DNA from: an uncultured archaeon
Lineage (GTDB): Archaea; Thermoplasmatota; Thermoplasmata; Thermoplasmatales; Thermoplasmataceae
Assembly (NCBI GenBank): GCA_000965745.1
Contig: CP009479.1
Coordinates: 1,126,457-1,190,456 of the forward strand
Length of the DNA stretch: 64,000 nt
Reading direction: 5' to 3'
The notes beneath the pieces were generated by a model that had not been told where the DNA came from, did no database searches, and saw only the letters and a program-made list of their open reading frames with translations. Both the position numbers and the translations under genes were made by a program. This document shows positions 1-64,000 of the stretch, one piece after another. The stretch's first letter is position 1. Each line of letters opens with the position of its first letter.

Positions 1-913
1 TCTCTCTCATGATGTTGTAGTACTGCACCTTCAGGGCGATCTCCTGAACTATGTAATCAGACCTGACAGCCTTGATCACCTCACCCATTGTTCTCTTGAG
101 ACCTGAGAAATATATCTCTACATTCCACCGTTTCCCATACTGTACCGATTCCTTCCACCTCTTCTCAGATGTCCTTCTGATCTGTCTGACAACCTTAGCC
201 CTTGCCGGTGATCCCCTGGATTGTGTGGAGGCGTTCTTCCTTGGCGGTATTATTGTGCCATGCCCAAAGTCATTGAATATCTTCTTTGAATCATATCCCT
301 TGTCTCCGTATATCCTCAGTATTCTGTCCCTGACAGATTCCAGTATCTTTCTGCCCTCCTTCGCATCATGGACATGCTCATCGGTGATGGAGAAGGAGAG
401 CACCGAGACATCATGTATTGAGATGACCGCATGGAGCTTGTTCCATCCTCTTCTGCGGCGATTCCATTTAGTACCCAGATAATCGCCCCTGATAGTGATC
501 TTGAAACCGGTGGAATCAATGGCACAGTCCACCGGTTTCCCATCAGTATGGGGAAGAGTTGGCACGATCTTCCTGATCCTCCTGAATATGTTGGTATAGC
601 ACACTGTCCTGATTCCCGAGATCCTGGAGAATACCCTGGCAATTCCTTCAAGAGACCTGAAGGGAACGCTGTACAGTGCTCTCAGCTTCGCAAGGAATGT
701 TATGAACGCATTTGGTGTTTTGAAGGGATGTCCTCTCTTTCCTCTGTTGTTATCCTGCAGCAGGTTCTTCCAGTTCATGAGGAATGAAGGGTCCATGAGG
801 TCTTCAACCCTGTTCACCAAGGATCGGTTGTACCTGTCATGCCTTCGGTTAGAACCAACCCAATATCTTCTTGTGCTTCTATTGCCTATTGCAGTGATTT
901 GTTGTGGTGTCAT
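1..913 (-). CDS. DDE transposase, IS5/IS4-type, 3' end cut by window edge
   Basis: Translating the minus strand from the ATG at 911-913 gives an uninterrupted 304-residue reading frame that runs off the left edge, so the C-terminus is not visible. The DDE triad can be placed: Asp133 in the motif AIDSTGF, an Asp in GDKGYDSKK, and a Glu in RWNVEIYFSGLKR near the visible end. These are the signatures of IS5/IS4-superfamily cut-and-paste transposases, which cleave and rejoin the element ends. The N-terminal part (KTPNAFITFLAKLRALYSVP, RSLEGIARVFS) looks like the usual helical DNA-binding region. The frame is intact, so the element may be active. Family-level assignment within IS5/IS4 is uncertain. 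Confidence 0.85.
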   Translation of the reverse strand, partial: MTPQQITAIGNRSTRRYWVGSNRRHDRYNRSLVNRVEDLMDPSFLMNWKNLLQDNNRGKRGHPFKTPNAFITFLAKLRALYSVPFRSLEGIARVFSRISGIRTVCYTNIFRRIRKIVPTLPHTDGKPVDCAIDSTGFKITIRGDYLGTKWNRRRRGWNKLHAVISIHDVSVLSFSITDEHVHDAKEGRKILESVRDRILRIYGDKGYDSKKIFNDFGHGTIIPPRKNASTQSRGSPARAKVVRQIRRTSEKRWKESVQYGKRWNVEIYFSGLKRTMGEVIKAVRSDYIVQEIALKVQYYNIMRE

Positions 914-1208
914 AACAACAAATCGTTCCCCTGTATTTCATTATACAGGGGAATTATGCAACACACTAAATTATTGCGTTACTCTTATAATTCTGTGCAT
1001 GTAAACGGCAACTGAATTGTACCCAGTTATGGCAAACGAAAAGTATCCAGTCTTGGGAGCAGAACCAATGTAACTGGTTCCTGGATAGGACAGGTAAAGT
1101 CTAAAGTTGACGTCGTCGAACTTATTGCACTCTAAGCTCCTATTGGTACGCTGGATTTTTACATGATACGATTGCTATAAGCCAACTTCGGCAGTATGCA
1201 ATGTACAG
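914..1208. other. Non-coding stretch between transposase and NYN gene
   Basis: About 295 bp with no convincing reading frame. Apart from the hairpin near the transposase start, it holds a short GAACCA/TGGTTC inverted repeat at 1062-1080. It probably contains the right end of the insertion sequence and the 3' untranslated region of the NYN gene; no terminal repeat could be matched because the other end is missing. Confidence 0.4.
928..951. repeat. Perfect 9-bp inverted repeat upstream of the transposase
   Basis: CCCCTGTAT and its exact reverse complement are separated by a 6-nt TTCATT loop. It lies 15 nt upstream of the transposase ATG, so it would form a hairpin in the leader or mark the subterminal region of the insertion sequence. 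I cannot define the outer IS end because the left terminus is outside the window. Confidence 0.55.
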
Positions 1209-1985
1209 TCAATTTTTATGAGTCTTTTTCTTGGGCCTTTTCTTCTTCTGAACTCGGCGTACCATGTATATAGCTGATTTTGACCCATCCTCTCTGATGT
1301 CTTCCAACGAAAATATATCGGGCAGGTTTCTAACGAGGTCAGTTAATTTTTTAAACCCAAACGATCGTTGATCGAACCCAGGGTTTATCTTGCGCACAGA
1401 TTCACCTATACAGGTCAGATAAGCCTTTTCCTCATCCTTTTCACACATTTCGTAAGCTCTAAGCAACTGGTCAATTATTTCCCTGTTCTTTTCCTTGCTC
1501 CTTGGAGACTCTTCTAGAATCACTTTCACATCTTTTTCTGCCTTGGTTAAATTATCAGTGTAAACAAACACATTACATGCATTCACCAAGGAAGAAGAGG
1601 TTATATTTCTGCCAATTCCAAGGACAAATTTTCCACTTTCCTTCAGCCTTAAAACTAGTCTTGTGAAATCACTGTCACTCGACACAAGGCAAAAGGCGTC
1701 TATTTCGTTATTATACAGTATGTCCATCGCATCTATCACCATAGCAAAGTCCGAGGAATTTTTGCCGGAAAGATTGTGTATCTGAAGAACTGGAGAGAAT
1801 GCTTTCTCAAGAATAACCCTGTTCCAAGGGCTCATGCTCTGAATCGTGAAGTCACCATATATTCTTCTGATTACCACCTCTCCATATTTTCCTATCTCAT
1901 CCACAACAGAGTCTATGAGTTTATGTTCTGCGTTTTCAGCATCAATAAGCAGGGCAAATTTTAGCGATCTGTCAGATTCTTCCAT
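1209..1985 (-). CDS. NYN-domain (LabA/DUF88-like) RNase-type protein with C-terminal LOTUS-like domain
   Basis: A 258-residue protein if started at the ATG at 1985 (a longer frame opens at 2036, but this shorter start sits 1 nt after the stop of the upstream gene). The N-terminal half has the NYN/PIN-like acidic motifs: FALLIDAEN near the start, SSDFAMVIDAMD in the middle and FCLVSSDSDF further on. These Asp residues form the metal site of NYN RNases. The C-terminal part resembles an OST-HTH/LOTUS winged helix, and the last ten residues are Lys-rich (KKKRPKKK). LabA-like NYN-LOTUS proteins are proposed RNA-processing or defence nucleases. The partner is a 52-residue AbrB-type protein, so a toxin-antitoxin-like pair is possible. 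The nuclease fold is well supported; the cellular role is not known. Confidence 0.82.
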   Translation of the reverse strand: MEESDRSLKFALLIDAENAEHKLIDSVVDEIGKYGEVVIRRIYGDFTIQSMSPWNRVILEKAFSPVLQIHNLSGKNSSDFAMVIDAMDILYNNEIDAFCLVSSDSDFTRLVLRLKESGKFVLGIGRNITSSSLVNACNVFVYTDNLTKAEKDVKVILEESPRSKEKNREIIDQLLRAYEMCEKDEEKAYLTCIGESVRKINPGFDQRSFGFKKLTDLVRNLPDIFSLEDIREDGSKSAIYMVRRVQKKKRPKKKTHKN

Positions 1986-1986
1986 G

Positions 1987-2145
1987 TTATTCCAGTATAG
2001 AGAGTGATACCTTATCACCTTCTCTGTAGAAACCAATAATCGATCCTTCGCTTATCGACAGTAAGGATGCAACTTTCTTCGGTACCGTAATTCTAAGCGA
2101 AGAACCTCTCTTCGACACATGTGACACATCTATCAATTCTTTCAT
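1987..2145 (-). CDS. Small AbrB/SpoVT-fold DNA-binding protein (antitoxin-like)
   Basis: ATG at 2143-2145, stop TAA at 1987-1989, 52 residues. The sequence has the swapped-hairpin AbrB signature: SKRGSSLRITVPKKVASLL followed by an ISEGSIIGFYREGDKVSLS strand region. Proteins of this size and fold are usually homodimeric transcriptional regulators, often the antitoxin of VapBC- or MazEF-like pairs. Its stop lies 1 nt before the likely ATG of the NYN gene, so the two are translationally coupled. Upstream on the minus strand is an AT-rich TTATATTG box about 25-30 nt before the ATG, consistent with a leaderless transcript. Confidence 0.72.
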   Translation of the reverse strand: MKELIDVSHVSKRGSSLRITVPKKVASLLSISEGSIIGFYREGDKVSLSILE

Positions 2146-2170
2146 AAATTGTAATTATTGCACAATATAA

Positions 2171-2947
2171 GTACTTACTTTCTTTCTATTAGGAAATGAG
2201 ATTAAACTGAGTGATAAGCAGATAAGTTGTAAAGCTAAGATATTTAGAGAAACTACAAGGTTAAGTGGTAATATCGGCGCTTCTGGAAGTGTTACTGTTG
2301 TCATTACTTCGACTGGTAAAGTCCTGACGCATAACAACACCCTTGACGATGGCTCGGGGAACATGTTTCCAGCAGGTTACACGACGTTAGGTGGTGGTGC
2401 TAACGTAGGAACTTCAGCAGGAACATTAAACGCACACCATGAGAGTCATTTCGATAATGGTTCATATTCAGACCCCGATTCTGGCATAACAGGAGACGTA
2501 AAAGCTGGGCAGAACGGTATAGCTATCAATGGCGGACTGAAAGTAAATAGCGGTAACACTATTCTGAATGGCGGTAACGGCATAACACAGTATCGTAATA
2601 TTGGCTCTTCGGGATGGGGAATGGCACAGGTTGTGGCACAAACTAGTGGGTCAGGAAGCGTGAGCGCAACATTTCAGATAATTAATTATTCCGCACCCAC
2701 AGGTCTGTATTTAGTAATGTTTCAGGGTAAAGTAGATACTACATGGGGCGTTATTGTGACTACTTCTAGCGATGTATCCGGTGGCAGTTATTCGATTGAC
2801 AACTTTAGCGGCTCTGGAAGTGGCACACGACATTAACTTGTTAATACTGTGTCGGCCGGTTTAGGTGGCTCTACCATAACAGTGAAGTTTAACAATAGCG
2901 GGACTGCGAGTGCTTGGTGGAGTGCAGCAATAGTGAGAGTGTATTGA
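2171..2947 (+). pseudogene. Decayed phage/virus tail-like or surface protein gene
   Basis: A Gly/Ser/Thr/Asn-rich beta-type protein. The longest piece with a start is 2363-2836 (157 residues), but the same frame is open back to a TAA at 2168 without any ATG, GTG or TTG before 2363. It also continues in frame past a TAA at 2834-2836 for 36 codons to a TGA at 2945, ending in an ITVKFNNSG...AAIVRVY strand-like tail. The composition and the tail resemble C-terminal domains of phage tail fibres and archaeal virus structural proteins; that is inference from style, not a named match. A missing 5' end plus an in-frame stop points to a remnant of an integrated virus. Confidence 0.5.
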
Positions 2948-2951
2948 AAGA

Positions 2952-3668
2952 TTAGATGGAGATTACTCCACTCTCATATTTTGCAGACGTGTTATTGCTG
3001 ATTGCGTTGCTGACAAAAGGAGATGCAAAGGACATTATAGATGGAGACGGACTATTGACTGTATCATCAAAAGAATATTGATAATTTGCCAGTGTTATTG
3101 ATAGTATAGCACCTGCTGGAACGTTTATCTGTTGTCTATTCTGCACTATCCATCCGTTCCCTATTTCAAAATAGTTAGTGTTGTTGAGCCAACTTCCAAT
3201 ATTAGATGGTGCTGCTGAAAGATTGACTACGCTAAATGTCTCATTCCCTGTAGTAGCATTCCGTATAACCTTCTCAAATACCATAGAAGTATTGCTATTG
3301 TTCAGATTATAATAGAAAAATTGTCCATGCGTGTAATTAGTAGTTATGGTCAGATTCACCGAATAGTTCAGAGTATTTTTCATACTTACTAGATATACGT
3401 TATACGGAGTGTCGATTGCGTGCCCCCAAGAATCGTTCATCGTAACTACTATGCTTGTATTGTTTACTGCATAATTCCGCAGGCTCGATGTGAACCACGT
3501 ATGGTTGTTGTAGCCTGTTACCTGAAAGCTGGGGTCAACAATGCTGCCACTGATGAAGTACTTGCTCTCCAGTGTTTTTTCTATGTTCTTGCCGAAGGGC
3601 AGGAAGGCGACAGTCAGCACGATTGCAACCACAACTACTGCGAATACAGGTAGTATTTTCTTGTTCAT
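2952..3668 (-). CDS. Membrane-anchored extracellular protein, function unknown
   Basis: 238 residues. The N-terminus MNKKILPVFAVVVVAIVLTV is a short basic stretch followed by one hydrophobic segment, acting as an uncleaved anchor or signal peptide. The rest is predicted extracellular: rich in Asn, Ser, Thr and Tyr, with many N-glycosylation sequons (NNTS, NLT, NYT, NNSNTS), as is usual for surface proteins of acidophilic archaea. I recognise no catalytic motif. Its 3' end faces the 3' end of the decayed tail-like gene with a gap of 4 nt. It could be a surface protein of the integrated element or a host S-layer-associated protein. Confidence 0.6.
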   Translation of the reverse strand: MNKKILPVFAVVVVAIVLTVAFLPFGKNIEKTLESKYFISGSIVDPSFQVTGYNNHTWFTSSLRNYAVNNTSIVVTMNDSWGHAIDTPYNVYLVSMKNTLNYSVNLTITTNYTHGQFFYYNLNNSNTSMVFEKVIRNATTGNETFSVVNLSAAPSNIGSWLNNTNYFEIGNGWIVQNRQQINVPAGAILSITLANYQYSFDDTVNSPSPSIMSFASPFVSNAISNNTSAKYESGVISI

Positions 3669-4198
3669 GTTATCATCCTCTTATTATTATTCAGGACTTA
3701 AATGCGAAATGAATAGTGAATCAATTGTATTGAAGGCAATGATTGGAAATATTAAAATCCTTGTACCGTTATTGAAATACCATTCAACAATTTCCAAAGC
3801 CTTTTATATAGCATTTCAGCGAAAGATGTTCAGGGGCATTCCTATTGTTATTCCATCATGCCCGTGTGTTTTTAACTCTGCTTCAGGAAATGACAGTAGA
3901 AAGGTACCCTCAAGAGATGAATGTGGAACCTCTATTTTTCAGAATCTTTGACTCGTCGAAGGTTTATTCCTGCCATATTTTACCTTTGCATTCCATTACG
4001 ATATAATTCTCAAATCCCAATTTTGACGTGGATGAACAGGTCTTTGAACGGGCATATGAACTTGGAGAAACTGCAAGGTCTCCTTGCTGACATCCTCTCT
4101 TTTTTTACTAGTTATACACCACGATTCTACACCAGATTTAATGTTCAAAATAACCAGTATTTGACAACAAATTCTCACAGTTTTAACCAATAGAACAC

Positions 4199-4228
4199 AT
4201 ACCTGACACATATCTGAAAAATACCTGA
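4199..4228 (+). promoter_or_regulatory. Three 11-bp-phased ATAYCTGA repeats (operator or iterons)
   Basis: ATACCTGA at 4199, ATATCTGA at 4210 and ATACCTGA at 4221 recur at exactly 11-bp spacing, about one helical turn. They lie just upstream of the TATA box at 4240. Same-face repeats next to a promoter suggest cooperative binding of a regulator; in a plasmid-like block they could also be replication iterons. Confidence 0.5.
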
Positions 4229-4239
4229 GGAAATATATG

Positions 4240-4248
4240 TTTATATAG
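4240..4248 (+). promoter_or_regulatory. TATA box for the zinc-finger/RHH gene
   Basis: TTTATATAG starts 30 nt before the ATG at 4270 and is centred about 26 nt before it. With archaeal TATA-to-start-site spacing, transcription would begin at or near the A of the start codon, giving a leaderless mRNA. Confidence 0.55.
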
Positions 4249-4269
4249 ATGATTTGATTCTATATATTA

Positions 4270-4908
4270 ATGCCAAAAAGCAAGCATTATCCACCTTCCT
4301 ACATAAGGTATCAGATAGAACATCCTCCTGTTACAGTTCATCTCAGCAAGAAGGTCAAGGAGAACCTGGATGCCCTCAAGGGAAACAGGTCGTATGCAGA
4401 AGTTATCAATGAAATTCTCGACAGAACATTCAACCTTGAACACGAAATAAAGAGACTCCCAGTCAATGAAGCGGTTATATCATATCACAGAGGTTTTAGA
4501 GAAGCTGAATCAAGATATGCACAGTGGGGCGTCTGCAAGAAGTGTGGAAGAGAATGGACTCTCTGGAAAGATGGGAAATGTGATCTCTGTCACAAAGAAG
4601 GATCAAGCCCAGATTATTCATACTTCAGGGACAGCGAATCCACTAAGGTGGTCAATGAAGAGGACTTTGAGAAAGCAAAAGCGAAGCTGCCAAGACTTGA
4701 GAGACTGTCATACGAAAATGGTAAAAAGAAAGGGCATGAAGATGGCTGGGCTGACGGCTACGATGAAGCCATTGAAGATTACAGGATAACATACCCCTGC
4801 AAGGTTTGCGGAAAGGCTATTGTGATGAAGACTGGAGATAATGGCCATAAGGCGATGATCGAATACATGAAAGAACACGGCTGGTCCCATTCAAGTTGCC
4901 TTAAGTAA
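4270..4908 (+). CDS. Ribbon-helix-helix-like protein with two zinc-binding CxxC modules
   Basis: 212 residues. Residues ~18-55 (PVTVHLSKKVKENLDALKG, then SYAEVINEILDR) resemble a ribbon-helix-helix/VapB-type DNA-binding unit: a beta strand followed by two helices. Residues ~88-106 hold a CKKC...CDLC zinc knuckle, and a third CKVC pair near the C-terminus is followed by His and Cys residues (HKAMIEYMKEHGWSHSSC), a second possible zinc site. A charged linker with KKKGHEDGWADGYDEA separates them. Such proteins are frequent transcription regulators of archaeal viruses and plasmids. It stands alone on its strand behind the phased repeats, which may be its own binding sites. No specific family name can be given. 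Confidence 0.7.
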   Translation: MPKSKHYPPSYIRYQIEHPPVTVHLSKKVKENLDALKGNRSYAEVINEILDRTFNLEHEIKRLPVNEAVISYHRGFREAESRYAQWGVCKKCGREWTLWKDGKCDLCHKEGSSPDYSYFRDSESTKVVNEEDFEKAKAKLPRLERLSYENGKKKGHEDGWADGYDEAIEDYRITYPCKVCGKAIVMKTGDNGHKAMIEYMKEHGWSHSSCLK

Positions 4909-4951
4909 TGCAGTAAACGGAAACATTACCAACCTTCAAGAGGGAAGTCTT

Positions 4952-7015
4952 TCACTCACTTGCGATGCTTTCTATTTTGCCCTGATCGATGCATTCTTTG
5001 ACAAAGGGACTTTCTGGATACCATAGAACGATTTCTCCTTCCTTGTAGACATGACCCATATGAGCGAACGTTTTCATAACCCTGTACGGTCTGTTGGAAG
5101 AGTTTTTTTGTGAGTCGGCATCTTTGGGTAACGGATCAACGAGTTCTGTCGTTACCGAACTTTTTCCCGCGTTCTCTAAGGTAGATTTCACATCGGTAAC
5201 GTCGCTGTACCTATTTCTCTCATACTCTGGACTGGAACCATCATGCTGCAACATGAGCTTCCCATGGTTACCATTTCTCTCCCGCTCAAAACTGGACAGA
5301 TCTTTTTGCGGTAACGTCTCAATCTTATGATCCGTTACCACATCGTTCGTGACAATTATTGCAATGTCCCGCCATGCCCGTAGAGGTGCAGAGTTCCCAA
5401 CCTTCTTTTGTACTGTCAGGTTGGCGTACCCTTTGGAACTTAAGGCCCTACCAAGTGCCTTGGAATCAACGTTTTTGGCTGGAAATCCTTTCTTGGTTGC
5501 CCAATTAGCCGCTTCGGTCAAAACATCCTGCTTTATTGTGGTCAGATACTCGGCTCCATCTTGGCTTATTGTCAGGTATCTCGACTTCTGTTCCCTGCTC
5601 ATTCCGATCTCTAGGAACTTTATTTTGGCATCCTCAAGGTCTGTAAGTATAAGCCCCTCTGAATCTTTCACCTTCAAATAAGAGGCGGCGGGGTTTGATC
5701 TCTCTTCCCATTTGGCTTCTGCATCCATCACATTTAGGTGGCCTGTGAATTTCATTCTCTTCACGAGAGGTGCATAGAAGTTATCTATCACATACGAGAA
5801 GATTGCATCAAGCTCACTCCCTTCCTTTAGGCTTCTTGCAATGGAATCAATTTCACTCGGGGAAAGCACGGACTCAAGCATGTTGGGAAAGTCAATTATG
5901 GTTATCACTCTCCTGTAGAAAGCCCTCAGTTCATTCTCTTTTTCAGGAAGCTCGTTTGTGTCTATGATCATCTTTGCGTGGCTCTTTATTTTGAATGGGT
6001 GACCGTTCTTGCGATCCACTGTAATTTCCGTGCCATCAGTCAACCGCTTGAACCATTCTGATGTGATGATCTCAGTTGTGCTTTCACTAATCAGGTTAGC
6101 CCATGAACCTGCCAGCTCTGCCCTCTTGAATTTGTCCGTCTCGAGTTCACCCAGACTGATGGACGAAGTCTTATCAAGGAGAAGGCCAATTATCAAATGT
6201 ATTATTGACTTTCCTTCACCTCCTTGGCCATATAACACAACTGCACCTTGTATGTTGTAGTTCTTCATCAAAGTCCAGGCAATTGTCTCGAACAACTGCG
6301 TAGTCTTCAACTCTTTTTCTGGATCGCCTGAAAATACTTTGTCTAAGAATTCAAAAAACACCTTTGGCTTTGATCCTTTCACGTAATTCCTCGGAATGAA
6401 TTCTGTATAGAAGTAGTCTGGACTGTGCCTCGTTGTTTCTCCGCTGATGGGATGTAAGAGACCTTCACGTATTGGTATCGTGTGTTCGGGTAGAGGCATC
6501 AGCTCCTCCATTGGCACACCAATTTCCTCTGGACTGCTGATTCTTGTGGAGTTCTTGATAGATTCGACCGCCGATCGTATCTGAGAGGGCGTTATCCTGC
6601 CAGGCTCCTCCAGGTTTGTCTTAATCAGTCCCTCGGCATCTCTGAGCCAGTGGGTACCAACGAATTGGCTTACGGTCCCGTCCGAACCCACATATTCAGT
6701 CTTGACATTTGGATAAACACTCATGTAATCCTCGGCACATAAGTGTGGTACAAATTTAGGACCTTTCTTTGTTTCAACGAACCAGGAATCAGGATTGAGG
6801 TCATCAGACCTCTGTTCTGGACCAGAAATAGCTTCTATTTTCTCTCTAATTATTTTCTTCAGGTCATTCCTTTCGAGCTTATGCCATAGTCTGTTAATAC
6901 CAATATTTCTAAGATACTCTGAGTCTGGCGAAGTATCAAGAAGGTCAGACAGTGCGCAAAAGAGAGCGTAACCTTCTAGCTCGTCGAAGCTTACGTTATG
7001 GTCCTCGCCAGCCAT
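4952..7015 (-). CDS. SF3 helicase / D5-like primase-helicase, replication protein of a plasmid or virus
   Basis: 687 residues. The central part carries a superfamily-3 helicase core: Walker A in VVLYGQGGEGKSIIHLIIG (about residue 260), a following SLGELETDKFKRAELAGSWANL region, and KMIIDTNELPE as the downstream sensor motif typical of D5/P4-type helicases. The preceding PIREGLLHPISGETTRHSPDYFYTEF segment matches the D5_N-style linker before the ATPase. The N-terminal ~200 residues may hold a degenerate primase domain, and the C-terminal tail (YRVMKTFAHMGHVYKEGEIV) looks like a small beta domain. Family function: ATP-driven unwinding at a replication origin. It is the last gene of a compact minus-strand operon with two small genes, and it supports an integrated plasmid or provirus here. 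Confidence 0.85.
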   Translation of the reverse strand: MAGEDHNVSFDELEGYALFCALSDLLDTSPDSEYLRNIGINRLWHKLERNDLKKIIREKIEAISGPEQRSDDLNPDSWFVETKKGPKFVPHLCAEDYMSVYPNVKTEYVGSDGTVSQFVGTHWLRDAEGLIKTNLEEPGRITPSQIRSAVESIKNSTRISSPEEIGVPMEELMPLPEHTIPIREGLLHPISGETTRHSPDYFYTEFIPRNYVKGSKPKVFFEFLDKVFSGDPEKELKTTQLFETIAWTLMKNYNIQGAVVLYGQGGEGKSIIHLIIGLLLDKTSSISLGELETDKFKRAELAGSWANLISESTTEIITSEWFKRLTDGTEITVDRKNGHPFKIKSHAKMIIDTNELPEKENELRAFYRRVITIIDFPNMLESVLSPSEIDSIARSLKEGSELDAIFSYVIDNFYAPLVKRMKFTGHLNVMDAEAKWEERSNPAASYLKVKDSEGLILTDLEDAKIKFLEIGMSREQKSRYLTISQDGAEYLTTIKQDVLTEAANWATKKGFPAKNVDSKALGRALSSKGYANLTVQKKVGNSAPLRAWRDIAIIVTNDVVTDHKIETLPQKDLSSFERERNGNHGKLMLQHDGSSPEYERNRYSDVTDVKSTLENAGKSSVTTELVDPLPKDADSQKNSSNRPYRVMKTFAHMGHVYKEGEIVLWYPESPFVKECIDQGKIESIASE

Positions 7016-7021
7016 GCTAAA

Positions 7022-7201
7022 TCACTTGTTTCGATCGGTGGCTCCTATTTCCGATGTGAATGCTTCTTTAGCAGGACTACCTTTGTTTTGACTATCTGCC
7101 GCTTTCTTGGTATTGGTCGTTTCCTCATATATTTTAGGATCCGACAAGAGGTCTTCACCGATTATCTCCTTCCATAGCTCGAAAACCTTTGCCCAGCTCA
7201 T
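7022..7201 (-). CDS. 59-residue acidic/hydrophilic protein in the replication operon
   Basis: ATG at 7199-7201, stop TGA at 7022-7024, reading MSWAKVFELWKEIIGEDLLS and then a charged, probably disordered tail rich in Lys, Thr, Ser and Asn. Its ATG overlaps the TGA of the preceding small gene (ATGA), and it ends 6 nt before the helicase ATG. Such tight packing argues that it is real. No family recognised; an accessory replication factor encoded with the helicase is a reasonable guess. Confidence 0.6.
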   Translation of the reverse strand: MSWAKVFELWKEIIGEDLLSDPKIYEETTNTKKAADSQNKGSPAKEAFTSEIGATDRNK

Positions 7202-7344
7202 TTTAGAGCCTCCACAATGAGCTTTTCTGCAGAATCAGAAATCCTCACATACTGGGGAAAATCGTTAGTTCTCACCCAATCTATGGGAAGTTCTATCAAA
7301 GCATATTCTCTCCTCCTTGTCACCTTACGAATCACATCAATCAC
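7198..7344 (-). CDS. 48-residue small protein, first gene of the replication operon
   Basis: GTG start at 7342-7344, stop TGA at 7198-7200. The sequence contains TRRREYALIELPIDWVR and RISDSAEKLIVEAL, a short beta-type protein reminiscent of AbrB-like or copy-control proteins in archaeal plasmids, but without a decisive motif. It shares four bases (ATGA) with the next gene. The start lies close to an AT-rich TATA-like stretch (7350-7375 read on the minus strand), so the mRNA would be leaderless or nearly so. Confidence 0.5.
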   Translation of the reverse strand: MIDVIRKVTRRREYALIELPIDWVRTNDFPQYVRISDSAEKLIVEALK

Positions 7345-7380
7345 AATAATATATAGAAACTAAACATTTAAATCATAATA

Positions 7381-7393
7381 TTGAGTTACTCAA
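7381..7393. promoter_or_regulatory. Palindrome TTGAGT-T-ACTCAA in the divergent promoter region
   Basis: A perfect 6-bp inverted repeat around one central T, placed 3 nt before the ATG at 7397 and about 37 bp from the start of the opposite replication operon. An adjacent TTTAAAT box on the same side is a TATA candidate. The position suits autoregulation by the winged-helix protein encoded at 7397. Confidence 0.5.
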
Positions 7394-7396
7394 CTT

Positions 7397-8482
7397 ATGG
7401 AAGGAAAATTAAGTATGAACCAACTTAAGACTTTGAGCTCCCTTTCCTCACCAGAGAAAAACTGGCATGGCGCCCCAGAAAAAGGATTCTCAGAGATTAA
7501 GGAGTGGTTCTCTAAGAATAATCTGAGTATTTCAGATAATGGACTCTCTAAAATACTGATCAAATTGAGAGAAGGCGGCTATGTAAAGAAATTTGTAAAT
7601 TCTGAAGGAAAGATGAAATACAGAATCACCACTTTGGGTGCAAACCACCTCCAGAAATACTACTGGCCTTTGATCGACACCCTATCCATTATGGATAGGG
7701 AAAAATCATTATATTTTATGTTCTCTCATTTTGGTTCGGACTATCATTATATAGAAGAACTTGGCCAGCGTCCTGGAACCTCATACGTATCCTATTACAC
7801 GGTACCTTTACCCAACGAATTTTATTACAATATGTTATCCACCATGGCTGTTAAATTAGTGTCGGGCGAACTGGACAATATTATACCTAATGGAAAATGG
7901 GATAACAGCGATGAGAGACATGATATCTACTTAACGACTCATTACAATCTTGCAGAACTAAATGAGGTTGCAGAAACCTTTTGGCAATTATGGTCTCATG
8001 CCCATTCGGACATTGAATCTTTAACTGACATTGTGGCACATTTGATCAGCAACAAGAGTAAGTGGATTCAAAGGGATCTCTTTTCCTCTATGGCAACAAT
8101 GCTAGTATCTACTTCTGTATGGCTGATGAACAAAAGTGAGGATGCAGAGATGCAAAATAGAGTGGAGGAGCTTGATAAGAAATTAGGTGAGATCTTCCTT
8201 AACAGAATGGACTTGACATCAGACTTGGACAAAGAGTTGATCGAAATATTTATTGAAGATATTGAAGCTGAAAAAGACCCGCTTGAAGATGAGAGAGTTA
8301 TGAGAAACAAGTTGATATTGGAACATGAATATGAAGGTTTCAACAGCTATATGATACAGGATTATGTTAGAGGAGCCGCGATTAAGAAAGGAGAATTAGA
8401 CTTTATTGTGAAGGCAGAAAACTATCTGAAGGGGACACAAGGGATTCTCATAAGGACTCTGATGTATCAACAAGGCAAATAG
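7397..8482 (+). CDS. Winged-helix DNA-binding protein of the replication module
   Basis: 361 residues. Residues ~5-85 look like a winged helix-turn-helix: helices around SMNQLKTLSSL and ISDNGLSKILIKLREGGYVKKF, then the wing VNSEGKMKYRITTLGANHLQ. The remaining ~270 residues are acidic and mostly helical without a recognised domain. It is transcribed divergently from the primase-helicase operon across a 52-bp promoter region that carries a palindrome, the usual arrangement of a plasmid or provirus regulator (copy control or repressor). The first ~80 residues support DNA binding well; the rest is unassigned. Confidence 0.68.
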   Translation: MEGKLSMNQLKTLSSLSSPEKNWHGAPEKGFSEIKEWFSKNNLSISDNGLSKILIKLREGGYVKKFVNSEGKMKYRITTLGANHLQKYYWPLIDTLSIMDREKSLYFMFSHFGSDYHYIEELGQRPGTSYVSYYTVPLPNEFYYNMLSTMAVKLVSGELDNIIPNGKWDNSDERHDIYLTTHYNLAELNEVAETFWQLWSHAHSDIESLTDIVAHLISNKSKWIQRDLFSSMATMLVSTSVWLMNKSEDAEMQNRVEELDKKLGEIFLNRMDLTSDLDKELIEIFIEDIEAEKDPLEDERVMRNKLILEHEYEGFNSYMIQDYVRGAAIKKGELDFIVKAENYLKGTQGILIRTLMYQQGK

Positions 8483-8498
8483 AAAATTCATAGGTGTT

Positions 8499-9668
8499 CT
8501 AATTGTCATAATTAGAAAGTAGATCATGCTGGATTGTATTGCTTTCCTTCTTACTTTTTTTTCTGGTGTTATGCTTATGCTTCGAGAGATGCATTAAAAG
8601 ATTGGCTTTCTTCTTATCGACTGGATCTGGCATTTCGTCAGGCTTAATCGAGTTTAGATTATCAATAAGCTTTTTTATATCATTTCTAACCTTATAGGTC
8701 CCTATCCCTCCTTGTTGCCTTGTGACTAGATTTGAGTCCTCCATTATTCCAAATAATTCTTCAGCGTATTCTTGGGAAACCGTGACTTCGTCATTCTCAA
8801 AAGCCCCGATAATGGCGGAAATCGCGGTCGATTTCGTAAATTGTGAGCTCGGGCTAAGAAAGAAGTCTGATGTCTTCATCAGAAGTATTATGTTCACATA
8901 ACGGTCGACTACTTCAGGCTTGGAAAGTCTGAAAGTTGACTCTATGTGCTGGCTTCCGTTAATAAGCCATCTTTTAAGTCTTTCACTATCGTTAACGCAA
9001 AAATTGTTTGAAGACTCTGAGCAATTTGTCCATTTGGAAATACCTGACAAATTACCGTAGGCATATTTTATTCTATAGTTAGAAATCCCTTGAGCTATAT
9101 TTATCCCCCACAAAATAGTCTTACACTTGGGTAGACTGAAGTTCTCATCGCTTACTCTTGCGTCAATACCATTAGATTGGTCTAAAGTCAGTTTAAGAAC
9201 ACTGGTTAAATCATCAAAAAGATCGCTGTATGAGAACACAACGAACTCAGATGAGCCTTTGACGTATTGCTTTCCATATAACCAATGTAGGCGATTATGG
9301 CTAAATAGTTGCTCTCTTTTCTTCTGGTCTTCCATTACCAGTTCAAAATCCGTTTTCTTAGAGCATATGTCTTCCCAGATCTTCTTAACTCTTCCATTCG
9401 ACTTCACTTCAATGAAAATAGGCTTAACAGATCCATTTTCGAGTTCTTGTTTGTCACATAGCATGACGTCTATGGAGCCCTTAATCCTTTTATCAGGATG
9501 TAGAATCTCTGTGGCAACAAAAGCATGCCCGTGTCCTTCGTCTGACGTGAATGCATCAACAAGATACCCAACGAGGTAGGAATGAAGGTAAGGTCTTCTA
9601 AGTTGATCATATAATATCTCTAATACATTATAGTCGTACTTAGATCTTCTTTGCTTGCTCTTGCCTAT
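8499..9668 (-). CDS. PD-(D/E)XK-type nuclease, start codon non-canonical or frameshifted
   Basis: The first canonical start is ATG at 9464, giving 321 residues. The same frame, however, is open back to 9701 with protein-like sequence containing SYLVGYLVDAFTSDEGHGHAF, ILHPDKRIKG and SIDVML. This upstream part supplies the Asp (codon 9468-9470) that pairs with IFIEVKS about 21 residues later: the D...ExK catalytic core of PD-(D/E)XK endonucleases. Starting at 9464 would delete the Asp. No ATG, GTG or TTG exists in the extension; an ATA at 9666-9668 overlaps the stop of the upstream gene (ATAG), and the frame is -1 relative to that gene. So the protein is made from an ATA start, by frameshifting from the gene above, or the gene has lost its start. 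The C-terminal part ends in a basic tail (NTRKKSKKES). Confidence 0.6.
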   Translation of the reverse strand: MGKSKQRRSKYDYNVLEILYDQLRRPYLHSYLVGYLVDAFTSDEGHGHAFVATEILHPDKRIKGSIDVMLCDKQELENGSVKPIFIEVKSNGRVKKIWEDICSKKTDFELVMEDQKKREQLFSHNRLHWLYGKQYVKGSSEFVVFSYSDLFDDLTSVLKLTLDQSNGIDARVSDENFSLPKCKTILWGINIAQGISNYRIKYAYGNLSGISKWTNCSESSNNFCVNDSERLKRWLINGSQHIESTFRLSKPEVVDRYVNIILLMKTSDFFLSPSSQFTKSTAISAIIGAFENDEVTVSQEYAEELFGIMEDSNLVTRQQGGIGTYKVRNDIKKLIDNLNSIKPDEMPDPVDKKKANLLMHLSKHKHNTRKKSKKESNTIQHDLLSNYDN

Positions 9669-10738
9669 CCTATCACCGTCGCTTCCTTGATGTTTTCCCC
9701 TTCATCAATCGCTGAATATATTTGCACAGCACGATAACTGTCGCCTTTCAACGTGGTAACAGTCGCATAGTTGTTCGTAATCGTCAAGGAGTAGTGACCA
9801 AAGTTTATCCAACCTTCTGCCCCTTCTCCCTGGTAAACTATATAGGCTGTAATCATCCAATCTTCCCGCTTGTCCATTATAACTACTATGGGCCTCTCCA
9901 TCCTGATACCCTGTGGAGGTGGGGCAAGAGAAGCAACAATCTTGTCAAAGTAGTTCTGAGTGTCGATTTCTTTGTCAAATTCTATCAAGACCTTCTTCTT
10001 AGAAGATAAATTACTTTCTGTTGGACTTGTAAAAATCGCCTTACTAGCTTGGGTAAAAATATGCTTGCTGGTTTCACTAATCTCGTCTAGCAACTCATTA
10101 AAGAATTCAATATGTTTTGTAGGATTCTCCACTAGTAATATTCCATGGTGATGAATCTCAAATTCATCTGTCTTGTTTGTCTTCAAGGAAAAAGTCGCCC
10201 TATATGGCTTCAACCCCATCTTCTTGTCTTGGTCAAGTCTTTGAAGTATGTAATCTAAATCTGAATGGTCTTTGAAGTACGATTGCAACTGTTTCTTTCC
10301 AGCACGGTACTCCCTCAGAATGTAATTATCATATTCCGTCTCAAGAATGCTGAACATCTTGCTCTTTGTTACGAATACTGGGTAAATTTCATAAAACCTA
10401 AGCTTGTACGCAAGCAGTTCAATATCACGTCTTGATTTTACAGTCCCAAAAGCTAATGAGAGACCCGTTTTGTTCCTTAGTAGAACTATATCTGTATGGT
10501 CCCTCAATGGCCCATCGATAAAAGACACTCGAACCGCTCGTTCTGAGACTTTTTCCTTCTTAAATTGACCACTGGTTGATTGTCTTTTTTTCGCCTCTAT
10601 TACGGGGGAAAAAAAGAAGGATCGAAACTTCCCCCTATCTTCACTGAGGAATTCTATATCACTCAACTTAAGAATTGACATCATAGCATCATCTTTACCT
10701 GGAATACCAGACCATGAAAAGTCTTTTGCACTATCCAA
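9665..10738 (-). CDS. Uncharacterised 357-residue protein paired with the PD-(D/E)XK nuclease
   Basis: Not recognised. It is a soluble protein with a charged, Lys-rich middle, a HHHG stretch (FEIHHHGILLVENP) and a C-terminal beta-rich part (RPIVVIMDKREDWMITAYIV; INFGHYSLTITNNYATVTTL). There is no signal peptide or membrane segment. It is the promoter-proximal gene of a two-gene unit: its TAG stop (9665-9667) overlaps the ATA/-1 frame of the downstream nuclease. Upstream lies AT-rich DNA with a TATAAATATATT stretch at 10842-10853. The pairing and the accessory setting suggest a joint role, perhaps defence or element maintenance, but nothing in the sequence proves that. Confidence 0.6.
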   Translation of the reverse strand: MDSAKDFSWSGIPGKDDAMMSILKLSDIEFLSEDRGKFRSFFFSPVIEAKKRQSTSGQFKKEKVSERAVRVSFIDGPLRDHTDIVLLRNKTGLSLAFGTVKSRRDIELLAYKLRFYEIYPVFVTKSKMFSILETEYDNYILREYRAGKKQLQSYFKDHSDLDYILQRLDQDKKMGLKPYRATFSLKTNKTDEFEIHHHGILLVENPTKHIEFFNELLDEISETSKHIFTQASKAIFTSPTESNLSSKKKVLIEFDKEIDTQNYFDKIVASLAPPPQGIRMERPIVVIMDKREDWMITAYIVYQGEGAEGWINFGHYSLTITNNYATVTTLKGDSYRAVQIYSAIDEGENIKEATVIG

Positions 10739-11022
10739 TTAGAAACTCCCCTATTTTGAAAAGTACCAAAATTCTCCCTAGAGGCTGAAGCTATTTTTTC
10801 CATCAATGAGTGAACTATCATATTCACAATACGTTAATTGTAATATAAATATATTATCTACATCAAATTAATTTTCAATGAAATGCAAGCTGATTATTAG
10901 AGATCCCATCTAGGTAATAACTTGAAATAGTGGATCATAAAGTATAAAATATGGTGAGAATATTATATCATACAACAAAAATTATTTGTAGAAGCCGTAG
11001 AGCACTGGGTTTTTATTTAAGT
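10739..11022. other. AT-rich intergenic region at the boundary of the accessory block
   Basis: No gene visible. It includes the promoter of the uncharacterised gene (ACAAT...ATTGT inverted repeat near 10825-10841 and a TATA-like run after it). A T-rich stretch directly downstream of the tRNA-Glu 3' end, read on the minus strand, could terminate the tRNA transcript. If the accessory block integrated at tRNA-Glu, the attachment site lies at the right end of this region. Confidence 0.4.
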
Positions 11023-11096
11023 GCTCCGGTCGGGATTTGGACCCGAGTCGAGGGATTGAGAGTCCCTAATGCTTGACCGTGCTACACCACCGGAGC
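11023..11096 (-). tRNA. tRNA-Glu (anticodon CTC)
   Basis: The reverse complement folds into a full cloverleaf: acceptor GCTCCGG/CCGGAGC, D-arm, anticodon stem AGGGA/TCCCT around loop CTCTCAA (anticodon CTC), variable loop, and T-arm TCGGG-TCCAAAT-CCCGA. No CCA is encoded. It decodes GAG. Its 3' end points toward the accessory block, making it a plausible integration target. Confidence 0.93.
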
Positions 11097-11145
11097 AGTG
11101 GAGCGAAATAACCAATCAGCATTTATTTCTTTTGCCTGTGGGAAA

Positions 11146-11310
11146 TTAGGACGGCCAGAAAACTTTTGTGAGCTCAACAACGATGGCCATTGCTATTCCG
11201 ATGTATATAACAAGTTTGGGGTCCAGCGCAGGTCCGTTTATCTCTTCTTCTTCAAAGTACCTTATTAATCCGGCTCCTGACTGGAATCCTTCTCCCTTCT
11301 TCTCGGCCAT
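11146..11310 (-). CDS. Preprotein translocase subunit Sec61-beta (SecG)
   Basis: 54 residues from the ATG at 11310 (MAEKKGEGFQSGAGLIRYF); an in-frame earlier start at 11331 would add seven poorly supported residues. The pattern is that of archaeal Sec61-beta: a short basic, Gly-containing cytosolic N-terminus with FQSGAGLIRYFEEEE, then one C-terminal membrane helix (LVIYIGIAMAIVVELTKVF). It is the small tail-anchored subunit of the SecYE-beta protein-conducting channel. It lies beside tRNA-Glu and divergent to the signal peptidase gene, both parts of protein export. Confidence 0.88.
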   Translation of the reverse strand: MAEKKGEGFQSGAGLIRYFEEEEINGPALDPKLVIYIGIAMAIVVELTKVFWPS

Positions 11311-11398
11311 CGCCACTCCAATTGAAACCAACGATTTAACCTTTTTCTATTTGCATTTGCGTGCCTAACAGATTGGGTTACACCGTTTAATCTGAAAA

Positions 11399-12223
11399 AT
11401 GGTTGATTTAAATATGAATTTGCGGAAAGTTATTGGCAATCCTCTGTCAATAGTTCTCGTGGTATCTCTTTCAGTTCTTGTGATATTCTCCGCATATTCA
11501 AACCAGCTGCCTCCGATTAGTGTTGTGGAGTCCGGAAGCATGCAGCATTCAAGCACATGGACCCCCGGAGTCATAAACACAGGCGACCTGATAATGGAGA
11601 AAAAGGTTTCAAATCCCGTGCAGGATGTTGTCACCTACGTTCAGGGAAGGAGCACGAATTTCACGACATATGGCGATTACGGGGAAGTCATATTGTATGA
11701 TGCACCCGGTAACTATAGCATTGTCCACAGGGCTATGTTCTACCTTGATTGGAACGGAACCTATCCTGTAGTGGTCGGGTACAGCGGCCAGAGCTGGATC
11801 AATATAACACGTGGCGAGGTGATAATCAAAGATGTCGGATACAGCCACAGAAATCTCATCGTTTCAGTGAGCAGTTTTGTAGGTCAGAGTGGATTCATAA
11901 CAATGGGGGACAACAATCTTGGCACCTCAAGCTTGAATGTTTCCACAGGGGGGGCATTCATTGCAGCGGACCAGAACATATTCGGCTTCTCGCCAATTAA
12001 GCCGTCCAGCGTGACAGGGATAGCATACGGCCATATCCCGTGGGCAGGATTGATTAAGCTGAATATAATGCGTGTTCAGGGCGACTGGCAATATTATAAT
12101 GACGTCCCTCAGTACAGCTACTTCTATCTCTCACTTTCAATCTCCGCTATTCTGGCAGGCTTGATCGTATCGCTCTATCTTCTTGACAGGAACGGCAAAA
12201 AGAAGGCTCTGAGACGGAATTAG
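11399..12223 (+). CDS. Signal peptidase I, archaeal S26B type
   Basis: 274 residues. One N-terminal membrane helix (LSIVLVVSLSVLVIFSAY), then the catalytic serine in PISVVESGSMQHS, the general-base His in YSIVHRAMFY (archaeal Ser/His dyad instead of bacterial Ser/Lys), and ITMGDNN as the conserved box E region. A second membrane helix near the C-terminus (YLSLSISAILAGLIVSLYLL) ends in a basic tail. It removes signal peptides from secreted proteins on the outer face of the membrane. A GTTTAA box at 11385-11390 would place the transcript start near 11413, so the ATG at 11414 (MNLRKV) may be the true, leaderless start. Confidence 0.9.
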   Translation: MVDLNMNLRKVIGNPLSIVLVVSLSVLVIFSAYSNQLPPISVVESGSMQHSSTWTPGVINTGDLIMEKKVSNPVQDVVTYVQGRSTNFTTYGDYGEVILYDAPGNYSIVHRAMFYLDWNGTYPVVVGYSGQSWINITRGEVIIKDVGYSHRNLIVSVSSFVGQSGFITMGDNNLGTSSLNVSTGGAFIAADQNIFGFSPIKPSSVTGIAYGHIPWAGLIKLNIMRVQGDWQYYNDVPQYSYFYLSLSISAILAGLIVSLYLLDRNGKKKALRRN

Positions 12224-13200
12224 CCTCTTGTAAGGTTTGCGCCTTTGGCGACTTTGAGAGGAACCGGATCGGAGTCGTATTTTAGCGCTTCTTCCATGAC
12301 CATTTTGTAGTTCTTCTTTTCAACCGGGACAAAGACGTTTGAGCCCCCGGTAACGATGTAACTCATCCAGGCCCCAGACCTCATTTCCTTGACCCTCTCT
12401 ATAAAGGTTCTCATTTCAGGGGTAATAACATGCACCCCCACACTTTCTATCAGCCGGTGGTACTCATCCGTATCAGACATTGCCAGCTCGAAAATGCCTT
12501 TGACATCATTTTCTTCAGCGAGTTTCTGAAGCTTCTCCCCCTTCTTCCGGGTATTTTCAACCCTTTTTCCGTATTCAGGGCTTTTCACTACGTTCTCATG
12601 AATCCTGTCGGAAGGCTTCCTCTGTGTGTTGAACCTGCAGCCAACGATTACATAATCCCTGAAGGAATCGGCATCGAGAAGCTTCTCCGTGTAGGGAAGT
12701 TCAGCCTCCCTTGTTATGGTCAGTCCACCATAAACACTTCTGCCTACACTTTCAGAAATCATTCTCAGCTCGTTCTCAAATTTATTCCACTCCATGGGCT
12801 GGCGGCAAAGCCCTTCTACACATTTTCCTATGGCAGCCGCCGCTCCATCGGAACTTCCGCTCAAAACCCCAACGTTTCTTGACTCAAATGAAAGCCTGAC
12901 CTTATCTTCCTCAAGGCTGTTGTTTCTGGCAATTAAACCCCGGTACCTGTTTATGAGCTTGAATGGTGATCTGCTGCCGCTCAGGTCAACTCTGTCGCCA
13001 TTGATGTACCCCGCTTCCATTGAAGATGAAAAAAGCCTTGTTTCAACAAATATCTCATCGTCGAGCCCTGTGTAGGCAAATCCGGCTGAAGTATGCCTTG
13101 GGATCCTGCGATCCTTGTCTGATATTCCCCCGAGCAGTATTATGCCGACAGTAGGGTAGGCCCTGGAAGTAACTGAGATTTCCTGCATGGATTTGGACAT
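12220..13200 (-). CDS. Mevalonate 3-kinase (GHMP family), Thermoplasma-type isoprenoid pathway
   Basis: 326 residues. The protein has the mevalonate-diphosphate-decarboxylase-like fold: AYPTVGIILLGG near the N-terminus, the ATP loop VGVLSGSSDGAAAAIG, then GRSVYGGLTI, and VTGGSNVFVPVE at the C-terminus. These stretches match closely what I recall of Thermoplasma acidophilum mevalonate 3-kinase (EC 2.7.1.185), which phosphorylates mevalonate at the 3-OH as the first step of the 3,5-bisphosphomevalonate route to isopentenyl phosphate. The paralogous bisphosphomevalonate decarboxylase is the main alternative. The final four bases overlap the convergent signal peptidase gene. Confidence 0.82.
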   Translation of the reverse strand: MSKSMQEISVTSRAYPTVGIILLGGISDKDRRIPRHTSAGFAYTGLDDEIFVETRLFSSSMEAGYINGDRVDLSGSRSPFKLINRYRGLIARNNSLEEDKVRLSFESRNVGVLSGSSDGAAAAIGKCVEGLCRQPMEWNKFENELRMISESVGRSVYGGLTITREAELPYTEKLLDADSFRDYVIVGCRFNTQRKPSDRIHENVVKSPEYGKRVENTRKKGEKLQKLAEENDVKGIFELAMSDTDEYHRLIESVGVHVITPEMRTFIERVKEMRSGAWMSYIVTGGSNVFVPVEKKNYKMVMEEALKYDSDPVPLKVAKGANLTRG

Positions 13201-13317
13201 CGCCCTTTCAGTGATAGGTATATGTTAAAACTTTCTCATGGTATTTCACGAATGCACAGTAAAGGTTTCAAGAAAGATTAATAGAAGTCGATCCGCTTTT
13301 GCATTCCGATTAAATTG

Positions 13318-14655
13318 ATGGCCAACGATGAAGTTTCTTCGATGATGGCCCAACTGGGCATTAGCGATATTGACGAACTTTTCAGGGACATACCGCAGAG
13401 TATCAGAAAAAAGAGTATAGATCTGGATGATGGCATCAGTGAATTTGAGATTATCAGGAAAGCAGAAGAGAGGGCCGCCAGAAACAGTGGATACAACTTC
13501 ATCAAATTCCTGGGCTGCGGGATATATGACAGGGTCATCCCGTCCGCAGTTGACTCAATAATTGGCCGATCTGAATTTCTTACATCCTACACCCCATACC
13601 AGCCGGAAATCTCGCAGGGAATGCTCCAGTCAATGTACGAGTACCAGAGCATAATGTCCGATCTCAACGGAATGGATGTTACCAACTCATCAATGTACGA
13701 CGGATTCACTGCTCTGGGAGAGGCAGTGAGAATGGCCTACAGGATCAATGGAAAATCCGAGATTCTGGTCCCGGAAAATATGTACCAGAGCAAGACGGAT
13801 GTTATCAGGAGTTACATCTGGGGCCTGGGCATCAAACTCATCCCGTACAGGATTAACAGGGATACGGGCTACGTAGACATGGAGGATGTTCAGGGAAAAC
13901 TGAATGACAACACAGGGGCAATCGTAGCTGAGAACCCAAATGCTTATGGAATCCTTGACGAAAATGTCCTCCATCTTAACGATATAAAGAGGCAATCACT
14001 TCTAATCACCTATTTCGACCCGATCTCATTGGGGGCTGTAAAGCCGCCAGGAAGCTACGGAACAGATATTGCTGTGGCCGACGGGCAGCAGCTCGGGATC
14101 CACCCATTCCTTGGAGGTCCCTTGCTCGGAATCATGTCATTCAGGAAGGAGTATGCCAGAAAATCACCGGGCAGAATAATCGGCGAATCGATAGACAGGG
14201 ACGGCAAGAAGGCATATGTTATGACCCTTCAGACAAGGGAGCAGCACATCAGGAGGGAGAAGGCCATGAGCAATATATGCACGAATCAGGCACTGATGGC
14301 ACTGGCAGCAGCAGTTTACGTATCCACACTCGGTGCACCAGGACTCAGGAAAGTTGCCCTTACTACCATGGGGCGAAGCAGGAAACTGAGGACCACAATC
14401 TCAGGCATTGACGGATTCGACGCAGACCTGTTCAGTGGAACAAGCTTTTCGGATGTTCCGGTCAAGTCCAGCCATCCCGTAGTAAAAATAAGGAAGCATC
14501 TTCATGATAACAGGATACTGGGGGCTGTTCCACTGGCGAAACTCATGCCTGCAATGGAGAAACATTTCCCGGACACCTCTTTCTTCTCGGTTACGGAGAA
14601 GAATGACACAAGCCAGATTGAAACTCTCAAGGAAAAACTGGAGGAGATCCAATGA
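13318..14655 (+). CDS. gcvPA: Glycine cleavage system P protein, subunit 1 (glycine decarboxylase alpha)
   Basis: 445 residues from ATG 13318 (a TTG three bases earlier is also in frame). The N-terminus has the gcvPA pattern: FKFLGCGIYDRVIPS-like region, TSYTPYQPEISQGMLQSMYEYQ, MDVTNSSMYDG and ADGQQLGI. Together with subunit 2 it forms the PLP-dependent decarboxylase that transfers the aminomethyl group of glycine to the lipoyl H protein. Subunit 1 lacks the PLP lysine but shapes the active site. It shares four bases with gcvPB, so the two are co-translated. The T, H and L proteins are not in the window. Confidence 0.93.
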   Translation: MANDEVSSMMAQLGISDIDELFRDIPQSIRKKSIDLDDGISEFEIIRKAEERAARNSGYNFIKFLGCGIYDRVIPSAVDSIIGRSEFLTSYTPYQPEISQGMLQSMYEYQSIMSDLNGMDVTNSSMYDGFTALGEAVRMAYRINGKSEILVPENMYQSKTDVIRSYIWGLGIKLIPYRINRDTGYVDMEDVQGKLNDNTGAIVAENPNAYGILDENVLHLNDIKRQSLLITYFDPISLGAVKPPGSYGTDIAVADGQQLGIHPFLGGPLLGIMSFRKEYARKSPGRIIGESIDRDGKKAYVMTLQTREQHIRREKAMSNICTNQALMALAAAVYVSTLGAPGLRKVALTTMGRSRKLRTTISGIDGFDADLFSGTSFSDVPVKSSHPVVKIRKHLHDNRILGAVPLAKLMPAMEKHFPDTSFFSVTEKNDTSQIETLKEKLEEIQ

Positions 14656-16082
14656 GCTATCATCAGGCCGAATATGATGAGCCTCTCATCAAGGATATGA
14701 AGTCAGGCACGACATACAGGACTCCGGGGGATGATCTTGAAGACTCTCCTGTACCGGAGTCTCTTCTCCGTGAAAGTCTTGACCTTCCCGATGTTGCTGA
14801 ATTTGACGTTGTAAGGCATTATACAAGGCTATCCCAGATGAACTACGGTGTTGATATCGGGATGTACCCACTGGGTTCGTGCACCATGAAATACAACCCC
14901 AAATTTGCCGACCAGATATCAGCAATGGGAGAATTCAGTGAACTGCACCCATTCCAGGAGGAGGGTGACATACAGGGGGCACTTATGGTGATGTTCGAGC
15001 TTCAGCATGCCCTCATTAAAATTTCCGACATGGATGCAATAACACTCCAGCCTCTTGCCGGTGCACAGGGAGAGTACACCGGAATTCTGATAGCAAAGAA
15101 ATACCTGGAAGCAACAGGCCAGCTGGACAAGAGAAGAGAGATCATAGTTCCTGATTCTGCACATGGGACAAACCCGGCTTCTGCATCCATGGCCGGCTTT
15201 GACGTGGTTGAAATACCATCCAACGGTGATGGCACCGTGAACCTCGAAGCCCTTGACGCGGCACTGTCCGGGAATACTGCAGTTTTTATGATTACAAACC
15301 CGAACACCCTCGGGATCTTCGAAGGACACATTGAAAAAGTTGCCAAACTTGTTCATGACGCAGGGGCAGTTCTTTACTACGATGGTGCAAACCTCAACGC
15401 CATAATGGGAAAAACTTCCCCGGGCCTTATGGGATTTGACATTGTACACTTCAATCTGCACAAGACATTTGCAACACCGCATGGAGGTGGTGGACCAGGA
15501 TCAGGCCCCGTTGCAGTCAAAGGGTTCCTGAGAGACTACCTTCCTGTCCCCATTATAGGCAAGGAAGGTGACAGGTATTTCCTGGACTATTCAATGCCGC
15601 ACAGCATCGGGAAAGTGGCACCGTACTTCGGCTCCTTTGCAATGCACCTCAGGGCTTGGGCATACATCACCTATCATGGGGCAGACGGCCTCACCAGAAA
15701 CACTGAAAGGGCAGTACTCAACACCAATTACCTCGCAAGCAAGCTGAAAGATACATTCAGCATTCCGTTCAGCCCACTGAAAAAACATGAGCTAGTTCTC
15801 TCAACAGAAAACACGGGAAAGAGGGCCCTGGAAATAGCAAAATACCTTCTAGATGATGGCATTCACCCACCCACTGTCTATTTCCCGCTTATTGTCCATG
15901 AGGATATGATGATCGAGCCCACTGAATCTGTAAGCAAGCGTGATCTGGATTTCTATGCTGAAGCTATGAAAAGAGCTGCCAAAGTTGACGAGGACGAGCT
16001 CAAGAAGCACCCGCTGAATCTCCCCGTAAAGAGGATAGATGAAGTGAGGGCGGCAAGGCAGCTGGTTCTCAAGTGGTCATGA
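14652..16082 (+). CDS. gcvPB: Glycine cleavage system P protein, subunit 2 (glycine decarboxylase beta)
   Basis: 476 residues. It carries the PLP-binding lysine in FNLHKTFATPHGGGGPGSGP and earlier signature segments: YPLGSCTMKYNPK, ELHPFQ, QPLAGAQGEYTG and DSAHGTNPASA. This is the catalytic half of the heterotetrameric archaeal P protein, which decarboxylates glycine using PLP. The ATG overlaps the gcvPA stop (ATGA). Length and motif order are normal for the family. Confidence 0.94.
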   Translation: MSYHQAEYDEPLIKDMKSGTTYRTPGDDLEDSPVPESLLRESLDLPDVAEFDVVRHYTRLSQMNYGVDIGMYPLGSCTMKYNPKFADQISAMGEFSELHPFQEEGDIQGALMVMFELQHALIKISDMDAITLQPLAGAQGEYTGILIAKKYLEATGQLDKRREIIVPDSAHGTNPASASMAGFDVVEIPSNGDGTVNLEALDAALSGNTAVFMITNPNTLGIFEGHIEKVAKLVHDAGAVLYYDGANLNAIMGKTSPGLMGFDIVHFNLHKTFATPHGGGGPGSGPVAVKGFLRDYLPVPIIGKEGDRYFLDYSMPHSIGKVAPYFGSFAMHLRAWAYITYHGADGLTRNTERAVLNTNYLASKLKDTFSIPFSPLKKHELVLSTENTGKRALEIAKYLLDDGIHPPTVYFPLIVHEDMMIEPTESVSKRDLDFYAEAMKRAAKVDEDELKKHPLNLPVKRIDEVRAARQLVLKWS

Positions 16083-16421
16083 ACTGAGTTCTTTCCTCTC
16101 AGAATTTTCTGAAAGGAACTCTTCTATCTTTTTGGAGAGGCTCTCACCGATTTTTACGCCATTTTTAGATGCCTGTTTAAGCTCTTCCCGAATCTGATTG
16201 GCCGTTCTGAACAGCTCGTTGTAGGAGAAGTTTACCTTGTATGTTACGTTGCCAAGGAGCGTTTTCAGCCTTCCGGCCTTCACTGTTTCCTTCTCGAAGG
16301 AATCATAGCTTTTCACCAGCTTTTTGGCTGATTCGAGGTAATCGGACTCATGCTCATCCAGTTCCCTGATCTCATCTTCGGAAAGGCTCATCAGCCTCTT
16401 CACGGCATCAATCTCTTCCAT
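16077..16421 (-). CDS. Small charged helical protein, unknown
   Basis: 114 residues, rich in Glu, Lys, Ser and Leu, with heptad-like hydrophobic spacing throughout (AVKRLMSLSEDEIRELDEHE; FSYNELFRTANQIREELKQA), suggesting a helical bundle or coiled coil. No membrane segment, Cys or catalytic motif. It overlaps the last bases of the convergent gcvPB and the end of the small upstream gene, with which it shares 14 bp in another frame. Conservation elsewhere cannot be judged here. Confidence 0.55.
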   Translation of the reverse strand: MEEIDAVKRLMSLSEDEIRELDEHESDYLESAKKLVKSYDSFEKETVKAGRLKTLLGNVTYKVNFSYNELFRTANQIREELKQASKNGVKIGESLSKKIEEFLSENSERKELSS

Positions 16422-16611
16422 CTTTGCCCTCCGTAAGTTCTGCCAGTTTCCTCAGGAGGTTCTCGCCCAGCTCAATCTCGTCCAGGACCTGGTCCAGAAG
16501 TATCTCAGCCTCGCTAACCTGCTTTTCCAGGCGCTTTACCTCTTCTTCAACCTCTCGTATCTTTTTATCGTAGTATTGAGTCTCCTCGTCCATTCTGTCC
16601 TCTAGCGACAT
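16408..16611 (-). CDS. 67-residue coiled-coil protein, unknown
   Basis: Almost entirely one predicted coiled coil (EETQYYDKKIREVEEEVKRL and on through QVSEAEILLDQVLDEIELGE) with a charged C-terminal tail. It overlaps the following 114-residue gene by 14 bp, so the two are probably translated together and may form one complex. No family recognised. Confidence 0.5.
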   Translation of the reverse strand: MSLEDRMDEETQYYDKKIREVEEEVKRLEKQVSEAEILLDQVLDEIELGENLLRKLAELTEGKDGRD

Positions 16612-16717
16612 TACAGTGCTGGGATTATGACATGATATTTATTTTCACGTCGGGTTTTCAGGAACTTTCAGTATACACAAATTCAATATTATTATAGGAA
16701 CCTGTCATTCCCCATTC

Positions 16718-17524
16718 GTGTCCTCCATAGAGCTTGACGTCATCTACGATCCCGACGAAATCGGCAAAATAGTCCCAGTTATAAGTTCAGCCTGGGGAAT
16801 GGAATCCGTTGGAACCCTTATCAAGGACATAGTATCGGCGATGCGGTATCATGGCGGTGTAGTGATAGGCGCCTACGAGAATTCAAAGATGGTTGGCATG
16901 CATTTCAGCTTTCCCGGGTATAGGAAAGGGAAGGTGTACCTGTACTCTCATATGACAGGGGTGGTGAGCGGCCTGAAATATTCAGGAATAGGCTATCAGC
17001 TCAAGATGAAGCAGAAGGAATGGGCACTGGACAACGGATATGACCTGATCGCCTGGACGTATGATCCCATCATGAGCCTCAATGCCAATTTCAACCTCAG
17101 GAAACTGGGGACAATTGCAAGAAGCTACATTGACAATTTTTATGGCACCATGGAGGATTCCATAAACTTCGGGATACCGACAGACCGTGTTGTGACTGAG
17201 TGGTGGATCAGGAAAGAGAAGAAGGTTGACTCTGGTGGATTTGCCCCAATCAACCCATTCGAATCTGAATACTCCTTTGATTTTTCATTCGACAAGGAAA
17301 ATCTGCCACCAAAGGCGATGGTACAGATTCCGGGCAATTTTGTGGAGGTAAAGAAAAAAGACAGGGAGGTTGCAGTTAACTGGAGGATGTACCTGAGGAA
17401 AGTTCTCAGGTCCCTGTTCTCAAAGGGCTACACTGCGGTTGGTTTCGATCCCCGAAAGAACGCATATCTTCTCGAGAAGGGCTGTGATTTCCCCGGAAAG
17501 GAGAACCCTTCGGTCTTCGGCTGA
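16718..17524 (+). CDS. GNAT-family acetyltransferase-like protein (COG3375 type)
   Basis: 268 residues from a GTG at 16718; an AATATTATTATAGG box about 27-30 nt upstream fits a leaderless transcript. The GNAT core is visible as strand GGVVIGAYENSKMVGMHFSF, then YLYSHMTGVVSGLKYSGIGYQLKMKQKEWAL, where GIGYQLK stands in for the acetyl-CoA pyrophosphate loop (R/Q-x-x-G-x-G/A), then YDLIAWTYDPIMSLNANFNLRKLG. Family members are predicted N-acetyltransferases of unknown substrate. The C-terminal ~100 residues extend beyond the GNAT fold. Confidence 0.75.
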   Translation: MSSIELDVIYDPDEIGKIVPVISSAWGMESVGTLIKDIVSAMRYHGGVVIGAYENSKMVGMHFSFPGYRKGKVYLYSHMTGVVSGLKYSGIGYQLKMKQKEWALDNGYDLIAWTYDPIMSLNANFNLRKLGTIARSYIDNFYGTMEDSINFGIPTDRVVTEWWIRKEKKVDSGGFAPINPFESEYSFDFSFDKENLPPKAMVQIPGNFVEVKKKDREVAVNWRMYLRKVLRSLFSKGYTAVGFDPRKNAYLLEKGCDFPGKENPSVFG

Positions 17525-17525
17525 T

Positions 17526-18356
17526 CTAAAGGGCTTTGTATCTTTTCAGGGAGACCTCGTAAATTTCACCATCAGATCCAAGGGCATTGAGAATCTCATC
17601 TACTTCCGTCTGCTCCATCCCCTGGTTTGAGGCTGCTATGACAACATCCTCATATCTGCACCCCTTGCCGTCTGTATCATTGTCCCGGACATATTCCAGG
17701 ACAAATTTCTTCGTCTCTGTCGACTGGGAAGATGGCTTTATGAGCGAGTCAATAACTCCCTGGGCGACTTCCTGAAACCTCTGGAAGTCGTACTCCTTGT
17801 ATTGCTGCTTCGCCCTCATGGCATCCTCTGCTTCCTCACGGCTGTAACCCAGCTTTGAAAGGCCATCCTCGTCGGGGGTCTCGCTTTTCATCGCTTCCCG
17901 GATTGCATAGAGTTTCCTCTTTGCAACGTATGCGGTCCGGAGATTCCAGAAATCCACTGCTGTGCTGTCAGCCCTGGCAACGAATTCGGGGTTTATGTTG
18001 AAGTAGTAGACTCCGTCATCTGTCCGGAAAGGGTTAATCCTTCCCATTATCGTGACAAGCGTTTCGGTCTCAAGGCCGTCAAGGTCATTCTTCTGCTCTA
18101 TGTTGAAGTCGTTGGCAAATGCATTTACATAGAAAGTTCCGGTTGCATCAGAGACTGCGACCTTTGTGAGGTTCTCCTCGGAATTCTTTGACGTGACGGT
18201 TCCGGTAATGAGGATCCTTTTTGCCCTGGTTCCAAGTGGCGTTATAACATACGGCTTTCCCTTCTCGTCAGGGTCCTTCTCCTCTATCATCATGCAGTCC
18301 TTGAGCTCCTTGGCAAATATCCACTTTGCCGGCTCCCTCTTCTTGGGGGCAATCAT
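17526..18356 (-). CDS. RPA-associated OB-fold protein (COG3390, RPA32-like)
   Basis: 276 residues. N-terminal OB fold: AKRILITGTVTSKNS, VAVSDATGTFYVNAFAND, then TLVTIMGRINPF with GVYYFNINPEFVARAD. The C-terminal ~70 residues (KKFVLEYVRDNDTDGKGCRY, EDVVIAASNQGMEQTEVDEIL) look like the winged helix found at the C-terminus of RPA32-type subunits. Euryarchaeal rpa operons pair such an RPA-associated protein with the main RPA. Start overlaps the stop of the large RPA gene by four bases (ATGA), confirming co-translation. Expected role: subunit of the single-stranded DNA-binding complex in replication and repair. Confidence 0.85.
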   Translation of the reverse strand: MIAPKKREPAKWIFAKELKDCMMIEEKDPDEKGKPYVITPLGTRAKRILITGTVTSKNSEENLTKVAVSDATGTFYVNAFANDFNIEQKNDLDGLETETLVTIMGRINPFRTDDGVYYFNINPEFVARADSTAVDFWNLRTAYVAKRKLYAIREAMKSETPDEDGLSKLGYSREEAEDAMRAKQQYKEYDFQRFQEVAQGVIDSLIKPSSQSTETKKFVLEYVRDNDTDGKGCRYEDVVIAASNQGMEQTEVDEILNALGSDGEIYEVSLKRYKAL

Positions 18357-19480
18357 AGTTCCACCTCCATCTCTCTGATGAACGACTTCACATCGTCCCG
18401 GGATATCCTCGAGATGTCAGATACCCTTAAGGAAAGCCCGTTGTTGCCCTCAGCAAGGTCGCCTTCAAGGATGAACGGCTTTCCGTGCAATTCCTTTCGA
18501 ATGCTGCTGTACACTTCCCTCTTGGTCAGGCTACTGCTGGCAGGGTCCAGATCGGATTCCTGCATTCCAAGCAGCTTCATCAGGGCTTCCCTTCCGCTTG
18601 TGCACTGGATATAACCTGTTCCATCAGACAGGGTGAAATAAGCGAAAAGATCGTAAATGAAAGGTGCCGAGGGGTGATCAGGACACCTCACATCCTCAAT
18701 AGTCTTCCTGCACTCAGAGCATCTCAGCCTAAGCCCGCTCTTTTCCCCCAATGATATGATAAAACCTGAAAATGAAACTCCCCCGACTGGGGAGCCAAGG
18801 TCTGAAATGTTGTATAACCTCCTCCCGGGAGGGGGAGCAACGTTGACCTCGCCGATCTTTGTTTTTTCATTTACTGAGATTCTTATCCTCCCCTTGTACT
18901 CGGAGACCTTTGCACCCTCTATCTTTACGCCGGTGCCTTCGGGAAGGGATCTGCCGAAGGATGAAACCCTCACTTTCCCGGTTTCATCAGCAATGTCCCC
19001 GAAATAGACCTTCCTGGTCTCACCATCCCTCTCGTATTCCCTGGACCTGACGTCAGAGATTATTCCCTGAACAGTAACATAGGGGTCCCTGGTGCTGAGA
19101 TCCTTTATCTTTGCCTCCTTGAAACTGCGCTTGACTTCCATCTTCTCCTCCGGAAGAAGAATTATTTCCGATCTGTTGTCAAGATACAGCCTCAGGGTGC
19201 CATTGAACTCCTTTGTGTAGCAGTTCTTCAGCTCCAGGACATCACCTGCCTGAACGTTGGGGTTAAAACTCCATGCAGTGAAAAACATGGTCCCGGTCTC
19301 ATCACCAAGAAGCCCATAATGGTAAACATTCTCTCCCTTGTCTGACTTCGTGGTGCGCTTCTCTACATTAATCAGTTTTATCTTCAGTGAGAGGTTCTTT
19401 TCCTCTCCCTTGATCTCCTCGATCTTCTTGAAATCCAAATTAACCCTCCTATCCGTAAAGCCTGTCTTCGGTTTCTCCAT
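18353..19480 (-). CDS. Replication protein A, large subunit (multi-OB ssDNA-binding protein)
   Basis: 375 residues with three recognisable OB-fold units (KIKLINVEKRTTKSDKGENV with GLLGDETGTMFFTAW; PYVTVQGIISDVRSREYERD with GDIADETGKVRVSSFGR; then VSFSGFIISLGEKSG). The last is followed by a zinc-binding module, CSECRKTIEDVRCPDH, typical of the C-terminal domain of archaeal RPA. It coats single-stranded DNA. The start overlaps the end of the preceding gene by about 30 bp and the stop overlaps the RPA-associated gene, giving a three-gene operon. Confidence 0.88.
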   Translation of the reverse strand: MEKPKTGFTDRRVNLDFKKIEEIKGEEKNLSLKIKLINVEKRTTKSDKGENVYHYGLLGDETGTMFFTAWSFNPNVQAGDVLELKNCYTKEFNGTLRLYLDNRSEIILLPEEKMEVKRSFKEAKIKDLSTRDPYVTVQGIISDVRSREYERDGETRKVYFGDIADETGKVRVSSFGRSLPEGTGVKIEGAKVSEYKGRIRISVNEKTKIGEVNVAPPPGRRLYNISDLGSPVGGVSFSGFIISLGEKSGLRLRCSECRKTIEDVRCPDHPSAPFIYDLFAYFTLSDGTGYIQCTSGREALMKLLGMQESDLDPASSSLTKREVYSSIRKELHGKPFILEGDLAEGNNGLSLRVSDISRISRDDVKSFIREMEVEL

Positions 19481-20060
19481 TGTTTGCTACTGGATAAACC
19501 TGGCTGATTATCTCTTCCGCATCCTCTTTATTTATTCCAATTTTTCCCACAAGTATGTTCTCAATATCCTGTTTCGTCTTCCCCTGTTTCACAAAATCCC
19601 CGATCATCTTGAACATCCACTGGAGGATCTGCTGGTTGAACTCCTCCTCAATACGGAGTGCATTTGCCATTATGTAGAGGGAAGTGAGGAGCAGATTCAG
19701 GCTCACATCTATCTTGTCCTTGGTCACCTCGTCAATCGGGAGATCGACCCTTAAAGTTATTTCCTCATTCATTCCGGCCAGCATGAACTTTACATGTTCT
19801 ATCTGCCTGTTCAACATAAGCAGAGTCCTGTATATGGCCAGCCTCGGCTCACTCTCGATAACTGCAGTCTCTATTTCCGTCCTCATGAACATCTGCACGC
19901 TCTTGTTCAGAAACAGCATATGGATCTTGAAAGGTACGTGCTTATGATCAAGTATCAGATAATCGCCATGTTTCTTAATCTTCCAGGGGAGGTCAATAAG
20001 CTTTTCAGATTCATCATCTCCTGCTGCAAGCCAGGAAATGATCTTTTCTTTTATATCCAT
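19449..20060 (-). CDS. YbjN-like/chaperone-fold protein upstream of rpa, function unknown
   Basis: 203 residues. The central region (HKHVPFKIHMLFLNKSVQMF, then RLAIYRTLLMLNRQIEHVKF, ITLRVDLPIDEVTKDKIDVS) has the alternating strand-helix pattern of the YbjN / type III secretion chaperone-like fold. The C-terminal part is helical (EEFNQQILQWMFKMIGDFVK). It is the first gene of the rpa operon, overlapping the RPA start by about 30 bp, so a role alongside RPA is likely but unproven. Confidence 0.6.
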   Translation of the reverse strand: MDIKEKIISWLAAGDDESEKLIDLPWKIKKHGDYLILDHKHVPFKIHMLFLNKSVQMFMRTEIETAVIESEPRLAIYRTLLMLNRQIEHVKFMLAGMNEEITLRVDLPIDEVTKDKIDVSLNLLLTSLYIMANALRIEEEFNQQILQWMFKMIGDFVKQGKTKQDIENILVGKIGINKEDAEEIISQVYPVANNGETEDRLYG

Positions 20061-20257
20061 TAAATCATTAAATTATACTCTAGTTTCATATATTGTTTTC
20101 TAGATACAACGCGACAGTCTACTATATACAATTCAGGCAATTCTTCAATAAAGGTCAGTAATGGCGGATTGCAGTCATCTATGATTTATAAGGGATAAAG
20201 CACTTCCGAAAGAATCAGGGGGTTATCACTACGTACAGTACTAGATTCGCAGGCACC

Positions 20258-21376
20258 ATGATAATGCTTTCCCGTCTAGTATACGCGATGAACTGGTATA
20301 ACCTGTCTCCTGCCATAGGCCAGATATCGAGGGCATTTGGAGTGAACTTTGCCGAAACGAGCCTCCTGTTTTCCTTCTTTCTCTTTGGGGCGGGAACATT
20401 CCAGATACCTGCGGGCATACTTGCTACCAGAATCGGGTCAAAGAAGGTTGCCATGAGCGGATTGTTCGTGATGGCGTTTACTGCAATACTTTCAACTTTT
20501 TCACCAAGCTATTTTGCCCTCATAACTCTGAGATTCATCACCGGGTTCGCTGCTGCATTTTTCTTCTCTTCGGCAATAGGAATACTCAACGAACTCTACC
20601 AGAGGGACATTACCAAAATGGTGGGAATATACAACGGCTTCTTCGCTATCGGTGGTGGCGTTGGCATATTCCTTTTCACCCCTATTGTGAACTCGATGGG
20701 CTGGAGGATGGGATTTCTTATTGCAGGACTTGTGACACTAGTTGTGGCTGCGGTCACGACATACAGCCTGCCGAAAACACGCATAACTGGAAAATTCAAC
20801 ATGAAGGCAGTGACTGAGAGGCTGACAGACAAGACAATATGGCTCGTCGCCCTTGGCCTGGACGGCCTGTGGGGGCTGAACTTCACTTTCTCCGAGTATT
20901 TCAAGTCGTATGCGATATTCATAGGCCAGCCAGAAATAATTGCAGGCTTGATGGGCGGCATGATCCTTTTCCTTGGAATTGTAGGGGGCTACCTTACTGG
21001 GGCTTTGAGGAAGTACAGCCCGTTGAGGACAGTTTCGATTCTTACAACAATCGTGGGGGCCTCCATTGCAGTCATTCCTTTCCTGGCCGGCTACACAATA
21101 TGGATGCCGGTGATTCTTGACGGGGTGTTCTCTGTCGTGATAGTGTCAATGGAATACGGCATACTGATCAGGCTGAACAAGGACCCGCGTTATGTCCCTC
21201 TGAGTCTGGGAACAGTCAACTCAATACAGATAGGCTTCGGGTCCCTCATTCCATTTGCATTTGCATTCCTGAACAAGGGAAATTACACTTTCTCCTGGAT
21301 ATTCCTGGGGCTGCTTTCAATTGTGCTCCTCCCACTCCTCTGGCTTGAGCTGAGGAACAAGCACGTTGAAACGTGA
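20258..21376 (+). CDS. Major facilitator superfamily transporter
   Basis: 372 residues, mostly hydrophobic, with about 11-12 membrane helices. The MFS loop 2-3 signature appears as GILATRIGSKKVAMSG and again in a weaker form between the two halves (GYLTGALRKYSPLRTVS). The first helix starts almost at residue 1 (MIMLSRLVYAMNWYNLSPAI), and the frame is open further upstream (RFAGT before the Met) without a canonical start, so the N-terminus is slightly uncertain. Substrate cannot be inferred. Confidence 0.82.
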   Translation: MIMLSRLVYAMNWYNLSPAIGQISRAFGVNFAETSLLFSFFLFGAGTFQIPAGILATRIGSKKVAMSGLFVMAFTAILSTFSPSYFALITLRFITGFAAAFFFSSAIGILNELYQRDITKMVGIYNGFFAIGGGVGIFLFTPIVNSMGWRMGFLIAGLVTLVVAAVTTYSLPKTRITGKFNMKAVTERLTDKTIWLVALGLDGLWGLNFTFSEYFKSYAIFIGQPEIIAGLMGGMILFLGIVGGYLTGALRKYSPLRTVSILTTIVGASIAVIPFLAGYTIWMPVILDGVFSVVIVSMEYGILIRLNKDPRYVPLSLGTVNSIQIGFGSLIPFAFAFLNKGNYTFSWIFLGLLSIVLLPLLWLELRNKHVET

Positions 21377-21472
21377 TCAAGCATCAGACCTGAAGTGCGT
21401 AATTAGTATTCCTCATTTCAGGGCCTATCAGGAGATTTAAATACCTTCAGTTAAATCAATTGGTACAGGATA

Positions 21473-22717
21473 ATGAGGATATCCAAATCCCTGAAGATTC
21501 CGGCGTCGCTATGTATAAGGTGCAGAGGCACCAAGATGCTCTGCGGTCTTTCGTACTGCCCGATTACTGTAAAGAACCTCGTAGAACCGAAGCTAAAGCA
21601 GATCAAGGGCAACGAGCTTACGGGATCGTCTCCCCCTTCGGTTTTTGTTGGAAGGTTCGGCTATCCCAAGGTCAGGCTTTACCCGTCATCACCGCCCGTG
21701 ATCGGTGATACGTCAGATTATGAAGACCCCGGGAGATGGATCAATATTGCCATGGATGAGTTTCTAAGCAAGAGGCTCTCTCTTTTGCGTGGAGGGATGA
21801 TAGCGGAAGTCCATGGGGCATCAGACCCGACAAGGACCCTGCAGGATGTCCAGCTGATGTCCATGTCCCGTGAACCCACAACGGTCAATATGCAGTTTTC
21901 AAAGAGCCTTTCAAGCGACAGGTCAGTGCTCGACGACCACGTGACTCCAATGGGTCCATGGTCTCCGCTGAAGAAACTTGAAATTGAGCCCGGAAAACAT
22001 GAACTTGTTGTAGAGAAGGTATGGGGCGATGCAGACTTCAAAGCCCAGAACGCCATGTTTGAACTCTACAAATCGGGAATCAAGGAGTACAGGATATCGA
22101 AGATACTGAGCGTGGGAGCCATCGGAGTCTCAAAGAAAAGAAAAATGGTTCCCACAAGGTGGTCCATCACTGCAACAGACAAGTCACTCTCTGATCAGGT
22201 TGTCGCTGATATAAAGGGATATTCCACCGTTGATGAGCACCTTGTTTATGTAAGAAAAACCTCAGGAAACCTCTTCATGGCAATACTGAGCCCGAGAAGC
22301 TGGATGTTTGAATGGGGCGAGTCATGGTTCCCGGGAAGCACATGGAACCAGTGGGGAAGTGCAGCACAGGTTGAGATAGATCATGAGGGATATTACGGAA
22401 GGAAGGACTACCCCGGAATTGGCGGTTGCTATTACGCGAGCCGGCTGGCGGTTGCTGAAGCTCTCGCAACCATGAAAAGGCAGGCTACTGCAACCCTCTG
22501 GAGAGAAATATACCCTGGATTTAACCTTCCTGTTGGCGTCTGGTTTGTAAGGGAGAACATGAGGGCAATGTTTGCCACTAAGCCCTACAGGTTCAGCACT
22601 TTCCAGGACGCAGTCGATTTCCTGTCAAAATACACTAAGGTGCCGGTTAAGTACTGGCTTGCAAAATCCGGAAACTATCCGTTCCTTCGTACGGGAGGAC
22701 TTGATGACTATCTGTAG
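21473..22717 (+). CDS. Nre-family DNA repair protein (COG1602)
   Basis: 414 residues. The N-terminus has the Cys-rich zinc motif CIRCRGTKMLCGLSYCP, followed by SSPPSVFVGRFGYPKVRLYP and DDPGRW-like segments (YEDPGRWINI) typical of archaeal Nre proteins. The C-terminus ends RTGGLDDYL, which resembles a PCNA-interacting peptide (QxxLDxF/Y). In haloarchaea and Methanosarcina, NreA/NreB have been linked to DNA-damage tolerance with PCNA. It is followed 8 nt later by an SPL-like radical SAM gene, so both may serve DNA repair. Confidence 0.85.
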   Translation: MRISKSLKIPASLCIRCRGTKMLCGLSYCPITVKNLVEPKLKQIKGNELTGSSPPSVFVGRFGYPKVRLYPSSPPVIGDTSDYEDPGRWINIAMDEFLSKRLSLLRGGMIAEVHGASDPTRTLQDVQLMSMSREPTTVNMQFSKSLSSDRSVLDDHVTPMGPWSPLKKLEIEPGKHELVVEKVWGDADFKAQNAMFELYKSGIKEYRISKILSVGAIGVSKKRKMVPTRWSITATDKSLSDQVVADIKGYSTVDEHLVYVRKTSGNLFMAILSPRSWMFEWGESWFPGSTWNQWGSAAQVEIDHEGYYGRKDYPGIGGCYYASRLAVAEALATMKRQATATLWREIYPGFNLPVGVWFVRENMRAMFATKPYRFSTFQDAVDFLSKYTKVPVKYWLAKSGNYPFLRTGGLDDYL

Positions 22718-22725
22718 GTGGTAAG

Positions 22726-23580
22726 ATGAGAAATGTCACTGTAAAAGAGATAAGGACGTCTTCAGCCCTTACGAAATCAGGCCTGCCTGAACTTAAATAT
22801 GCCCTCAACCCGTATCTCGGGTGCCTGCACGGCTGCGTGTACTGTTACGCAATGGATTTTACCAATGATAGGGAAGCAGCCGGCAACTGGGGTTCAGTAA
22901 TAGCAGTAAAAATAAACATACTCGAGGCACTGAAAAAGGACATCAGCCGACTTTCCAGAGGTGTGGTGGGCGTGTCAACGGTCACGGATCCGTATCAGCC
23001 CGTTGAAGGGAAGTACAGGCTGACCAGGAACTCTATCGACATGCTTTCAAGGAATGGATTCAGGGTATCAATCCAGACTCGATCTCCCCTGGTCACAAGA
23101 GATCTGGACATAATGCAGAAGAATCCCGGCATGTTCGATCTTGGAATGACAATTGCCTCGCCTTCAGAATCGCTTACTGATATGATAGAACCCGGGGCAC
23201 CATCACCTGCTTCAAGGATGGGTGCCCTGAGGAAGGCTTCAGAAATGGGTATTGAGACATGGATTTTCCTGGGTCCCCTTATCAGGGGGTTCAATGACAC
23301 AGATGAACAGGTAAGTGAAATAATAGAATTTGCAGCAGAAAACGGATCAAGGGTGATATACGACAAATTTTCCCCATACAGGGGTCCGGCAAAGCTCATG
23401 GAAAACATCCTCCCGGAAGGAAAGTATGACTACATCAGGCATGCTGACAGGAAATGGTGGGAATCGATGAGGTCCACTATCATGAAGAAATGTGAAAAGT
23501 CTGGAGCAAAATGCAATTCGCAGGCAGAGGACTGGAAATACGAGAAGGCAAAGCTCGTCAGGCCACTGACCGATTTCTGA
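22726..23580 (+). CDS. Radical SAM protein, spore-photoproduct-lyase-like (COG1533)
   Basis: 284 residues. The radical SAM cluster motif is NPYLGCLHGCVYCYAMDF (CxxxCxxC), followed by VGVSTVTDPYQPVEGKYRLT, a hallmark of the SplB-related COG1533 family. These bind a 4Fe-4S cluster and cleave S-adenosylmethionine; the substrate of the archaeal subgroup is unknown. It starts 8 nt after the Nre gene, which supports one transcript and a possible DNA-lesion role. Three additional Cys near the C-terminus are present. Confidence 0.85.
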   Translation: MRNVTVKEIRTSSALTKSGLPELKYALNPYLGCLHGCVYCYAMDFTNDREAAGNWGSVIAVKINILEALKKDISRLSRGVVGVSTVTDPYQPVEGKYRLTRNSIDMLSRNGFRVSIQTRSPLVTRDLDIMQKNPGMFDLGMTIASPSESLTDMIEPGAPSPASRMGALRKASEMGIETWIFLGPLIRGFNDTDEQVSEIIEFAAENGSRVIYDKFSPYRGPAKLMENILPEGKYDYIRHADRKWWESMRSTIMKKCEKSGAKCNSQAEDWKYEKAKLVRPLTDF

Positions 23581-23645
23581 AACGAATTATGTAGAATGGA
23601 TGGCAGGCTACACAAGAATTATATGTCCGCTAGTCTTGTTTTACT

Positions 23646-24728
23646 ATGGTTGTACAGGACATTTTCAGAAATTTGCAGGAAACGGACACCATTCTGATCA
23701 TGAACGGTGGAGAAAACGCGATTGACAAGACATTCTTCTATCTCACCGGTGCTGAAAGCGGATTATTCGAGGGATCCGCCGTAATCGCAAATGAAGACAG
23801 GATAGAACTGATAGCATACAACCTTGAGGAGCAGTCTGCAAGGGAAACTGGAAAGGAGGTCACAGTTGTTGACACAAAGAGGCAGATGGAAGAAAAAGTT
23901 GCGGAAAAGCTGAAAGGAAAAAACAAGATAGGGGTGAACCTGGAATCGCTGACCGCAAATATGTTCTCCAGCATCAAGAAGCTACTCCCCGGAAGTGAAT
24001 TTATTGATGTATCAAAAATAATCGCAGATGCAAGGACGACTAAGTCTCCTGACGAGATAAAAAAACTTCGGGAGGCCGCCAGGATTGGAAGCGAGATTTA
24101 CACGGATGTTCTCGACAACCTCAAGGAAGGAATGAAAGAGACGGATGTCGCAGCTGACCTCGTTCATGGGATGATGAGGGGAGGAGCTACGGGGCCTTCT
24201 TTCATGCCAATTGTAGGCTTCGGCTCAAACAGCTCGATACCGCACTACTTCCCTGGAGAAAGGAAACTGAAAAAGGGGGATTTTGTCCTTACCGATTATG
24301 GTGCCCTTTACAAGCGGTATTGCTCAGACATCACAAGGACAGCAGTTTTCGGAAGAGCCACCGATCAGCAGAAGGAGATGTATGAGATTGTCCGCAGGGC
24401 ACAGATGGAAAGCATGCACATGATAAAGGCGGGTGCCAATGGCAGGCTTGTAGACAGGAAGGCCCTGGAAGTTATTGATGCAACAAAATACAAGGGACGC
24501 TTCATGCACGGCCTGGGCCATGGGCTCGGATTAGAAGTTCATGACCATTCAGCACTGGGCAGGACGGAGGATTTGGAGCTTAAGGAGAATATGGCAATCA
24601 CCGTTGAGCCCGGAATCTACATACCTGATTACGGCGGAGTCCGCATAGAGGATGATGTGCTCGTGAAAAAGGACGGTTTTGAACAGATCACGGGCAACTC
24701 CTCAAAGGAGTTGCTGGAGGTATCCTGA
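23646..24728 (+). CDS. M24-family metallopeptidase (Xaa-Pro dipeptidase-like)
   Basis: 360 residues with the creatinase N-terminal domain (about 1-125) and the pita-bread catalytic domain. Metal ligands are visible: Asp in VLTDYGALYKRYCSDITRTA (two Asp), His in HGLGHGLGLEVHD, Glu in MAITVEPGIYIP and Glu in GGVRIEDDVLV. These enzymes remove N-terminal residues before proline, fitting peptide catabolism. The start lies shortly after a short AT-rich promoter; the stop is 7 nt before the next gene. Confidence 0.9.
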   Translation: MVVQDIFRNLQETDTILIMNGGENAIDKTFFYLTGAESGLFEGSAVIANEDRIELIAYNLEEQSARETGKEVTVVDTKRQMEEKVAEKLKGKNKIGVNLESLTANMFSSIKKLLPGSEFIDVSKIIADARTTKSPDEIKKLREAARIGSEIYTDVLDNLKEGMKETDVAADLVHGMMRGGATGPSFMPIVGFGSNSSIPHYFPGERKLKKGDFVLTDYGALYKRYCSDITRTAVFGRATDQQKEMYEIVRRAQMESMHMIKAGANGRLVDRKALEVIDATKYKGRFMHGLGHGLGLEVHDHSALGRTEDLELKENMAITVEPGIYIPDYGGVRIEDDVLVKKDGFEQITGNSSKELLEVS

Positions 24729-24735
24729 ACTATTT

Positions 24736-26016
24736 ATGGAAGATGCCGGGGGCGTTTATGATGTGGCCGTAATAGGGGCCGGCATCACCGGCCTGACATC
24801 GGCCTATTATATCAAGAAGAACGACCAAAGCCTGAGGGTCATCGTGATCGACCGTGCACGGTCATTCGCCCAGGGCAACACAGGAAGGGCAACAGCAGGC
24901 TTCAGGGACCTGTTCTCATCGGGCATAAACTTCAACCTTTCCAATTCATCTATCTCTTTTTACAGGAGCATCCAGGACGGCTCAAATTATGACATGGGTA
25001 TGAAATTCGTCGGATACATGTTCCTTCTCAATGAAGACGATTCGAGGCTGGATGTCCTCGATGAAGTGAGAAGGAAAACAAAAGTCCGGGTTCTCGGGAG
25101 GGACGAATTGGAAGGCATAAGAGGGCTATCGTTGGAAATGCCGGGCGAGGAAAGCTCTCTGCTCGGCATAAAGCCGGCAGTTTCTGCCTATATTGGGGAA
25201 AATTGCGGCATCTTCGAGCCCGATCTCGTGGCAGGGTTCTACTTCGATGAGCTCAGGAAAATGGGAGTTGAGTTTCTCTTCAATACCGACGTCAAGAAAT
25301 TGATCCTCACCCCACGCGAGCCTCTTGATTACCCCGGGGAACCTTTTCTCTGGCAGGATAAGAAGATAGGGGGGCTGGATATCAGCAGGGGCGAGATAAG
25401 GGCCGATTTCTACGTCATAGCAACGGATGTATGGACAGACTTCCTGCTTGGGCCGGTTGGCATCGACAGCCATATGCGCCCAAGAAAGAGGCAGGTTTTT
25501 CAGATCGGCGGACCACATGTGGAAGCTATGCTGACCGAATTCAGCATCAACAACACAGGAATATTCCCATTCACTGTTCTCCCGTATTACGGAGTTCATT
25601 TCAGGCCCGCCCCTAAAGAGAAGCAGATGAGGGTGAGCGCTCCGGATTACATAGGACGCAATTTTTCACTTGAGGAATACCCTGAGGCCGAAAAAAGCTA
25701 CTATGAGTACAGCATAAAGCCTGTGCTGCAGTCATACTTCCCGTCACTTGGTGATGCCAGGATCAAGGGGATGTGGGCGGGATACTATTCTTACAACACT
25801 CTGGATGCACATCCATTCATCTTCAGGGATATGAACATCATTGTTGCCACGGGGACAAGCGGCAGCGGCCTCATGAAGGGTGATGCAATAGGGAGGATCG
25901 TCGCTTCAACGTACTCAGGAAAAGAGCGGACTGAGTTATTCAACGGACATGAAATTGAAAACAGCAATCTTGGTGTCGTGAAAAGAGAAGTTCCAAGGGA
26001 AAGGTTCGTCCTGTGA
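24736..26016 (+). CDS. FAD-dependent oxidoreductase, DAO family
   Basis: 426 residues from ATG 24736. The N-terminus holds the FAD-binding Rossmann motif VAVIGAGITGLTSAYYI; a later ADFYVIATDVWTDFLLG and the C-terminal IIVATGTSGSGLMKGDAIGR complete the dinucleotide-binding fold. The DAO family includes sarcosine/glycine oxidases and proline or glycerol-3-phosphate dehydrogenases; the substrate here is probably an amino acid but cannot be fixed. It follows the M24 peptidase by 7 nt, so a link to peptide or amino-acid breakdown is reasonable. A longer start at 24679 would overlap the peptidase and is not favoured. Confidence 0.85.
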   Translation: MEDAGGVYDVAVIGAGITGLTSAYYIKKNDQSLRVIVIDRARSFAQGNTGRATAGFRDLFSSGINFNLSNSSISFYRSIQDGSNYDMGMKFVGYMFLLNEDDSRLDVLDEVRRKTKVRVLGRDELEGIRGLSLEMPGEESSLLGIKPAVSAYIGENCGIFEPDLVAGFYFDELRKMGVEFLFNTDVKKLILTPREPLDYPGEPFLWQDKKIGGLDISRGEIRADFYVIATDVWTDFLLGPVGIDSHMRPRKRQVFQIGGPHVEAMLTEFSINNTGIFPFTVLPYYGVHFRPAPKEKQMRVSAPDYIGRNFSLEEYPEAEKSYYEYSIKPVLQSYFPSLGDARIKGMWAGYYSYNTLDAHPFIFRDMNIIVATGTSGSGLMKGDAIGRIVASTYSGKERTELFNGHEIENSNLGVVKREVPRERFVL

Positions 26017-26093
26017 TCCGTGCTCACAATTTTCCCGCTCTCCATCTATTTCGGAATAATCTAATTACCAGATATCAATAATGGAACATCAAA

Positions 26094-26519
26094 ATGCATG
26101 AAGAGTTCAGCAGTGGAATGATCGTTTACAAAGGAGACGGCAATAACCCAATGTTTCTTTTCCTTACACGCAAGGAGGGATTCCTGGATTTCCCCAAGGG
26201 GCATATCGAGGAAGGCGAGACTGAAGTTCAATCTGCAATAAGGGAGACTAGGGAGGAAACGGGACTGAAGATCACCCCCGATACCGAGTTCAGGTACAAC
26301 CAGGTTTACTGGTACCAGAGGGGCGGTGAGAGAATAAGGAAAAGCGTCATAATGTTTTTAGGTGAGGCTGCAGAAAACTCCCGGGTGCAGGTCTCCTTTG
26401 AGCATGAAGGCCACAAATGGCTCACGTTTGAGCAGGCGATGGACCAGCTTTCATACAAGAACCAGAAGGAGATGCTCACTTCGGCCATGAACTACATTAT
26501 GGTGCACAAGGCAAAGTGA
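26094..26519 (+). CDS. Nudix hydrolase
   Basis: 141 residues with a complete Nudix box, GHIEEGETEVQSAIRETREETGL (Gx5Ex7REUxEExGU), whose Glu residues bind Mg2+. The N-terminus FSSGMIVYKGDG and FLDFPKGHIE resemble diadenosine-polyphosphate hydrolases, which cleave Ap4A and related nucleotides. Start ATG at 26094 lies in a short gap after the oxidoreductase, with a separate TATA-like stretch. Confidence 0.9.
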   Translation: MHEEFSSGMIVYKGDGNNPMFLFLTRKEGFLDFPKGHIEEGETEVQSAIRETREETGLKITPDTEFRYNQVYWYQRGGERIRKSVIMFLGEAAENSRVQVSFEHEGHKWLTFEQAMDQLSYKNQKEMLTSAMNYIMVHKAK

Positions 26520-26603
26520 TCCGGACAGGGAAGAGAAGGATCCAACCGCAGCAGGGTTAAGTTCTCTAAAAAATTATAAATATATTCCAAATAATATAAC
26601 ACA

Positions 26604-27107
26604 GTGTCGAAGCTGACATCCGGTGGAAAGTCAGGCATCATCGCTGGAGTTCTGTACGGTGCCATTATGGGCGTAAACTATCACTTTATCCTCGTCTACC
26701 ATAAATCAGTAATAATGCAGATAATCACAAATTCATTGACTCCAAATTCAACCTTCACTGCGGACCAGCTATACAATGCAACCCTGTACGGGATTATAAT
26801 AGTTTTCATAATTCTCGGACTGATTGTGGGGGCCATACTTGGACTTATATTCGGAGCTGTTTACGACCGCATCCCTGGTAAAAAAGCCACGATGAGGGGG
26901 CTGGTTTTCGGGCTGATCATCTGGGTGATTCTCGATGTTCTGCTAAACTTCAGGGATCTCGTATACGGCGTGCTGTACCTGATACAGTCCCTCGGAATAG
27001 GGCTTGTAGCCTCCCTTGTATACGGATACGTTATGGGCCTTATCTTTGAAAGGTACATGAAAAGGGAGGAACCCATAGAAGACCCCTTTGCCGACATTAT
27101 GGGGTGA
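26604..27107 (+). CDS. Small multi-spanning membrane protein, unknown
   Basis: 167 residues from a GTG. About four hydrophobic helices with Gly-rich stretches (GGKSGIIAGVLYGAIMGV; IIIVFIILGLIVGAILGL; GLVFGLIIWVILDVLL; SLGIGLVASLVYGYVMGLI) and an acidic tail. A TATA-like AAATTATAAATATATTCC precedes it at 26571-26588. No family motif recognised. Confidence 0.65.
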   Translation: MSKLTSGGKSGIIAGVLYGAIMGVNYHFILVYHKSVIMQIITNSLTPNSTFTADQLYNATLYGIIIVFIILGLIVGAILGLIFGAVYDRIPGKKATMRGLVFGLIIWVILDVLLNFRDLVYGVLYLIQSLGIGLVASLVYGYVMGLIFERYMKREEPIEDPFADIMG

Positions 27108-27414
27108 AAAAGTACTGCCTTTCATCGGGGGAATGCACATCCGCCCAATGGTTTTGCTTCGTGCCCGGCGAGGAGCCTTGGCTGCAACCCAACAAAAACT
27201 ACAGGGGTATGAGGAGGGAGCTGCAAAAGAAGGGAACATTGATATCCCCGCGGGGCAATGTCATGAACGATGACGACCTTAAAACCCCACATGCTTTAGC
27301 CGTGGGTGCATGCCAGAGGAGAAATTATAGAAATTAGAAATTAAGGAAAAAAAGCACCTTAACCGTTTAAGCCCACGTTGAAGTAGTGGCACCTTCTGGA
27401 AATCATTTCCCCTA
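27108..27414. other. Intergenic region with a possible IS200/IS605-type end remnant
   Basis: No convincing gene. It contains a perfect CCCCGCGGGG palindrome at 27246-27255 and an imperfect hairpin at 27286-27306 (CCCAC...TTTA...GTGGG). The hairpin resembles the subterminal hairpin of IS200/IS605 right ends, and the frame across 27104-27337 could be a decayed reading frame next to it. Without a tnpA or tnpB fragment this is only suggestive. Confidence 0.3.
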
Positions 27415-27888
27415 TCATGATCCAGGCTCTTTTATTCTTGGCATTCCCCAATGGAAGTAGGTCCTTACACTGGATCTGAGCATCAGGTATACCGATGCTG
27501 CTGCAATTCCAGCTACAACGATTGCGTAGCTTATGATCACAGGCCACCAGCCGGCTATTCCAAGTGGGTACAGAAGTACTGCTTGGGTTGCAATCCAGAC
27601 AATCTCCAGACCCGCAAGACCTAGTGATCCGTACAGGGCCCATTTTTTGTCGTAGTATAAGCCGAATGCAAGTATTACAGGTAATGCAGCGAATGCAACA
27701 ACCAGCCATATGGCGAACGGCATGAAGTTAGACACGAATGGAATGTATCCAATTGTTGGGTCTATCTGCATTGTAACTCCGGTAGGATCCATCATAAGAT
27801 TAACTCCGCCGAACAATGCCAGACCTGCCAGTACGAGATCTAGTGCGATCAGGATCAGCACGCTTACAGGCATCCTCAATTTTTTCAC
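27415..27888 (-). CDS. Four-helix membrane protein, unknown
   Basis: 157 residues with four hydrophobic helices (SVLILIALDLVLAGLALFGG; FMPFAIWLVVAFAALPVILA; LYGSLGLAGLEIVWIATQAV; WPVIISYAIVVAGIAAASVY) and a short basic C-terminus. The layout is typical of small integral membrane proteins of unknown role in Thermoplasmatales. Upstream DNA has a TTTAA-type TATA box read on the minus strand. Confidence 0.65.
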   Translation of the reverse strand: MKKLRMPVSVLILIALDLVLAGLALFGGVNLMMDPTGVTMQIDPTIGYIPFVSNFMPFAIWLVVAFAALPVILAFGLYYDKKWALYGSLGLAGLEIVWIATQAVLLYPLGIAGWWPVIISYAIVVAGIAAASVYLMLRSSVRTYFHWGMPRIKEPGS

Positions 27889-27931
27889 CTCCTTGCTTAA
27901 ATATTGGATAAGGTGGTTAAATGTGTGTTGT

Positions 27932-28543
27932 CTAAAAGTTAAGGATGTCGGTTAATCTCTTTCCTTCTGCAATCTGCTTCCTTATGGCGCTTTCCTTCTC
28001 TACAACAGCCTCGGCCTTGTTGATCGCCTCCCTGATCTCGCCCTTTGGTACACACACGACTCCAGATCCGTCACATGCAAGGAAGTCTCCGGGGTTTATC
28101 CCTACCCCGTTGATTGTGATAGTGACACCAACTTTTCCTTCCCTGTCAGGATCTCCGGCATTTGGAACAAAATTCTTTGCATATATGGGAAATCCAAGTG
28201 CTTTCAATTCTGGAAGGTCCCTCACTGCCCCGTCTATTACCATTGCCACCACACCCCTTAGTTTGGCAGAATTTGCGAGCAGCTCACCCATTATGGCCTT
28301 GCTATTGCCATTCAGTGATGTTGCGACAACTATGTCTCCAGGCCCGGCGGCGTCAATGGCCTTGACCACCGCCCACCAGTCACCGTTGTTGGTCTCACAT
28401 GTAACTGCTTTTCCATAAACGGTCGCCCCCGGAGGGCTCAGGATCTGGAAAGCACCGAGTGAACCCCTTCTCCCCATAGCATCGCTCAGATTGCAGGTTG
28501 AAATAGCTTCAGGTATCCTGTCTGGCAGTACTGAATCGGTCAT
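27932..28543 (-). CDS. RraA-fold protein (HMG/CHA aldolase-like)
   Basis: 203 residues with the RraA/aldolase pattern: TCNLSDAMGRRG near the N-terminus, VVKAIDAAGPGDIVVATSLN, AMVIDGAVRDLPELKALGFP and PGDFLACDGSGVVCVP. The Gly-x-x-Arg-Asp type motif (DGAVRD) and following Asp bind the divalent metal and the carboxylate of 2-keto acids such as 4-hydroxy-4-methyl-2-oxoglutarate. Archaeal members may act on other 2-keto acids; they should not be read as RNase E inhibitors. Length is normal. Confidence 0.85.
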   Translation of the reverse strand: MTDSVLPDRIPEAISTCNLSDAMGRRGSLGAFQILSPPGATVYGKAVTCETNNGDWWAVVKAIDAAGPGDIVVATSLNGNSKAIMGELLANSAKLRGVVAMVIDGAVRDLPELKALGFPIYAKNFVPNAGDPDREGKVGVTITINGVGINPGDFLACDGSGVVCVPKGEIREAINKAEAVVEKESAIRKQIAEGKRLTDILNF

Positions 28544-28674
28544 GACTTTACCATGGGTATGTTTGATTTAAGGGTATCCAGACATATTCTGCACAAATTG
28601 TTCTATAAACTGCTATAGAAATTGTGTCACATTGTACCACAAGCGACTTATGCCCATAACCCGATAAAAGTCAA

Positions 28675-28914
28675 ATGATTAAAGCAGTGGCTATAGTTCT
28701 TGCGTTTGTAGTAGGCGGACTTGGCGTTGCGTCGGCAGCAACAGTGCACTCAGGCTCCGGAATAACGCACCTGATACCCACAGGAAGCGGGGATGGAAGT
28801 TCAGTTCAAGACCACAACGGTTCAGCAGACCTTAACGAACAGGGTGATCTGAATGAAACTTCAAATACTAGCGAAACACAGGAGTTTGAGGGTCAGGACA
28901 GTATTGCATTATAG
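28675..28914 (+). CDS. Small secreted or membrane-tethered protein, unknown
   Basis: 79 residues. A signal-like N-terminus (MIKAVAIVLAFVVGGLGVASA) is followed by an acidic, Ser/Asn/Gln-rich, probably disordered tail. The Ala-Ser-Ala end of the hydrophobic segment suits signal peptidase cleavage. The start ATG is about 25-30 nt after a CGATAAAAG TATA-like box. No family recognised. Confidence 0.5.
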   Translation: MIKAVAIVLAFVVGGLGVASAATVHSGSGITHLIPTGSGDGSSVQDHNGSADLNEQGDLNETSNTSETQEFEGQDSIAL

Positions 28915-28972
28915 GGTTTCCTGACTGTCAGCGGAGTGCGACAGTAGGGAAGCTTTCAGGATGAACTGCCAA

Positions 28973-29875
28973 TTACCTCTTGCTGTCAACAATGGAGATG
29001 TAGATATCCTCAAGTGTATCGTATTCCCCAAACGATTCAACTGAAAGCCCCATCTCCATCAGTTCCATCAGAACCTCGTTGTTTGGAATTTTTTCATTTT
29101 TCTTCAGGATTAATCTTGTACCGTCTGACCTGAACTCAGAGGAGAACTTTTTCAGGAACGTTGTATCCTCTGGAAGTTTATCCAGCTTTATGGCCATCCA
29201 CTGCTCATTGTCAGGGGTTTCAGAGTCATAAGCAACCTTTCCGCCGTTCACGATGACCACCCGGTCACATACCTCGTTTATCTCATATATTAGATGGCTG
29301 CTCAGAAGGATGATCGACTCTTTCTCCCCGTTTATCTTCTTGAGCAGTTGCCTCATCTCTTTCATTCCCTTTGGGTCAAGGCCGAATGTAGGCTCGTCAA
29401 GAATGAGGACCCTGGGATTGCATAGAAGTGCAGAAGAGAGTGCAACTCTCTGGTTCATGCCTCTTGAATATGACCCGGTCTTCTTGTCCAGGTAACCGGA
29501 AACCCCGGTCAGTTTCGCTACCCTTTCGATCTCATCCTGGCACTCCTTTCTTTTCATTCCCTTTATCCTGCATACAAAATACAGTGATTCAAGGCCGGTG
29601 AGGTAGGGGTAGAACTTGGGGTACTCAACCAGCGATCCGACTTCCTTGAGGGCTTTCTTGGGGTTGCTGGAAACATGGACTCCACCTATCTCTATTCTTC
29701 CTGATGTAGGCTTGAGTATGTTGGTGATGGCCTTCATCATCGTGCTCTTTCCTGCTCCATTGGGCCCAAGCAGCCCAACGCAGGATGCATCATTCACATC
29801 GATGCTTACATTGTCTATTGCGGTGACGTTCCCGAACTTCTTTGTAAGGTGGGAGACTTTTATGTCGTGATTCAT
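28973..29875 (-). CDS. ABC transporter ATP-binding protein
   Basis: 300 residues. Walker A LLGPNGAGKSTMM, Q-loop region near EVGSLVEYPKF, signature YSRGMNQRVALSSALL, Walker B RVLILDEPTFGLDPKG and the switch His in ILLSSHLIYE are all present, as in the drug/lipid or antibiotic exporter class (CcmA-like). A C-terminal ~80-residue extension follows the ATPase core. It overlaps the permease gene by four bases and powers that permease. Confidence 0.93.
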   Translation of the reverse strand: MNHDIKVSHLTKKFGNVTAIDNVSIDVNDASCVGLLGPNGAGKSTMMKAITNILKPTSGRIEIGGVHVSSNPKKALKEVGSLVEYPKFYPYLTGLESLYFVCRIKGMKRKECQDEIERVAKLTGVSGYLDKKTGSYSRGMNQRVALSSALLCNPRVLILDEPTFGLDPKGMKEMRQLLKKINGEKESIILLSSHLIYEINEVCDRVVIVNGGKVAYDSETPDNEQWMAIKLDKLPEDTTFLKKFSSEFRSDGTRLILKKNEKIPNNEVLMELMEMGLSVESFGEYDTLEDIYISIVDSKR

Positions 29876-30705
29876 GAAGCTGCCTCCATTCTCTCAAACA
29901 TTACAACGGCAACTGCAAGGGAAATTGCAGTGTAGAGTGACATCACCAGCACAGAAACCATTATTTCAGGAAATGTGGCCGGTGAAAGCGATCCTCCGCC
30001 AAGGAGGGTGCTTGGGTTTATGTCTATGTAAACACGCCCCACCATTCCGGAGGCACTGCTGAGCAGGAAGGAAGCATCCATGTTGTAAAGTATCTGAAAC
30101 ACCAGTGTCATCGAGTTGAAAATCAGGAAGTATATGACGAAAACAGTGATGTACGCATAAAGGTTCTTGGTGAATATGCTGCTTATCATGAAAGTGAAGG
30201 CCATTATCGCCACAACAAACAGCACTGCCATGATATATGAATAGTAGAACTGGACAACCGGCCCTATGTTGAAGACATAGTCGATCACGAGGACCTGGAC
30301 TGTCATGTAGAAAGTGATGAGAATTACTGTGACAGAAAGTGCTGCGAGGTATTTTCCTATCAGGAGGGTGTACCTGCTTATCGGAAGCGGGAATATATGG
30401 AATGCGGTGTTGGACTCCACTTCGCTTGAAATTGATGGTGACCCGAAGAAGACCGAGGCGAATACAGGGAAGTTTGAGAGTCCAAAGGCCCAGAGGTAGT
30501 TGAAGACCCTTGCCTTCAGGGTCAGGGACAGTGAGGAATAGACACCTCCTCCGATAAAGGCCGGGATGGCATTGTGGTACCTGAAGGTCAGGTAAGTCAT
30601 CATGAAGCTGATTATCACTACCAGTATGAGCATCAGATAGAAGCTCCTCGAACGGTAGTAGTTCTTGAAATATTGCTTATATACAATTGCAAGCAAATTT
30701 AACAC
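29872..30705 (-). CDS. ABC transporter permease (ABC-2 type)
   Basis: 277 residues with six hydrophobic helices, beginning with a cytosolic helix (IVYKQYFKNYYRSRSFYLML) as in ABC-2 permeases, and containing SEVESNTAFHIFPLPISRYTLLIGKY, the conserved cytosolic stretch that docks on the ATPase. Together with the ATP-binding protein it forms an exporter; the cargo is unknown. The third gene of the operon is an anchored extracellular protein. Confidence 0.85.
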   Translation of the reverse strand: MLNLLAIVYKQYFKNYYRSRSFYLMLILVVIISFMMTYLTFRYHNAIPAFIGGGVYSSLSLTLKARVFNYLWAFGLSNFPVFASVFFGSPSISSEVESNTAFHIFPLPISRYTLLIGKYLAALSVTVILITFYMTVQVLVIDYVFNIGPVVQFYYSYIMAVLFVVAIMAFTFMISSIFTKNLYAYITVFVIYFLIFNSMTLVFQILYNMDASFLLSSASGMVGRVYIDINPSTLLGGGSLSPATFPEIMVSVLVMSLYTAISLAVAVVMFERMEAAS

Positions 30706-30715
30706 CTTTTCCTGG

Positions 30716-31567
30716 TCAGATATTCAGCCCACCTATCATGGTGGAAATGCCATCGTTGCTGCTCAAAAACCGGAAGATGTCCTGGATGCCTTTTCCGGTT
30801 ACAAGCTCAATAGAGTTTTCATGCAGATAAACATGCAAACCATATTTTACAGCAATGGTAGAAAGGGAAAGCAGTGTGGTCGAATTCAGGTTGTTGAACC
30901 CTATGTAGATCTCTGTTGAATTGTAGGATACGTTCAGGCTTACATGATTGACGTTTAAGGATGGTGGCGAGAAATAGAATAGGGAAATATTGCTCGAATA
31001 ATCGAATATTACATTCCTTTGAGAATGGAGGGCACTGTGATTCATGTAAGCATCTATTGAATCCTCTATGAGTGGAACACTTCCTATGACGGAAATAGTG
31101 TTCTGCGGGCTTGCGATATAAAACGTCAAGTCACTCATTGACGCATAAAGATTGGTCGCATTGACGAAAAGTGAAATTGCCGGCTCCTCCTCAACGAAAG
31201 ACCTCAGTAGTCCTGAGGCATTTATCCCGTCCAGCTTGAATATACTAATTTCCCGGTACTCCTCATAATACTGTAGGGTGGTGTTGTCGGTGATATTGGA
31301 AGGAATCCCCTGGTAGTTAAACAACTGGGGAATCGCAAAAACAGAGATTGAGGTTATGATTCCGACAGTATTGTTTTCAACGTAGATATAGTATACCCCA
31401 TAATCGCTGCTTACACGGCTCACGAACTGTGTATCGGCAGGCAGATAATTTTCAGGGTTTTTCTCATATTGCGATCCCTGATAGTATTGCATGGTGAGAT
31501 ATATCGAAGGAACTGTAACCGAGATCGTGACGATCATAACAATGACACGCTTTAGTAGCAGTTCCAT
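30716..31567 (-). CDS. Membrane-anchored extracellular protein of the ABC operon
   Basis: 283 residues, one N-terminal membrane helix (VIVMIVTISVTVPSIYLTM) and a large outside domain with many sequons (NNT, NITDNTT, NAT, NHS, NIS, NVS, NST). No catalytic motif recognised. It starts the three-gene ABC operon and ends 10 nt before the permease, so it may be an accessory subunit or the object of export. A TTAAATAAG TATA-like box (minus strand) lies about 25 nt before its ATG. Confidence 0.6.
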   Translation of the reverse strand: MELLLKRVIVMIVTISVTVPSIYLTMQYYQGSQYEKNPENYLPADTQFVSRVSSDYGVYYIYVENNTVGIITSISVFAIPQLFNYQGIPSNITDNTTLQYYEEYREISIFKLDGINASGLLRSFVEEEPAISLFVNATNLYASMSDLTFYIASPQNTISVIGSVPLIEDSIDAYMNHSALHSQRNVIFDYSSNISLFYFSPPSLNVNHVSLNVSYNSTEIYIGFNNLNSTTLLSLSTIAVKYGLHVYLHENSIELVTGKGIQDIFRFLSSNDGISTMIGGLNI

Positions 31568-31766
31568 AATTATTTATCCGATAAGAGTACTTAAATAAGC
31601 ATTCTTACTATTAATTTCTCTTATTTATTTAATACCTGAAAACACCTGATCGACGGCATTTCCAAAGGCGGCAGAAAAGAGGGCAGGAGAGAAGAACGGG
31701 CAGTCGATCAATTCCGAATAATGAATTATAGTTAAGTATCAGCATCCCCTAGGAATATGTCGTAAA

Positions 31767-34379
31767 ATGAAGATTCCAGCGAGTACCTACAGAGTCCAGC
31801 TAAACAAGACTTTTGCACTCCAAGACCTTGAGCGGCTGATCCCCTACTTTCATAAAGCCGGGGTTTCCCACATCTACGCATCTCCAGTCCTCGCCGCTGT
31901 CCCTGGAAGCATGCATGGTTATGATATGACCGACTTTCGTTACATTAATCCTGATATCGGAACATTGGTTCAGCTTGAAAATATCGCGAAAAGGCTGCAT
32001 GATTCAGGTATGGGATGGATTCAGGACTTCGCCCCGAATCACATGGCATATAGTGAACTCAACCCGTTCATGCTTGATGTGATGGCAAACGGAAGGGATT
32101 CGATATACTCAGATTATTTCGACATTCTTTGGGAGCGGGATAATGAAACCCATCCAGGGAAGGTGTGCGCCCCATTTCTTGGAGAAGAACTCAACGCTTC
32201 CGTTGCGGAAGGGAAACTGAGGGCAAGGCTCAACGAAGAACTGCATCTTGATTATCAGGGACGATATTTTCCACTGTCCAGCGAAAGCATAGAAAAACTT
32301 GATTCTATGATTTCAGAAGCCCCAGGCAGGGAGCTGCCGAATGAAAGCACGCAATATCATGGGTCTGATCAGGCTGGGAACGCTCCACATGATCATAGGT
32401 ATCTGTTGTCCGTCCTTAATTCCGGCCAGGGTTTTCTTGAAAAGGCTGCATCAATGCAGAATTACAGGCTGGAGCACTGGAAGAACACTCTGATCGAAAT
32501 AAATTACAGGAGGTTTTTTTCCATTAACGACCTCATAGCTTTGAGAATAGAGGATGAGAAAGTCTTTGAAGATGTTCACAATTTTGTTCTCGATCTCATC
32601 CGCAAGGGAGTAATCGACGGTCTGAGGATAGACCACATTGATGGCCTTCTGGAACCCGGTAAATACCTGGAAAGGCTGTCTGGCAAAACTGATTTCTACA
32701 AAGTGGTTGAAAAGATTCTTGAGGACGACGAACAGCTCCCTCAAAGCTGGGATTGCCAGGGAACGACAGGTTACGATTTTCTGAACGCTTTGAACCAGGT
32801 ATTCACGCTCAGCAAATCAGAGCAGAAATTCACCGACAATTACAGGATGATCTCAGGAGGACCTGGATATTTTGCAGGACAGCTACGGGAGGTAAAGAGG
32901 GAGAAGCTTCACAACGAATTTTCAGGAGATCTGGAGAATGTGATATCTGAAATGAATCACGCTATAGACGTTCCTCGGGAAGACCTAAAACAATTCCTTT
33001 CAAGCCTGATATCACGCATGGATGTTTACAGGACATACATTTCTGACTCCTCAGGCAAGTGTGGGGAGTCATATCTTGCCAAAACTGTGCAGGACCTCGT
33101 GACGGAGGAGCCTGATTTGCGCACGGTAGGGGAGTCTATTCTTGAAGAGTTGCACGGGGCCAAAAGGCTGACCGCACTATTCGGGAGATTTCAGCAGCTC
33201 AGTTCCCCCGTAATGGCCAAGTCTCTGGAAGATACAATGTTCTTCAGGTACAACAGGCTGATCTCACTGAACGAAGTTGGGTGCGACCCCGCAGTCTTCG
33301 GGTACTCACTACCCAGATTCCATGAATTCATGAAGAGCAGGGGGGAAGCGTGGAAGTATTCAATGAATTGCACCTCAACCCACGATACCAAGCTTGGTGA
33401 AGACTCCAGGATAAGGCTTTCGGTTCTCAGTGAAGTCCCAGAGGAGTGGTTCCCGGTTTATAAAAAATGGACAGCACTCAATGCCAGGTTCAAAAAAGAA
33501 ATCGACGGAAAGTTTGCACCCGATCCAAACGAGGAGTATTACCTGTACCAGGTCATGCTTGCAGGAAGGTATTTCGATGAAGATTTCAATGAAAGTTTCA
33601 GGAACAGGATCTCTTCCCACATGATTAAGGCACTCAGAGAATCCGGCACAAAGACCTCATGGATTAATGGAAACTCAGTGTATGAATCCCAGATCGAGTT
33701 ATTTGTCAAGAAGATACTGGATCCCGAAATCTCAGGCGAATTTCTTTCATCATTCGACGAATTCCTTAATGTAATTTCGAAATACGGTGCATTGAAATCT
33801 CTTTCCCAGTTGGCCGTCAAGATGACATCACCTGGAGTTCCGGATATTTACCAGGGTTCTGAGACATGGAATTTTTCCCTGACTGACCCAGATAACAGGC
33901 GTCCCGTGGATTACAATGAACTCGAAAAGTCCCTGTCCGAAATCGAAAGGCGAAAGGGGGATCCCGATCTGGCATCCAAGTTGCTCTCGAAGTACCGTGA
34001 CGGCCTAGTGAAGCTATACCTGACCAACATTCTGCTCATTCACAGAAGGAATAACCGGGAATTGTTCCTTGAGGGCTCATACACTCCTCTGGAGTGTGGG
34101 GGCGATCATGAAGATAACCTGATTGCATTCTCCAGGGAGTTCAGGGGGAAAATCTCTATTACCATTGCACCAAGATTCTTTTCCGGACTGGTTTCAAGTG
34201 ATGGGAAAATTCCCGGTCCTGAGTCCTGGGGAGATACATATTTAAAAATTGGCTGGCGGGCCTCAAGGCTCGTTGACATAATCACAGGGCGTCAGATTGA
34301 ACTGGGGAATGATAACAGGATTGGAGCAGGGAATCTTTTAAACAAGTTTCCCGTTTGCATACTGTACGGTGAATCATGA
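31767..34379 (+). CDS. treY: Maltooligosyl trehalose synthase
   Basis: 870 residues, GH13 subfamily 26. TIM-barrel motifs: STYRVQLNKTFALQDLERLI near the start, IQDFAPNHMA, the nucleophile Asp289 in DGLRIDHIDGLLEPG, the acid Glu in YKVVEKILEDDEQLP, and Asp in TSTHDTKLGEDSRIRLSVLS. It converts the reducing-end alpha-1,4 bond of maltooligosaccharides to the alpha,alpha-1,1 bond, giving maltooligosyl-trehalose for TreZ. A GTTAAGTAT box lies about 30 nt before the ATG. It overlaps the GH57 gene by four bases, so treY-GH57-treZ form one operon. Confidence 0.94.
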   Translation: MKIPASTYRVQLNKTFALQDLERLIPYFHKAGVSHIYASPVLAAVPGSMHGYDMTDFRYINPDIGTLVQLENIAKRLHDSGMGWIQDFAPNHMAYSELNPFMLDVMANGRDSIYSDYFDILWERDNETHPGKVCAPFLGEELNASVAEGKLRARLNEELHLDYQGRYFPLSSESIEKLDSMISEAPGRELPNESTQYHGSDQAGNAPHDHRYLLSVLNSGQGFLEKAASMQNYRLEHWKNTLIEINYRRFFSINDLIALRIEDEKVFEDVHNFVLDLIRKGVIDGLRIDHIDGLLEPGKYLERLSGKTDFYKVVEKILEDDEQLPQSWDCQGTTGYDFLNALNQVFTLSKSEQKFTDNYRMISGGPGYFAGQLREVKREKLHNEFSGDLENVISEMNHAIDVPREDLKQFLSSLISRMDVYRTYISDSSGKCGESYLAKTVQDLVTEEPDLRTVGESILEELHGAKRLTALFGRFQQLSSPVMAKSLEDTMFFRYNRLISLNEVGCDPAVFGYSLPRFHEFMKSRGEAWKYSMNCTSTHDTKLGEDSRIRLSVLSEVPEEWFPVYKKWTALNARFKKEIDGKFAPDPNEEYYLYQVMLAGRYFDEDFNESFRNRISSHMIKALRESGTKTSWINGNSVYESQIELFVKKILDPEISGEFLSSFDEFLNVISKYGALKSLSQLAVKMTSPGVPDIYQGSETWNFSLTDPDNRRPVDYNELEKSLSEIERRKGDPDLASKLLSKYRDGLVKLYLTNILLIHRRNNRELFLEGSYTPLECGGDHEDNLIAFSREFRGKISITIAPRFFSGLVSSDGKIPGPESWGDTYLKIGWRASRLVDIITGRQIELGNDNRIGAGNLLNKFPVCILYGES

Positions 34380-36460
34380 TGCCGGAGAAAAATCTGGATG
34401 TATCGGTTGAGGCTGGGGCAAGGTTCGCATTCTGTGTTCACTCCCACCAGCCTGCGGGGAACTCTCCTGATGTCCTGGAGAAGGTTTACGGGAAGTCCTA
34501 TCTGCCTTTCTTTGAGAAGATGTATGAGCACCCGGGAATCATGTTAAACGCCCATTTCAGCGGTTATCTTCTCGAATGGCTTATAAAGATGCACCCGGAA
34601 TATGTCGATATGCTGAAGGAAATGGTTTCCAGGGGACAGCTCGAAATCCTCGGAGGGGGAATATACGAACCAATTCTTGCGGCAGTTCCCCTGGATGATG
34701 CTGTAGGTCAGATAAAAGAGCTCAACAGCCTGGTGCTCAAAACGTTCGGAACCTATCCGGGTGGAATGTGGCTTGCAGAAAGGGTGTGGGAACCCCATCT
34801 GCCAGAGGTAATCAAGCAATCAGGGCTCACCTATACCCTTGTGGATGATCTCGGCTTCATGAATGCAGGAATACCGAGAGAATCCCTCTCAGGTTATTAC
34901 ACGTCAGAGTTCAACGGGAGTGAGGTGGCCGTATTTCCGATAAATCTCGAGATCCGCGACTCAATACCCTTCTCGGGATACATAAAGGCACTCAACAACA
35001 TTGAGAGGGCTTCCACGAGAAATTCCGGCAAGCTGATCGTATTCGGAGACGACTGTGAAAAGTTTGGCTCATGGCCCGGCACCTATGAGGATGTATACAA
35101 GAAAAAATGGCTGGAGAGATTTCTGACAGGGCTGGAGAAGAGGAATATAGAGACAGTGCACTTTTCCGACTACAAAGAGAGGGAAAGCACAACCGGAATG
35201 GTTTACCTGCCCACATGCTCCTATCCGGAGATGATGACCTGGGCCCTCGATCCGGCGGACCAGAAGAAGGCGGAATCGCTGATGAAGAAGAGGGGCATGG
35301 GGAAATCCCGGTTAATGCTGGGTGCCCACTGGAGGAACTTCCTGACGAAATACAGCGAATCACTTCAGCTGTACAGGAAAATAAGGTTTGTCAGCGGTAT
35401 GGTGCAGGAGGCCGGTGTCGATCACGAAGCTAGGATGCACCTGTACAGGGGTGAGGCCAATGACGCCATGTGGCACGGAGTTTTTGGAGGCATATATCTT
35501 CCCCTGCTCAGGATGAAATCATACTCCAGCCTTATCCATGCCCAGAAGCTTGCTGAACACTCCCTGAGGAGAGTTGAATACTTCCGCCGGTTTGGCAGCG
35601 ATCTGATGAGGAAGGATTCGTTCTGCATCTCAACTGGGGGCTTGTGGGTTTACGGAGGCGCCTCCCACGGCCTTGAAGTTGAGGAAATCGACCTCAAGGA
35701 TGCAGCCCTTAACCTGACCGACTCTCTAACGAGAAGGGAGGAGGAATATCATGCCTCAATACAGCGGATACTGAAACGTGGGTCAAGGAAGAAGGGAAAC
35801 ATTGGCAAGGGTGTCTTTGTAAAGGATATAGGTGACATAAGCAGCCTGATCTACGATCACTCTCCAAGGAGGTCCTTCAAGGATCACTTTATAGGCACGG
35901 GGGAAGGGATTGAGGAACACATGGTTTCAGCTGACGAGGATCTGCACTTGCATTCGACATTCACAGAAATGGCCAACGAGGAGAGATTCTGGATATCCAG
36001 AAGTTATCGGGCTAATTTCAGGAATGCCAGTATTGGAATTGACAAGGAGATCTCGGTCAGGAAGAAATCAAACCAACTTACGGCGGCTTACCGGTTCTCC
36101 GGCATTTCTTCAGAGGGGGACACTTTGAGACTGGGCAGTGAGATAAACCTTTCCGCATTCTCATCTGATTTTGACAGTATAACTGTCAACGGGAGGAGAA
36201 TAGAGTCCCTGAAGGGGCGTGCGTTTGAAACCTCAACACTTGCACTGGATTATCATGACCTGAATCTCAGGGTAGTTGTGGATGTATCGGGAAGCAAGCT
36301 CTTCTGGGTTTACCCAGTCGAAACAATAAGCAATTCTGAGGAAGGGCTGGAGACCATTCTTCAGGGAGTTTGCGTCATGCCGGTAACAGAACTGTCAGAG
36401 GGGGGGAGATTTGAAATATCGATCAAGGCCATGGACATCCCCGCAGAAAGGAGGTGGTAG
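34376..36460 (+). CDS. GH57 4-alpha-glucanotransferase / alpha-amylase
   Basis: 694 residues. The five GH57 regions can be read: CVHSHQP, GQLEILGGGIYEP, MWLAERVWEP (catalytic nucleophile Glu at about residue 135), IVFGDDCEKFG (acid/base Asp at about 225) and a helical domain with EARMHLYRGEANDAMWHG. C-terminal beta domains follow, as in Thermococcus 4-alpha-glucanotransferases (DUF1925/1926 type). It should transfer or trim alpha-1,4 glucan chains. Its start overlaps the treY stop, and its end is 1 nt from the treZ TTG. A glucanotransferase placed between treY and treZ would supply them with oligosaccharides. Confidence 0.88.
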   Translation: MMPEKNLDVSVEAGARFAFCVHSHQPAGNSPDVLEKVYGKSYLPFFEKMYEHPGIMLNAHFSGYLLEWLIKMHPEYVDMLKEMVSRGQLEILGGGIYEPILAAVPLDDAVGQIKELNSLVLKTFGTYPGGMWLAERVWEPHLPEVIKQSGLTYTLVDDLGFMNAGIPRESLSGYYTSEFNGSEVAVFPINLEIRDSIPFSGYIKALNNIERASTRNSGKLIVFGDDCEKFGSWPGTYEDVYKKKWLERFLTGLEKRNIETVHFSDYKERESTTGMVYLPTCSYPEMMTWALDPADQKKAESLMKKRGMGKSRLMLGAHWRNFLTKYSESLQLYRKIRFVSGMVQEAGVDHEARMHLYRGEANDAMWHGVFGGIYLPLLRMKSYSSLIHAQKLAEHSLRRVEYFRRFGSDLMRKDSFCISTGGLWVYGGASHGLEVEEIDLKDAALNLTDSLTRREEEYHASIQRILKRGSRKKGNIGKGVFVKDIGDISSLIYDHSPRRSFKDHFIGTGEGIEEHMVSADEDLHLHSTFTEMANEERFWISRSYRANFRNASIGIDKEISVRKKSNQLTAAYRFSGISSEGDTLRLGSEINLSAFSSDFDSITVNGRRIESLKGRAFETSTLALDYHDLNLRVVVDVSGSKLFWVYPVETISNSEEGLETILQGVCVMPVTELSEGGRFEISIKAMDIPAERRW
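36448..36456 (+). promoter_or_regulatory. Strong Shine-Dalgarno sequence fixing the treZ TTG start
   Basis: AAGGAGGTG lies 5 nt before the TTG at 36462, within the last codons of the GH57 gene. It is a near-perfect anti-SD match, in contrast to the leaderless promoters seen elsewhere in the window, and it decides the start against the upstream ATG at 36411, which lies inside the GH57 gene. Confidence 0.75.
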
Positions 36461-36461
36461 C

Positions 36462-38246
36462 TTGATCTGGAGTTTCGGATCCAGGTATGTTTCAGAAAAT
36501 GAAGCTGAATTCAAGGTTTGGCATCCATTCGACAGGGATATTGAACTGAAACTTCTCACTTCGAAAAGAACGGTTCCTCTGGAGCAGGAAGATAATGGAA
36601 TCCTGGCTGCCACTGCAAGAGTAGCCAGAAATGAGCTCTACATGTACAGGGTGGGCAACTCACTGTTTCCCGATCCGGCTTCCCACTACCAGCCTGATGG
36701 TGTGCATGGCCCTTCGATGGTCGTTGACCACTCATCTTATTCCTGGAGGAATGAGGGATGGAAAGGGCGTCCCATGGACGAGTACATACTGTATGAACTG
36801 CATGTTGGAACATTCGGTGAGAAGGGCACATACATGGATGTTTTGCCGAAGATAGATCATATCAGGAATCTGGGCATCACTGCAGTGGAACTGATGCCAA
36901 TCAGCCAGTTTCCAGGTCGCAGAAACTGGGGGTATGACGGAGTGCAACTCTATTCCCCGCAGAACTCATACGGCGAAACCGGAGACCTGAAGAGACTGGT
37001 GGATACGTTTCATGGTGCAGGAATTGATGTTGTTCTTGATGTGGTCTACAACCACGTCGGCCCGGAGGGGAATTATCTTCCCATTTTCGGGCCATACTTC
37101 ACAAAAAAATATTCGACCCCATGGGGGAAAGCGATCAACTATGACGATTCGTATTCCGACATGGTAAGGAAGTTCATCGTTGAAAACGCACTTTACTGGC
37201 TTTCCGAATTCAGGTTTGACGGTCTGCGGCTGGATGCCATACACGGCATATACGACTTCTCCCCAAGGCATATACTCGAAGAAATAGAGGACGCCGCGGA
37301 AGGACTGTCACAGGAAACCGGGAGGAATGTGAACATAATCGCGGAGAGTGACCTCAACGACCCCGTGCTCGTACAGAGCAAGGAAAGATGCGGCTTTGGG
37401 CTTGCCGGCCAGTGGAACGACGACTATCACCACGCCATTCACGCCTTCCTGACCGGGGAAAGAAATGGTTACTATTCAGATTTCGGCAGATTCGGGCAGA
37501 TAACAAGGTCCTTGAAAAATGGCTTTGTTTATGACGGCGTCTATTCGGAGTACAGGAAGAGGACCAGGGGGGCACCCCTCATGGCGGTTCCCCTGAACAG
37601 GCTTGTCGTCTACAGCCAGAACCATGATCAGGTTGGGAACAGGGCAGGGGCGGATCGCCTGACCTCACTGGTTGCAGTGGAGAAAGTTAAAGCTGCAGCA
37701 TCCCTGGCCGTACTGTCCCCTTTCACACCCCTGATCTTCATGGGGGAGGAATACGGCGAAAATGCCCCCTTCAACTATTTCATTGACACAGGAGACAGGA
37801 AACTGGCACGTGCAGTAAGGGAAGGGAGGAGCAGGGAATTCATGAATTTCGGGATGAAGTACGACTTGGACCCCAACAATCCTGAAATGTTTGAGCAGTC
37901 GAAGCTGAAATGGGGGCGTATGGATACCAAATCAGGCAAGGCCATGTTCAACTTCTACAGGGACCTTGCCAGTGTAAGAAAAACCATAGGAAAGAGAAGA
38001 ATGGCTCTGCACAGCGTATCTTCCCCGGCAGAAAATCTGATACGCATATCGTATGGAAAGGATGAAAAACTTGACGTCTTCATCTCCCTCTCCAATGGAA
38101 AAATCAGCCTTGAGGGGATTGTCCCCCAAGGCAGCAAGGTCCTGTTCAGGTCCGGATGGAGGGACTACGGTGGCACTCTGGAACCATCCGGGCAAACAGC
38201 AGTTGAGATTGAGCCTTTCGAATCAATCGTTTCATCGCCGCCATGA
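36462..38246 (+). CDS. treZ: Maltooligosyltrehalose trehalohydrolase
   Basis: 594 residues from TTG 36462. N-terminal beta domain (FKVWHPFDRDIELKLL), then a GH13 subfamily 10 barrel: DYILYELHVGTFGEKGTYMD, VLDVVYNHVGPEGNYLPIFG, nucleophile Asp in FDGLRLDAIHGIYD, acid Glu in NIIAESDLNDP, and YSQNHDQVGNRAGADR. It hydrolyses the alpha-1,4 bond next to the trehalose end of maltooligosyl-trehalose and releases free trehalose. It follows treY and GH57 in one operon and converges with treX, whose stop is 4 nt away. Confidence 0.93.
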   Translation: MIWSFGSRYVSENEAEFKVWHPFDRDIELKLLTSKRTVPLEQEDNGILAATARVARNELYMYRVGNSLFPDPASHYQPDGVHGPSMVVDHSSYSWRNEGWKGRPMDEYILYELHVGTFGEKGTYMDVLPKIDHIRNLGITAVELMPISQFPGRRNWGYDGVQLYSPQNSYGETGDLKRLVDTFHGAGIDVVLDVVYNHVGPEGNYLPIFGPYFTKKYSTPWGKAINYDDSYSDMVRKFIVENALYWLSEFRFDGLRLDAIHGIYDFSPRHILEEIEDAAEGLSQETGRNVNIIAESDLNDPVLVQSKERCGFGLAGQWNDDYHHAIHAFLTGERNGYYSDFGRFGQITRSLKNGFVYDGVYSEYRKRTRGAPLMAVPLNRLVVYSQNHDQVGNRAGADRLTSLVAVEKVKAAASLAVLSPFTPLIFMGEEYGENAPFNYFIDTGDRKLARAVREGRSREFMNFGMKYDLDPNNPEMFEQSKLKWGRMDTKSGKAMFNFYRDLASVRKTIGKRRMALHSVSSPAENLIRISYGKDEKLDVFISLSNGKISLEGIVPQGSKVLFRSGWRDYGGTLEPSGQTAVEIEPFESIVSSPP

Positions 38247-38250
38247 TGCC

Positions 38251-40368
38251 TCAAGGAGGGGATTCCACTATAACAGCAGAACTGTCGGAAGGGACAAGAA
38301 TACTGCCTTCGGTTAACTTCCTGGGATATTCATCCAGCTTTGTATCCCACGTGCAGAGGTAGATGTGGCTCCCCTTGGGGGTTTCGGGAAGCTTGAACTC
38401 AACCGCAGTCTGGCTGGGGTTGAAGAGCAGCACGACATCACCGTCCGTAATGGCTTCACCCTCATACGGTATCTCAGTGGTTATCTGGCCGGATATGTGC
38501 GCTGCAACAGGCCTGGAGTCCGCCATTACCCAGTCCTCCTCAGACATCTCGCTCCCATCGGGGCGAAGCCAGGTCAGATCCTTTCCATCCGGAGTAGCCT
38601 GACCACTGAAGAAATTTCTCCTGTGGAACACAGGGCTGAGTTTCCTCAGGGCAATCAGGCGCTTCGTGAATTCGAGCAGAGACTCCTTCCTTTCGTCCAT
38701 TTCCCAGTTCACCCAGCTCATTTCGTTGTCCTGGCAGTAAGCGTTGTTATTGCCCTTCTGAGTCCTTAGAATCTCGTCACCGGCAAGAAGCATTGGGGAA
38801 CCCTGTGATGTGAACAGCGTAAGGAGATAATTGCGGATCCTCTTGTCCCGCAGCCAGGTGATCTCAGGATCATCCGTATCTCCTTCCACACCGAAATTTT
38901 CACTGTAGTTCTCATCGGTGCCGTCTGAATTGTTCTGCAGGTTCGCCTCATTGTGCTTCTCTTCGTAACTTACCAGGTCCCTCATCGTGAACCCGTCGTG
39001 GGATGTTATGTAATTAATGCTTGAATACGGATTCTTTCCTATATTTTCGTAAAGGTCGGATGATCCAGAAAGTCTCTTTCCGAAATCTCCCAGCATCCAC
39101 TTATCATCCCTCCAGTATCTCCTCATGGAATCCCTGTACTGGCCATTCCATTCTGCCCATTGCAGGGGAAAGTTTCCGACCTGGTACCCTCCGGGCCCAA
39201 CATCCCAAGGCTCGGCGATCAGTTTCACCTGAGATATGACGGGATCCTGGTGAATAATGTCAAAGAAGCCAGAAAGCTTGTCAACATCATACAGCTCACG
39301 GGCAAGCGCGGATGCGAGATCAAAGCGGAAACCGTCAACATGCATCTCGGTTATCCAGTATCTCAGGCTGTCCATTATAAGCTGTAAAACATGTGGCTGC
39401 CGGGCGTCAAGGCTGTTCCCGGTTCCGGTGAAGTCATAGTAAAACCTGGGCTGCTCGTTGCTGAGCCTGTAATAGGAGGCGTTGTCAATGCCCCTGAAGC
39501 TTAGGGTGGGGCCAAGCTGGTTTCCTTCCGCAGTGTGGTTGTACACAACATCAAGTATCACCTCTATGTCGTTTTCGTGGAGTGTCCTCACCATCTCCTT
39601 GAACTCCACTATCTGCGAGCCCGGATATCTTGCCACCGAATACCTGATGTCCGGGGCAAAAAATGCTATGGTATTGTAACCCCAGTAGTTGGTCAAGTCA
39701 TTCACCTCGAGCATCATTTCATCGGCATGGTGATGCACGGGCATCAGCTCCACCGTGGTGATTCCCAGATCCTTCAGGTACTGAATGACACGATCCGAGG
39801 TAAGGCCCCTGTAGGTTCCAGCAATATTGCTGTCAATATCATACCTGAGTTTGGTGAACCCTTTCACATGGAGTTCATAAATCATGGTCTTGTTCCACGG
39901 GTTCTTTGGGCTGGAAGTACCCTTCCAGTCAAAGTAAGGGTGCGTCACTACGGATTTCGGGACATTTTTGGCATCGTCGCGCTCGTTTTTTGAGAGGTCT
40001 TTTCTATCATCGTTCAGATCGTAACCGAAAATATTATCGCTCCAGTTGATAGTTCCAGAAAGGGCCTTTGCATAGGGGTCTATCAGGAGCTTTGACTTGT
40101 TGAATCTGTGGCCAAGCTCCGGCTTGTACGGCCCGTCAACCCGAAATCCGTACAGATCGCCGGGTTTTATGCCCGAGACAAACTGATGCCATACATAGGC
40201 TGAATTCTCCTTCAGTTCTATAACTTCCTTCGGGTCCGCAGAATCATTGAACTCGTACAGTTCAAGATACACAGCTGTTGCGTTCTGGGAGAAAAGTGAA
40301 AAATTTACACCATCTTCATAAACTGTCGGTCCAATAGGGTAGGAAGATCCACGCCTTATTTCTCTCAT
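38251..40368 (-). CDS. treX: Glycogen debranching enzyme TreX/GlgX
   Basis: 705 residues, GH13 subfamily 11. N-terminal CBM48-like region (GPTVYEDGVNFSLFSQNATA), then VILDVVYNHTAEGNQLGPTL, nucleophile Asp in VDGFRFDLASALARE, acid Glu in VKLIAEPWDVGPGGYQ, and NYITSHDGFTMRDLVSYEEK. It hydrolyses alpha-1,6 branch points of glycogen-type glucans, supplying linear oligomers to TreY. It is the last gene of the glgB-glgE-treS-mak-treX operon. Archaeal TreX is the closest named relative; bacterial GlgX shares the same motifs. Confidence 0.92.
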   Translation of the reverse strand: MREIRRGSSYPIGPTVYEDGVNFSLFSQNATAVYLELYEFNDSADPKEVIELKENSAYVWHQFVSGIKPGDLYGFRVDGPYKPELGHRFNKSKLLIDPYAKALSGTINWSDNIFGYDLNDDRKDLSKNERDDAKNVPKSVVTHPYFDWKGTSSPKNPWNKTMIYELHVKGFTKLRYDIDSNIAGTYRGLTSDRVIQYLKDLGITTVELMPVHHHADEMMLEVNDLTNYWGYNTIAFFAPDIRYSVARYPGSQIVEFKEMVRTLHENDIEVILDVVYNHTAEGNQLGPTLSFRGIDNASYYRLSNEQPRFYYDFTGTGNSLDARQPHVLQLIMDSLRYWITEMHVDGFRFDLASALARELYDVDKLSGFFDIIHQDPVISQVKLIAEPWDVGPGGYQVGNFPLQWAEWNGQYRDSMRRYWRDDKWMLGDFGKRLSGSSDLYENIGKNPYSSINYITSHDGFTMRDLVSYEEKHNEANLQNNSDGTDENYSENFGVEGDTDDPEITWLRDKRIRNYLLTLFTSQGSPMLLAGDEILRTQKGNNNAYCQDNEMSWVNWEMDERKESLLEFTKRLIALRKLSPVFHRRNFFSGQATPDGKDLTWLRPDGSEMSEEDWVMADSRPVAAHISGQITTEIPYEGEAITDGDVVLLFNPSQTAVEFKLPETPKGSHIYLCTWDTKLDEYPRKLTEGSILVPSDSSAVIVESPP

Positions 40369-40416
40369 AATCTTATTCTCCTCTCATTAGTTATTCATGA
40401 TTGCAGTCAAATGAAT

Positions 40417-41865
40417 TTAATCACGCAATTTCCGGCATATTTCCACAATGGAAGATGCCGGTATCCAGATCCAATTCGGCCTGTATAATGCCTCGTATTT
40501 CATTTCGTACACCGCTTTTTCAAGGACGAAAAAGCTGAGTAATTTCTCGAAATCCTCCCTGTCCGGTGGAAGATAACCCCTGTTTCGCTCATGTTCTTTC
40601 CAGTACTGCTCGACCATTGCCTCTACTGCAGCATCCCTGAGCTTCTCCGTTCTTCCTTCTTTCCCGCTGCTCATAGAAGCAACTGCCGCTGCATAGTCGA
40701 ATGACCTTACCAACCCCCCGAGGTCCTTTATTGCACAGTTCTTTGCCCTGCGGTATTCTGCAGACCGTGCGGGCTCTCCCTCAAAATCAATGACAGAATA
40801 CCCCTGCTCCGTTTTCAGGATCTGCCCCAGGTGATAGTCACCATGTATCCTGATCTTTTTCACAACGTCCCCTGTGAGCTTATCCAGCAGCCTTCCTGCA
40901 TTCTCTATCTCATCCCTTGCGCCAAGTATATCTTCCAGATGGTACCCTTCTTCCCTTACATCCAGAGCTGCGATAAGTGGTACTGTCTCGGACACGAGCT
41001 TCCTGTACTGTACCTGCCATGATTCAACATCATCATTCCCGATCAGCTCGGGCGAGAAAGATTCATCATCCGATGCAGAGGAAAGTGCATTGTGCATCTC
41101 TGATGTGAGGGCTCCTATCTTTCTGCACTCCCCAAGGATTGCACTGTCATCATTCATGAAGGAATCAAGGAAGTATTTCCAGGCTTCTCCACTGTTCTTT
41201 TCGTAAACAGACAGGATGCCTCCCATTGCACGAATTGTTTCGCCTCTGTAGATAGAGTAGGCAAGAGGCCTCGGAGTTATGGATTTTTCAGAGTGCTTAT
41301 TCAGGAAGTAAGGAACTTCATAATCCGGGTTCGGCATTGTGGAAAGTTTCCTGAAGCTCTTGTATATGTAGTGATCTCCGAAAATTACTGAAGAATTGCT
41401 CTGCTCGGATGTGATCACCCTTGTTTCGTGCATGTTATTGTTGCTCAAACTTGCCGGTGCAAGATCATTGAGATGGTAGGACACTGTGCCTCTGCCAGAC
41501 TTGAAGGAAAGTTCCCCTGAAAGCAGGTTCAGGAGCTCATGGTGGTATTCCGGGTCAGATACGGCATCCGTGATGCTGTATGTCACTCCACCAAAATCTG
41601 CAGAAAAGGAAAGCCGGCTGTCAGCAGCCTCCTTCTGCTCGCTTATTCTGAGAGGGATCTGGTAAAGATCCTCATTACCGTCATCTGCCATGATTTTCAG
41701 TATTGCAAGGAAATAAGAGGACTCTTTGCCAAGCTGAATGATGTCCGCAATCGCGGCCTGGCCGGCCATTGGGGCCTTTCCCGGAAACCATCTCTGCTTT
41801 GCTGCGCTGTTTCGAAGGCCATCCAGGAGGTACCTCTCTGCGTCTTCAATAGTTATGTCCCTCAA
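40417..41865 (-). CDS. mak: Maltokinase (maltose-1-phosphate-forming)
   Basis: 482 residues, kinase fold of the aminoglycoside-phosphotransferase type. The N-terminal KQRWFPGKAP is a maltokinase signature; the catalytic loop is IRIHGDYHLGQIL, with Asp as base, and the metal-binding motif follows as VIDFEGEPARS. It phosphorylates maltose with ATP to alpha-maltose-1-phosphate, the donor for GlgE. The start overlaps the treS stop (ATGA), which mirrors the treS-mak fusion or pairing in actinobacteria. The C-terminal ~40 residues resemble the conserved YEMKYEALYRPNWIWIP tail of the family. Confidence 0.9.
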   Translation of the reverse strand: MRDITIEDAERYLLDGLRNSAAKQRWFPGKAPMAGQAAIADIIQLGKESSYFLAILKIMADDGNEDLYQIPLRISEQKEAADSRLSFSADFGGVTYSITDAVSDPEYHHELLNLLSGELSFKSGRGTVSYHLNDLAPASLSNNNMHETRVITSEQSNSSVIFGDHYIYKSFRKLSTMPNPDYEVPYFLNKHSEKSITPRPLAYSIYRGETIRAMGGILSVYEKNSGEAWKYFLDSFMNDDSAILGECRKIGALTSEMHNALSSASDDESFSPELIGNDDVESWQVQYRKLVSETVPLIAALDVREEGYHLEDILGARDEIENAGRLLDKLTGDVVKKIRIHGDYHLGQILKTEQGYSVIDFEGEPARSAEYRRAKNCAIKDLGGLVRSFDYAAAVASMSSGKEGRTEKLRDAAVEAMVEQYWKEHERNRGYLPPDREDFEKLLSFFVLEKAVYEMKYEALYRPNWIWIPASSIVEICRKLRD

Positions 41866-43529
41866 TCCGATGCCTCCCCATTCTCATCCGACCTCAACTG
41901 GAACCAGAAGAAAGACCTCGGGGCCATTGTAAAGAAATAGGGATCGCTGCCTATGGCGGGAAACGGAGTATTGGACCGGGCTTCAAACGGCTTTAACCCT
42001 TCAAATTCAGGAAGCTCCACATGCAGAGACACGGGTTCCCTGGACAGGTTCAGGAGAAAAAGCAGATGAACATCATCCCTGTTCCTCATGTAGACGAGGA
42101 CTTTCCTGTTGTCAGTCTTGGGGAAACTTATTGTTCCAAGCCCTATGGTTTCAGAATACTCCCTCCTGGTCCTTATCATCTTTCTAAGCCAGTTCAGGAA
42201 TGAGGTATTGAGTTCAGACTGGGTCTCCACATTTGCAATTTCATAGCTGTATGGAGCCCTGGTTACGATCGGGCTGTACAGTTTCTCAGGATCGGTTGAT
42301 GAGAAGCCTGCATTTTTTCCCGAAGTCCACTGCATAGGAGTTCTGACCCCATCCCTGTCTCCGAGCTCAATGTTGTCGCCCATTCCGATCTCATCCCCGT
42401 AGTAGAGGATTGGAGTTCCGGGCATAGTGAGAATCAGGCTGTGGAGCATCTCCATTGTGGGCCTGTCCTGTTCCACAAGAGTTGAGAGCCTCCTCCTGAT
42501 CCCAAGATTGAGCCTCATCCTTGGAACCTTTGCATACTCCTGGTACATCAGGTCCCTCTCCTCATCCGTGACCATCTCAAGCGTCAACTCATCATGGTTT
42601 CTCAGGAAAACACCCCACGCACAGTTGTCGGGTATTCCGATAGTCTGGGCGATCACACTTACTATGGGCAGTGAATCCTCTTTGGCAAGGGCTATGAATA
42701 TTCTGGGCATCAGCGGGAAATTGAAGGCCATGTGAAACTCATCGCCGTCTCCAAAGTATTTTGCGGCATCAGTTGGCCACTGGTTTGCTTCGGCAAGAAG
42801 GACTATACCGGGAAACTCATCGTCAACCATCTTCCTGAGCTCCTTGAAATAAAGGTGTGTTTCAGGCAGATTTTCGCAGTTCGTTTCCTCATCCTCGAAC
42901 AGGTAGGGAACGGCATCACACCTGAAACCATCAACTCCCAACCCTGCCCAGAAGCGGACCACGTCCTTCACTGCCTCCCTCAATTCAGGGTTCTCATAAT
43001 TCAGGTCGGGCTGGTGGCTGTAAAACCTGTGCCAGTAGAACTGCCCTGTTCCCTCATCCCATGTCCAGTTGGATTTTTCTGTGTCTATGAAGATTATCCT
43101 CGCGTTCCTGTATTTTTCGTCAGTGTCGCTCCAGACAAACCAGTCCCTTTTTGGGGAGTCCCTGCTTGATCTGGCTTCCCTGAACCATTCATGCTGATCC
43201 GAAACATGGTTCAGAACCAGGTCAATTATGACCTTGAGGCCAAGGGAATGAGCCTTCTCCAGGAATTCCTTAAAATCCTCGAGTGTCCCGTAATCGGGGT
43301 GGATGGAATAATAATCAGAAACATCGTAACCGCCATCCTTCATCGGCGATTCGTAGAAGGGAAGAAGCCATATGCAGTCCACACCAAGAAACGTGAAATA
43401 TTCCAGCTTTTCCATCATCCCCCTGAAATCTCCGATCCCGTCTCCATTGGAGTCAAAGAACGACTTCACAGGAGTCTCGTAAAAGATTGCTTTTTTGTAC
43501 CACAGCGGGTCATGGTCTGAAGAATTCAC
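41862..43529 (-). CDS. treS: Trehalose synthase (maltose glucosylmutase)
   Basis: 555 residues, GH13 subfamily 16. Diagnostic segments: FYETPVKSFFDSNGDGIGDF, IIDLVLNHVSDQHEWF, nucleophile Asp in VDGFRCDAVPYLFED, acid Glu in IVLLAEANQWP and FLRNHDELTLEMV. It interconverts trehalose and maltose intramolecularly. Here it would feed maltose to Mak, with which it overlaps by four bases. The gap to glgE is 5 nt. Confidence 0.93.
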   Translation of the reverse strand: MNSSDHDPLWYKKAIFYETPVKSFFDSNGDGIGDFRGMMEKLEYFTFLGVDCIWLLPFYESPMKDGGYDVSDYYSIHPDYGTLEDFKEFLEKAHSLGLKVIIDLVLNHVSDQHEWFREARSSRDSPKRDWFVWSDTDEKYRNARIIFIDTEKSNWTWDEGTGQFYWHRFYSHQPDLNYENPELREAVKDVVRFWAGLGVDGFRCDAVPYLFEDEETNCENLPETHLYFKELRKMVDDEFPGIVLLAEANQWPTDAAKYFGDGDEFHMAFNFPLMPRIFIALAKEDSLPIVSVIAQTIGIPDNCAWGVFLRNHDELTLEMVTDEERDLMYQEYAKVPRMRLNLGIRRRLSTLVEQDRPTMEMLHSLILTMPGTPILYYGDEIGMGDNIELGDRDGVRTPMQWTSGKNAGFSSTDPEKLYSPIVTRAPYSYEIANVETQSELNTSFLNWLRKMIRTRREYSETIGLGTISFPKTDNRKVLVYMRNRDDVHLLFLLNLSREPVSLHVELPEFEGLKPFEARSNTPFPAIGSDPYFFTMAPRSFFWFQLRSDENGEASD

Positions 43530-43534
43530 CTTAA

Positions 43535-45472
43535 TTACCTCACAAGCCTCAGTATGTGTGCAGACTGCTCACCCGGTTTCAGGCTCACGTGATTGTATTC
43601 GCCCTGCCACTCATAAACCTGATCCCTCATCAGGTCCCTCACCTTGAATGGTTTTCCATAGGGGATATTCAATTTCCACAGAGGAATTCTGATCCTTCCA
43701 GTGTGCGCCTCGAAGGGGTTTATGTTGACAATTATGATCAGAGGGTCTTCCGGATCGTCAGCCCAGCGCATGTATGCAACCATGTTAGGATTGTCTTTTT
43801 CAAGAAACTCTATGTTTCTGAAGCTCTGGAGCTGCATGTTCTCACTCCTGATCATGTTCAGCCTGGCTATATGCGCTTTTATGTTTCCCTTCTGGCCGAA
43901 ATTTCTTGCCCTGATCTCATACTTCTCGGAATTTAAATATTCTTCAGTTCCCGGCACCCCTTTGTTCTCGCAGAGTTCAAACCCGCTGTATATCCCCCAC
44001 ATTGGAGAAAGGGTTGCAGCAAGGACGGATCTCATAATGAAGGCTGGCCTGCCGCCTTCACGAAGCACGGCAGTCAGGATGTCAGGCGTGTTTGCAAAAA
44101 GGACAGGCCTGAAGTGTTTACCTGCTTTTCCCCCCGATATCTCCTTGAAATACTGTTCTATTTCCCAGTCATAATTCTTCCAGGTGAAGAAGCTGTATGA
44201 GCATGTGAATCCTATCCTTGAAAGCTTGTACATCACCTTTGGCCTTGTGAATGCTTCGGCAAGGAAGATTACATCCGGGTGCTCTTTCTTTATGTCTCCC
44301 AGTATCTCTTTCCAGAAATTGAAGGGCTTGGTGTGGGGGTTGTCTACCCTGAACACCCTGACTCCAACCTCTATCCAGTAAAGGAAAATACTTTTGAGTT
44401 CCTCCCATAGCTCCTTCCAGTTAGGATTGTCAAAGTTGAACGGAAAGATGTCATAGTACTTCTTGGGTGGATTCTCCGCGTACCTTATTGACCCATCAGG
44501 CCGGTGGTAGAACCACTCGGGGTGCTCGGACACGTAGGGGTGATCAGGGGAACACTGGAACGCGATATCGAGTGCGATCTCGATTCCAGCCCTGCGTGCT
44601 TTCCTCAACAACCTCTTGAAGTCATTCAGGGTTCCCAGGTCCGGGTTTATGGACTTGTGACCGCCGAATGCGTTTCCTATGGCCCATGGGCTCCCAGGAT
44701 CGCCCTTCTTCGCTTTCATCGCGCCATTCTTCCCTCTCCTGTTTGTTGCACCTATCGGATGAACGGGCGTCAGGTAGAGTATATCAAAACCCAGGGATTT
44801 CACATATTCAAGCGTGCTTTCGCAATCCCTGAACGTACCAGGTCTTCCCGGATCATCCGTCTGTGACCTTGGAAAAATCTCATACCAGCTTGAAAAAAAT
44901 CCATAATGCGGAACAGACTCGATCTCAAGAACCGGGGAGTATGTTTTCAGCTTTGTTTTTTTCTGGTACTTCCTGAATACTGATACTGCTTCGGCGCTCT
45001 CGCCCAGAGCGATCGCATCCTTCACAGAGTATTCACTGTAGAGTGTCAGCATGGATTTGAGAAGCCTCTTCTCACCCTTGCTGGCCTTTCTGCGTATCGA
45101 TGCAATGAGATTTTCAATGGTGTGAAAATCCGGGGAAATATCTTCCCCCGCATCAAGCCATTTCCTGATATTCTTAATCGCACCGGTATATCTATCGACC
45201 CACGCCTGCACCGTAAATTCATACATTCCAGGTGGGCCAATCCTGAGGTTGCAGGACCATCTGTCGTTGTCCCCTTTCTTCATGGGCCTGTATTTCCAGC
45301 CTCTATCTCCGATTCTCCTGTACCTGATCCTGGCATCTACCAACTCAGTTCCATGAATGTAGATGTCTGCAGATACTGCCAGCCTCCGGCCTGAATTGGC
45401 TTTGTAGGGGCTTTTTCCGCCTGCCACTGATGGAAATACATTCTCGATAACTATCTGGTCGGAAACCCTCAT
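43535..45472 (-). CDS. glgE: Alpha-1,4-glucan:maltose-1-phosphate maltosyltransferase
   Basis: 645 residues from ATG 45472, which lies 1 nt after the glgB stop (an in-frame ATG at 45499 would overlap glgB). GH13 subfamily 3 features: N-terminal beta domain (RLAVSADIYIHGTELVDARI), LTPVHPIGATNRRGKNGA, SPWAIG, IALDIAFQCSPDHP, nucleophile Asp in FRVDNPHTKPFNFW, and acid Glu in VIFLAEAFTRPKVMYKL. The NPHTKP stretch is characteristic of GlgE. It extends alpha-1,4 glucan by maltosyl units from maltose-1-phosphate. Classical GlgE is actinobacterial; finding it in an archaeal operon with treS and mak is notable. Confidence 0.93.
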   Translation of the reverse strand: MRVSDQIVIENVFPSVAGGKSPYKANSGRRLAVSADIYIHGTELVDARIRYRRIGDRGWKYRPMKKGDNDRWSCNLRIGPPGMYEFTVQAWVDRYTGAIKNIRKWLDAGEDISPDFHTIENLIASIRRKASKGEKRLLKSMLTLYSEYSVKDAIALGESAEAVSVFRKYQKKTKLKTYSPVLEIESVPHYGFFSSWYEIFPRSQTDDPGRPGTFRDCESTLEYVKSLGFDILYLTPVHPIGATNRRGKNGAMKAKKGDPGSPWAIGNAFGGHKSINPDLGTLNDFKRLLRKARRAGIEIALDIAFQCSPDHPYVSEHPEWFYHRPDGSIRYAENPPKKYYDIFPFNFDNPNWKELWEELKSIFLYWIEVGVRVFRVDNPHTKPFNFWKEILGDIKKEHPDVIFLAEAFTRPKVMYKLSRIGFTCSYSFFTWKNYDWEIEQYFKEISGGKAGKHFRPVLFANTPDILTAVLREGGRPAFIMRSVLAATLSPMWGIYSGFELCENKGVPGTEEYLNSEKYEIRARNFGQKGNIKAHIARLNMIRSENMQLQSFRNIEFLEKDNPNMVAYMRWADDPEDPLIIIVNINPFEAHTGRIRIPLWKLNIPYGKPFKVRDLMRDQVYEWQGEYNHVSLKPGEQSAHILRLVR

Positions 45473-45473
45473 T

Positions 45474-47669
45474 CTATGTACCTTCCACGCTGAGCACAAA
45501 AATCTCGCCGGCCAGTGGCGGAAGGGTAAGAGAGATAGAGTATTTTCTTCCGTGGCTCGGCTTCCTCTCGGATTTCACGGAACCAAGATTGCCGACCCCG
45601 CTTCCCCCGTATTCTTTGGCATCGCTGTTGAGCATCTCCTTGTACACTCCCTCTTGATCAACACCTATCCTATACCCGTATCTCGGGACAGGCGTCATGT
45701 TGAAGACAAACAGGGCAGATTTCTTCCCTTCTTCTGAAAACCTGTAGAATGATATCACGCTGTTTTCAGTATCCTTGAAGTCAATCCACTGGAAACCCGG
45801 CGGGCTGCAGTCTCCCTGGTACAACTGAGGCATACTGCGGTACAGGCGGTTCAGGTCCTTTACGAGATGCATGAGGGAATTGTGCATTGGCTCATTCAGC
45901 AGTTCCCACTGTAGTGTGCCGTCGACGCTCCACTCTTTTGGCTGGCCGAATTCATCACCCATGAAGTGCAGCTTCTTTCCCGGGCTGCCTATCATGTACG
46001 TGTAAAGCAGCCTTAAGTTTGCAAATTTCTGCCACCTGTCCCCGGGCATCTTGTTGAGCATAGACCCTTTCATGTGGACGACCTCATCATGCGACAGGGG
46101 AAGGATGAATTTCTCGCTGAAAGCATACCAGGCCGAAAAAGTGAGGTTGTTATGCTCATGTTTCCGGTAGACAGGGTCGCGGGAAAAATAGTAGAGTGTA
46201 TCGTGCATCCAGCCCATGTTCCATTTGAAGTCAAAGCCCAGCCCTCCCTGGTAGTGGGGTATTGTTACTCCTCCCCAGGCCGTGGATTCCTCAGCAACGG
46301 TGATGACTCCGGGATAGTTGTCATGGATCGATCTGTTCAGGTACTTGATGAAATCGATTGCCTCGAGGTTCTCCCTCCCTCCATGTATGTTCGGGAGCCA
46401 TTCTCCTTTTTTTCTTGAATAGTCCAGGTATAGCATGGAGGAGACAGCATCAATCCTGATCCCGTCGATGTGATACTGTTCCAGCCAGAAAACTGCGTTC
46501 GATGACAGAAAGGCCCTTACCTCGTTCCTTCCATAATTGAAAATCCTGGTGCCCCAGTCGGGATGAAACCCTCTCCTTGGATCTTCATGATCGTAAAGGT
46601 GCGTGCCATCAAAATTGGACAGCCCGTACTCATCAGACGGAAAATGGGCAGGGACCCAGTCGAGAATAACGCCAATGCCGTTGACGTGGCACTGGTCCAC
46701 AAAGTACATGAAGTCCTCAGGCGTGCCGTACCTCGATGTAGGCGAGTAATAGCTGACCACCTGGTATCCCCACGATCCGTCAAAAGGGTGCTCCATAACG
46801 GGCATTAGCTCTACGTGTGTGTAACCGAGGTCTTTCAAGTATGGTATCAGCTGGTCCGCTATGTCCCTGTAGTTAAGGAATTCCCGAGGATTTTCCCCCG
46901 GACGCCTCCACGAGCCGAGATGCATCTCGTAAATCAGGAGAGGCTCTTCATAGAAGTTCCACCTTTTTCTTTCTTCAACCCACCTGTTATCTTTCCAGTC
47001 ATAGTTAAGGGGAGATACAACAGATCCCGTTCTTGGCCTGAGCTCAGTGCGGAAGGCGTACGGGTCAGCTTTGTCCAGAACTTTTCCGCTGCCAGTCCTG
47101 ATCGCATACTTGTACACCTCTCCTCCCGTTACTCTTGGTACAAAGACTTCCCATATCCCTGAATCGCTGACGTTGGTCATGGGGGTGGCCCCTGCAATCC
47201 AGTGATTGAAATCGGCGATCACAGAAACAGCCCGAGCAGTTGGGGCCCACACTGTAAACCTGACTCCGGCAACTCCATCTCTCTCCTCGAAATGGGCACC
47301 AAAGGTCTCATAGCTTTTCAGAAATTCGCCTTTCTTGAACAGATATACATCATAATCGCTCACTGTGGCAGTGAAGGAATATGGATCCTCCCTCTTTTCC
47401 GTGTATCCGGATTTTTCGGTGAAACAGATCAGGTAATTGCGCCTGAATTCAGACTTTTTCACTTCTGCCCTGAAAGTTTTTCCGTTTCCTGATCGTTTCA
47501 TATTGACAACGGAACCCTCCGGGCTGTTCTCTATCCAGGCATTTTCTGCCCTTGGCAAGTAAGCAACAATCCTGTAACTGCCCTCACCAGTAACATGCGG
47601 GCCCATCGTTCTTTCCGGATGGGCTTCATTGAATCCGGCGATTCTGAGTTCCTGCTCCGACAGAGACAT
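45474..47669 (-). CDS. glgB: 1,4-alpha-glucan branching enzyme (GH13)
   Basis: 731 residues. Two N-terminal beta regions, the second a CBM48 (FTVWAPTARAVSVIADFNHW), then the GH13 barrel: LPVMEHPFDGSWGYQVVSYY, VILDWVPAHFPSDEYGLSNF, nucleophile Asp in IDGIRIDAVSSMLYLDYSRK, acid Glu in VITVAEESTAWGG and LPLSHDEVVHMKGSML. It makes alpha-1,6 branches in the glucan produced by GlgE. It is the first gene of the five-gene minus-strand operon. Full length for the family. Confidence 0.95.
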   Translation of the reverse strand: MSLSEQELRIAGFNEAHPERTMGPHVTGEGSYRIVAYLPRAENAWIENSPEGSVVNMKRSGNGKTFRAEVKKSEFRRNYLICFTEKSGYTEKREDPYSFTATVSDYDVYLFKKGEFLKSYETFGAHFEERDGVAGVRFTVWAPTARAVSVIADFNHWIAGATPMTNVSDSGIWEVFVPRVTGGEVYKYAIRTGSGKVLDKADPYAFRTELRPRTGSVVSPLNYDWKDNRWVEERKRWNFYEEPLLIYEMHLGSWRRPGENPREFLNYRDIADQLIPYLKDLGYTHVELMPVMEHPFDGSWGYQVVSYYSPTSRYGTPEDFMYFVDQCHVNGIGVILDWVPAHFPSDEYGLSNFDGTHLYDHEDPRRGFHPDWGTRIFNYGRNEVRAFLSSNAVFWLEQYHIDGIRIDAVSSMLYLDYSRKKGEWLPNIHGGRENLEAIDFIKYLNRSIHDNYPGVITVAEESTAWGGVTIPHYQGGLGFDFKWNMGWMHDTLYYFSRDPVYRKHEHNNLTFSAWYAFSEKFILPLSHDEVVHMKGSMLNKMPGDRWQKFANLRLLYTYMIGSPGKKLHFMGDEFGQPKEWSVDGTLQWELLNEPMHNSLMHLVKDLNRLYRSMPQLYQGDCSPPGFQWIDFKDTENSVISFYRFSEEGKKSALFVFNMTPVPRYGYRIGVDQEGVYKEMLNSDAKEYGGSGVGNLGSVKSERKPSHGRKYSISLTLPPLAGEIFVLSVEGT

Positions 47670-47838
47670 ATGCAGTATATATTAGAGCAACACTATTATA
47701 CAAACATTATGGAATATCGCCCGAATAAAAAATGGCGCATTTGGGCAGATAATCACTCAGTACAATTCTCCGGGCGCCTGAAATATCCGAAAGGCGAACA
47801 CGCAAAGAATTAAGAGTCGAATTCACTTCACACCTTAC

Positions 47839-49788
47839 ATGGTAAGATATCTTCCATTGGCAAATGGGAGACTCAAGGTAAGTTTTGACCGTAATCACAG
47901 GATAGCAGACTTCTATTTTTCGGAATTTGCGACCGAAAACCACGCAGGAGGAAGCACCTTCAGGCATGGAATATCGGTAAACGGAGATTTCCGCTGGGTG
48001 GATTCAGACATCATACGAAACATGACTTACTTTGACCATACACTTGTGGGGAATGTTGTCTACGAGGTTGATGGTCTCACAGTGGAGAATTTTGATGCAG
48101 TTGACATCTACAAGGACATCTACCTGAGGAAAGTTAAAATAAGCAACAGGACAGACCAGCGAAAGGAAGTCAGGTTCTTTTATCACCAGAATTTCAATAT
48201 CCGGGGAAGCGACATAGGCGATACCGCCCAGTATGTGCCTGAACTCCTCGGCGTAATGCATTACAAGGCGGACGCCTATTTTCTTGCGTCCGTGCTGGAT
48301 CAGTTCGGGAACAGCATTGACCAGTATGCAACCGGCGTTGAGAAATTTGATGGCAAAGAGGGGACATGGAAGGATGCAGAGGACTCTGAACTCTCAATGA
48401 ACCCTGTGTCCATAGGTTCTGTAGACTCAGTAGTACGGTATTCACTAACAGTTGAGCCTGGCGGGGAATCCGAGTTTTTCTATTTCATACTCTGCGCAGA
48501 CCAGATGAAGAACCTGTCGGAACTCAGGAAGAACATCAGCTACACAGACCTAGAAAAAAGCCTGGCAAGAACATCAAATTACTGGAGGTTGTGGTCATCG
48601 AAAAAACAGCTTGCCATGGACGAAGCCGCCAATTCCCTTTACACATCCTCACTCCTTATTCTCAGGACTCACGCCAATGACATCGGGGCAATTGTTGCAT
48701 CCTGCGACAGTGATGTCCAGGGGTTCAACAAGGATGGATATTACTATGTATGGCCCCGTGACTCATCCTTTGCTGCGTACTCTATGGCCCGTGCCGGCCA
48801 CAGTACCCCTGCGAGGGCTTTCTTCACTTTCTGCGGCAATGCAATCACCGATGAAGGGTATCTTCAACACAAGTACAGGGCAGACGGGGCACCTGCCAGC
48901 ACATGGCTCCCGCACGTAATCAATGGAGTGCCAATTCTTCCTGTTCAGGAGGACGAAACTTCCCTCGTGCTCTGGGCGCTGAAAAAGTACTTTGAAGAAT
49001 ACAGGGATGTCGAATTCATATCCTCGATTTATGAGAAGCTGATCAGAAAGGCCGCGGATTTCGTAGTTGCTTTTACTGGGGAAAACGGCCTGCCAAAGGA
49101 ATCATTTGATCTCTGGGAAGAACGCTATGGCGTTCATGCGTATACCGTTGCCACTTCATACGCTGCACTCAAGGCGGCTGCGTATTTCGCAGACGTGTTC
49201 GGGGATGTCGAAATGGCAGTGGTCTACAACAACCAGGCTGAGATAATGTCCGAGGCTTTTGAAAGGCTTTTCTATTCCGAAGAGAAGGGTTACTATGCCA
49301 GGGCGATAATAGGAGGTGTCCCTGACTTTACGGTTGACAGCTCATTAACCTCGCTTTACAATTTTGGATTCCGGGACCACCGGAACCCCAGGGTGAAGGC
49401 AACGGTGCAGCAGATAGAGAACAGGCTATGGGTCGGGCAATCCGGAGGAATAGCACGATATGAGAATGATCCTTATCAGCGGAGGTCGTTCAGTTCAGAC
49501 ACCCCCGGCAATCCATGGATAATTACAACCCTCTGGGTGGCAGATTACCACATCAAGACAGGCGACCTTCCAAAGGCTAGGAAGTACATTGACTGGGTTA
49601 TTTCTACCAGGAATTCCACGGGAGTATTGCCGGAACAGGTGAACCCCCTTGATTTGTCTCACATTTCAGCTTCTCCACTTGTATGGAGCCATGCCCAGTT
49701 TATAATCACTCTGATGGATTACAAGGAAGCCCTTGAAACCAAGTCCGGCCAGCAAGTGAGGGCAGATCCGCTTCCACTGAGAAGTTGA
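47839..49788 (+). CDS. GH15 glucoamylase / trehalase-type glycosidase
   Basis: 649 residues: an N-terminal beta-sandwich domain (about 1-260) and an (alpha/alpha)6 barrel. YYYVWPRDSSFAAYSMARAG is the GH15 substrate-binding segment; the general acid is the Glu pair in DLWEERYGVHAYT, and the general base Glu lies in GVLPEQVNP. Archaeal GH15 enzymes hydrolyse maltooligosaccharides to glucose, and some Thermoplasma GH15 enzymes are trehalases; motifs alone do not decide. In this locus either activity fits: glucose release from glucan or breakdown of TreYZ-made trehalose. It is divergent to glgB across a 169-bp promoter region. Confidence 0.88.
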   Translation: MVRYLPLANGRLKVSFDRNHRIADFYFSEFATENHAGGSTFRHGISVNGDFRWVDSDIIRNMTYFDHTLVGNVVYEVDGLTVENFDAVDIYKDIYLRKVKISNRTDQRKEVRFFYHQNFNIRGSDIGDTAQYVPELLGVMHYKADAYFLASVLDQFGNSIDQYATGVEKFDGKEGTWKDAEDSELSMNPVSIGSVDSVVRYSLTVEPGGESEFFYFILCADQMKNLSELRKNISYTDLEKSLARTSNYWRLWSSKKQLAMDEAANSLYTSSLLILRTHANDIGAIVASCDSDVQGFNKDGYYYVWPRDSSFAAYSMARAGHSTPARAFFTFCGNAITDEGYLQHKYRADGAPASTWLPHVINGVPILPVQEDETSLVLWALKKYFEEYRDVEFISSIYEKLIRKAADFVVAFTGENGLPKESFDLWEERYGVHAYTVATSYAALKAAAYFADVFGDVEMAVVYNNQAEIMSEAFERLFYSEEKGYYARAIIGGVPDFTVDSSLTSLYNFGFRDHRNPRVKATVQQIENRLWVGQSGGIARYENDPYQRRSFSSDTPGNPWIITTLWVADYHIKTGDLPKARKYIDWVISTRNSTGVLPEQVNPLDLSHISASPLVWSHAQFIITLMDYKEALETKSGQQVRADPLPLRS

Positions 49789-49802
49789 TTTCCTTCATCT
49801 GT

Positions 49803-50783
49803 TTATGAGTTGTAGATTGTGAGCACTGTTTCCAGATCTCTCAGTGCCAGTTCAGGCGGGAATGGAACATCGGAATCGTTGTTTATGCTGTCAATGAATC
49901 CCTGAATCTCAGCATAGAACACATCGAAATACCCGGTCTGAAGGATCCTGTTATTCACGACTGGGTCTCCAAATGCCCGGTAACCTCTCAGGGCCTGGAA
50001 CCCAGGCCCCGGCCTTGTCCCCAGATCCTCTATTATTGCACCGTTGTCGCCGATTATCTCATAAGAGGGGACCTGCAGCATGCCGGAATATGCCCAGGAG
50101 TGAAAAAGGAGGCCCTTGGCACCGCTCGTGAAGTCGAATATTGCCATTGCAGTATCTTCGGCAGCCCTTAAAGAGTCGCCCTTGTAGCATCTTGAAGTTA
50201 CAGCCTCATATTCGCCGCCTATGTTCAGCATGGCATCGACAAAATGGATTCCGCCGTCTATGAGGGACCCTCCGCCATTTGCCACCGGGTCCCACCTCCA
50301 CTCTGTTCCTCGGTGAAGTCTCTGGTTTCTCATTATGATGGTGTGCATTCTGCCAATCTCGTTTTTCAGGATTGAGTCCCTTATTCTTGCTATTGCCGGG
50401 TCGAAATAATATTGTTCTGCAACCATCAGTTTTTTCCCGGTTTTTTTCGACAGTCCAATCATTGATCTTGCATCTTTAACATCTGTAGCAAGTGGTTTCT
50501 CAACAATCACATGTTTACCTGCATTCAGTGCCTTCAACGCCATAGGGGCATGGAGGTTATGCGGCACAACAAGGTCGATCATGTCCGCATTGCTCCTGAG
50601 CGCTTCATCGAATCCACCGTAGACAGATTTTATGTTGTAGTTGTCCCTGCATAATTTCACGGTTTCGTGGTCTCTCTCAACTATGCTGACATCGACATCG
50701 ATTTTGGAGAGCGCTTCGAGGTGATACTTTCCGAAACCTCTGCAGCCTACAACCACGTATTCCATTGGAAAAAGTATTCTCAC
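49803..50783 (-). CDS. Gfo/Idh/MocA-family NAD(P)-dependent oxidoreductase
   Basis: 326 residues. N-terminal Rossmann motif VVVGCRGFGKYHLEAL, the catalytic Lys in HVIVEKPLATDVKDARSM, and a C-terminal domain with GGSLIDGGIHFVDAMLNIGG carrying the conserved Asp and His. Family members oxidise or reduce sugars, inositols or sugar nucleotides. The substrate is unknown; its place next to the glucan island suggests a sugar. It converges with GH15, whose stop is 15 nt away. Confidence 0.87.
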   Translation of the reverse strand: MRILFPMEYVVVGCRGFGKYHLEALSKIDVDVSIVERDHETVKLCRDNYNIKSVYGGFDEALRSNADMIDLVVPHNLHAPMALKALNAGKHVIVEKPLATDVKDARSMIGLSKKTGKKLMVAEQYYFDPAIARIRDSILKNEIGRMHTIIMRNQRLHRGTEWRWDPVANGGGSLIDGGIHFVDAMLNIGGEYEAVTSRCYKGDSLRAAEDTAMAIFDFTSGAKGLLFHSWAYSGMLQVPSYEIIGDNGAIIEDLGTRPGPGFQALRGYRAFGDPVVNNRILQTGYFDVFYAEIQGFIDSINNDSDVPFPPELALRDLETVLTIYNS

Positions 50784-50832
50784 ATCGTTTAACTATTTTG
50801 GGAGAGTCGGCGTGTATCTGCGGGCGGTGACA

Positions 50833-51425
50833 CTAAACCTCCTTCACAATATCGAATTCATCACCATTTCCAGATGACTCCCTGCTGTACTCAGAATGGC
50901 CCCTGAGAATCCGGATGGATTCGCCAATCAGCATCCCCGCAGTCAGGGCCAGGACTGAATCAACTATGAAGGCAATCTCGAAGTTCGCGCCGTAGGCGCA
51001 AACAGGGTGGGCCTGGCCACGTATGGGGCGAGCCAAATTACCGTCACCACGGGCGATCTCTTGAAGAATAGGGCTCACCCGTTTTTGAGGAACGAGATCT
51101 GTTTACCGAACATGTAACCTATGCCAAAACCTACCGGCATTGTTAGTAGTGATTTAAATGCTATAGGATAAGCATATTCGAGGGGAACTATGATCGCTGC
51201 GGTAAGAATCACATAGATGATCGGGAGGGACAGGACTCTTCCCCTGCTGAATCTTCGCCCTCTCACTGCCCACATTATACGCCTTACAACAACCCAATCA
51301 ACAATTACGAGTAAGAAAGCAAGGTCCCCTGGATTTCCCAATCCGGTGGGGGAGGTGGCGGTGTCTGGCTTGAAGCGCTGTCGAGAATTGAAATAAGGGC
51401 TTTCTCCAGCAACAATATCTGACAT
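50833..51425 (-). pseudogene. Broken CcdC/DUF1453-like membrane protein gene
   Basis: Two frames cover one ancestral gene. The first piece (51425 down to 51075) encodes three hydrophobic helices ending GIGYMFGKQISFLKNG and a TGA. Reading on in the same frame past the TGA gives LFFKRSPVVTVIWLAPYVAR, a plausible continuation. A frameshift then leads into the second piece (to 50833), where NFEIAFIVDSVLALTAGMLI gives the last helix. So an in-frame stop and one frameshift separate parts of a single four- to five-helix protein of the CcdC-like family. Assignment to that family is from the hydrophobic pattern and motif style only. Confidence 0.6.
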
Positions 51426-51455
51426 CTGTCAGATTTTGTCTTATAAATATTCTCG

Positions 51456-52601
51456 ATGCAAATTCCGTCCGGAAACCCTTCAGACCCGATATCTATTATG
51501 TATCCCGGGCATAACAGTTCAAAGATGTGCAATCCGGATACCACCCACAGGATATACTTTGAAAAGTCTCACGAAATGAAACAGCTTGAGGACGAATCTG
51601 TGGACCTGGTGGTCACTTCTCCACCGTACCCTATGATCTCAATGTGGGACGACCTTTTCACTTCCATGAGCCCGGAAATCGGTCTGCAACTTAACACCGA
51701 AAACGGATGGATCGCATTTGACATGATGCACACTGAACTCGATAAGACATGGGGCGAACTGTACAGGGTTATGAGGAACGGCGGGCTTGTCTGCATTAAT
51801 GTCGGAGATGCCACCAGGAAGGTGGGGAATGAGTTTGCTCTATATTCATCACACAGCAGGATAACAGAACTGATGCTGCAGCATGGCTTTCATGCCCTCA
51901 CAGGCATATTGTGGAGAAAGCCTACCAACTCCCCGAACAAGTTCATGGGGTCCGGAATGCTCCCAGCGGGAGCCTACATAACTCTTGAACATGAACATAT
52001 CCTCGTCTTCAGGAAGGGCGGGAAGAGGGTGTTCGCCACCGAGAAGGAAAGGGAGAACAGGCGCAAGAGCTCATATTTCTGGGAGGAAAGGAACAGGTGG
52101 TTTTCAGATATATGGCAGGACCTAAAGGGTGCAAGCCAGATCCTTGACCCGGAAGGGCCAAGGAAGAGAAGCGCTGCATTCCCCATCGAATTGCCGTTCA
52201 GGCTCATAAACATGTTTTCAGTGAAGGGTGACACAGTTCTCGATCCCTTCCTCGGTACCGGAACCACGTCGGTTGCTGCCCTGATGTCGCAGAGATGCAG
52301 CATTGGGTATGAAATGGATGAAAAACTATCCGGGATTATACACGAGAGAATTACAAATTCAGGAAGCATTTCAAACGCGTATCTTATGGACAGGGTCCTG
52401 AAGCACAGGGAATTTGTCAGTAACCAGCAGGAACTCGGGAAACAGTTCAAATATCACAACGACCACCTCGGAGTGCCTGTGAAAGAACGTTCCGAACAGT
52501 ACATTGAGCTGAACCTTGTCAAAAAAGTCTCACCGATTGAGCCGGGAAGGCACTATACGACAATTTACGAGCCTGTCAAGCCTCTTCCGGGGAGACGGTG
52601 A
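51456..52601 (+). CDS. DNA methyltransferase, N4-cytosine/N6-adenine type (orphan)
   Basis: Up to 381 residues. Motif IV VVTSPPYPMISMWD (SPPY) lies near the N-terminus and motif I DPFLGTGTTSVAA near residue 265, the order of class-beta methyltransferases; SPPY favours N4-cytosine. A TTATAAATAT box at 51441-51450 would start transcription near 51470, so the true start is probably ATG 51498 or 51525 rather than 51456. No restriction endonuclease is adjacent (neighbours are a membrane-protein pseudogene and an MFS gene), so it is an orphan modification enzyme, possibly regulatory. Confidence 0.88.
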   Translation: MQIPSGNPSDPISIMYPGHNSSKMCNPDTTHRIYFEKSHEMKQLEDESVDLVVTSPPYPMISMWDDLFTSMSPEIGLQLNTENGWIAFDMMHTELDKTWGELYRVMRNGGLVCINVGDATRKVGNEFALYSSHSRITELMLQHGFHALTGILWRKPTNSPNKFMGSGMLPAGAYITLEHEHILVFRKGGKRVFATEKERENRRKSSYFWEERNRWFSDIWQDLKGASQILDPEGPRKRSAAFPIELPFRLINMFSVKGDTVLDPFLGTGTTSVAALMSQRCSIGYEMDEKLSGIIHERITNSGSISNAYLMDRVLKHREFVSNQQELGKQFKYHNDHLGVPVKERSEQYIELNLVKKVSPIEPGRHYTTIYEPVKPLPGRR

Positions 52602-53838
52602 CGCCGTGAATTTTCTCATTACGGGTCAGGAAAGCTGATGTCAGAAATCCTATGATCATAAAGGTTGTGACCGAAATTACCCCGGTTAACCTGAAATTCA
52701 CGAATGACAGCATGACTCCAAAGAAAGTTCCTCCTATGATGCCTCCCGCGTAATAGAAGGTGAAGACGAGCCCGGAAGCGGCCCCCACCGATCCCTTGTC
52801 TGCGTAATCCTGGGCGGATGCTGCAATAACAATGATGAGGCCGTTGTAGGATGCACCGAAAATGAAGCTTATGACTATCAGCGCTACTGAATTCATGTAA
52901 ACCCCGAAAATGATGAACGAAGTAACAGCCAGCAGCCCGTAAAGAAGCAGTAAAACATTCTTGCGCCCGATCCTGTCACTTGCATAGCCGAACGGGAGCG
53001 TGAATATTATGCCCCCTATTCCAAGCATGGAAGCCGTGATTGCACTTATGAACTGGCTCATGTGCAGATAGTTTATGAGGAAATGGGAAAAGTAACCAAT
53101 AAACCCAAAGAAACCGATGCCATAGAAGAATATTCCTGTGAAAACAAGCGTCGTGTTCCTGTTGAACAAACCTTTCCTGGAAAGTCTTCTCTTCTCCCCT
53201 CTACCGCTGTATACATTCGGCATGAAGGCAAGCACGAGTAGTATGCTGGCAACACCTATTACACCTGCGATCAGAAATGACTCAAGGTAAAGTGGGGCGA
53301 TAAAGGACTCAGAATATGGCCCGAACAACAGGCCTATGCTGAAGGCAATACCAGTCAGTGAAAGCAGAAACCCTCTCTTCTCGGGGTAAGCAGTACCCAT
53401 GAAACCCATCACGGTCCCCTGCAGCATACCGGTTCCCATTCCAACCAGAAACCGGAGGAGAAACAACTCGGGAACATTTTCCACGAAGCCGGTTAGCACT
53501 GACCCGCTTGTAGCAAATATGAGGGACAGGAGGATAATCAGTTTTATGGAAATCCGGTTGAACGCTATTCCCCCTACTGTGGCAAATATGATCACCCCCA
53601 GTGTGAATGCACTTACCGATATGCCTATGAAAAGTGTGGGAGCTTTCAGGTAGGAGACGATGAAGGTGGAAGCATAGAAGTACAGGTTTATGTCATACGA
53701 TGCAACAAAGAATGTAAAGACGAGCGAAAAAACAAGCAGTGTGTATATTAGCATCTTGCCGGAGAATCGCTCTTTTACATCCTCAATATCTAGGTGGCCT
53801 TTGTGTCCGCTCATTGAACTCATGGGACCTCTTATCAC
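52576..53838 (-). CDS. Major facilitator superfamily transporter
   Basis: 420 residues, 12 hydrophobic helices. The MFS motif appears as GGIAFNRISIKLIILL (loop 2-3) and clearly as GYASDRIGRKNVLLLLYG in the second half. A central cytosolic loop (SGRGEKRRLSRKGLF) separates the halves. Substrate unknown. Its stop overlaps the methyltransferase 3' end by 26 bp. The N-terminal ~25 residues before helix 1 are charged. Confidence 0.88.
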   Translation of the reverse strand: MIRGPMSSMSGHKGHLDIEDVKERFSGKMLIYTLLVFSLVFTFFVASYDINLYFYASTFIVSYLKAPTLFIGISVSAFTLGVIIFATVGGIAFNRISIKLIILLSLIFATSGSVLTGFVENVPELFLLRFLVGMGTGMLQGTVMGFMGTAYPEKRGFLLSLTGIAFSIGLLFGPYSESFIAPLYLESFLIAGVIGVASILLVLAFMPNVYSGRGEKRRLSRKGLFNRNTTLVFTGIFFYGIGFFGFIGYFSHFLINYLHMSQFISAITASMLGIGGIIFTLPFGYASDRIGRKNVLLLLYGLLAVTSFIIFGVYMNSVALIVISFIFGASYNGLIIVIAASAQDYADKGSVGAASGLVFTFYYAGGIIGGTFFGVMLSFVNFRLTGVISVTTFMIIGFLTSAFLTRNEKIHGVTVSPEEA

Positions 53839-53983
53839 GGGTATTGCAACATCAGTATAATTATCATTAGGGATTAATTCAATAAAGGTTCAGATCAGAA
53901 CCATCTTCATGCCTCTACAATTCCTGAAGATGGATGTGACTCCCACATCACTTTATATTTCATCTTATCATTTTGTGGCGCAA

Positions 53984-54667
53984 ATGAAAAGCAGCACCAT
54001 TCGAACAATATTTTTTGATCTGGACGGCACCATAGTTGACAGCGAAGCAAAGGCAGTTAACGTGGTTCAGAGAATAATGCCAAACTATCTTGGGAGAACC
54101 CTGACCGGAGTTGAGCTAAGGAACTTCAAGGGAGTTCCATGGCTGGGTGCATTCCGGGAAATGCTTCCCGGCAGGGAATATGAGATATATGAAGAATGTC
54201 TGAAAGAATGGGACAGGATACCCACCAAACTCAACGTTTACAGCGGAATTGTTGAGGAGATTAAACATCTGAATAGAATGGGTTTCACCCTTGGAATAGT
54301 CTCCTCCAAGGAGAGCAGGTACATTCATATGGACCTTGAAGACTTCTCCATTTCAGATTATTTCAGTGTTGTAATCGGAAGCGATGATACCTTGCGACAC
54401 AAGCCGAACCCGGACCCACTGATTGAAGCTGCAAGGAGGATCAACAGGAATCCCGCAGATTGTATTTACATAGGCGATCAGCCAACTGACATGTCAGCTG
54501 CAAGGATGGCTGGAATGAGGTGCGGGGGAGCATTGTGGGGAGATGGTGAGTATGAATATCTCAAAGATTCCGCACCGGATTTCATGTTCAAAGACCCCGC
54601 TGATATCACCGAGAATCTCATCGGCCTTTCTGAAAGTAGAGCAGGAAGCTCACAGGACAATTATTGA
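53984..54667 (+). CDS. HAD-superfamily hydrolase (phosphoglycolate phosphatase-like)
   Basis: 227 residues from ATG 53984; a TTTATATTTC TATA box at 53952-53961 lies about 28 nt upstream, and an earlier start at 53909 would precede the promoter. Motifs: nucleophile in FFDLDGTIVDSEAKA, Ser in GIVSSKESRY, Lys in HKPNPDP and the acidic pair in IYIGDQPTDMSAARMAG. The order and helical cap place it with phosphoglycolate/beta-phosphoglucomutase-type phosphatases. Confidence 0.88.
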   Translation: MKSSTIRTIFFDLDGTIVDSEAKAVNVVQRIMPNYLGRTLTGVELRNFKGVPWLGAFREMLPGREYEIYEECLKEWDRIPTKLNVYSGIVEEIKHLNRMGFTLGIVSSKESRYIHMDLEDFSISDYFSVVIGSDDTLRHKPNPDPLIEAARRINRNPADCIYIGDQPTDMSAARMAGMRCGGALWGDGEYEYLKDSAPDFMFKDPADITENLIGLSESRAGSSQDNY

Positions 54668-54744
54668 TTAAACCTCTTGTCCGGTCATTTTTATGGGTCA
54701 TTTCGGTAAAAATTCATTTTTGTTATCCAAAAATTTCCAAAATA

Positions 54745-54829
54745 TGCGAGGGATGGGATTCGAACCCACGAACTCCTACGAGACAGAATCTTAAGTCCTG
54801 CACAGTTGGCCAGGCTTTGTTACCCTCGC
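54745..54829 (-). tRNA. tRNA-Leu (anticodon TAA)
   Basis: Class II cloverleaf on the minus strand: acceptor GCGAGGG/CCCTCGC with discriminator A, anticodon stem CAGGA/TTCTG around loop CTTAAGA (anticodon TAA), a long variable arm TCTC-GTAG-GAG, and T-arm GTGGG-TTCGAAT-CCCA. The upstream side on the minus strand has a TTTAATATATT box about 25-35 nt before the 5' end. The 5' 26 nt of this gene are repeated at 57061. Confidence 0.93.
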
Positions 54830-54877
54830 AATCAATCGGTTTATACTCCGGGAATATATTAAAAGTGCTGAAATTCG
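54804..54877. repeat. Direct repeat copy 1: tRNA-Leu 5' part plus its promoter
   Basis: 74 bp identical to 57061-57134, covering 26 bp of the tRNA-Leu 5' region and 48 bp of its upstream promoter. Similarity continues beyond the identical core with scattered differences through the small-gene cassette, so the repeated unit is about 0.35 kb. It behaves like an attachment-site or segmental duplication flanking the toxin-antitoxin block. Confidence 0.85.
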
Positions 54878-55189
54878 ACGAATTAGGGAAAGGTGTCCTG
54901 TCTTGAGAATTGATTGTGGGAGAACACTGGGTTAACCCGACTTGAAAGATTTTCATGTAATACGAGTATATACAGGTATATACACGTATTACAAATCAGA
55001 TAACGAATTTGTATGGAGATTTCTCGATAATTTGTCCAACATCAGAAAATAACGGTTTAAATGTTGATTGTGAACTATTATTCATAGCAATGAACAGCCA
55101 AAGAAAGAGACAGAGGAACAGGCAGCCATAAGGAAAGAGATCAGGATAATTTAGAGAAATAATTGCAGTAATTTTATTCATAAAGGGAT
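54878..55189. other. Promoter cassette A and remnant of a small gene
   Basis: Contains a repeated-family copy: AT-rich GTATATAC elements near 54963, then AACGGTTTAAAT at 55051-55062. The position matching the start codon of the intact family member at 57333 is ATA (55084-55086), followed by a -1 shift and then a frame reading EQPKKETEEQAAIRKEIR up to a TAG at 55152. This corresponds to the MAKDKPEKKETEDQQKLRQE start of the 57333 gene, so this copy is a decayed pseudogene. Confidence 0.6.
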
Positions 55190-55651
55190 TTATGCCTTAA
55201 TACCTTCTTTCATGGTTATCATGTCATGTAGGACAACACTCATGATTCCTGCCACAAATGTTCCTATACCTATTACGAACATGCCCGACAGGAAACCAGA
55301 GGGAACAGTCCAATGGAGACCCGGGTAGTATTCAAAAGTTGAAGTTAGAAAGTCCATAGAATTCAAGATAAAGGCAGATGCCGTCAGAATAAGTCCAATA
55401 ACGGCGATAATGAATATTCTTCCTTTTGGCTGATAACCTAATCCAAATGCAAGCAAGACTGAGGCACCAGTTGAAATTCCTCCAGGTATATTTGCTAAAA
55501 TTCGATTATATGTGTTCAAATTGGAAAGCGAAGGGTTATTCACAAGCCAAAGTTGAATTATTTCAGCTACTATTTCTGCAGCGAGAAAAATTACTATTGA
55601 AGATATCAGGAACACCCTTGATTGCTCTAGTGTAATCCCTTTGCTTTTCAT
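55190..55651 (-). CDS. Four-helix membrane protein inside the tRNA-Leu repeat island
   Basis: 153 residues with four hydrophobic helices (VFLISSIVIFLAAEIVAEII; GGISTGASVLLAFGLGY; IFIIAVIGLILTASAFIL; GFLSGMFVIGIGTFVAGIMS). No family recognised. It lies between promoter cassettes A and B, on the opposite strand to them, within the segment bounded by the 74-bp repeats. It may be cargo of that segment. Confidence 0.6.
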   Translation of the reverse strand: MKSKGITLEQSRVFLISSIVIFLAAEIVAEIIQLWLVNNPSLSNLNTYNRILANIPGGISTGASVLLAFGLGYQPKGRIFIIAVIGLILTASAFILNSMDFLTSTFEYYPGLHWTVPSGFLSGMFVIGIGTFVAGIMSVVLHDMITMKEGIKA

Positions 55652-55700
55652 ATTATAATTATCCTATATAACTATAAAATTATTGTCCAGTCCTAGAAAA

Positions 55701-55770
55701 TAATGGTTTAAATGCAGATTGTGAATTATTATTCATGGCAAAGGGACAGTCTAAGAAAGAAAAGTGGTAG
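55701..55770 (+). promoter_or_regulatory. Promoter cassette B with an 11-codon mini-gene
   Basis: TAATGGTTTAAAT at 55701-55713 with ATG at 55735, exactly 28 nt from the first T of TTTAAA. The reading frame MAKGQSKKEKW ends at TAG 55770. It matches the first residues of the 67-residue gene at 57333, so it is either a truncated paralogue or a leaderless micro-peptide. Confidence 0.55.
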
Positions 55771-55859
55771 TTTGAAAAACATTATGCACAATTGAGCGCC
55801 ATAATGTGAGTCATATAGTTATTCATAATTATTATATACAACAATAGAATGTTTGGTGC

Positions 55860-56045
55860 ATGGTGCAAACTACCATCCAGGTGTCCAAGGAGACCAGAGA
55901 GAAGCTCAAGAAGATAGGTGGCAAAGGCCAGACTTACGATGAAATAATTGAAAAGCTTCTTGAGATCGGTCAGAAAGTAGCATTTTTCAACGAACTTGAC
56001 AGGATTTCTGATAGCGAGGAGTTCATACCTCTTGACGAACTATAA
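55860..56045 (+). CDS. Antitoxin, RelB/VapB-like
   Basis: 61 residues: TTIQVSKETREKLKKIGGKG at the N-terminus forms a ribbon-helix-helix-like DNA-binding unit, then QTYDEIIEKLLEIG, and an acidic C-terminal tail (SDSEEFIPLDEL) that would bind the toxin. Its stop overlaps the start region of the RelE-type toxin gene, the classic order antitoxin first. ATATACAAC-type AT-rich DNA precedes it. Confidence 0.78.
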   Translation: MVQTTIQVSKETREKLKKIGGKGQTYDEIIEKLLEIGQKVAFFNELDRISDSEEFIPLDEL

Positions 56046-56310
56046 AGTTCTAGTTTCCCAGACCGCAGCCAAAGAACTGAGGGTTTTAGAGAAGAGTCTG
56101 CAGGACCGGATAAAGGAAAGACTGAGGGGACTGTCAAAAGATCCTATTAATAGTACTGGAAGATTGGACGTAAAAAAGCTTTCAGGAACTGGAAGAAATT
56201 ACAGCAGGCTTATGGTAGGGGACTACAGAGTTATATTTTTCGTGGATGGTATGAAAATCAAAGTTGTAAGGATAGCTAAGAGATCTGATGTCTATTCTTG
56301 GCTGGATTAG
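56032..56310 (+). CDS. Toxin of the RelE/ParE family
   Basis: 92 residues if started at TTG 56032, which overlaps the antitoxin end; the ATG at 55996 would add 12 residues antisense to the family pattern. Family features: YKVLVSQTAAKELRVLEKSL (N-terminal strand and helix), then RLDVKKLSGTGRNYSRLMVGDYRVIFFV with the conserved Arg-containing G-DYRV strand, and IKVVRIAKRSDVY. RelE-type toxins cleave mRNA at the ribosome; ParE relatives act on gyrase. The Arg in RLMVGDYRV and in IAKRSDVY fit RelE. Confidence 0.85.
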   Translation: MTNYKVLVSQTAAKELRVLEKSLQDRIKERLRGLSKDPINSTGRLDVKKLSGTGRNYSRLMVGDYRVIFFVDGMKIKVVRIAKRSDVYSWLD

Positions 56311-56373
56311 TGCATGGCTGCCATCAATCGAAAATCTTAATAGACTATCTGGTTTAACTAGGGTTGAGCTAGT

Positions 56374-56634
56374 TTGACACTGAAGTTGAAAGTTGGAAAA
56401 AAAGGTTACGTGATTCTTCCTAAGGCGCTACGAGAAGCTGTTGGAATCGAAGAAGGAGATGATCTGACAGTGAGTGTTAACGATGGGATTACATTGACAC
56501 CTTCCAAGAAGTTCGACAAATCTGCATTCGAGAAAATCGCAGAAAAACACAAAGATACAATTCTCTCATTGAAGGATGCAAAAGCCCCAGAACCGGGTGA
56601 AGCCAAAAAATACTCCTTGGAGGATGAATTTTGA
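56374..56634 (+). CDS. Antitoxin of VapB type with AbrB fold
   Basis: 86 residues from TTG 56374. AbrB/SpoVT swapped-hairpin signature: KLKVGKKGYVILPKALREAVGIEEGDDLTVSVNDG. A C-terminal acidic/helical tail (FEKIAEKHKDTILSLKD; EPGEAKKYSLEDEF) would wrap the VapC toxin. The stop overlaps the toxin start by four bases (TTGA), so the pair is co-translated. A GGTTTAACTAGGG box lies about 24 nt upstream. Confidence 0.85.
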   Translation: MTLKLKVGKKGYVILPKALREAVGIEEGDDLTVSVNDGITLTPSKKFDKSAFEKIAEKHKDTILSLKDAKAPEPGEAKKYSLEDEF

Positions 56635-57035
56635 CTGGCGTGTTCATAGATACTAACTTCTTTATTTACATGAACACACCAACGAAAACTCTGGACAGAT
56701 TCATAGAGCACTATGAGGTAGAACTATCCAATAACAGAACCTTCACCAATATGATAGTTCTGGATGAGCTCATTTATGTTTCCAAGAAGAAATATTCCAT
56801 CCCTGTTGAAGTGACTCTTGAATTTATTGATTCCATGATACTTCCGTTCACTTCTATATTACCACTTGAGGAAAATGATTATCACGTATTGAAAGACATG
56901 ATAAACTATTGCCCCAAACCGAGTGACGCATTGATTGCCTCTTCCATGAAACGCAATTCTATCATGGACATCCTTAGTGAAGACAACGACTTTGACAAGG
57001 TTCCTGGGATTAACAGGAGATGGTTGGCCCTCTGA
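56631..57035 (+). CDS. VapC-type PIN-domain toxin (RNase)
   Basis: 134 residues from TTG 56631 or GTG 56640. PIN-domain acidic residues: Asp in GVFIDTNFFIYM, Glu in DELIYVSKKK, Asp in KPSDALIASSMKRNS and the terminal acidic pair in ILSEDNDFDKVPGI. These Mg2+-binding residues make VapC an endoribonuclease. It is coupled with the AbrB-type antitoxin. Its 3' end is 26 nt before the second 74-bp tRNA-Leu-derived repeat. Confidence 0.85.
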   Translation: MTGVFIDTNFFIYMNTPTKTLDRFIEHYEVELSNNRTFTNMIVLDELIYVSKKKYSIPVEVTLEFIDSMILPFTSILPLEENDYHVLKDMINYCPKPSDALIASSMKRNSIMDILSEDNDFDKVPGINRRWLAL

Positions 57036-57060
57036 GAAGGTACATTACAGGTCCCATTAA

Positions 57061-57134
57061 AGTTGGCCAGGCTTTGTTACCCTCGCAATCAATCGGTTTA
57101 TACTCCGGGAATATATTAAAAGTGCTGAAATTCG
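57061..57134. repeat. Direct repeat copy 2: tRNA-Leu 5' part plus promoter
   Basis: Identical over 74 bp to 54804-54877, including 26 bp of the tRNA-Leu 5' end, but without the rest of the tRNA: it stops abruptly at AGTTGG, preceded by unrelated sequence. Downstream similarity continues into promoter cassette C. The two copies lie 2257 bp apart in the same orientation. Confidence 0.85.
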
Positions 57135-57300
57135 TTGAATTAGGGAAAAGTGTCCTGTCTTGAGAATTGGATGCGGGAGAATACTGGATTAAATGGAGAT
57201 GTAATTTTTTTTTCTGTAATATACGTATATATCTGTATTACAAATCAAGTTAGGAATTTTTATGAGGACTTCTCAATAATTTGACCAACCCAGTGAAACA

Positions 57301-57332
57301 ACGGTTTAAATATTGATTGTGAACTATCACAC
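57301..57332 (+). promoter_or_regulatory. Promoter cassette C (leaderless) of the 67-residue gene
   Basis: ACGGTTTAAAT then N4 and ATTGTGAACTAT, with TTTAAA exactly 28 nt before the ATG at 57333, the same spacing as the other three copies. The conserved ATTGTGAAYTATTA block between TATA and start probably includes a regulator site or initiator. Confidence 0.6.
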
Positions 57333-57536
57333 ATGGCAAAAGACAAGCCTGAAAAGAAGGAAACGGAAGATCAACAGAAGTTGAGACAAGAGATTAGAAA
57401 GTTATGGAGCGATATTGAGCCTCAACTGATTACCATGGCCCACAAACTCGAAGATGCAGGTTGCATTGAAAACAAGGACTATATCTGGCTCAAGTCAAGA
57501 ATCTCGAATTTGTCCAAACATTTCGATAAACAGTAA
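57333..57536 (+). CDS. 67-residue charged helical protein, intact member of the cassette family
   Basis: MAKDKPEKKETEDQQKLRQE at the N-terminus, then EIRKLWSDIEPQLITMAHKL, KLEDAGCIENKDYIWLKSRI and a C-terminal basic helix. Predicted soluble, mostly helical. No family recognised. Decayed relatives of its N-terminus sit behind the same promoter at 55084, 55735 and 61472. The intact frame and conserved promoter argue that this copy is expressed. Confidence 0.6.
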   Translation: MAKDKPEKKETEDQQKLRQEIRKLWSDIEPQLITMAHKLEDAGCIENKDYIWLKSRISNLSKHFDKQ

Positions 57537-57548
57537 TTTTTTCGTGCA

Positions 57549-58538
57549 TCAATGTGGCACCTTAATTGAAAAGTGAAATCTCGTTCTCATCGGGCCACTC
57601 AGGCTTCCGATTGTTACGACTGCAAAGGTGATAATTAAAAGTATGTAAAGAAATAGAGAAACCGGGCCGAAAAGTGATATATGATCAGATAAGTTTATTG
57701 TTGCAAGTGTAAATACTGCGGTTGGGAATACGTAGCTCCACCACCCTATATGAAACTTCAGGCCATTGTGAATATATTTACCTATCAAGAGAAGGTTGAC
57801 AAAGGCAGCCCACATGCCAAACCCCCAAAGGCTTATCCCTGAGATTGTAGCAAGTGTTGTGAGATCGGAACCAAAGAATTGCCCAATGTGGGCGGCTATC
57901 TGATATATGTCTACAATCAGAATGCCAATTGGGGCAAGCATAATGTAATTTGTAGGGGCAAGTTCGACAGGTGGCAGATCATGACTCAACAGTCTGAAGA
58001 ATAGCACTACAAGAATGAGCAGAAATAACATGGAACCGATGCCGAAAAATAAAAGTGATACCAAAGTGCTAATCTCGCTTATTGGGTAGAGGAGAATCGC
58101 ATCAGTCACCAAAATTGTAGCGACTGGCGTTATGAACCATCCACCATGAAGTTGTGAGAAACTCACGTTCATATTTGAGAAGAAATGGTATGGTAGATAG
58201 ACTGATAAAGCCAGTATGAACACTCCCCCATAGACAAGCATCCCAATATCTATACCAGGAGGGAAAATGTGCATGCACAACATGGAAATGATCACAGAAG
58301 AAATTGGGTGCAGGGCATAGAAATTCCCAGGAAGGGGATGCTGCAACTCACTGCGGACAATTGCAGGGTATCTTATGACCTTGGCTATGAGTATTCCGGT
58401 AAAAATAAAGAATACAACAACCAGGAGCAAGGTCATTGGGAAAACAATAGTAGGGGCAAATTGCTTTGAGGCAAGTATCAAGCCTCCTGTTCCAAGTATG
58501 GAACCAAAGACGGACACGGAGAAATCCTTCAGGATCAT
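57549..58538 (-). CDS. TDT-family transporter (SLAC1/TehA-like)
   Basis: 329 residues, about ten hydrophobic helices. The N-terminus FSVSVFGSILGTGGLILAS and LPGNFYALHPISSVIISMLC are characteristic of the tellurite-resistance/dicarboxylate transporter fold. It is the last gene of an arsR-ACR3-TDT operon, overlapping the previous gene by four bases. Family members move anions (dicarboxylate, sulfite, chloride), so the substrate may be an oxyanion linked to the ArsR signal. Confidence 0.8.
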   Translation of the reverse strand: MILKDFSVSVFGSILGTGGLILASKQFAPTIVFPMTLLLVVVFFIFTGILIAKVIRYPAIVRSELQHPLPGNFYALHPISSVIISMLCMHIFPPGIDIGMLVYGGVFILALSVYLPYHFFSNMNVSFSQLHGGWFITPVATILVTDAILLYPISEISTLVSLLFFGIGSMLFLLILVVLFFRLLSHDLPPVELAPTNYIMLAPIGILIVDIYQIAAHIGQFFGSDLTTLATISGISLWGFGMWAAFVNLLLIGKYIHNGLKFHIGWWSYVFPTAVFTLATINLSDHISLFGPVSLFLYILLIITFAVVTIGSLSGPMRTRFHFSIKVPH

Positions 58539-59590
58539 GGGGTATGCCTCAAGACTGGAGAAAATGTGAATAATTTCTTTATTCCCTTCTCTAAGTGTAT
58601 GTACACAATTGCCAGTACTGGCTGTATCATGGGAATCACTGCGGGGGCCAAAGCTGCCGCCGGGTTTAAAGCAAAAACAGCAATGACTGCTGCAACACTC
58701 TGGTTCTTCGTCACCGAGATGAATGCAATCGCCTGGTGATCTTCATAGGAGAAGTGCATCAACCTGCTCACAAGGATTGATAATGCGAGTATGCCCAGTA
58801 TGATTGCAGACTGGTATCCTATGAGGTATCCCACTATCTGAGGCATGGATATGATAACGGATGCCTCCTTGTCCACCAGGACGAATATGAGAGCTAACAT
58901 GGACATCATTGTTGTCAATGACAGGTATTTTCTTGAAGTCTTGTTGACTGTCACAGCCCCTCTCCACCTTATCAGGAGATATCGAGTGATCTGGCCTGCT
59001 ATGAGAGGAAGTATGAGGATATAAACAACTGACATCATTATGGGCTCAACTGGAATGGAAGTAGATGCCTGGCTGCTATAAAGCCCAAGAATTAAAGGTA
59101 TGGCTGGGATGGAAACTACCAGGCTCACAATTGCGAGAGCCGTTGCCAATTCAATGCTCCCACCTGCTATTAGAACGTAGCCAAGGGATGCACTTGATGC
59201 CGGCACGATATTGGAAACTACAAACCCAGTTCCAATTGAAGTGCCCATGGTTGGGCCAATGATGAATGCAATGAGAGGAGAGAGGGCGAATACATAAACA
59301 AGTGATACCACGATTGGTTTCCATGACCTCAGTTCTTTGGCGAATCCCTCAGTCTTAAGCTGTATCATGGAAGGGTAGATTGTCATTATCGCAAAGAGAA
59401 TGACGAGGTCTGAAAACAGCCCCTTGTTAATCACAGTGAATTGCCTTGTATAATACCCGACAGGTATGGCCACACTGACTGAGAGGAGTGTATAAACGAT
59501 CAGATATTTCCTGATGTGCTCAGACAAAGTTCCAATTATCCCGTTTGGCCTTGATTTTGTTAGGGAACTCCTTTTCCCATCGCTTTCCAT
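58535..59590 (-). CDS. ACR3/bile-acid-symporter-family efflux protein (arsenite-type)
   Basis: 351 residues, about ten membrane helices. The family pattern includes FSDLVILFAIMTIYPSMIQL, VVSNIVPASSASLGYVLIAG (helix 4 region) and HQAIAFISVTKNQSVAAVIA (helix 9 region). ACR3 proteins extrude arsenite using the proton gradient. The classical ACR3 Cys in helix 4 is not visible in the FVVSNIVPAS segment, so the substrate is uncertain. It is 2 nt downstream of the ArsR gene. Confidence 0.75.
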   Translation of the reverse strand: MESDGKRSSLTKSRPNGIIGTLSEHIRKYLIVYTLLSVSVAIPVGYYTRQFTVINKGLFSDLVILFAIMTIYPSMIQLKTEGFAKELRSWKPIVVSLVYVFALSPLIAFIIGPTMGTSIGTGFVVSNIVPASSASLGYVLIAGGSIELATALAIVSLVVSIPAIPLILGLYSSQASTSIPVEPIMMSVVYILILPLIAGQITRYLLIRWRGAVTVNKTSRKYLSLTTMMSMLALIFVLVDKEASVIISMPQIVGYLIGYQSAIILGILALSILVSRLMHFSYEDHQAIAFISVTKNQSVAAVIAVFALNPAAALAPAVIPMIQPVLAIVYIHLEKGIKKLFTFSPVLRHTP

Positions 59591-59592
59591 CT

Positions 59593-59970
59593 CTATCGCC
59601 TGGTGTCGTCAACTCTTGTGCCAACAGGTTGCGAAGTTGAAACAGCATAGCCCTGGTTTTTAAGGATATCACTGATAAGCTGCTTGTATTTTGGATTGAT
59701 AAAATAATAGCTATATTTCCACACCTCCTTGTGCTTGAGGAGACCAATATCATACATCTTTCTCAAATGTGTGGTAATTGTGGGCTGTGGTAACCCTAGT
59801 GCAGGCTGAAGTTCACATGCACAGACTTCATTGTGTCTCTCCATTATGGCCAGTATCGCAACTCTAGTCTTGTTTCCCAGAACATTGAGAACTCTGGATA
59901 TCTCGTAGTATCTATCGACATCCTGAGCTTCGATTTCTTTAATTTCACATGATTCTTTGTCGTCAGACAT
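59593..59970 (-). CDS. arsR: ArsR-family metal(loid)-sensing repressor
   Basis: 125 residues. Winged helix: VLNVLGNKTRVAILAIMERH, then EVCACELQPALGLPQPTITTHLRKMYDIGLLKHK, with the recognition helix QPTITTHLRKM and the Cys-x-Cys (VCAC) metal site in the alpha-3 helix, the As(III)/Sb(III)-binding position in ArsR proteins. It should repress its own operon until metalloid binds. An 8-bp inverted repeat at 60043-60071 lies upstream. Confidence 0.88.
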   Translation of the reverse strand: MSDDKESCEIKEIEAQDVDRYYEISRVLNVLGNKTRVAILAIMERHNEVCACELQPALGLPQPTITTHLRKMYDIGLLKHKEVWKYSYYFINPKYKQLISDILKNQGYAVSTSQPVGTRVDDTRR

Positions 59971-60042
59971 CTCACATCACTTTCTACAAGTCCAGTCAGT
60001 TAAAGGTAACTTATTGGCACTATATTTCCTACACACGCAAGA

Positions 60043-60071
60043 ATCACAATGTCATATTAATATATTGTGAT
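60043..60071. promoter_or_regulatory. Inverted repeat ATCACAAT-N13-ATTGTGAT, candidate ArsR operator
   Basis: Perfect 8-bp arms 73-101 nt upstream of the arsR start, with an AT-rich spacer. Size and symmetry suit a dimeric winged-helix repressor. The same ATTGTGA core occurs in the promoter cassettes at 55068, 55718, 57316 and 61454, so a shared regulator is possible. Confidence 0.5.
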
Positions 60072-60260
60072 ATGATAACCTTACAAAATTAAATTCAACC
60101 ATATACGCAACGAAATGGCTATCTCACTGACTACAGACCGGATACATTTACAGAGAATAAGCTGTGTTTTATAGCCAACTTTTTGAATCAATCCGATAAC
60201 ACCTTGCCATGTCATAGTAGTTGGATAAATCAATCAGAAATGCTTCCAGAAGAAAGTCGA

Positions 60261-60303
60261 ATTCTTAATCCATAGGTCGGGGGTTCGAACCCCTCGGACC
60301 CGC
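60261..60303 (+). other. tRNA-Lys(CTT) 3'-half remnant
   Basis: The stretch ending GGTCGGGGGTTCGAACC plus CCTCGGACCCG reads as anticodon loop TTCTTAA, 3' anticodon strand TCCAT, variable loop AGGTC, full T-arm and 3' acceptor strand. The 5' half (acceptor, D-arm, anticodon 5' strand) is absent upstream. A tRNA 3' half without its 5' half is the usual footprint of an integrated element at the distal attachment site, or of a decayed one. Confidence 0.6.
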
Positions 60304-60570
60304 TATATCTCTGGTTACTTCTGTGAGCATTTTCAATAGTCAATTTGTGGTGTGGAGTGGAAACTAATTCCTCTTTCAATTTGCTTTGGGGAGTAAATCA
60401 GGATTGAACCAGTTTGAAAGTAATTGTTTTAATAATTTTACATAAAACTAAATAAAGTGGCAGGCCCATTTGTATGGAGAGGTCGTATTAGTTTATCCAA
60501 CATGGATAATATATAGCCTCAATAATAATATTGGCAATAAATTTAAAAGCTGTCATTTACTAAATTTGGT

Positions 60571-61332
60571 ATGAGGAGACAAAAATTAGTTGCCCTTGTT
60601 GTCTCAGTTGCATTGACATCTTCCCTTGGACTTTACATAGCTTATGATTTAGGGCAGAATTCATCATCACATAAAGAAAACCTTCAGGCAATCTTCTATG
60701 AGCAAGGTTTGCCAAAAGGTGACTACTGGAGCGTAACAATTCATCCCTACGATTCTCCTTCTAACATAACGACTCTGTCTACCAACTCTACCAAAATAGT
60801 CTTTGACAATCTCAGGGCCAGTACATACAACTATTCATTTTCACAGATAAATGGAGACTTGATACTCAGTTATGGTGGAATAAATACAAGTTTTGGGGTT
60901 GTTGGCACACAAAGCGGATCTATATGGGTTGGCACGAAGCTAATCCCCGCTTTCCCTGATGGGAAAATCACAGCTGTAAATACTGTTTACACATTAGGAG
61001 TGTACTATCCAAAAGTCATAGCAAATGATGTTGGAGTTTATCTCAACGATAACGGGACGCTCTACAATCTCACAAGATCTGAAAATTCCATAGTGTATCT
61101 TATCAATTCTTCGTTTACTTACATAGTTGATTCAAATTTTAACGGAATTCTTTTTGGAAATGAGTACCGGATCAACAGTATAGGAACGAACAATTCTGAA
61201 TATGGGAACATCTTCAAAACAAACCCTGGTACACCCATTGTTAACTCTATGTCGAACAACCTTACGTTTACAGTAAACCTGACTTCTCTTCCTCATGTGG
61301 GCTATTACTCGGTAGTTATGTACGGCTATTGA
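60571..61332 (+). CDS. Membrane-anchored extracellular protein with GLPxGxxW motif
   Basis: 253 residues. An N-terminal membrane segment (LVALVVSVALTSSLGLYIAY) anchors or exports it. The first outside domain has AIFYEQGLPKGDYWSVTIHP, a motif typical of repeated beta-sandwich domains in thermoacidophile surface proteins, followed by many sequons (NIT, NST, NYS, NTS, NGT, NLT). No enzyme motif. TATA box TTTAAAAG about 29 nt before the ATG implies a leaderless mRNA. Confidence 0.65.
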   Translation: MRRQKLVALVVSVALTSSLGLYIAYDLGQNSSSHKENLQAIFYEQGLPKGDYWSVTIHPYDSPSNITTLSTNSTKIVFDNLRASTYNYSFSQINGDLILSYGGINTSFGVVGTQSGSIWVGTKLIPAFPDGKITAVNTVYTLGVYYPKVIANDVGVYLNDNGTLYNLTRSENSIVYLINSSFTYIVDSNFNGILFGNEYRINSIGTNNSEYGNIFKTNPGTPIVNSMSNNLTFTVNLTSLPHVGYYSVVMYGY

Positions 61333-61642
61333 GGATGCGTCAGGAATTTGCATACGAGATGGTTGCTTATTAATAGTACAGAGCTGCCAGTAAAAGGGTA
61401 GAAAGAACGAACAAAATGACTGTCGTATCCATGAAAATAACGGTTTAAATAACAATTGTGAATTATTAGTCACGGTAAAAATGCAGCGTAAATCCAGAAG
61501 GATTGAGCAGTACTGGTAAAAGCGTGTTCTTTCTCAAAATTAATTTAAGTATCTTGTTAGCTATCACCGTACGAGCACATTCAAAGATTCGCTGAAGAAG
61601 CCGTCTGAATCTTTACATCTGGATGTGAGAAGAGGCATAAAC
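61333..61642. other. Intergenic region with promoter cassette D
   Basis: AACGGTTTAAAT at 61439-61450 followed by ATTGTGAATTATTA and an ACG (61472-61474) exactly 28 nt after the first T of TTTAAA, where the start codon would be. The frame then reads KMQRKSRRIEQYW to a TAA. It is a decayed copy of the cassette small gene (ATG changed to ACG), or initiates at ATG 61481. The remaining sequence holds no gene. Confidence 0.5.
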
Positions 61643-61786
61643 ATGAATTTCAGGTTCTCGTTAATGGGTATAATTTTCTGGGGCTTAAGCGCATTTCTCT
61701 TTGTTTACCGTGGCTACCATCCGAACTTCTTTATCCCGCTTGTAGTTGGAACCGTCATATTCCTTTATGGAGTGTTTGGCAGATAA
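61643..61786 (+). CDS. 47-residue membrane protein
   Basis: ATG 61643 to TAA 61784-61786: MNFRFSLMGIIFWGLSAFLF, then VYRGYHPNFFIP and VVGTVIFLYGVFGR. Two hydrophobic helices with a short loop. Its even hydrophobic pattern and clean boundaries favour a real small gene. No family recognised. Confidence 0.5.
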   Translation: MNFRFSLMGIIFWGLSAFLFVYRGYHPNFFIPLVVGTVIFLYGVFGR

Positions 61787-61907
61787 CCCCACAGGTTCCA
61801 AACTGACATTTTTATGTAATCTTGGAATGGAGTTTTCCAGTTTCAATGCACGCATAAAGATTCTGCGGTTTGGAAATAATTATATCAGGACACAGGGTTC
61901 AGACAGT

Positions 61908-62519
61908 ATGTTCGAACCGGTAGCCAAGAATATTTTCAGATGGGGGACCATTGATGGTGAAACAGGAGTAATGATGTATTCACACTTACTCCTCAAAGAT
62001 GGAAAGGCAGTTCTAATCGATCCGCTTGCAATGCCGGGCCTTAATCGAATGATACAGATTTTGGGTAAACCAGAGGCCGTAGTCATGACCGTATATCCAC
62101 ATTTACGTGGATGCTCCTTAATTTCCAGGCAGCTAAACATCCCTCTGTTTATCCCTGATATTAAAGTGGTCGAGGAAGATGAGACAGTCACAAGAATGTT
62201 CATTGATTTATATGACATGAAACACGGGCAGCAGTACAATGAATCAACAGAACTCCCGCTTGGAATACGGGCCCACAATATCGCTGGCCGTCATGAAATG
62301 GCTCTGAAGTTTGATGATTACTTGATAGTTGGTGATTCCGCTTATGGAATTAATGGTCAACTCAATTTCTATCCAAGCGGAATTTGGCCAGATGATTCGA
62401 GCAGCAAGGCACGTGCCACTTCAGACGCTTTGATACCGTTGATAAGAAAAACTGGAGCTAAAGGACTCCTGTCGGGGCATATGGAAGACATTCCTTCAGG
62501 ACTTCAGGAAATGGTATAA
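61908..62519 (+). CDS. Metallo-beta-lactamase-fold protein with a degenerate metal site
   Basis: 203 residues from ATG 61908 (an ATG at 61746 would give an unlikely N-terminus). Fold cues: GKAVLIDPLAMPGLNRMIQI, VVMTVYPHLRGCSLISRQLN, IPLFIPD, YLIVGDSAYG and AKGLLSGHMEDI. The canonical HxHxDH motif is replaced by YPHLRGC, so two His and the Asp are missing. It could be a non-catalytic or altered MBL-fold protein. The substrate is unknown. Confidence 0.6.
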   Translation: MFEPVAKNIFRWGTIDGETGVMMYSHLLLKDGKAVLIDPLAMPGLNRMIQILGKPEAVVMTVYPHLRGCSLISRQLNIPLFIPDIKVVEEDETVTRMFIDLYDMKHGQQYNESTELPLGIRAHNIAGRHEMALKFDDYLIVGDSAYGINGQLNFYPSGIWPDDSSSKARATSDALIPLIRKTGAKGLLSGHMEDIPSGLQEMV

Positions 62520-62539
62520 ATCCAATCCCCCATTTGCCC

Positions 62540-62640
62540 GTTCTGACAGAAATTTCAGCCGTGCACAGTCTGTCAAGTTCCGTCACCCCTGCAATTCGGT
62601 TTACACTCCTGCACTGTATTATAAGGGCTGAAATTTGAGA
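62540..62640 (-). repeat. Divergent third copy of the tRNA-Leu/promoter repeat
   Basis: Aligned with the tRNA-Leu gene and its flank, this stretch keeps GACAGAA, TGCACAGT, a TCAAGTTCCGTCACCCCTGCA segment matching the tRNA 5' half, then TCGGTTTACACTCC and GGGCTGAAATTTGA matching the promoter side. It is clearly related but heavily changed and has no matching 3' acceptor strand, so it is a pseudo-tRNA remnant in the same orientation. Confidence 0.45.
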
Positions 62641-62718
62641 ATGGACGCCTGAAAAATAATTTCGTTTTATCAAGCTCATGGCGCCACAAGTTAAGTATGG
62701 AATCTTTATGATACTTCA

Positions 62719-63195
62719 TTGATAAACGGCCCGCTCCTGAAGATGATTTTCCTGTTTCCCACGTTTTTATATGTGGTCAGCGCAGCAGTACGAATCATCA
62801 TCCGGAGGGAAAGCAGATATCTTGGCCTTAAGGGGCGTGAAAGCCGTATTTACGAGAGAAATTTTATATTCACCCTTCTTGCAGATTGCCTGATTCTGAA
62901 TCTGGTCAACGGCCTGATAATCATTTTTGGTGTAATTCAAATCATCTTTGGAATTGCAATAATCTTGGTTGGCACCTTGATCTCACTGTTCGGTATGTCT
63001 TCCTTGTTCACAGAAACAGAGGAAGTTAGAGAATTGTTCCTTGTTATTGCCAACATCGTGATTTTTGGCGAAATTATCGACTTTGTACTTCATTCGCCCA
63101 TTGCTTCTGGAGGCGTTATGGTTGCTCTTGTTGTACTGCTCCTCTATTACGCATTCCGTGTGTCAGGAGCATTCGAATCACCAACTGCCCAGTGA
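62719..63195 (+). CDS. Integral membrane protein, unknown
   Basis: 158 residues from TTG 62719, or 150 from ATG 62743. Four to five hydrophobic helices (MIFLFPTFLYVVSAAVRIII; FIFTLLADCLILNLVNGLII; IIFGIAIILVGTLISLFGM; VMVALVVLLLYYAFRV) with a basic loop containing RRESRYLGLKGRESRIYERN after the first. No family recognised. Confidence 0.6.
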   Translation: MINGPLLKMIFLFPTFLYVVSAAVRIIIRRESRYLGLKGRESRIYERNFIFTLLADCLILNLVNGLIIIFGVIQIIFGIAIILVGTLISLFGMSSLFTETEEVRELFLVIANIVIFGEIIDFVLHSPIASGGVMVALVVLLLYYAFRVSGAFESPTAQ

Positions 63196-63384
63196 GGGGA
63201 TTCAATGAAAACCGCGGGATGTATACTTCCAATCAAGTATTGAAAATATTCAAAACATCAGTTGATAAACCACCTGTCTCTTTTTGTCCCAACAGCTTGA
63301 GCCACTTCCAATCAACCGCTGATCAGGCTGGCCTGAACTCTCCACTTTCATTCCTCGCGAGACTTCTAGTGATTTTGTTCATTA

Positions 63385-64000
63385 TCAGTAAGTTGACAAC
63401 AGGTAAAGGGCTGCGGACAGCACTCCAAAAGCTATTATTATGTATCCCTGAAAGAACCTGAGACTGACCTGGGGCGCCTTTCTTATTACCCATGACCCTA
63501 TGATTCCGCCCAGAAATGCCCCGATTACCAGAGGCGGAGCATACGCAATGTTTATGAAGCCCGTGTAATAGAAATGGAGTGCCATTCCGGCAACTGTAAC
63601 AGGAAGTGTAGCAGCAATAATTGTTGCTATGGCTCTCTTCGGCTGGGACCTTTTTATCGCCGTCAGGTAGGTCCCTATTATGCCGCCTATGCCTATTCCG
63701 ATAAAACCTGATACAATTCCGGCAATGAGCGATACAATTCCTGTGTCTGGAGAATGGGCTGGCCGGGAACTGTATTCTTCAACTCCACCCCTTGTCTGCA
63801 TGCGGGATGCGTATACAGAAAACAGTCCAAGAGTGATGAGGATTGTGGAAAACACTCCCTTGAAAATCCCGGATGGTACGTAGCTGGCCAGAAAGGAACC
63901 GAATAATGCCCCGAATACGGCAACTGTTGCCATTATCAGGAAAAGCCTTATGTCCACGAGCTTCTGCCTCATGTTCTGAACGAATCCGGTCAAGGAACTG
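63385..64000 (-). CDS. TauE/SafE-family (DUF81) permease, N-terminus beyond the window
   Basis: About 202 residues visible, and the frame stays open to the window edge, so the first part is outside. Helices include FLIMATVAVFGALFGSFLAS, then a conserved second repeat IVSLIAGIVSGFIGIGIGGI with LTAIKRSQPKRAIATIIAAT, and PPLVIGAFLGGIIGSWVIRK near the end. These are the DUF81 repeat signatures. TauE/SafE proteins export sulfonates or sulfite-like anions or transport sulfur compounds; the substrate is unknown. Confidence 0.85.
   Translation of the reverse strand, partial: SSLTGFVQNMRQKLVDIRLFLIMATVAVFGALFGSFLASYVPSGIFKGVFSTILITLGLFSVYASRMQTRGGVEEYSSRPAHSPDTGIVSLIAGIVSGFIGIGIGGIIGTYLTAIKRSQPKRAIATIIAATLPVTVAGMALHFYYTGFINIAYAPPLVIGAFLGGIIGSWVIRKAPQVSLRFFQGYIIIAFGVLSAALYLLSTY

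Follow-up and report, generated by a model that had tools for sequence, protein, structure and literature searches.

Architecture of the tRNA-Leu(UAA) locus

An intact tRNA-Leu(UAA) gene stands on the reverse strand of the 64,000-nucleotide stretch of DNA analysed here (the window), and its first 26 nt recur upstream, together with 48 bp of promoter, on the far side of a segment rich in toxin-antitoxin genes (Table 1). The window belongs to a genome that we call G000 (G numbers denote species genomes of the same family), a 2.23-Mb single contig that clusters with metagenome-derived genomes of the acid-loving Thermoplasmatales, UBA447 among them. The original prediction of a perfect 74-bp repeat at 54804 and 57061 was confirmed, as was the longer imperfect repeat around it, which amounts to ~0.3 kb of weaker similarity. 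Positions 54804-54953 and 57061-57210 agree at 89% over 150 nt, the first 74 being identical, and 54970-55090 and 57219-57339 agree at 78% over 121 nt. In BLAST, the first 297 nt of the repeat match the other copy with E=2.7e-75, which excludes chance.

Open reading frames and Pfam searches bear out the predicted content of the segment between the two copies, namely a membrane protein, a RelBE/ParE-type pair, and an AbrB-PIN pair. The membrane-type protein returned no Pfam match, and the VapC-type gene ends 26 bp from the displaced tRNA half. We refer to this segment as unit 1. A promoter-like leader with the start of a small gene is present in four copies, most of them degenerate (55034-55099, 55685-55754, 57281-57340, and 61434-61492).

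Table 1 Features of the tRNA-Leu(UAA) locus and of the units upstream of it (window coordinates).
Feature	Position	Strand	Evidence and remarks
tRNA-Leu(UAA), intact, insertion target	~54745..54829	-	ARAGORN and Rfam RF00005
Inner copy, 74-bp perfect repeat (26 nt tRNA 5' half + 48 bp promoter)	54804..54877	-	
Inner copy, longer repeat, including leader, promoter, and start of small gene	54804..55090	-	89% to 54953, 78% for 54970-55090
153-aa membrane-type protein, unit 1 cargo	55190..55651	-	ORF
Antitoxin, RelBE/ParE-type pair	55860..56045	+	PF24434, E=4e-9; weak VAPB_antitox
RelE/ParE-type toxin, exact start uncertain	56026..56310	+	PF05016 ParE_toxin, E=4e-7
AbrB/MazE-type antitoxin	56374..56634	+	PF04014, E=3e-13
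PIN-domain (VapC-type) toxin	56631..57035	+	PF01850, E=9e-13
Displaced tRNA-Leu(UAA) 5' half (26 nt) + promoter, outer boundary of unit 1	57061..57141	-	nhmmer 56.4 bits, E=1e-15
Outer copy, longer repeat	57061..57339	-	
67-aa small gene, unit 2	57333..57536	+	Relatives near tRNA-Lys(CTT) in other genomes; sole intact copy of its leader/start family in the window
Conserved arm (element end)	60188..60258	-	82% over 71 nt, E=4e-15
tRNA-Lys(CTT) 3' half (nt 34-75), abuts arm	60263..60303	+	97.6% (98% over 42 nt), E=1e-14
Older decayed tRNA-Leu 5' half + promoter, outer boundary of unit 2	62545..62645	-	nhmmer 24.7 bits; BLAST 73%

A stack of units separates the tRNA from its neighbour

A profile built from intact loci detected a third tRNA-Leu 5' half in the window, older and decayed, that the original prediction had missed. 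In relatives, tRNA-Leu(UAA) is flanked by an LSm gene (then Lrp, Alba, GGPS, and ALDH genes), which in G000 lies 10.3 kb upstream of the tRNA; the interval holds unit 1 (2.26 kb), unit 2 (5.5 kb), and a further 2.5 kb. This distance, combined with the additional displaced halves, indicates that the tRNA and its old neighbour were parted by a stack of units. The 67-aa gene of unit 2 was considered as a mobility gene and rejected; it is present in 9 of 77 genomes, often near tRNA-Lys. In the G066 genome there are two tRNA-Leu(UAA) loci (L149 and L155), one adjoined by the 67-aa gene family and the other empty, which may reflect contamination or a second copy.

Empty and occupied sites in relatives

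The relatives are mostly draft metagenome genomes, with G000, G016, G010, and a few others as single contigs. At least 17 genomes have tRNA-Leu(UAA) 98-383 bp from LSm with the insert absent, and thus supply the empty site predicted for an integrated element; the same arrangement with other boundaries and no empty site was not encountered. Displaced 5' halves at tRNA-Leu(UAA) occur in G000, G015, G016, G071, G072, G073, G074, and G075, and both G000 and G075 have two. LSm is 205 bp from the displaced half in G016 and 98 bp in G074, which is the empty-site spacing and what a split of the tRNA by the insert would produce. A profile search found no displaced half at the inserts in G006, G010, G013, G045, G077, and G088, and this counts against the integration model.

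A second tRNA gene in G000 is arranged in the same manner. tRNA-Leu(UAG) lies at a distance of 0.4 Mb, and a second copy of its 5' half, comprising 44 nt and ~53 bp of promoter (91%), is found ~1.05 kb upstream, with a MazEF pair between the two. Among 47 tRNA calls in the stretches of G000 examined, duplicates of a 5' half plus promoter were confined to tRNA-Leu(UAA) and tRNA-Leu(UAG), the remaining tRNAs having 3'-half copies or none. As a background check, the half profiles were run on 663 kb of G000, and matches above 15 bits were solely tRNA genes and halves already known. Across the family, displaced tRNA-Leu(UAG) halves are found in G000, G015 (three, plus a longer pseudo-tRNA), G043 (two), G047, G048 (short), and G074, with MazEF, VapBC, or a second AbrB-VapC type as cargo, and tandem copies in relatives number up to four. 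The longer pseudo-tRNA-Leu of G015 (contig C54, locus L180) sits at the far end of its array (u = 11564-11684, in bp upstream from the tRNA 5' end), is decayed, and extends past the anticodon, unlike the remaining halves.

Toxin-antitoxin genes were counted by hand in 16 of the 19 units examined, and close relatives of the window VapC were found in six other Thermoplasmatales records, all adjoining tRNA-Leu(UAA). Addiction to these genes may keep the units in place, and the stabilisation originally suggested fits the frequency with which the units carry them. Around units in G015, G043, and G047 the inner promoter differs in type from the outer one, a mosaic that points to further recombination. 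Simple models in which the element brings the promoter, or in which the target is copied, were both set aside, each failing for some promoter pairs.

A common junction and a shared arm

All displaced halves lie upstream and in a uniform orientation. The best preserved stop at tRNA nt 43-44, within the anticodon arm, at both tRNA-Leu(UAA) and tRNA-Leu(UAG), and there run into a shared arm of 45-75 bp (GACTTACTTCTGnAAGnAnTTCTGACnnATTTGTCCAnCGATTATGAC) that keeps the same register at both genes. This arm is present in MazEF, VapBC, and AbrB-VapC units alike. Apart from the tRNA-Leu copies, every arm with a known neighbour is joined to a tRNA-Lys(CTT) 3' half. G000 has two such junctions, one of them in the window, and G015, G067, and G072 carry them as well; integrase remnants accompany those of G000 and G067. 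In the displaced copy at 57061, tRNA nt 27-44 and the arm are no longer present, and for this reason unit 1 looks incapable of excision by an integrase; it could be removable solely via homologous recombination across the 74 bp.

An integrase adjoins the junction in relatives

An arm search led to a contig of G085 (C5) on which a promoter, a tRNA-Leu(UAG) 5' half, the arm, and a gene for a 324-aa protein follow one another on one strand. The protein matches PF16795 (Archaeal phage integrase) with E=5e-42, and the nearest solved structure is the probable integrase entry 3uxu (E=6e-12), which we take to be the SSV1 integrase. Profile and pairwise alignments, made for the G085 protein, show that the aligned R, K, R, and Y positions are kept. 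The tRNA half ends ~209 bp before the integrase start and is therefore outside the gene. The same order of promoter, tRNA-Leu(UAG) half, and arm in G049 (contig C40) leads into an integrase gene fragment. At tRNA-Lys(CTT), G067 (contig C91) carries the arm and a broken integrase gene, and in G000 an arm with an N-terminal integrase fragment adjoins an apparent transposase gene.

The window units contain no integrase. Elsewhere in G000, PF16795 fragments were found, and an intact integrase of the G085 subfamily was not. Plasmid and phage matches to the G085-type integrase are distant (26-36%; Thermococcales and Sulfolobales plasmids and SSV-type viruses), and no relatives of it were found in viral contigs. 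Among the matches listed from a scan of 77 genomes for PF00589 integrases, none lies inside a tRNA-Leu(UAA) or tRNA-Leu(UAG) unit. The PF00589 integrases of G065 and G057 are 15-24 kb away, and both sites are empty; the integrase of G006 (contig C60), 5.4 kb from a tRNA-Leu, was rejected, as this tRNA reads as the CAG type and a displaced half was not found.

Symmetry of the Lys and Leu anticodon arms

The anticodon arm of tRNA-Lys(CTT) reads ATGGATTAAGAGTCCAT in antisense, and that of tRNA-Leu(UAG) reads ATGGATTTAGGGTCCAT in sense, an agreement of 15 out of 17 bases. When all tRNA strands in the G000 stretches examined were compared, the best non-self matches to the Lys arm were tRNA-Leu(UAG) and tRNA-Leu(CAG) in the sense direction (15/17 for both). 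As a consequence of this likeness, an integrase of the Lys site would encounter tRNA-Leu the other way round, so that the exchange falls on the 5' side. The tRNA-Leu(UAA) arm is a weaker match (11/17) and counts against the model; the proposed step from the UAG gene to the UAA gene is accordingly tentative.

A model of integration at the anticodon arm

A regenerated tRNA gene at one end and a displaced fragment at the other, as in a tRNA-targeted element, bound the segment in the window; an integrase gene within the element, a further mark of such elements, is absent from the window units, and the PF16795 gene is present in relatives only. Of the two origins first offered for the repeat, the footprint of a 5'-targeting integrase has gained the empty sites, the common end at nt 43-44, and the PF16795 gene beside half and arm in two relatives, and site-specific integration is well supported. 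Overall, we consider it probable that the window segment is an integrated element that has no integrase today and belongs to a series stacked in tandem at the anticodon arm of tRNA-Leu(UAA), having entered via a PF16795 integrase used in reverse. A tRNA 5' half and promoter would come with the element and keep the tRNA whole, and the original 5' half and promoter would be pushed off together with the old neighbour gene. We therefore read the 5' half and promoter of the intact tRNA-Leu(UAA) as element-derived. The recombinase would most likely be an SSV-type tyrosine integrase (PF16795) with the anticodon stem-loop GGA-N7-TCC as its site. At tRNA-Lys(CTT) it would act in the usual way, restoring the 3' half, and at tRNA-Leu the site would be used in reverse, restoring the 5' half and promoter.

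How the units came to lack an integrase bears on their mobility rather than on their origin by insertion. They may be stranded relics of larger integrase-bearing elements, the integrase having been deleted in place and the remainder kept by the toxin-antitoxin genes, and we give this reading an even chance. In keeping with it, the PF16795 integrases next to arms are broken in G000, G049, and G067, arms and halves are lost in several units, the window unit included, and most MazEF units differ in the stretch that separates their toxin-antitoxin genes from the tRNA. What such relics explain less easily is the sharing of cargo. A MazEF cassette measured from the crossover (arm plus MazEF, ~795 bp) is common to G000, G015, G043, and G016, with MazEF also in G048, and involves two tRNA genes; G000 (UAG) and G016 (UAA) have nearly the whole 1-kb unit in common, the tRNA half and promoter excepted. 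Sharing across genomes and tRNA genes is easier if the cassette moved as it is, and favours movement as a small unit, although such movement does not account for the swapped tRNA half. We tentatively propose, and hold as somewhat less likely than the deletion of integrases in place, an archaeal cassette system in which a PF16795 integrase acting in trans would carry toxin-antitoxin cassettes of ~1-2 kb, themselves without an integrase and sharing the arm and an anticodon-arm core, between tRNA-Lys(CTT), tRNA-Leu(UAG), and tRNA-Leu(UAA), with reverse use of tRNA-Leu giving a new 5' half and promoter at each insertion. That the same MazEF unit is found at both tRNA-Leu(UAA) and tRNA-Leu(UAG), each time with another tRNA half, is not explained by simple integration and counts against the integration model.

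That last observation is one that transposition with a long target duplication would accommodate, the same MazEF unit carrying the matching half at UAA and at UAG. Here ~97 bp of target (44 nt of tRNA and ~53 bp of promoter) would be copied and the half would not be element-borne, and the G000 tRNA-Leu(UAG) copies are indeed similar over just -52 to 44. We nonetheless judge this very improbable: inner and outer promoter types differ in G015, G043, and G047, a transposase is absent from the units, and tyrosine-integrase elements, to which the shared arm belongs, make no target duplications of ~97 bp.

Also very improbable, and not supported by the evidence, is ordinary segmental duplication, in which homologous recombination copied the tRNA-promoter stretch and the toxin-antitoxin genes between were stabilising. 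The window copies, near-identical over 74 bp inside an older 78-89% stretch, could reflect gene conversion or duplication, but many genomes have this junction with cargo that varies, the end point and arm do not change between two tRNA genes or across several genera, displaced halves stand at the empty-site distance from LSm, and an integrase gene adjoins the same junction.

Relation to known systems

SSV-type elements use the 3' half of a tRNA and split their own integrase gene on integration. The G085 protein resembles the integrases of such elements (e.g. SSV1) in its match to PF16795 and to SSV1 integrase structures and in its aligned R, K, R, and Y, whereas the tRNA-Leu units described here use the 5' half. 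Integron cassette arrays, which have attC-type hairpin sites and a resident integron integrase, consist of small tandem units without a recombinase of their own, often with toxin-antitoxin genes and with a shared recombination end. The units here are likewise small, tandem, recombinase-less, often furnished with toxin-antitoxin genes, and joined by a common recombination end; they differ in that each carries a tRNA half and promoter, and an integron integrase was not noticed beside the array.

The mechanistically closest known system is pTN3 of Thermococcus nautili, the integrase of which acts at tRNA-Leu with a minimal site of nt 2-44 (PMC5495485). In both cases tRNA-Leu is targeted via its 5' half up to the anticodon, the 5' half is restored, and the tRNA gains a new promoter (PMC5495485, PMC8371274). 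Unlike pTN3, most units here are without an integrase, and they are tandem, rich in toxin-antitoxin genes, and bounded by a repeat that includes a tRNA-type promoter. The attachment site of pTN3 is inside the integrase gene, whereas the half in G085 is upstream of it. Sequence comparisons of the G085 integrase covered SSV1 and plasmid pT26-2. According to a review (PMC8371274), pTN3-like integrases are the only ones in archaea to integrate at a tRNA 5' half; the present loci show such use in another archaeal order, and the near-mirror Lys and Leu anticodon arms offer a simple, testable reason for an integrase to switch from the 3' to the 5' half. The loci also provide a natural series of tRNA genes with replaced promoters.

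Cis-mobilizable elements (CIMEs) lack integration genes, retain their attachment sites, and pile up in tandem at a single target (PMC5704250). Our integrase-less, att-bounded tandem units are partly similar, with sites kept in several relatives' units and the outer site damaged in the window. CIMEs were described from bacterial conjugative elements, whereas the units here are ~1-5 kb and a conjugative parent was not noticed for them. A report on the integrated element SXT states that a toxin-antitoxin system promotes maintenance of the element (PMC2654960), and the pairs stacked beside these tRNA genes would be useful for testing whether addiction holds integrase-less elements in place. A 2025 survey of acidophilic archaea reports islands adjoining tRNA-Leu and toxin-antitoxin genes in islands (PMC12302457); within the open-access literature covered here, the passages of that survey that were considered do not describe a stack of tRNA halves and toxin-antitoxin genes.

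Other tRNA genes in G000

Several further loci in the G000 genome carry tRNA fragments or integrases. At locus L140 (C1:321000-336000), two tRNA-Lys(CTT) 3' halves stand 2.66 kb apart (7542-10313), with two VapBC-type pairs and a membrane protein inside; the halves adjoin an arm copy and a PF16795 integrase fragment, and the intact tRNA-Lys(CTT) is distant, at 78.6 kb. The tRNA-Leu(CAG) gene (C1, L139:7865-10347) has a 3'-half duplicate (nt 36-87, 100%) 2.4 kb downstream, beside a distant PF16795 integrase fragment, and is a case of the tRNA-Leu family used in the usual orientation. Three 3'-half copies lie downstream of tRNA-Thr(CGT) (L104) and one lies downstream of tRNA-Thr(TGT) (L113), and these are ordinary integration scars. 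PF00589 integrases adjoin tRNA-Pro(TGG) (C1:748809-749309) and, with an internal stop codon, a tRNA-Met/Asn pair (C1:1306656-1307195).
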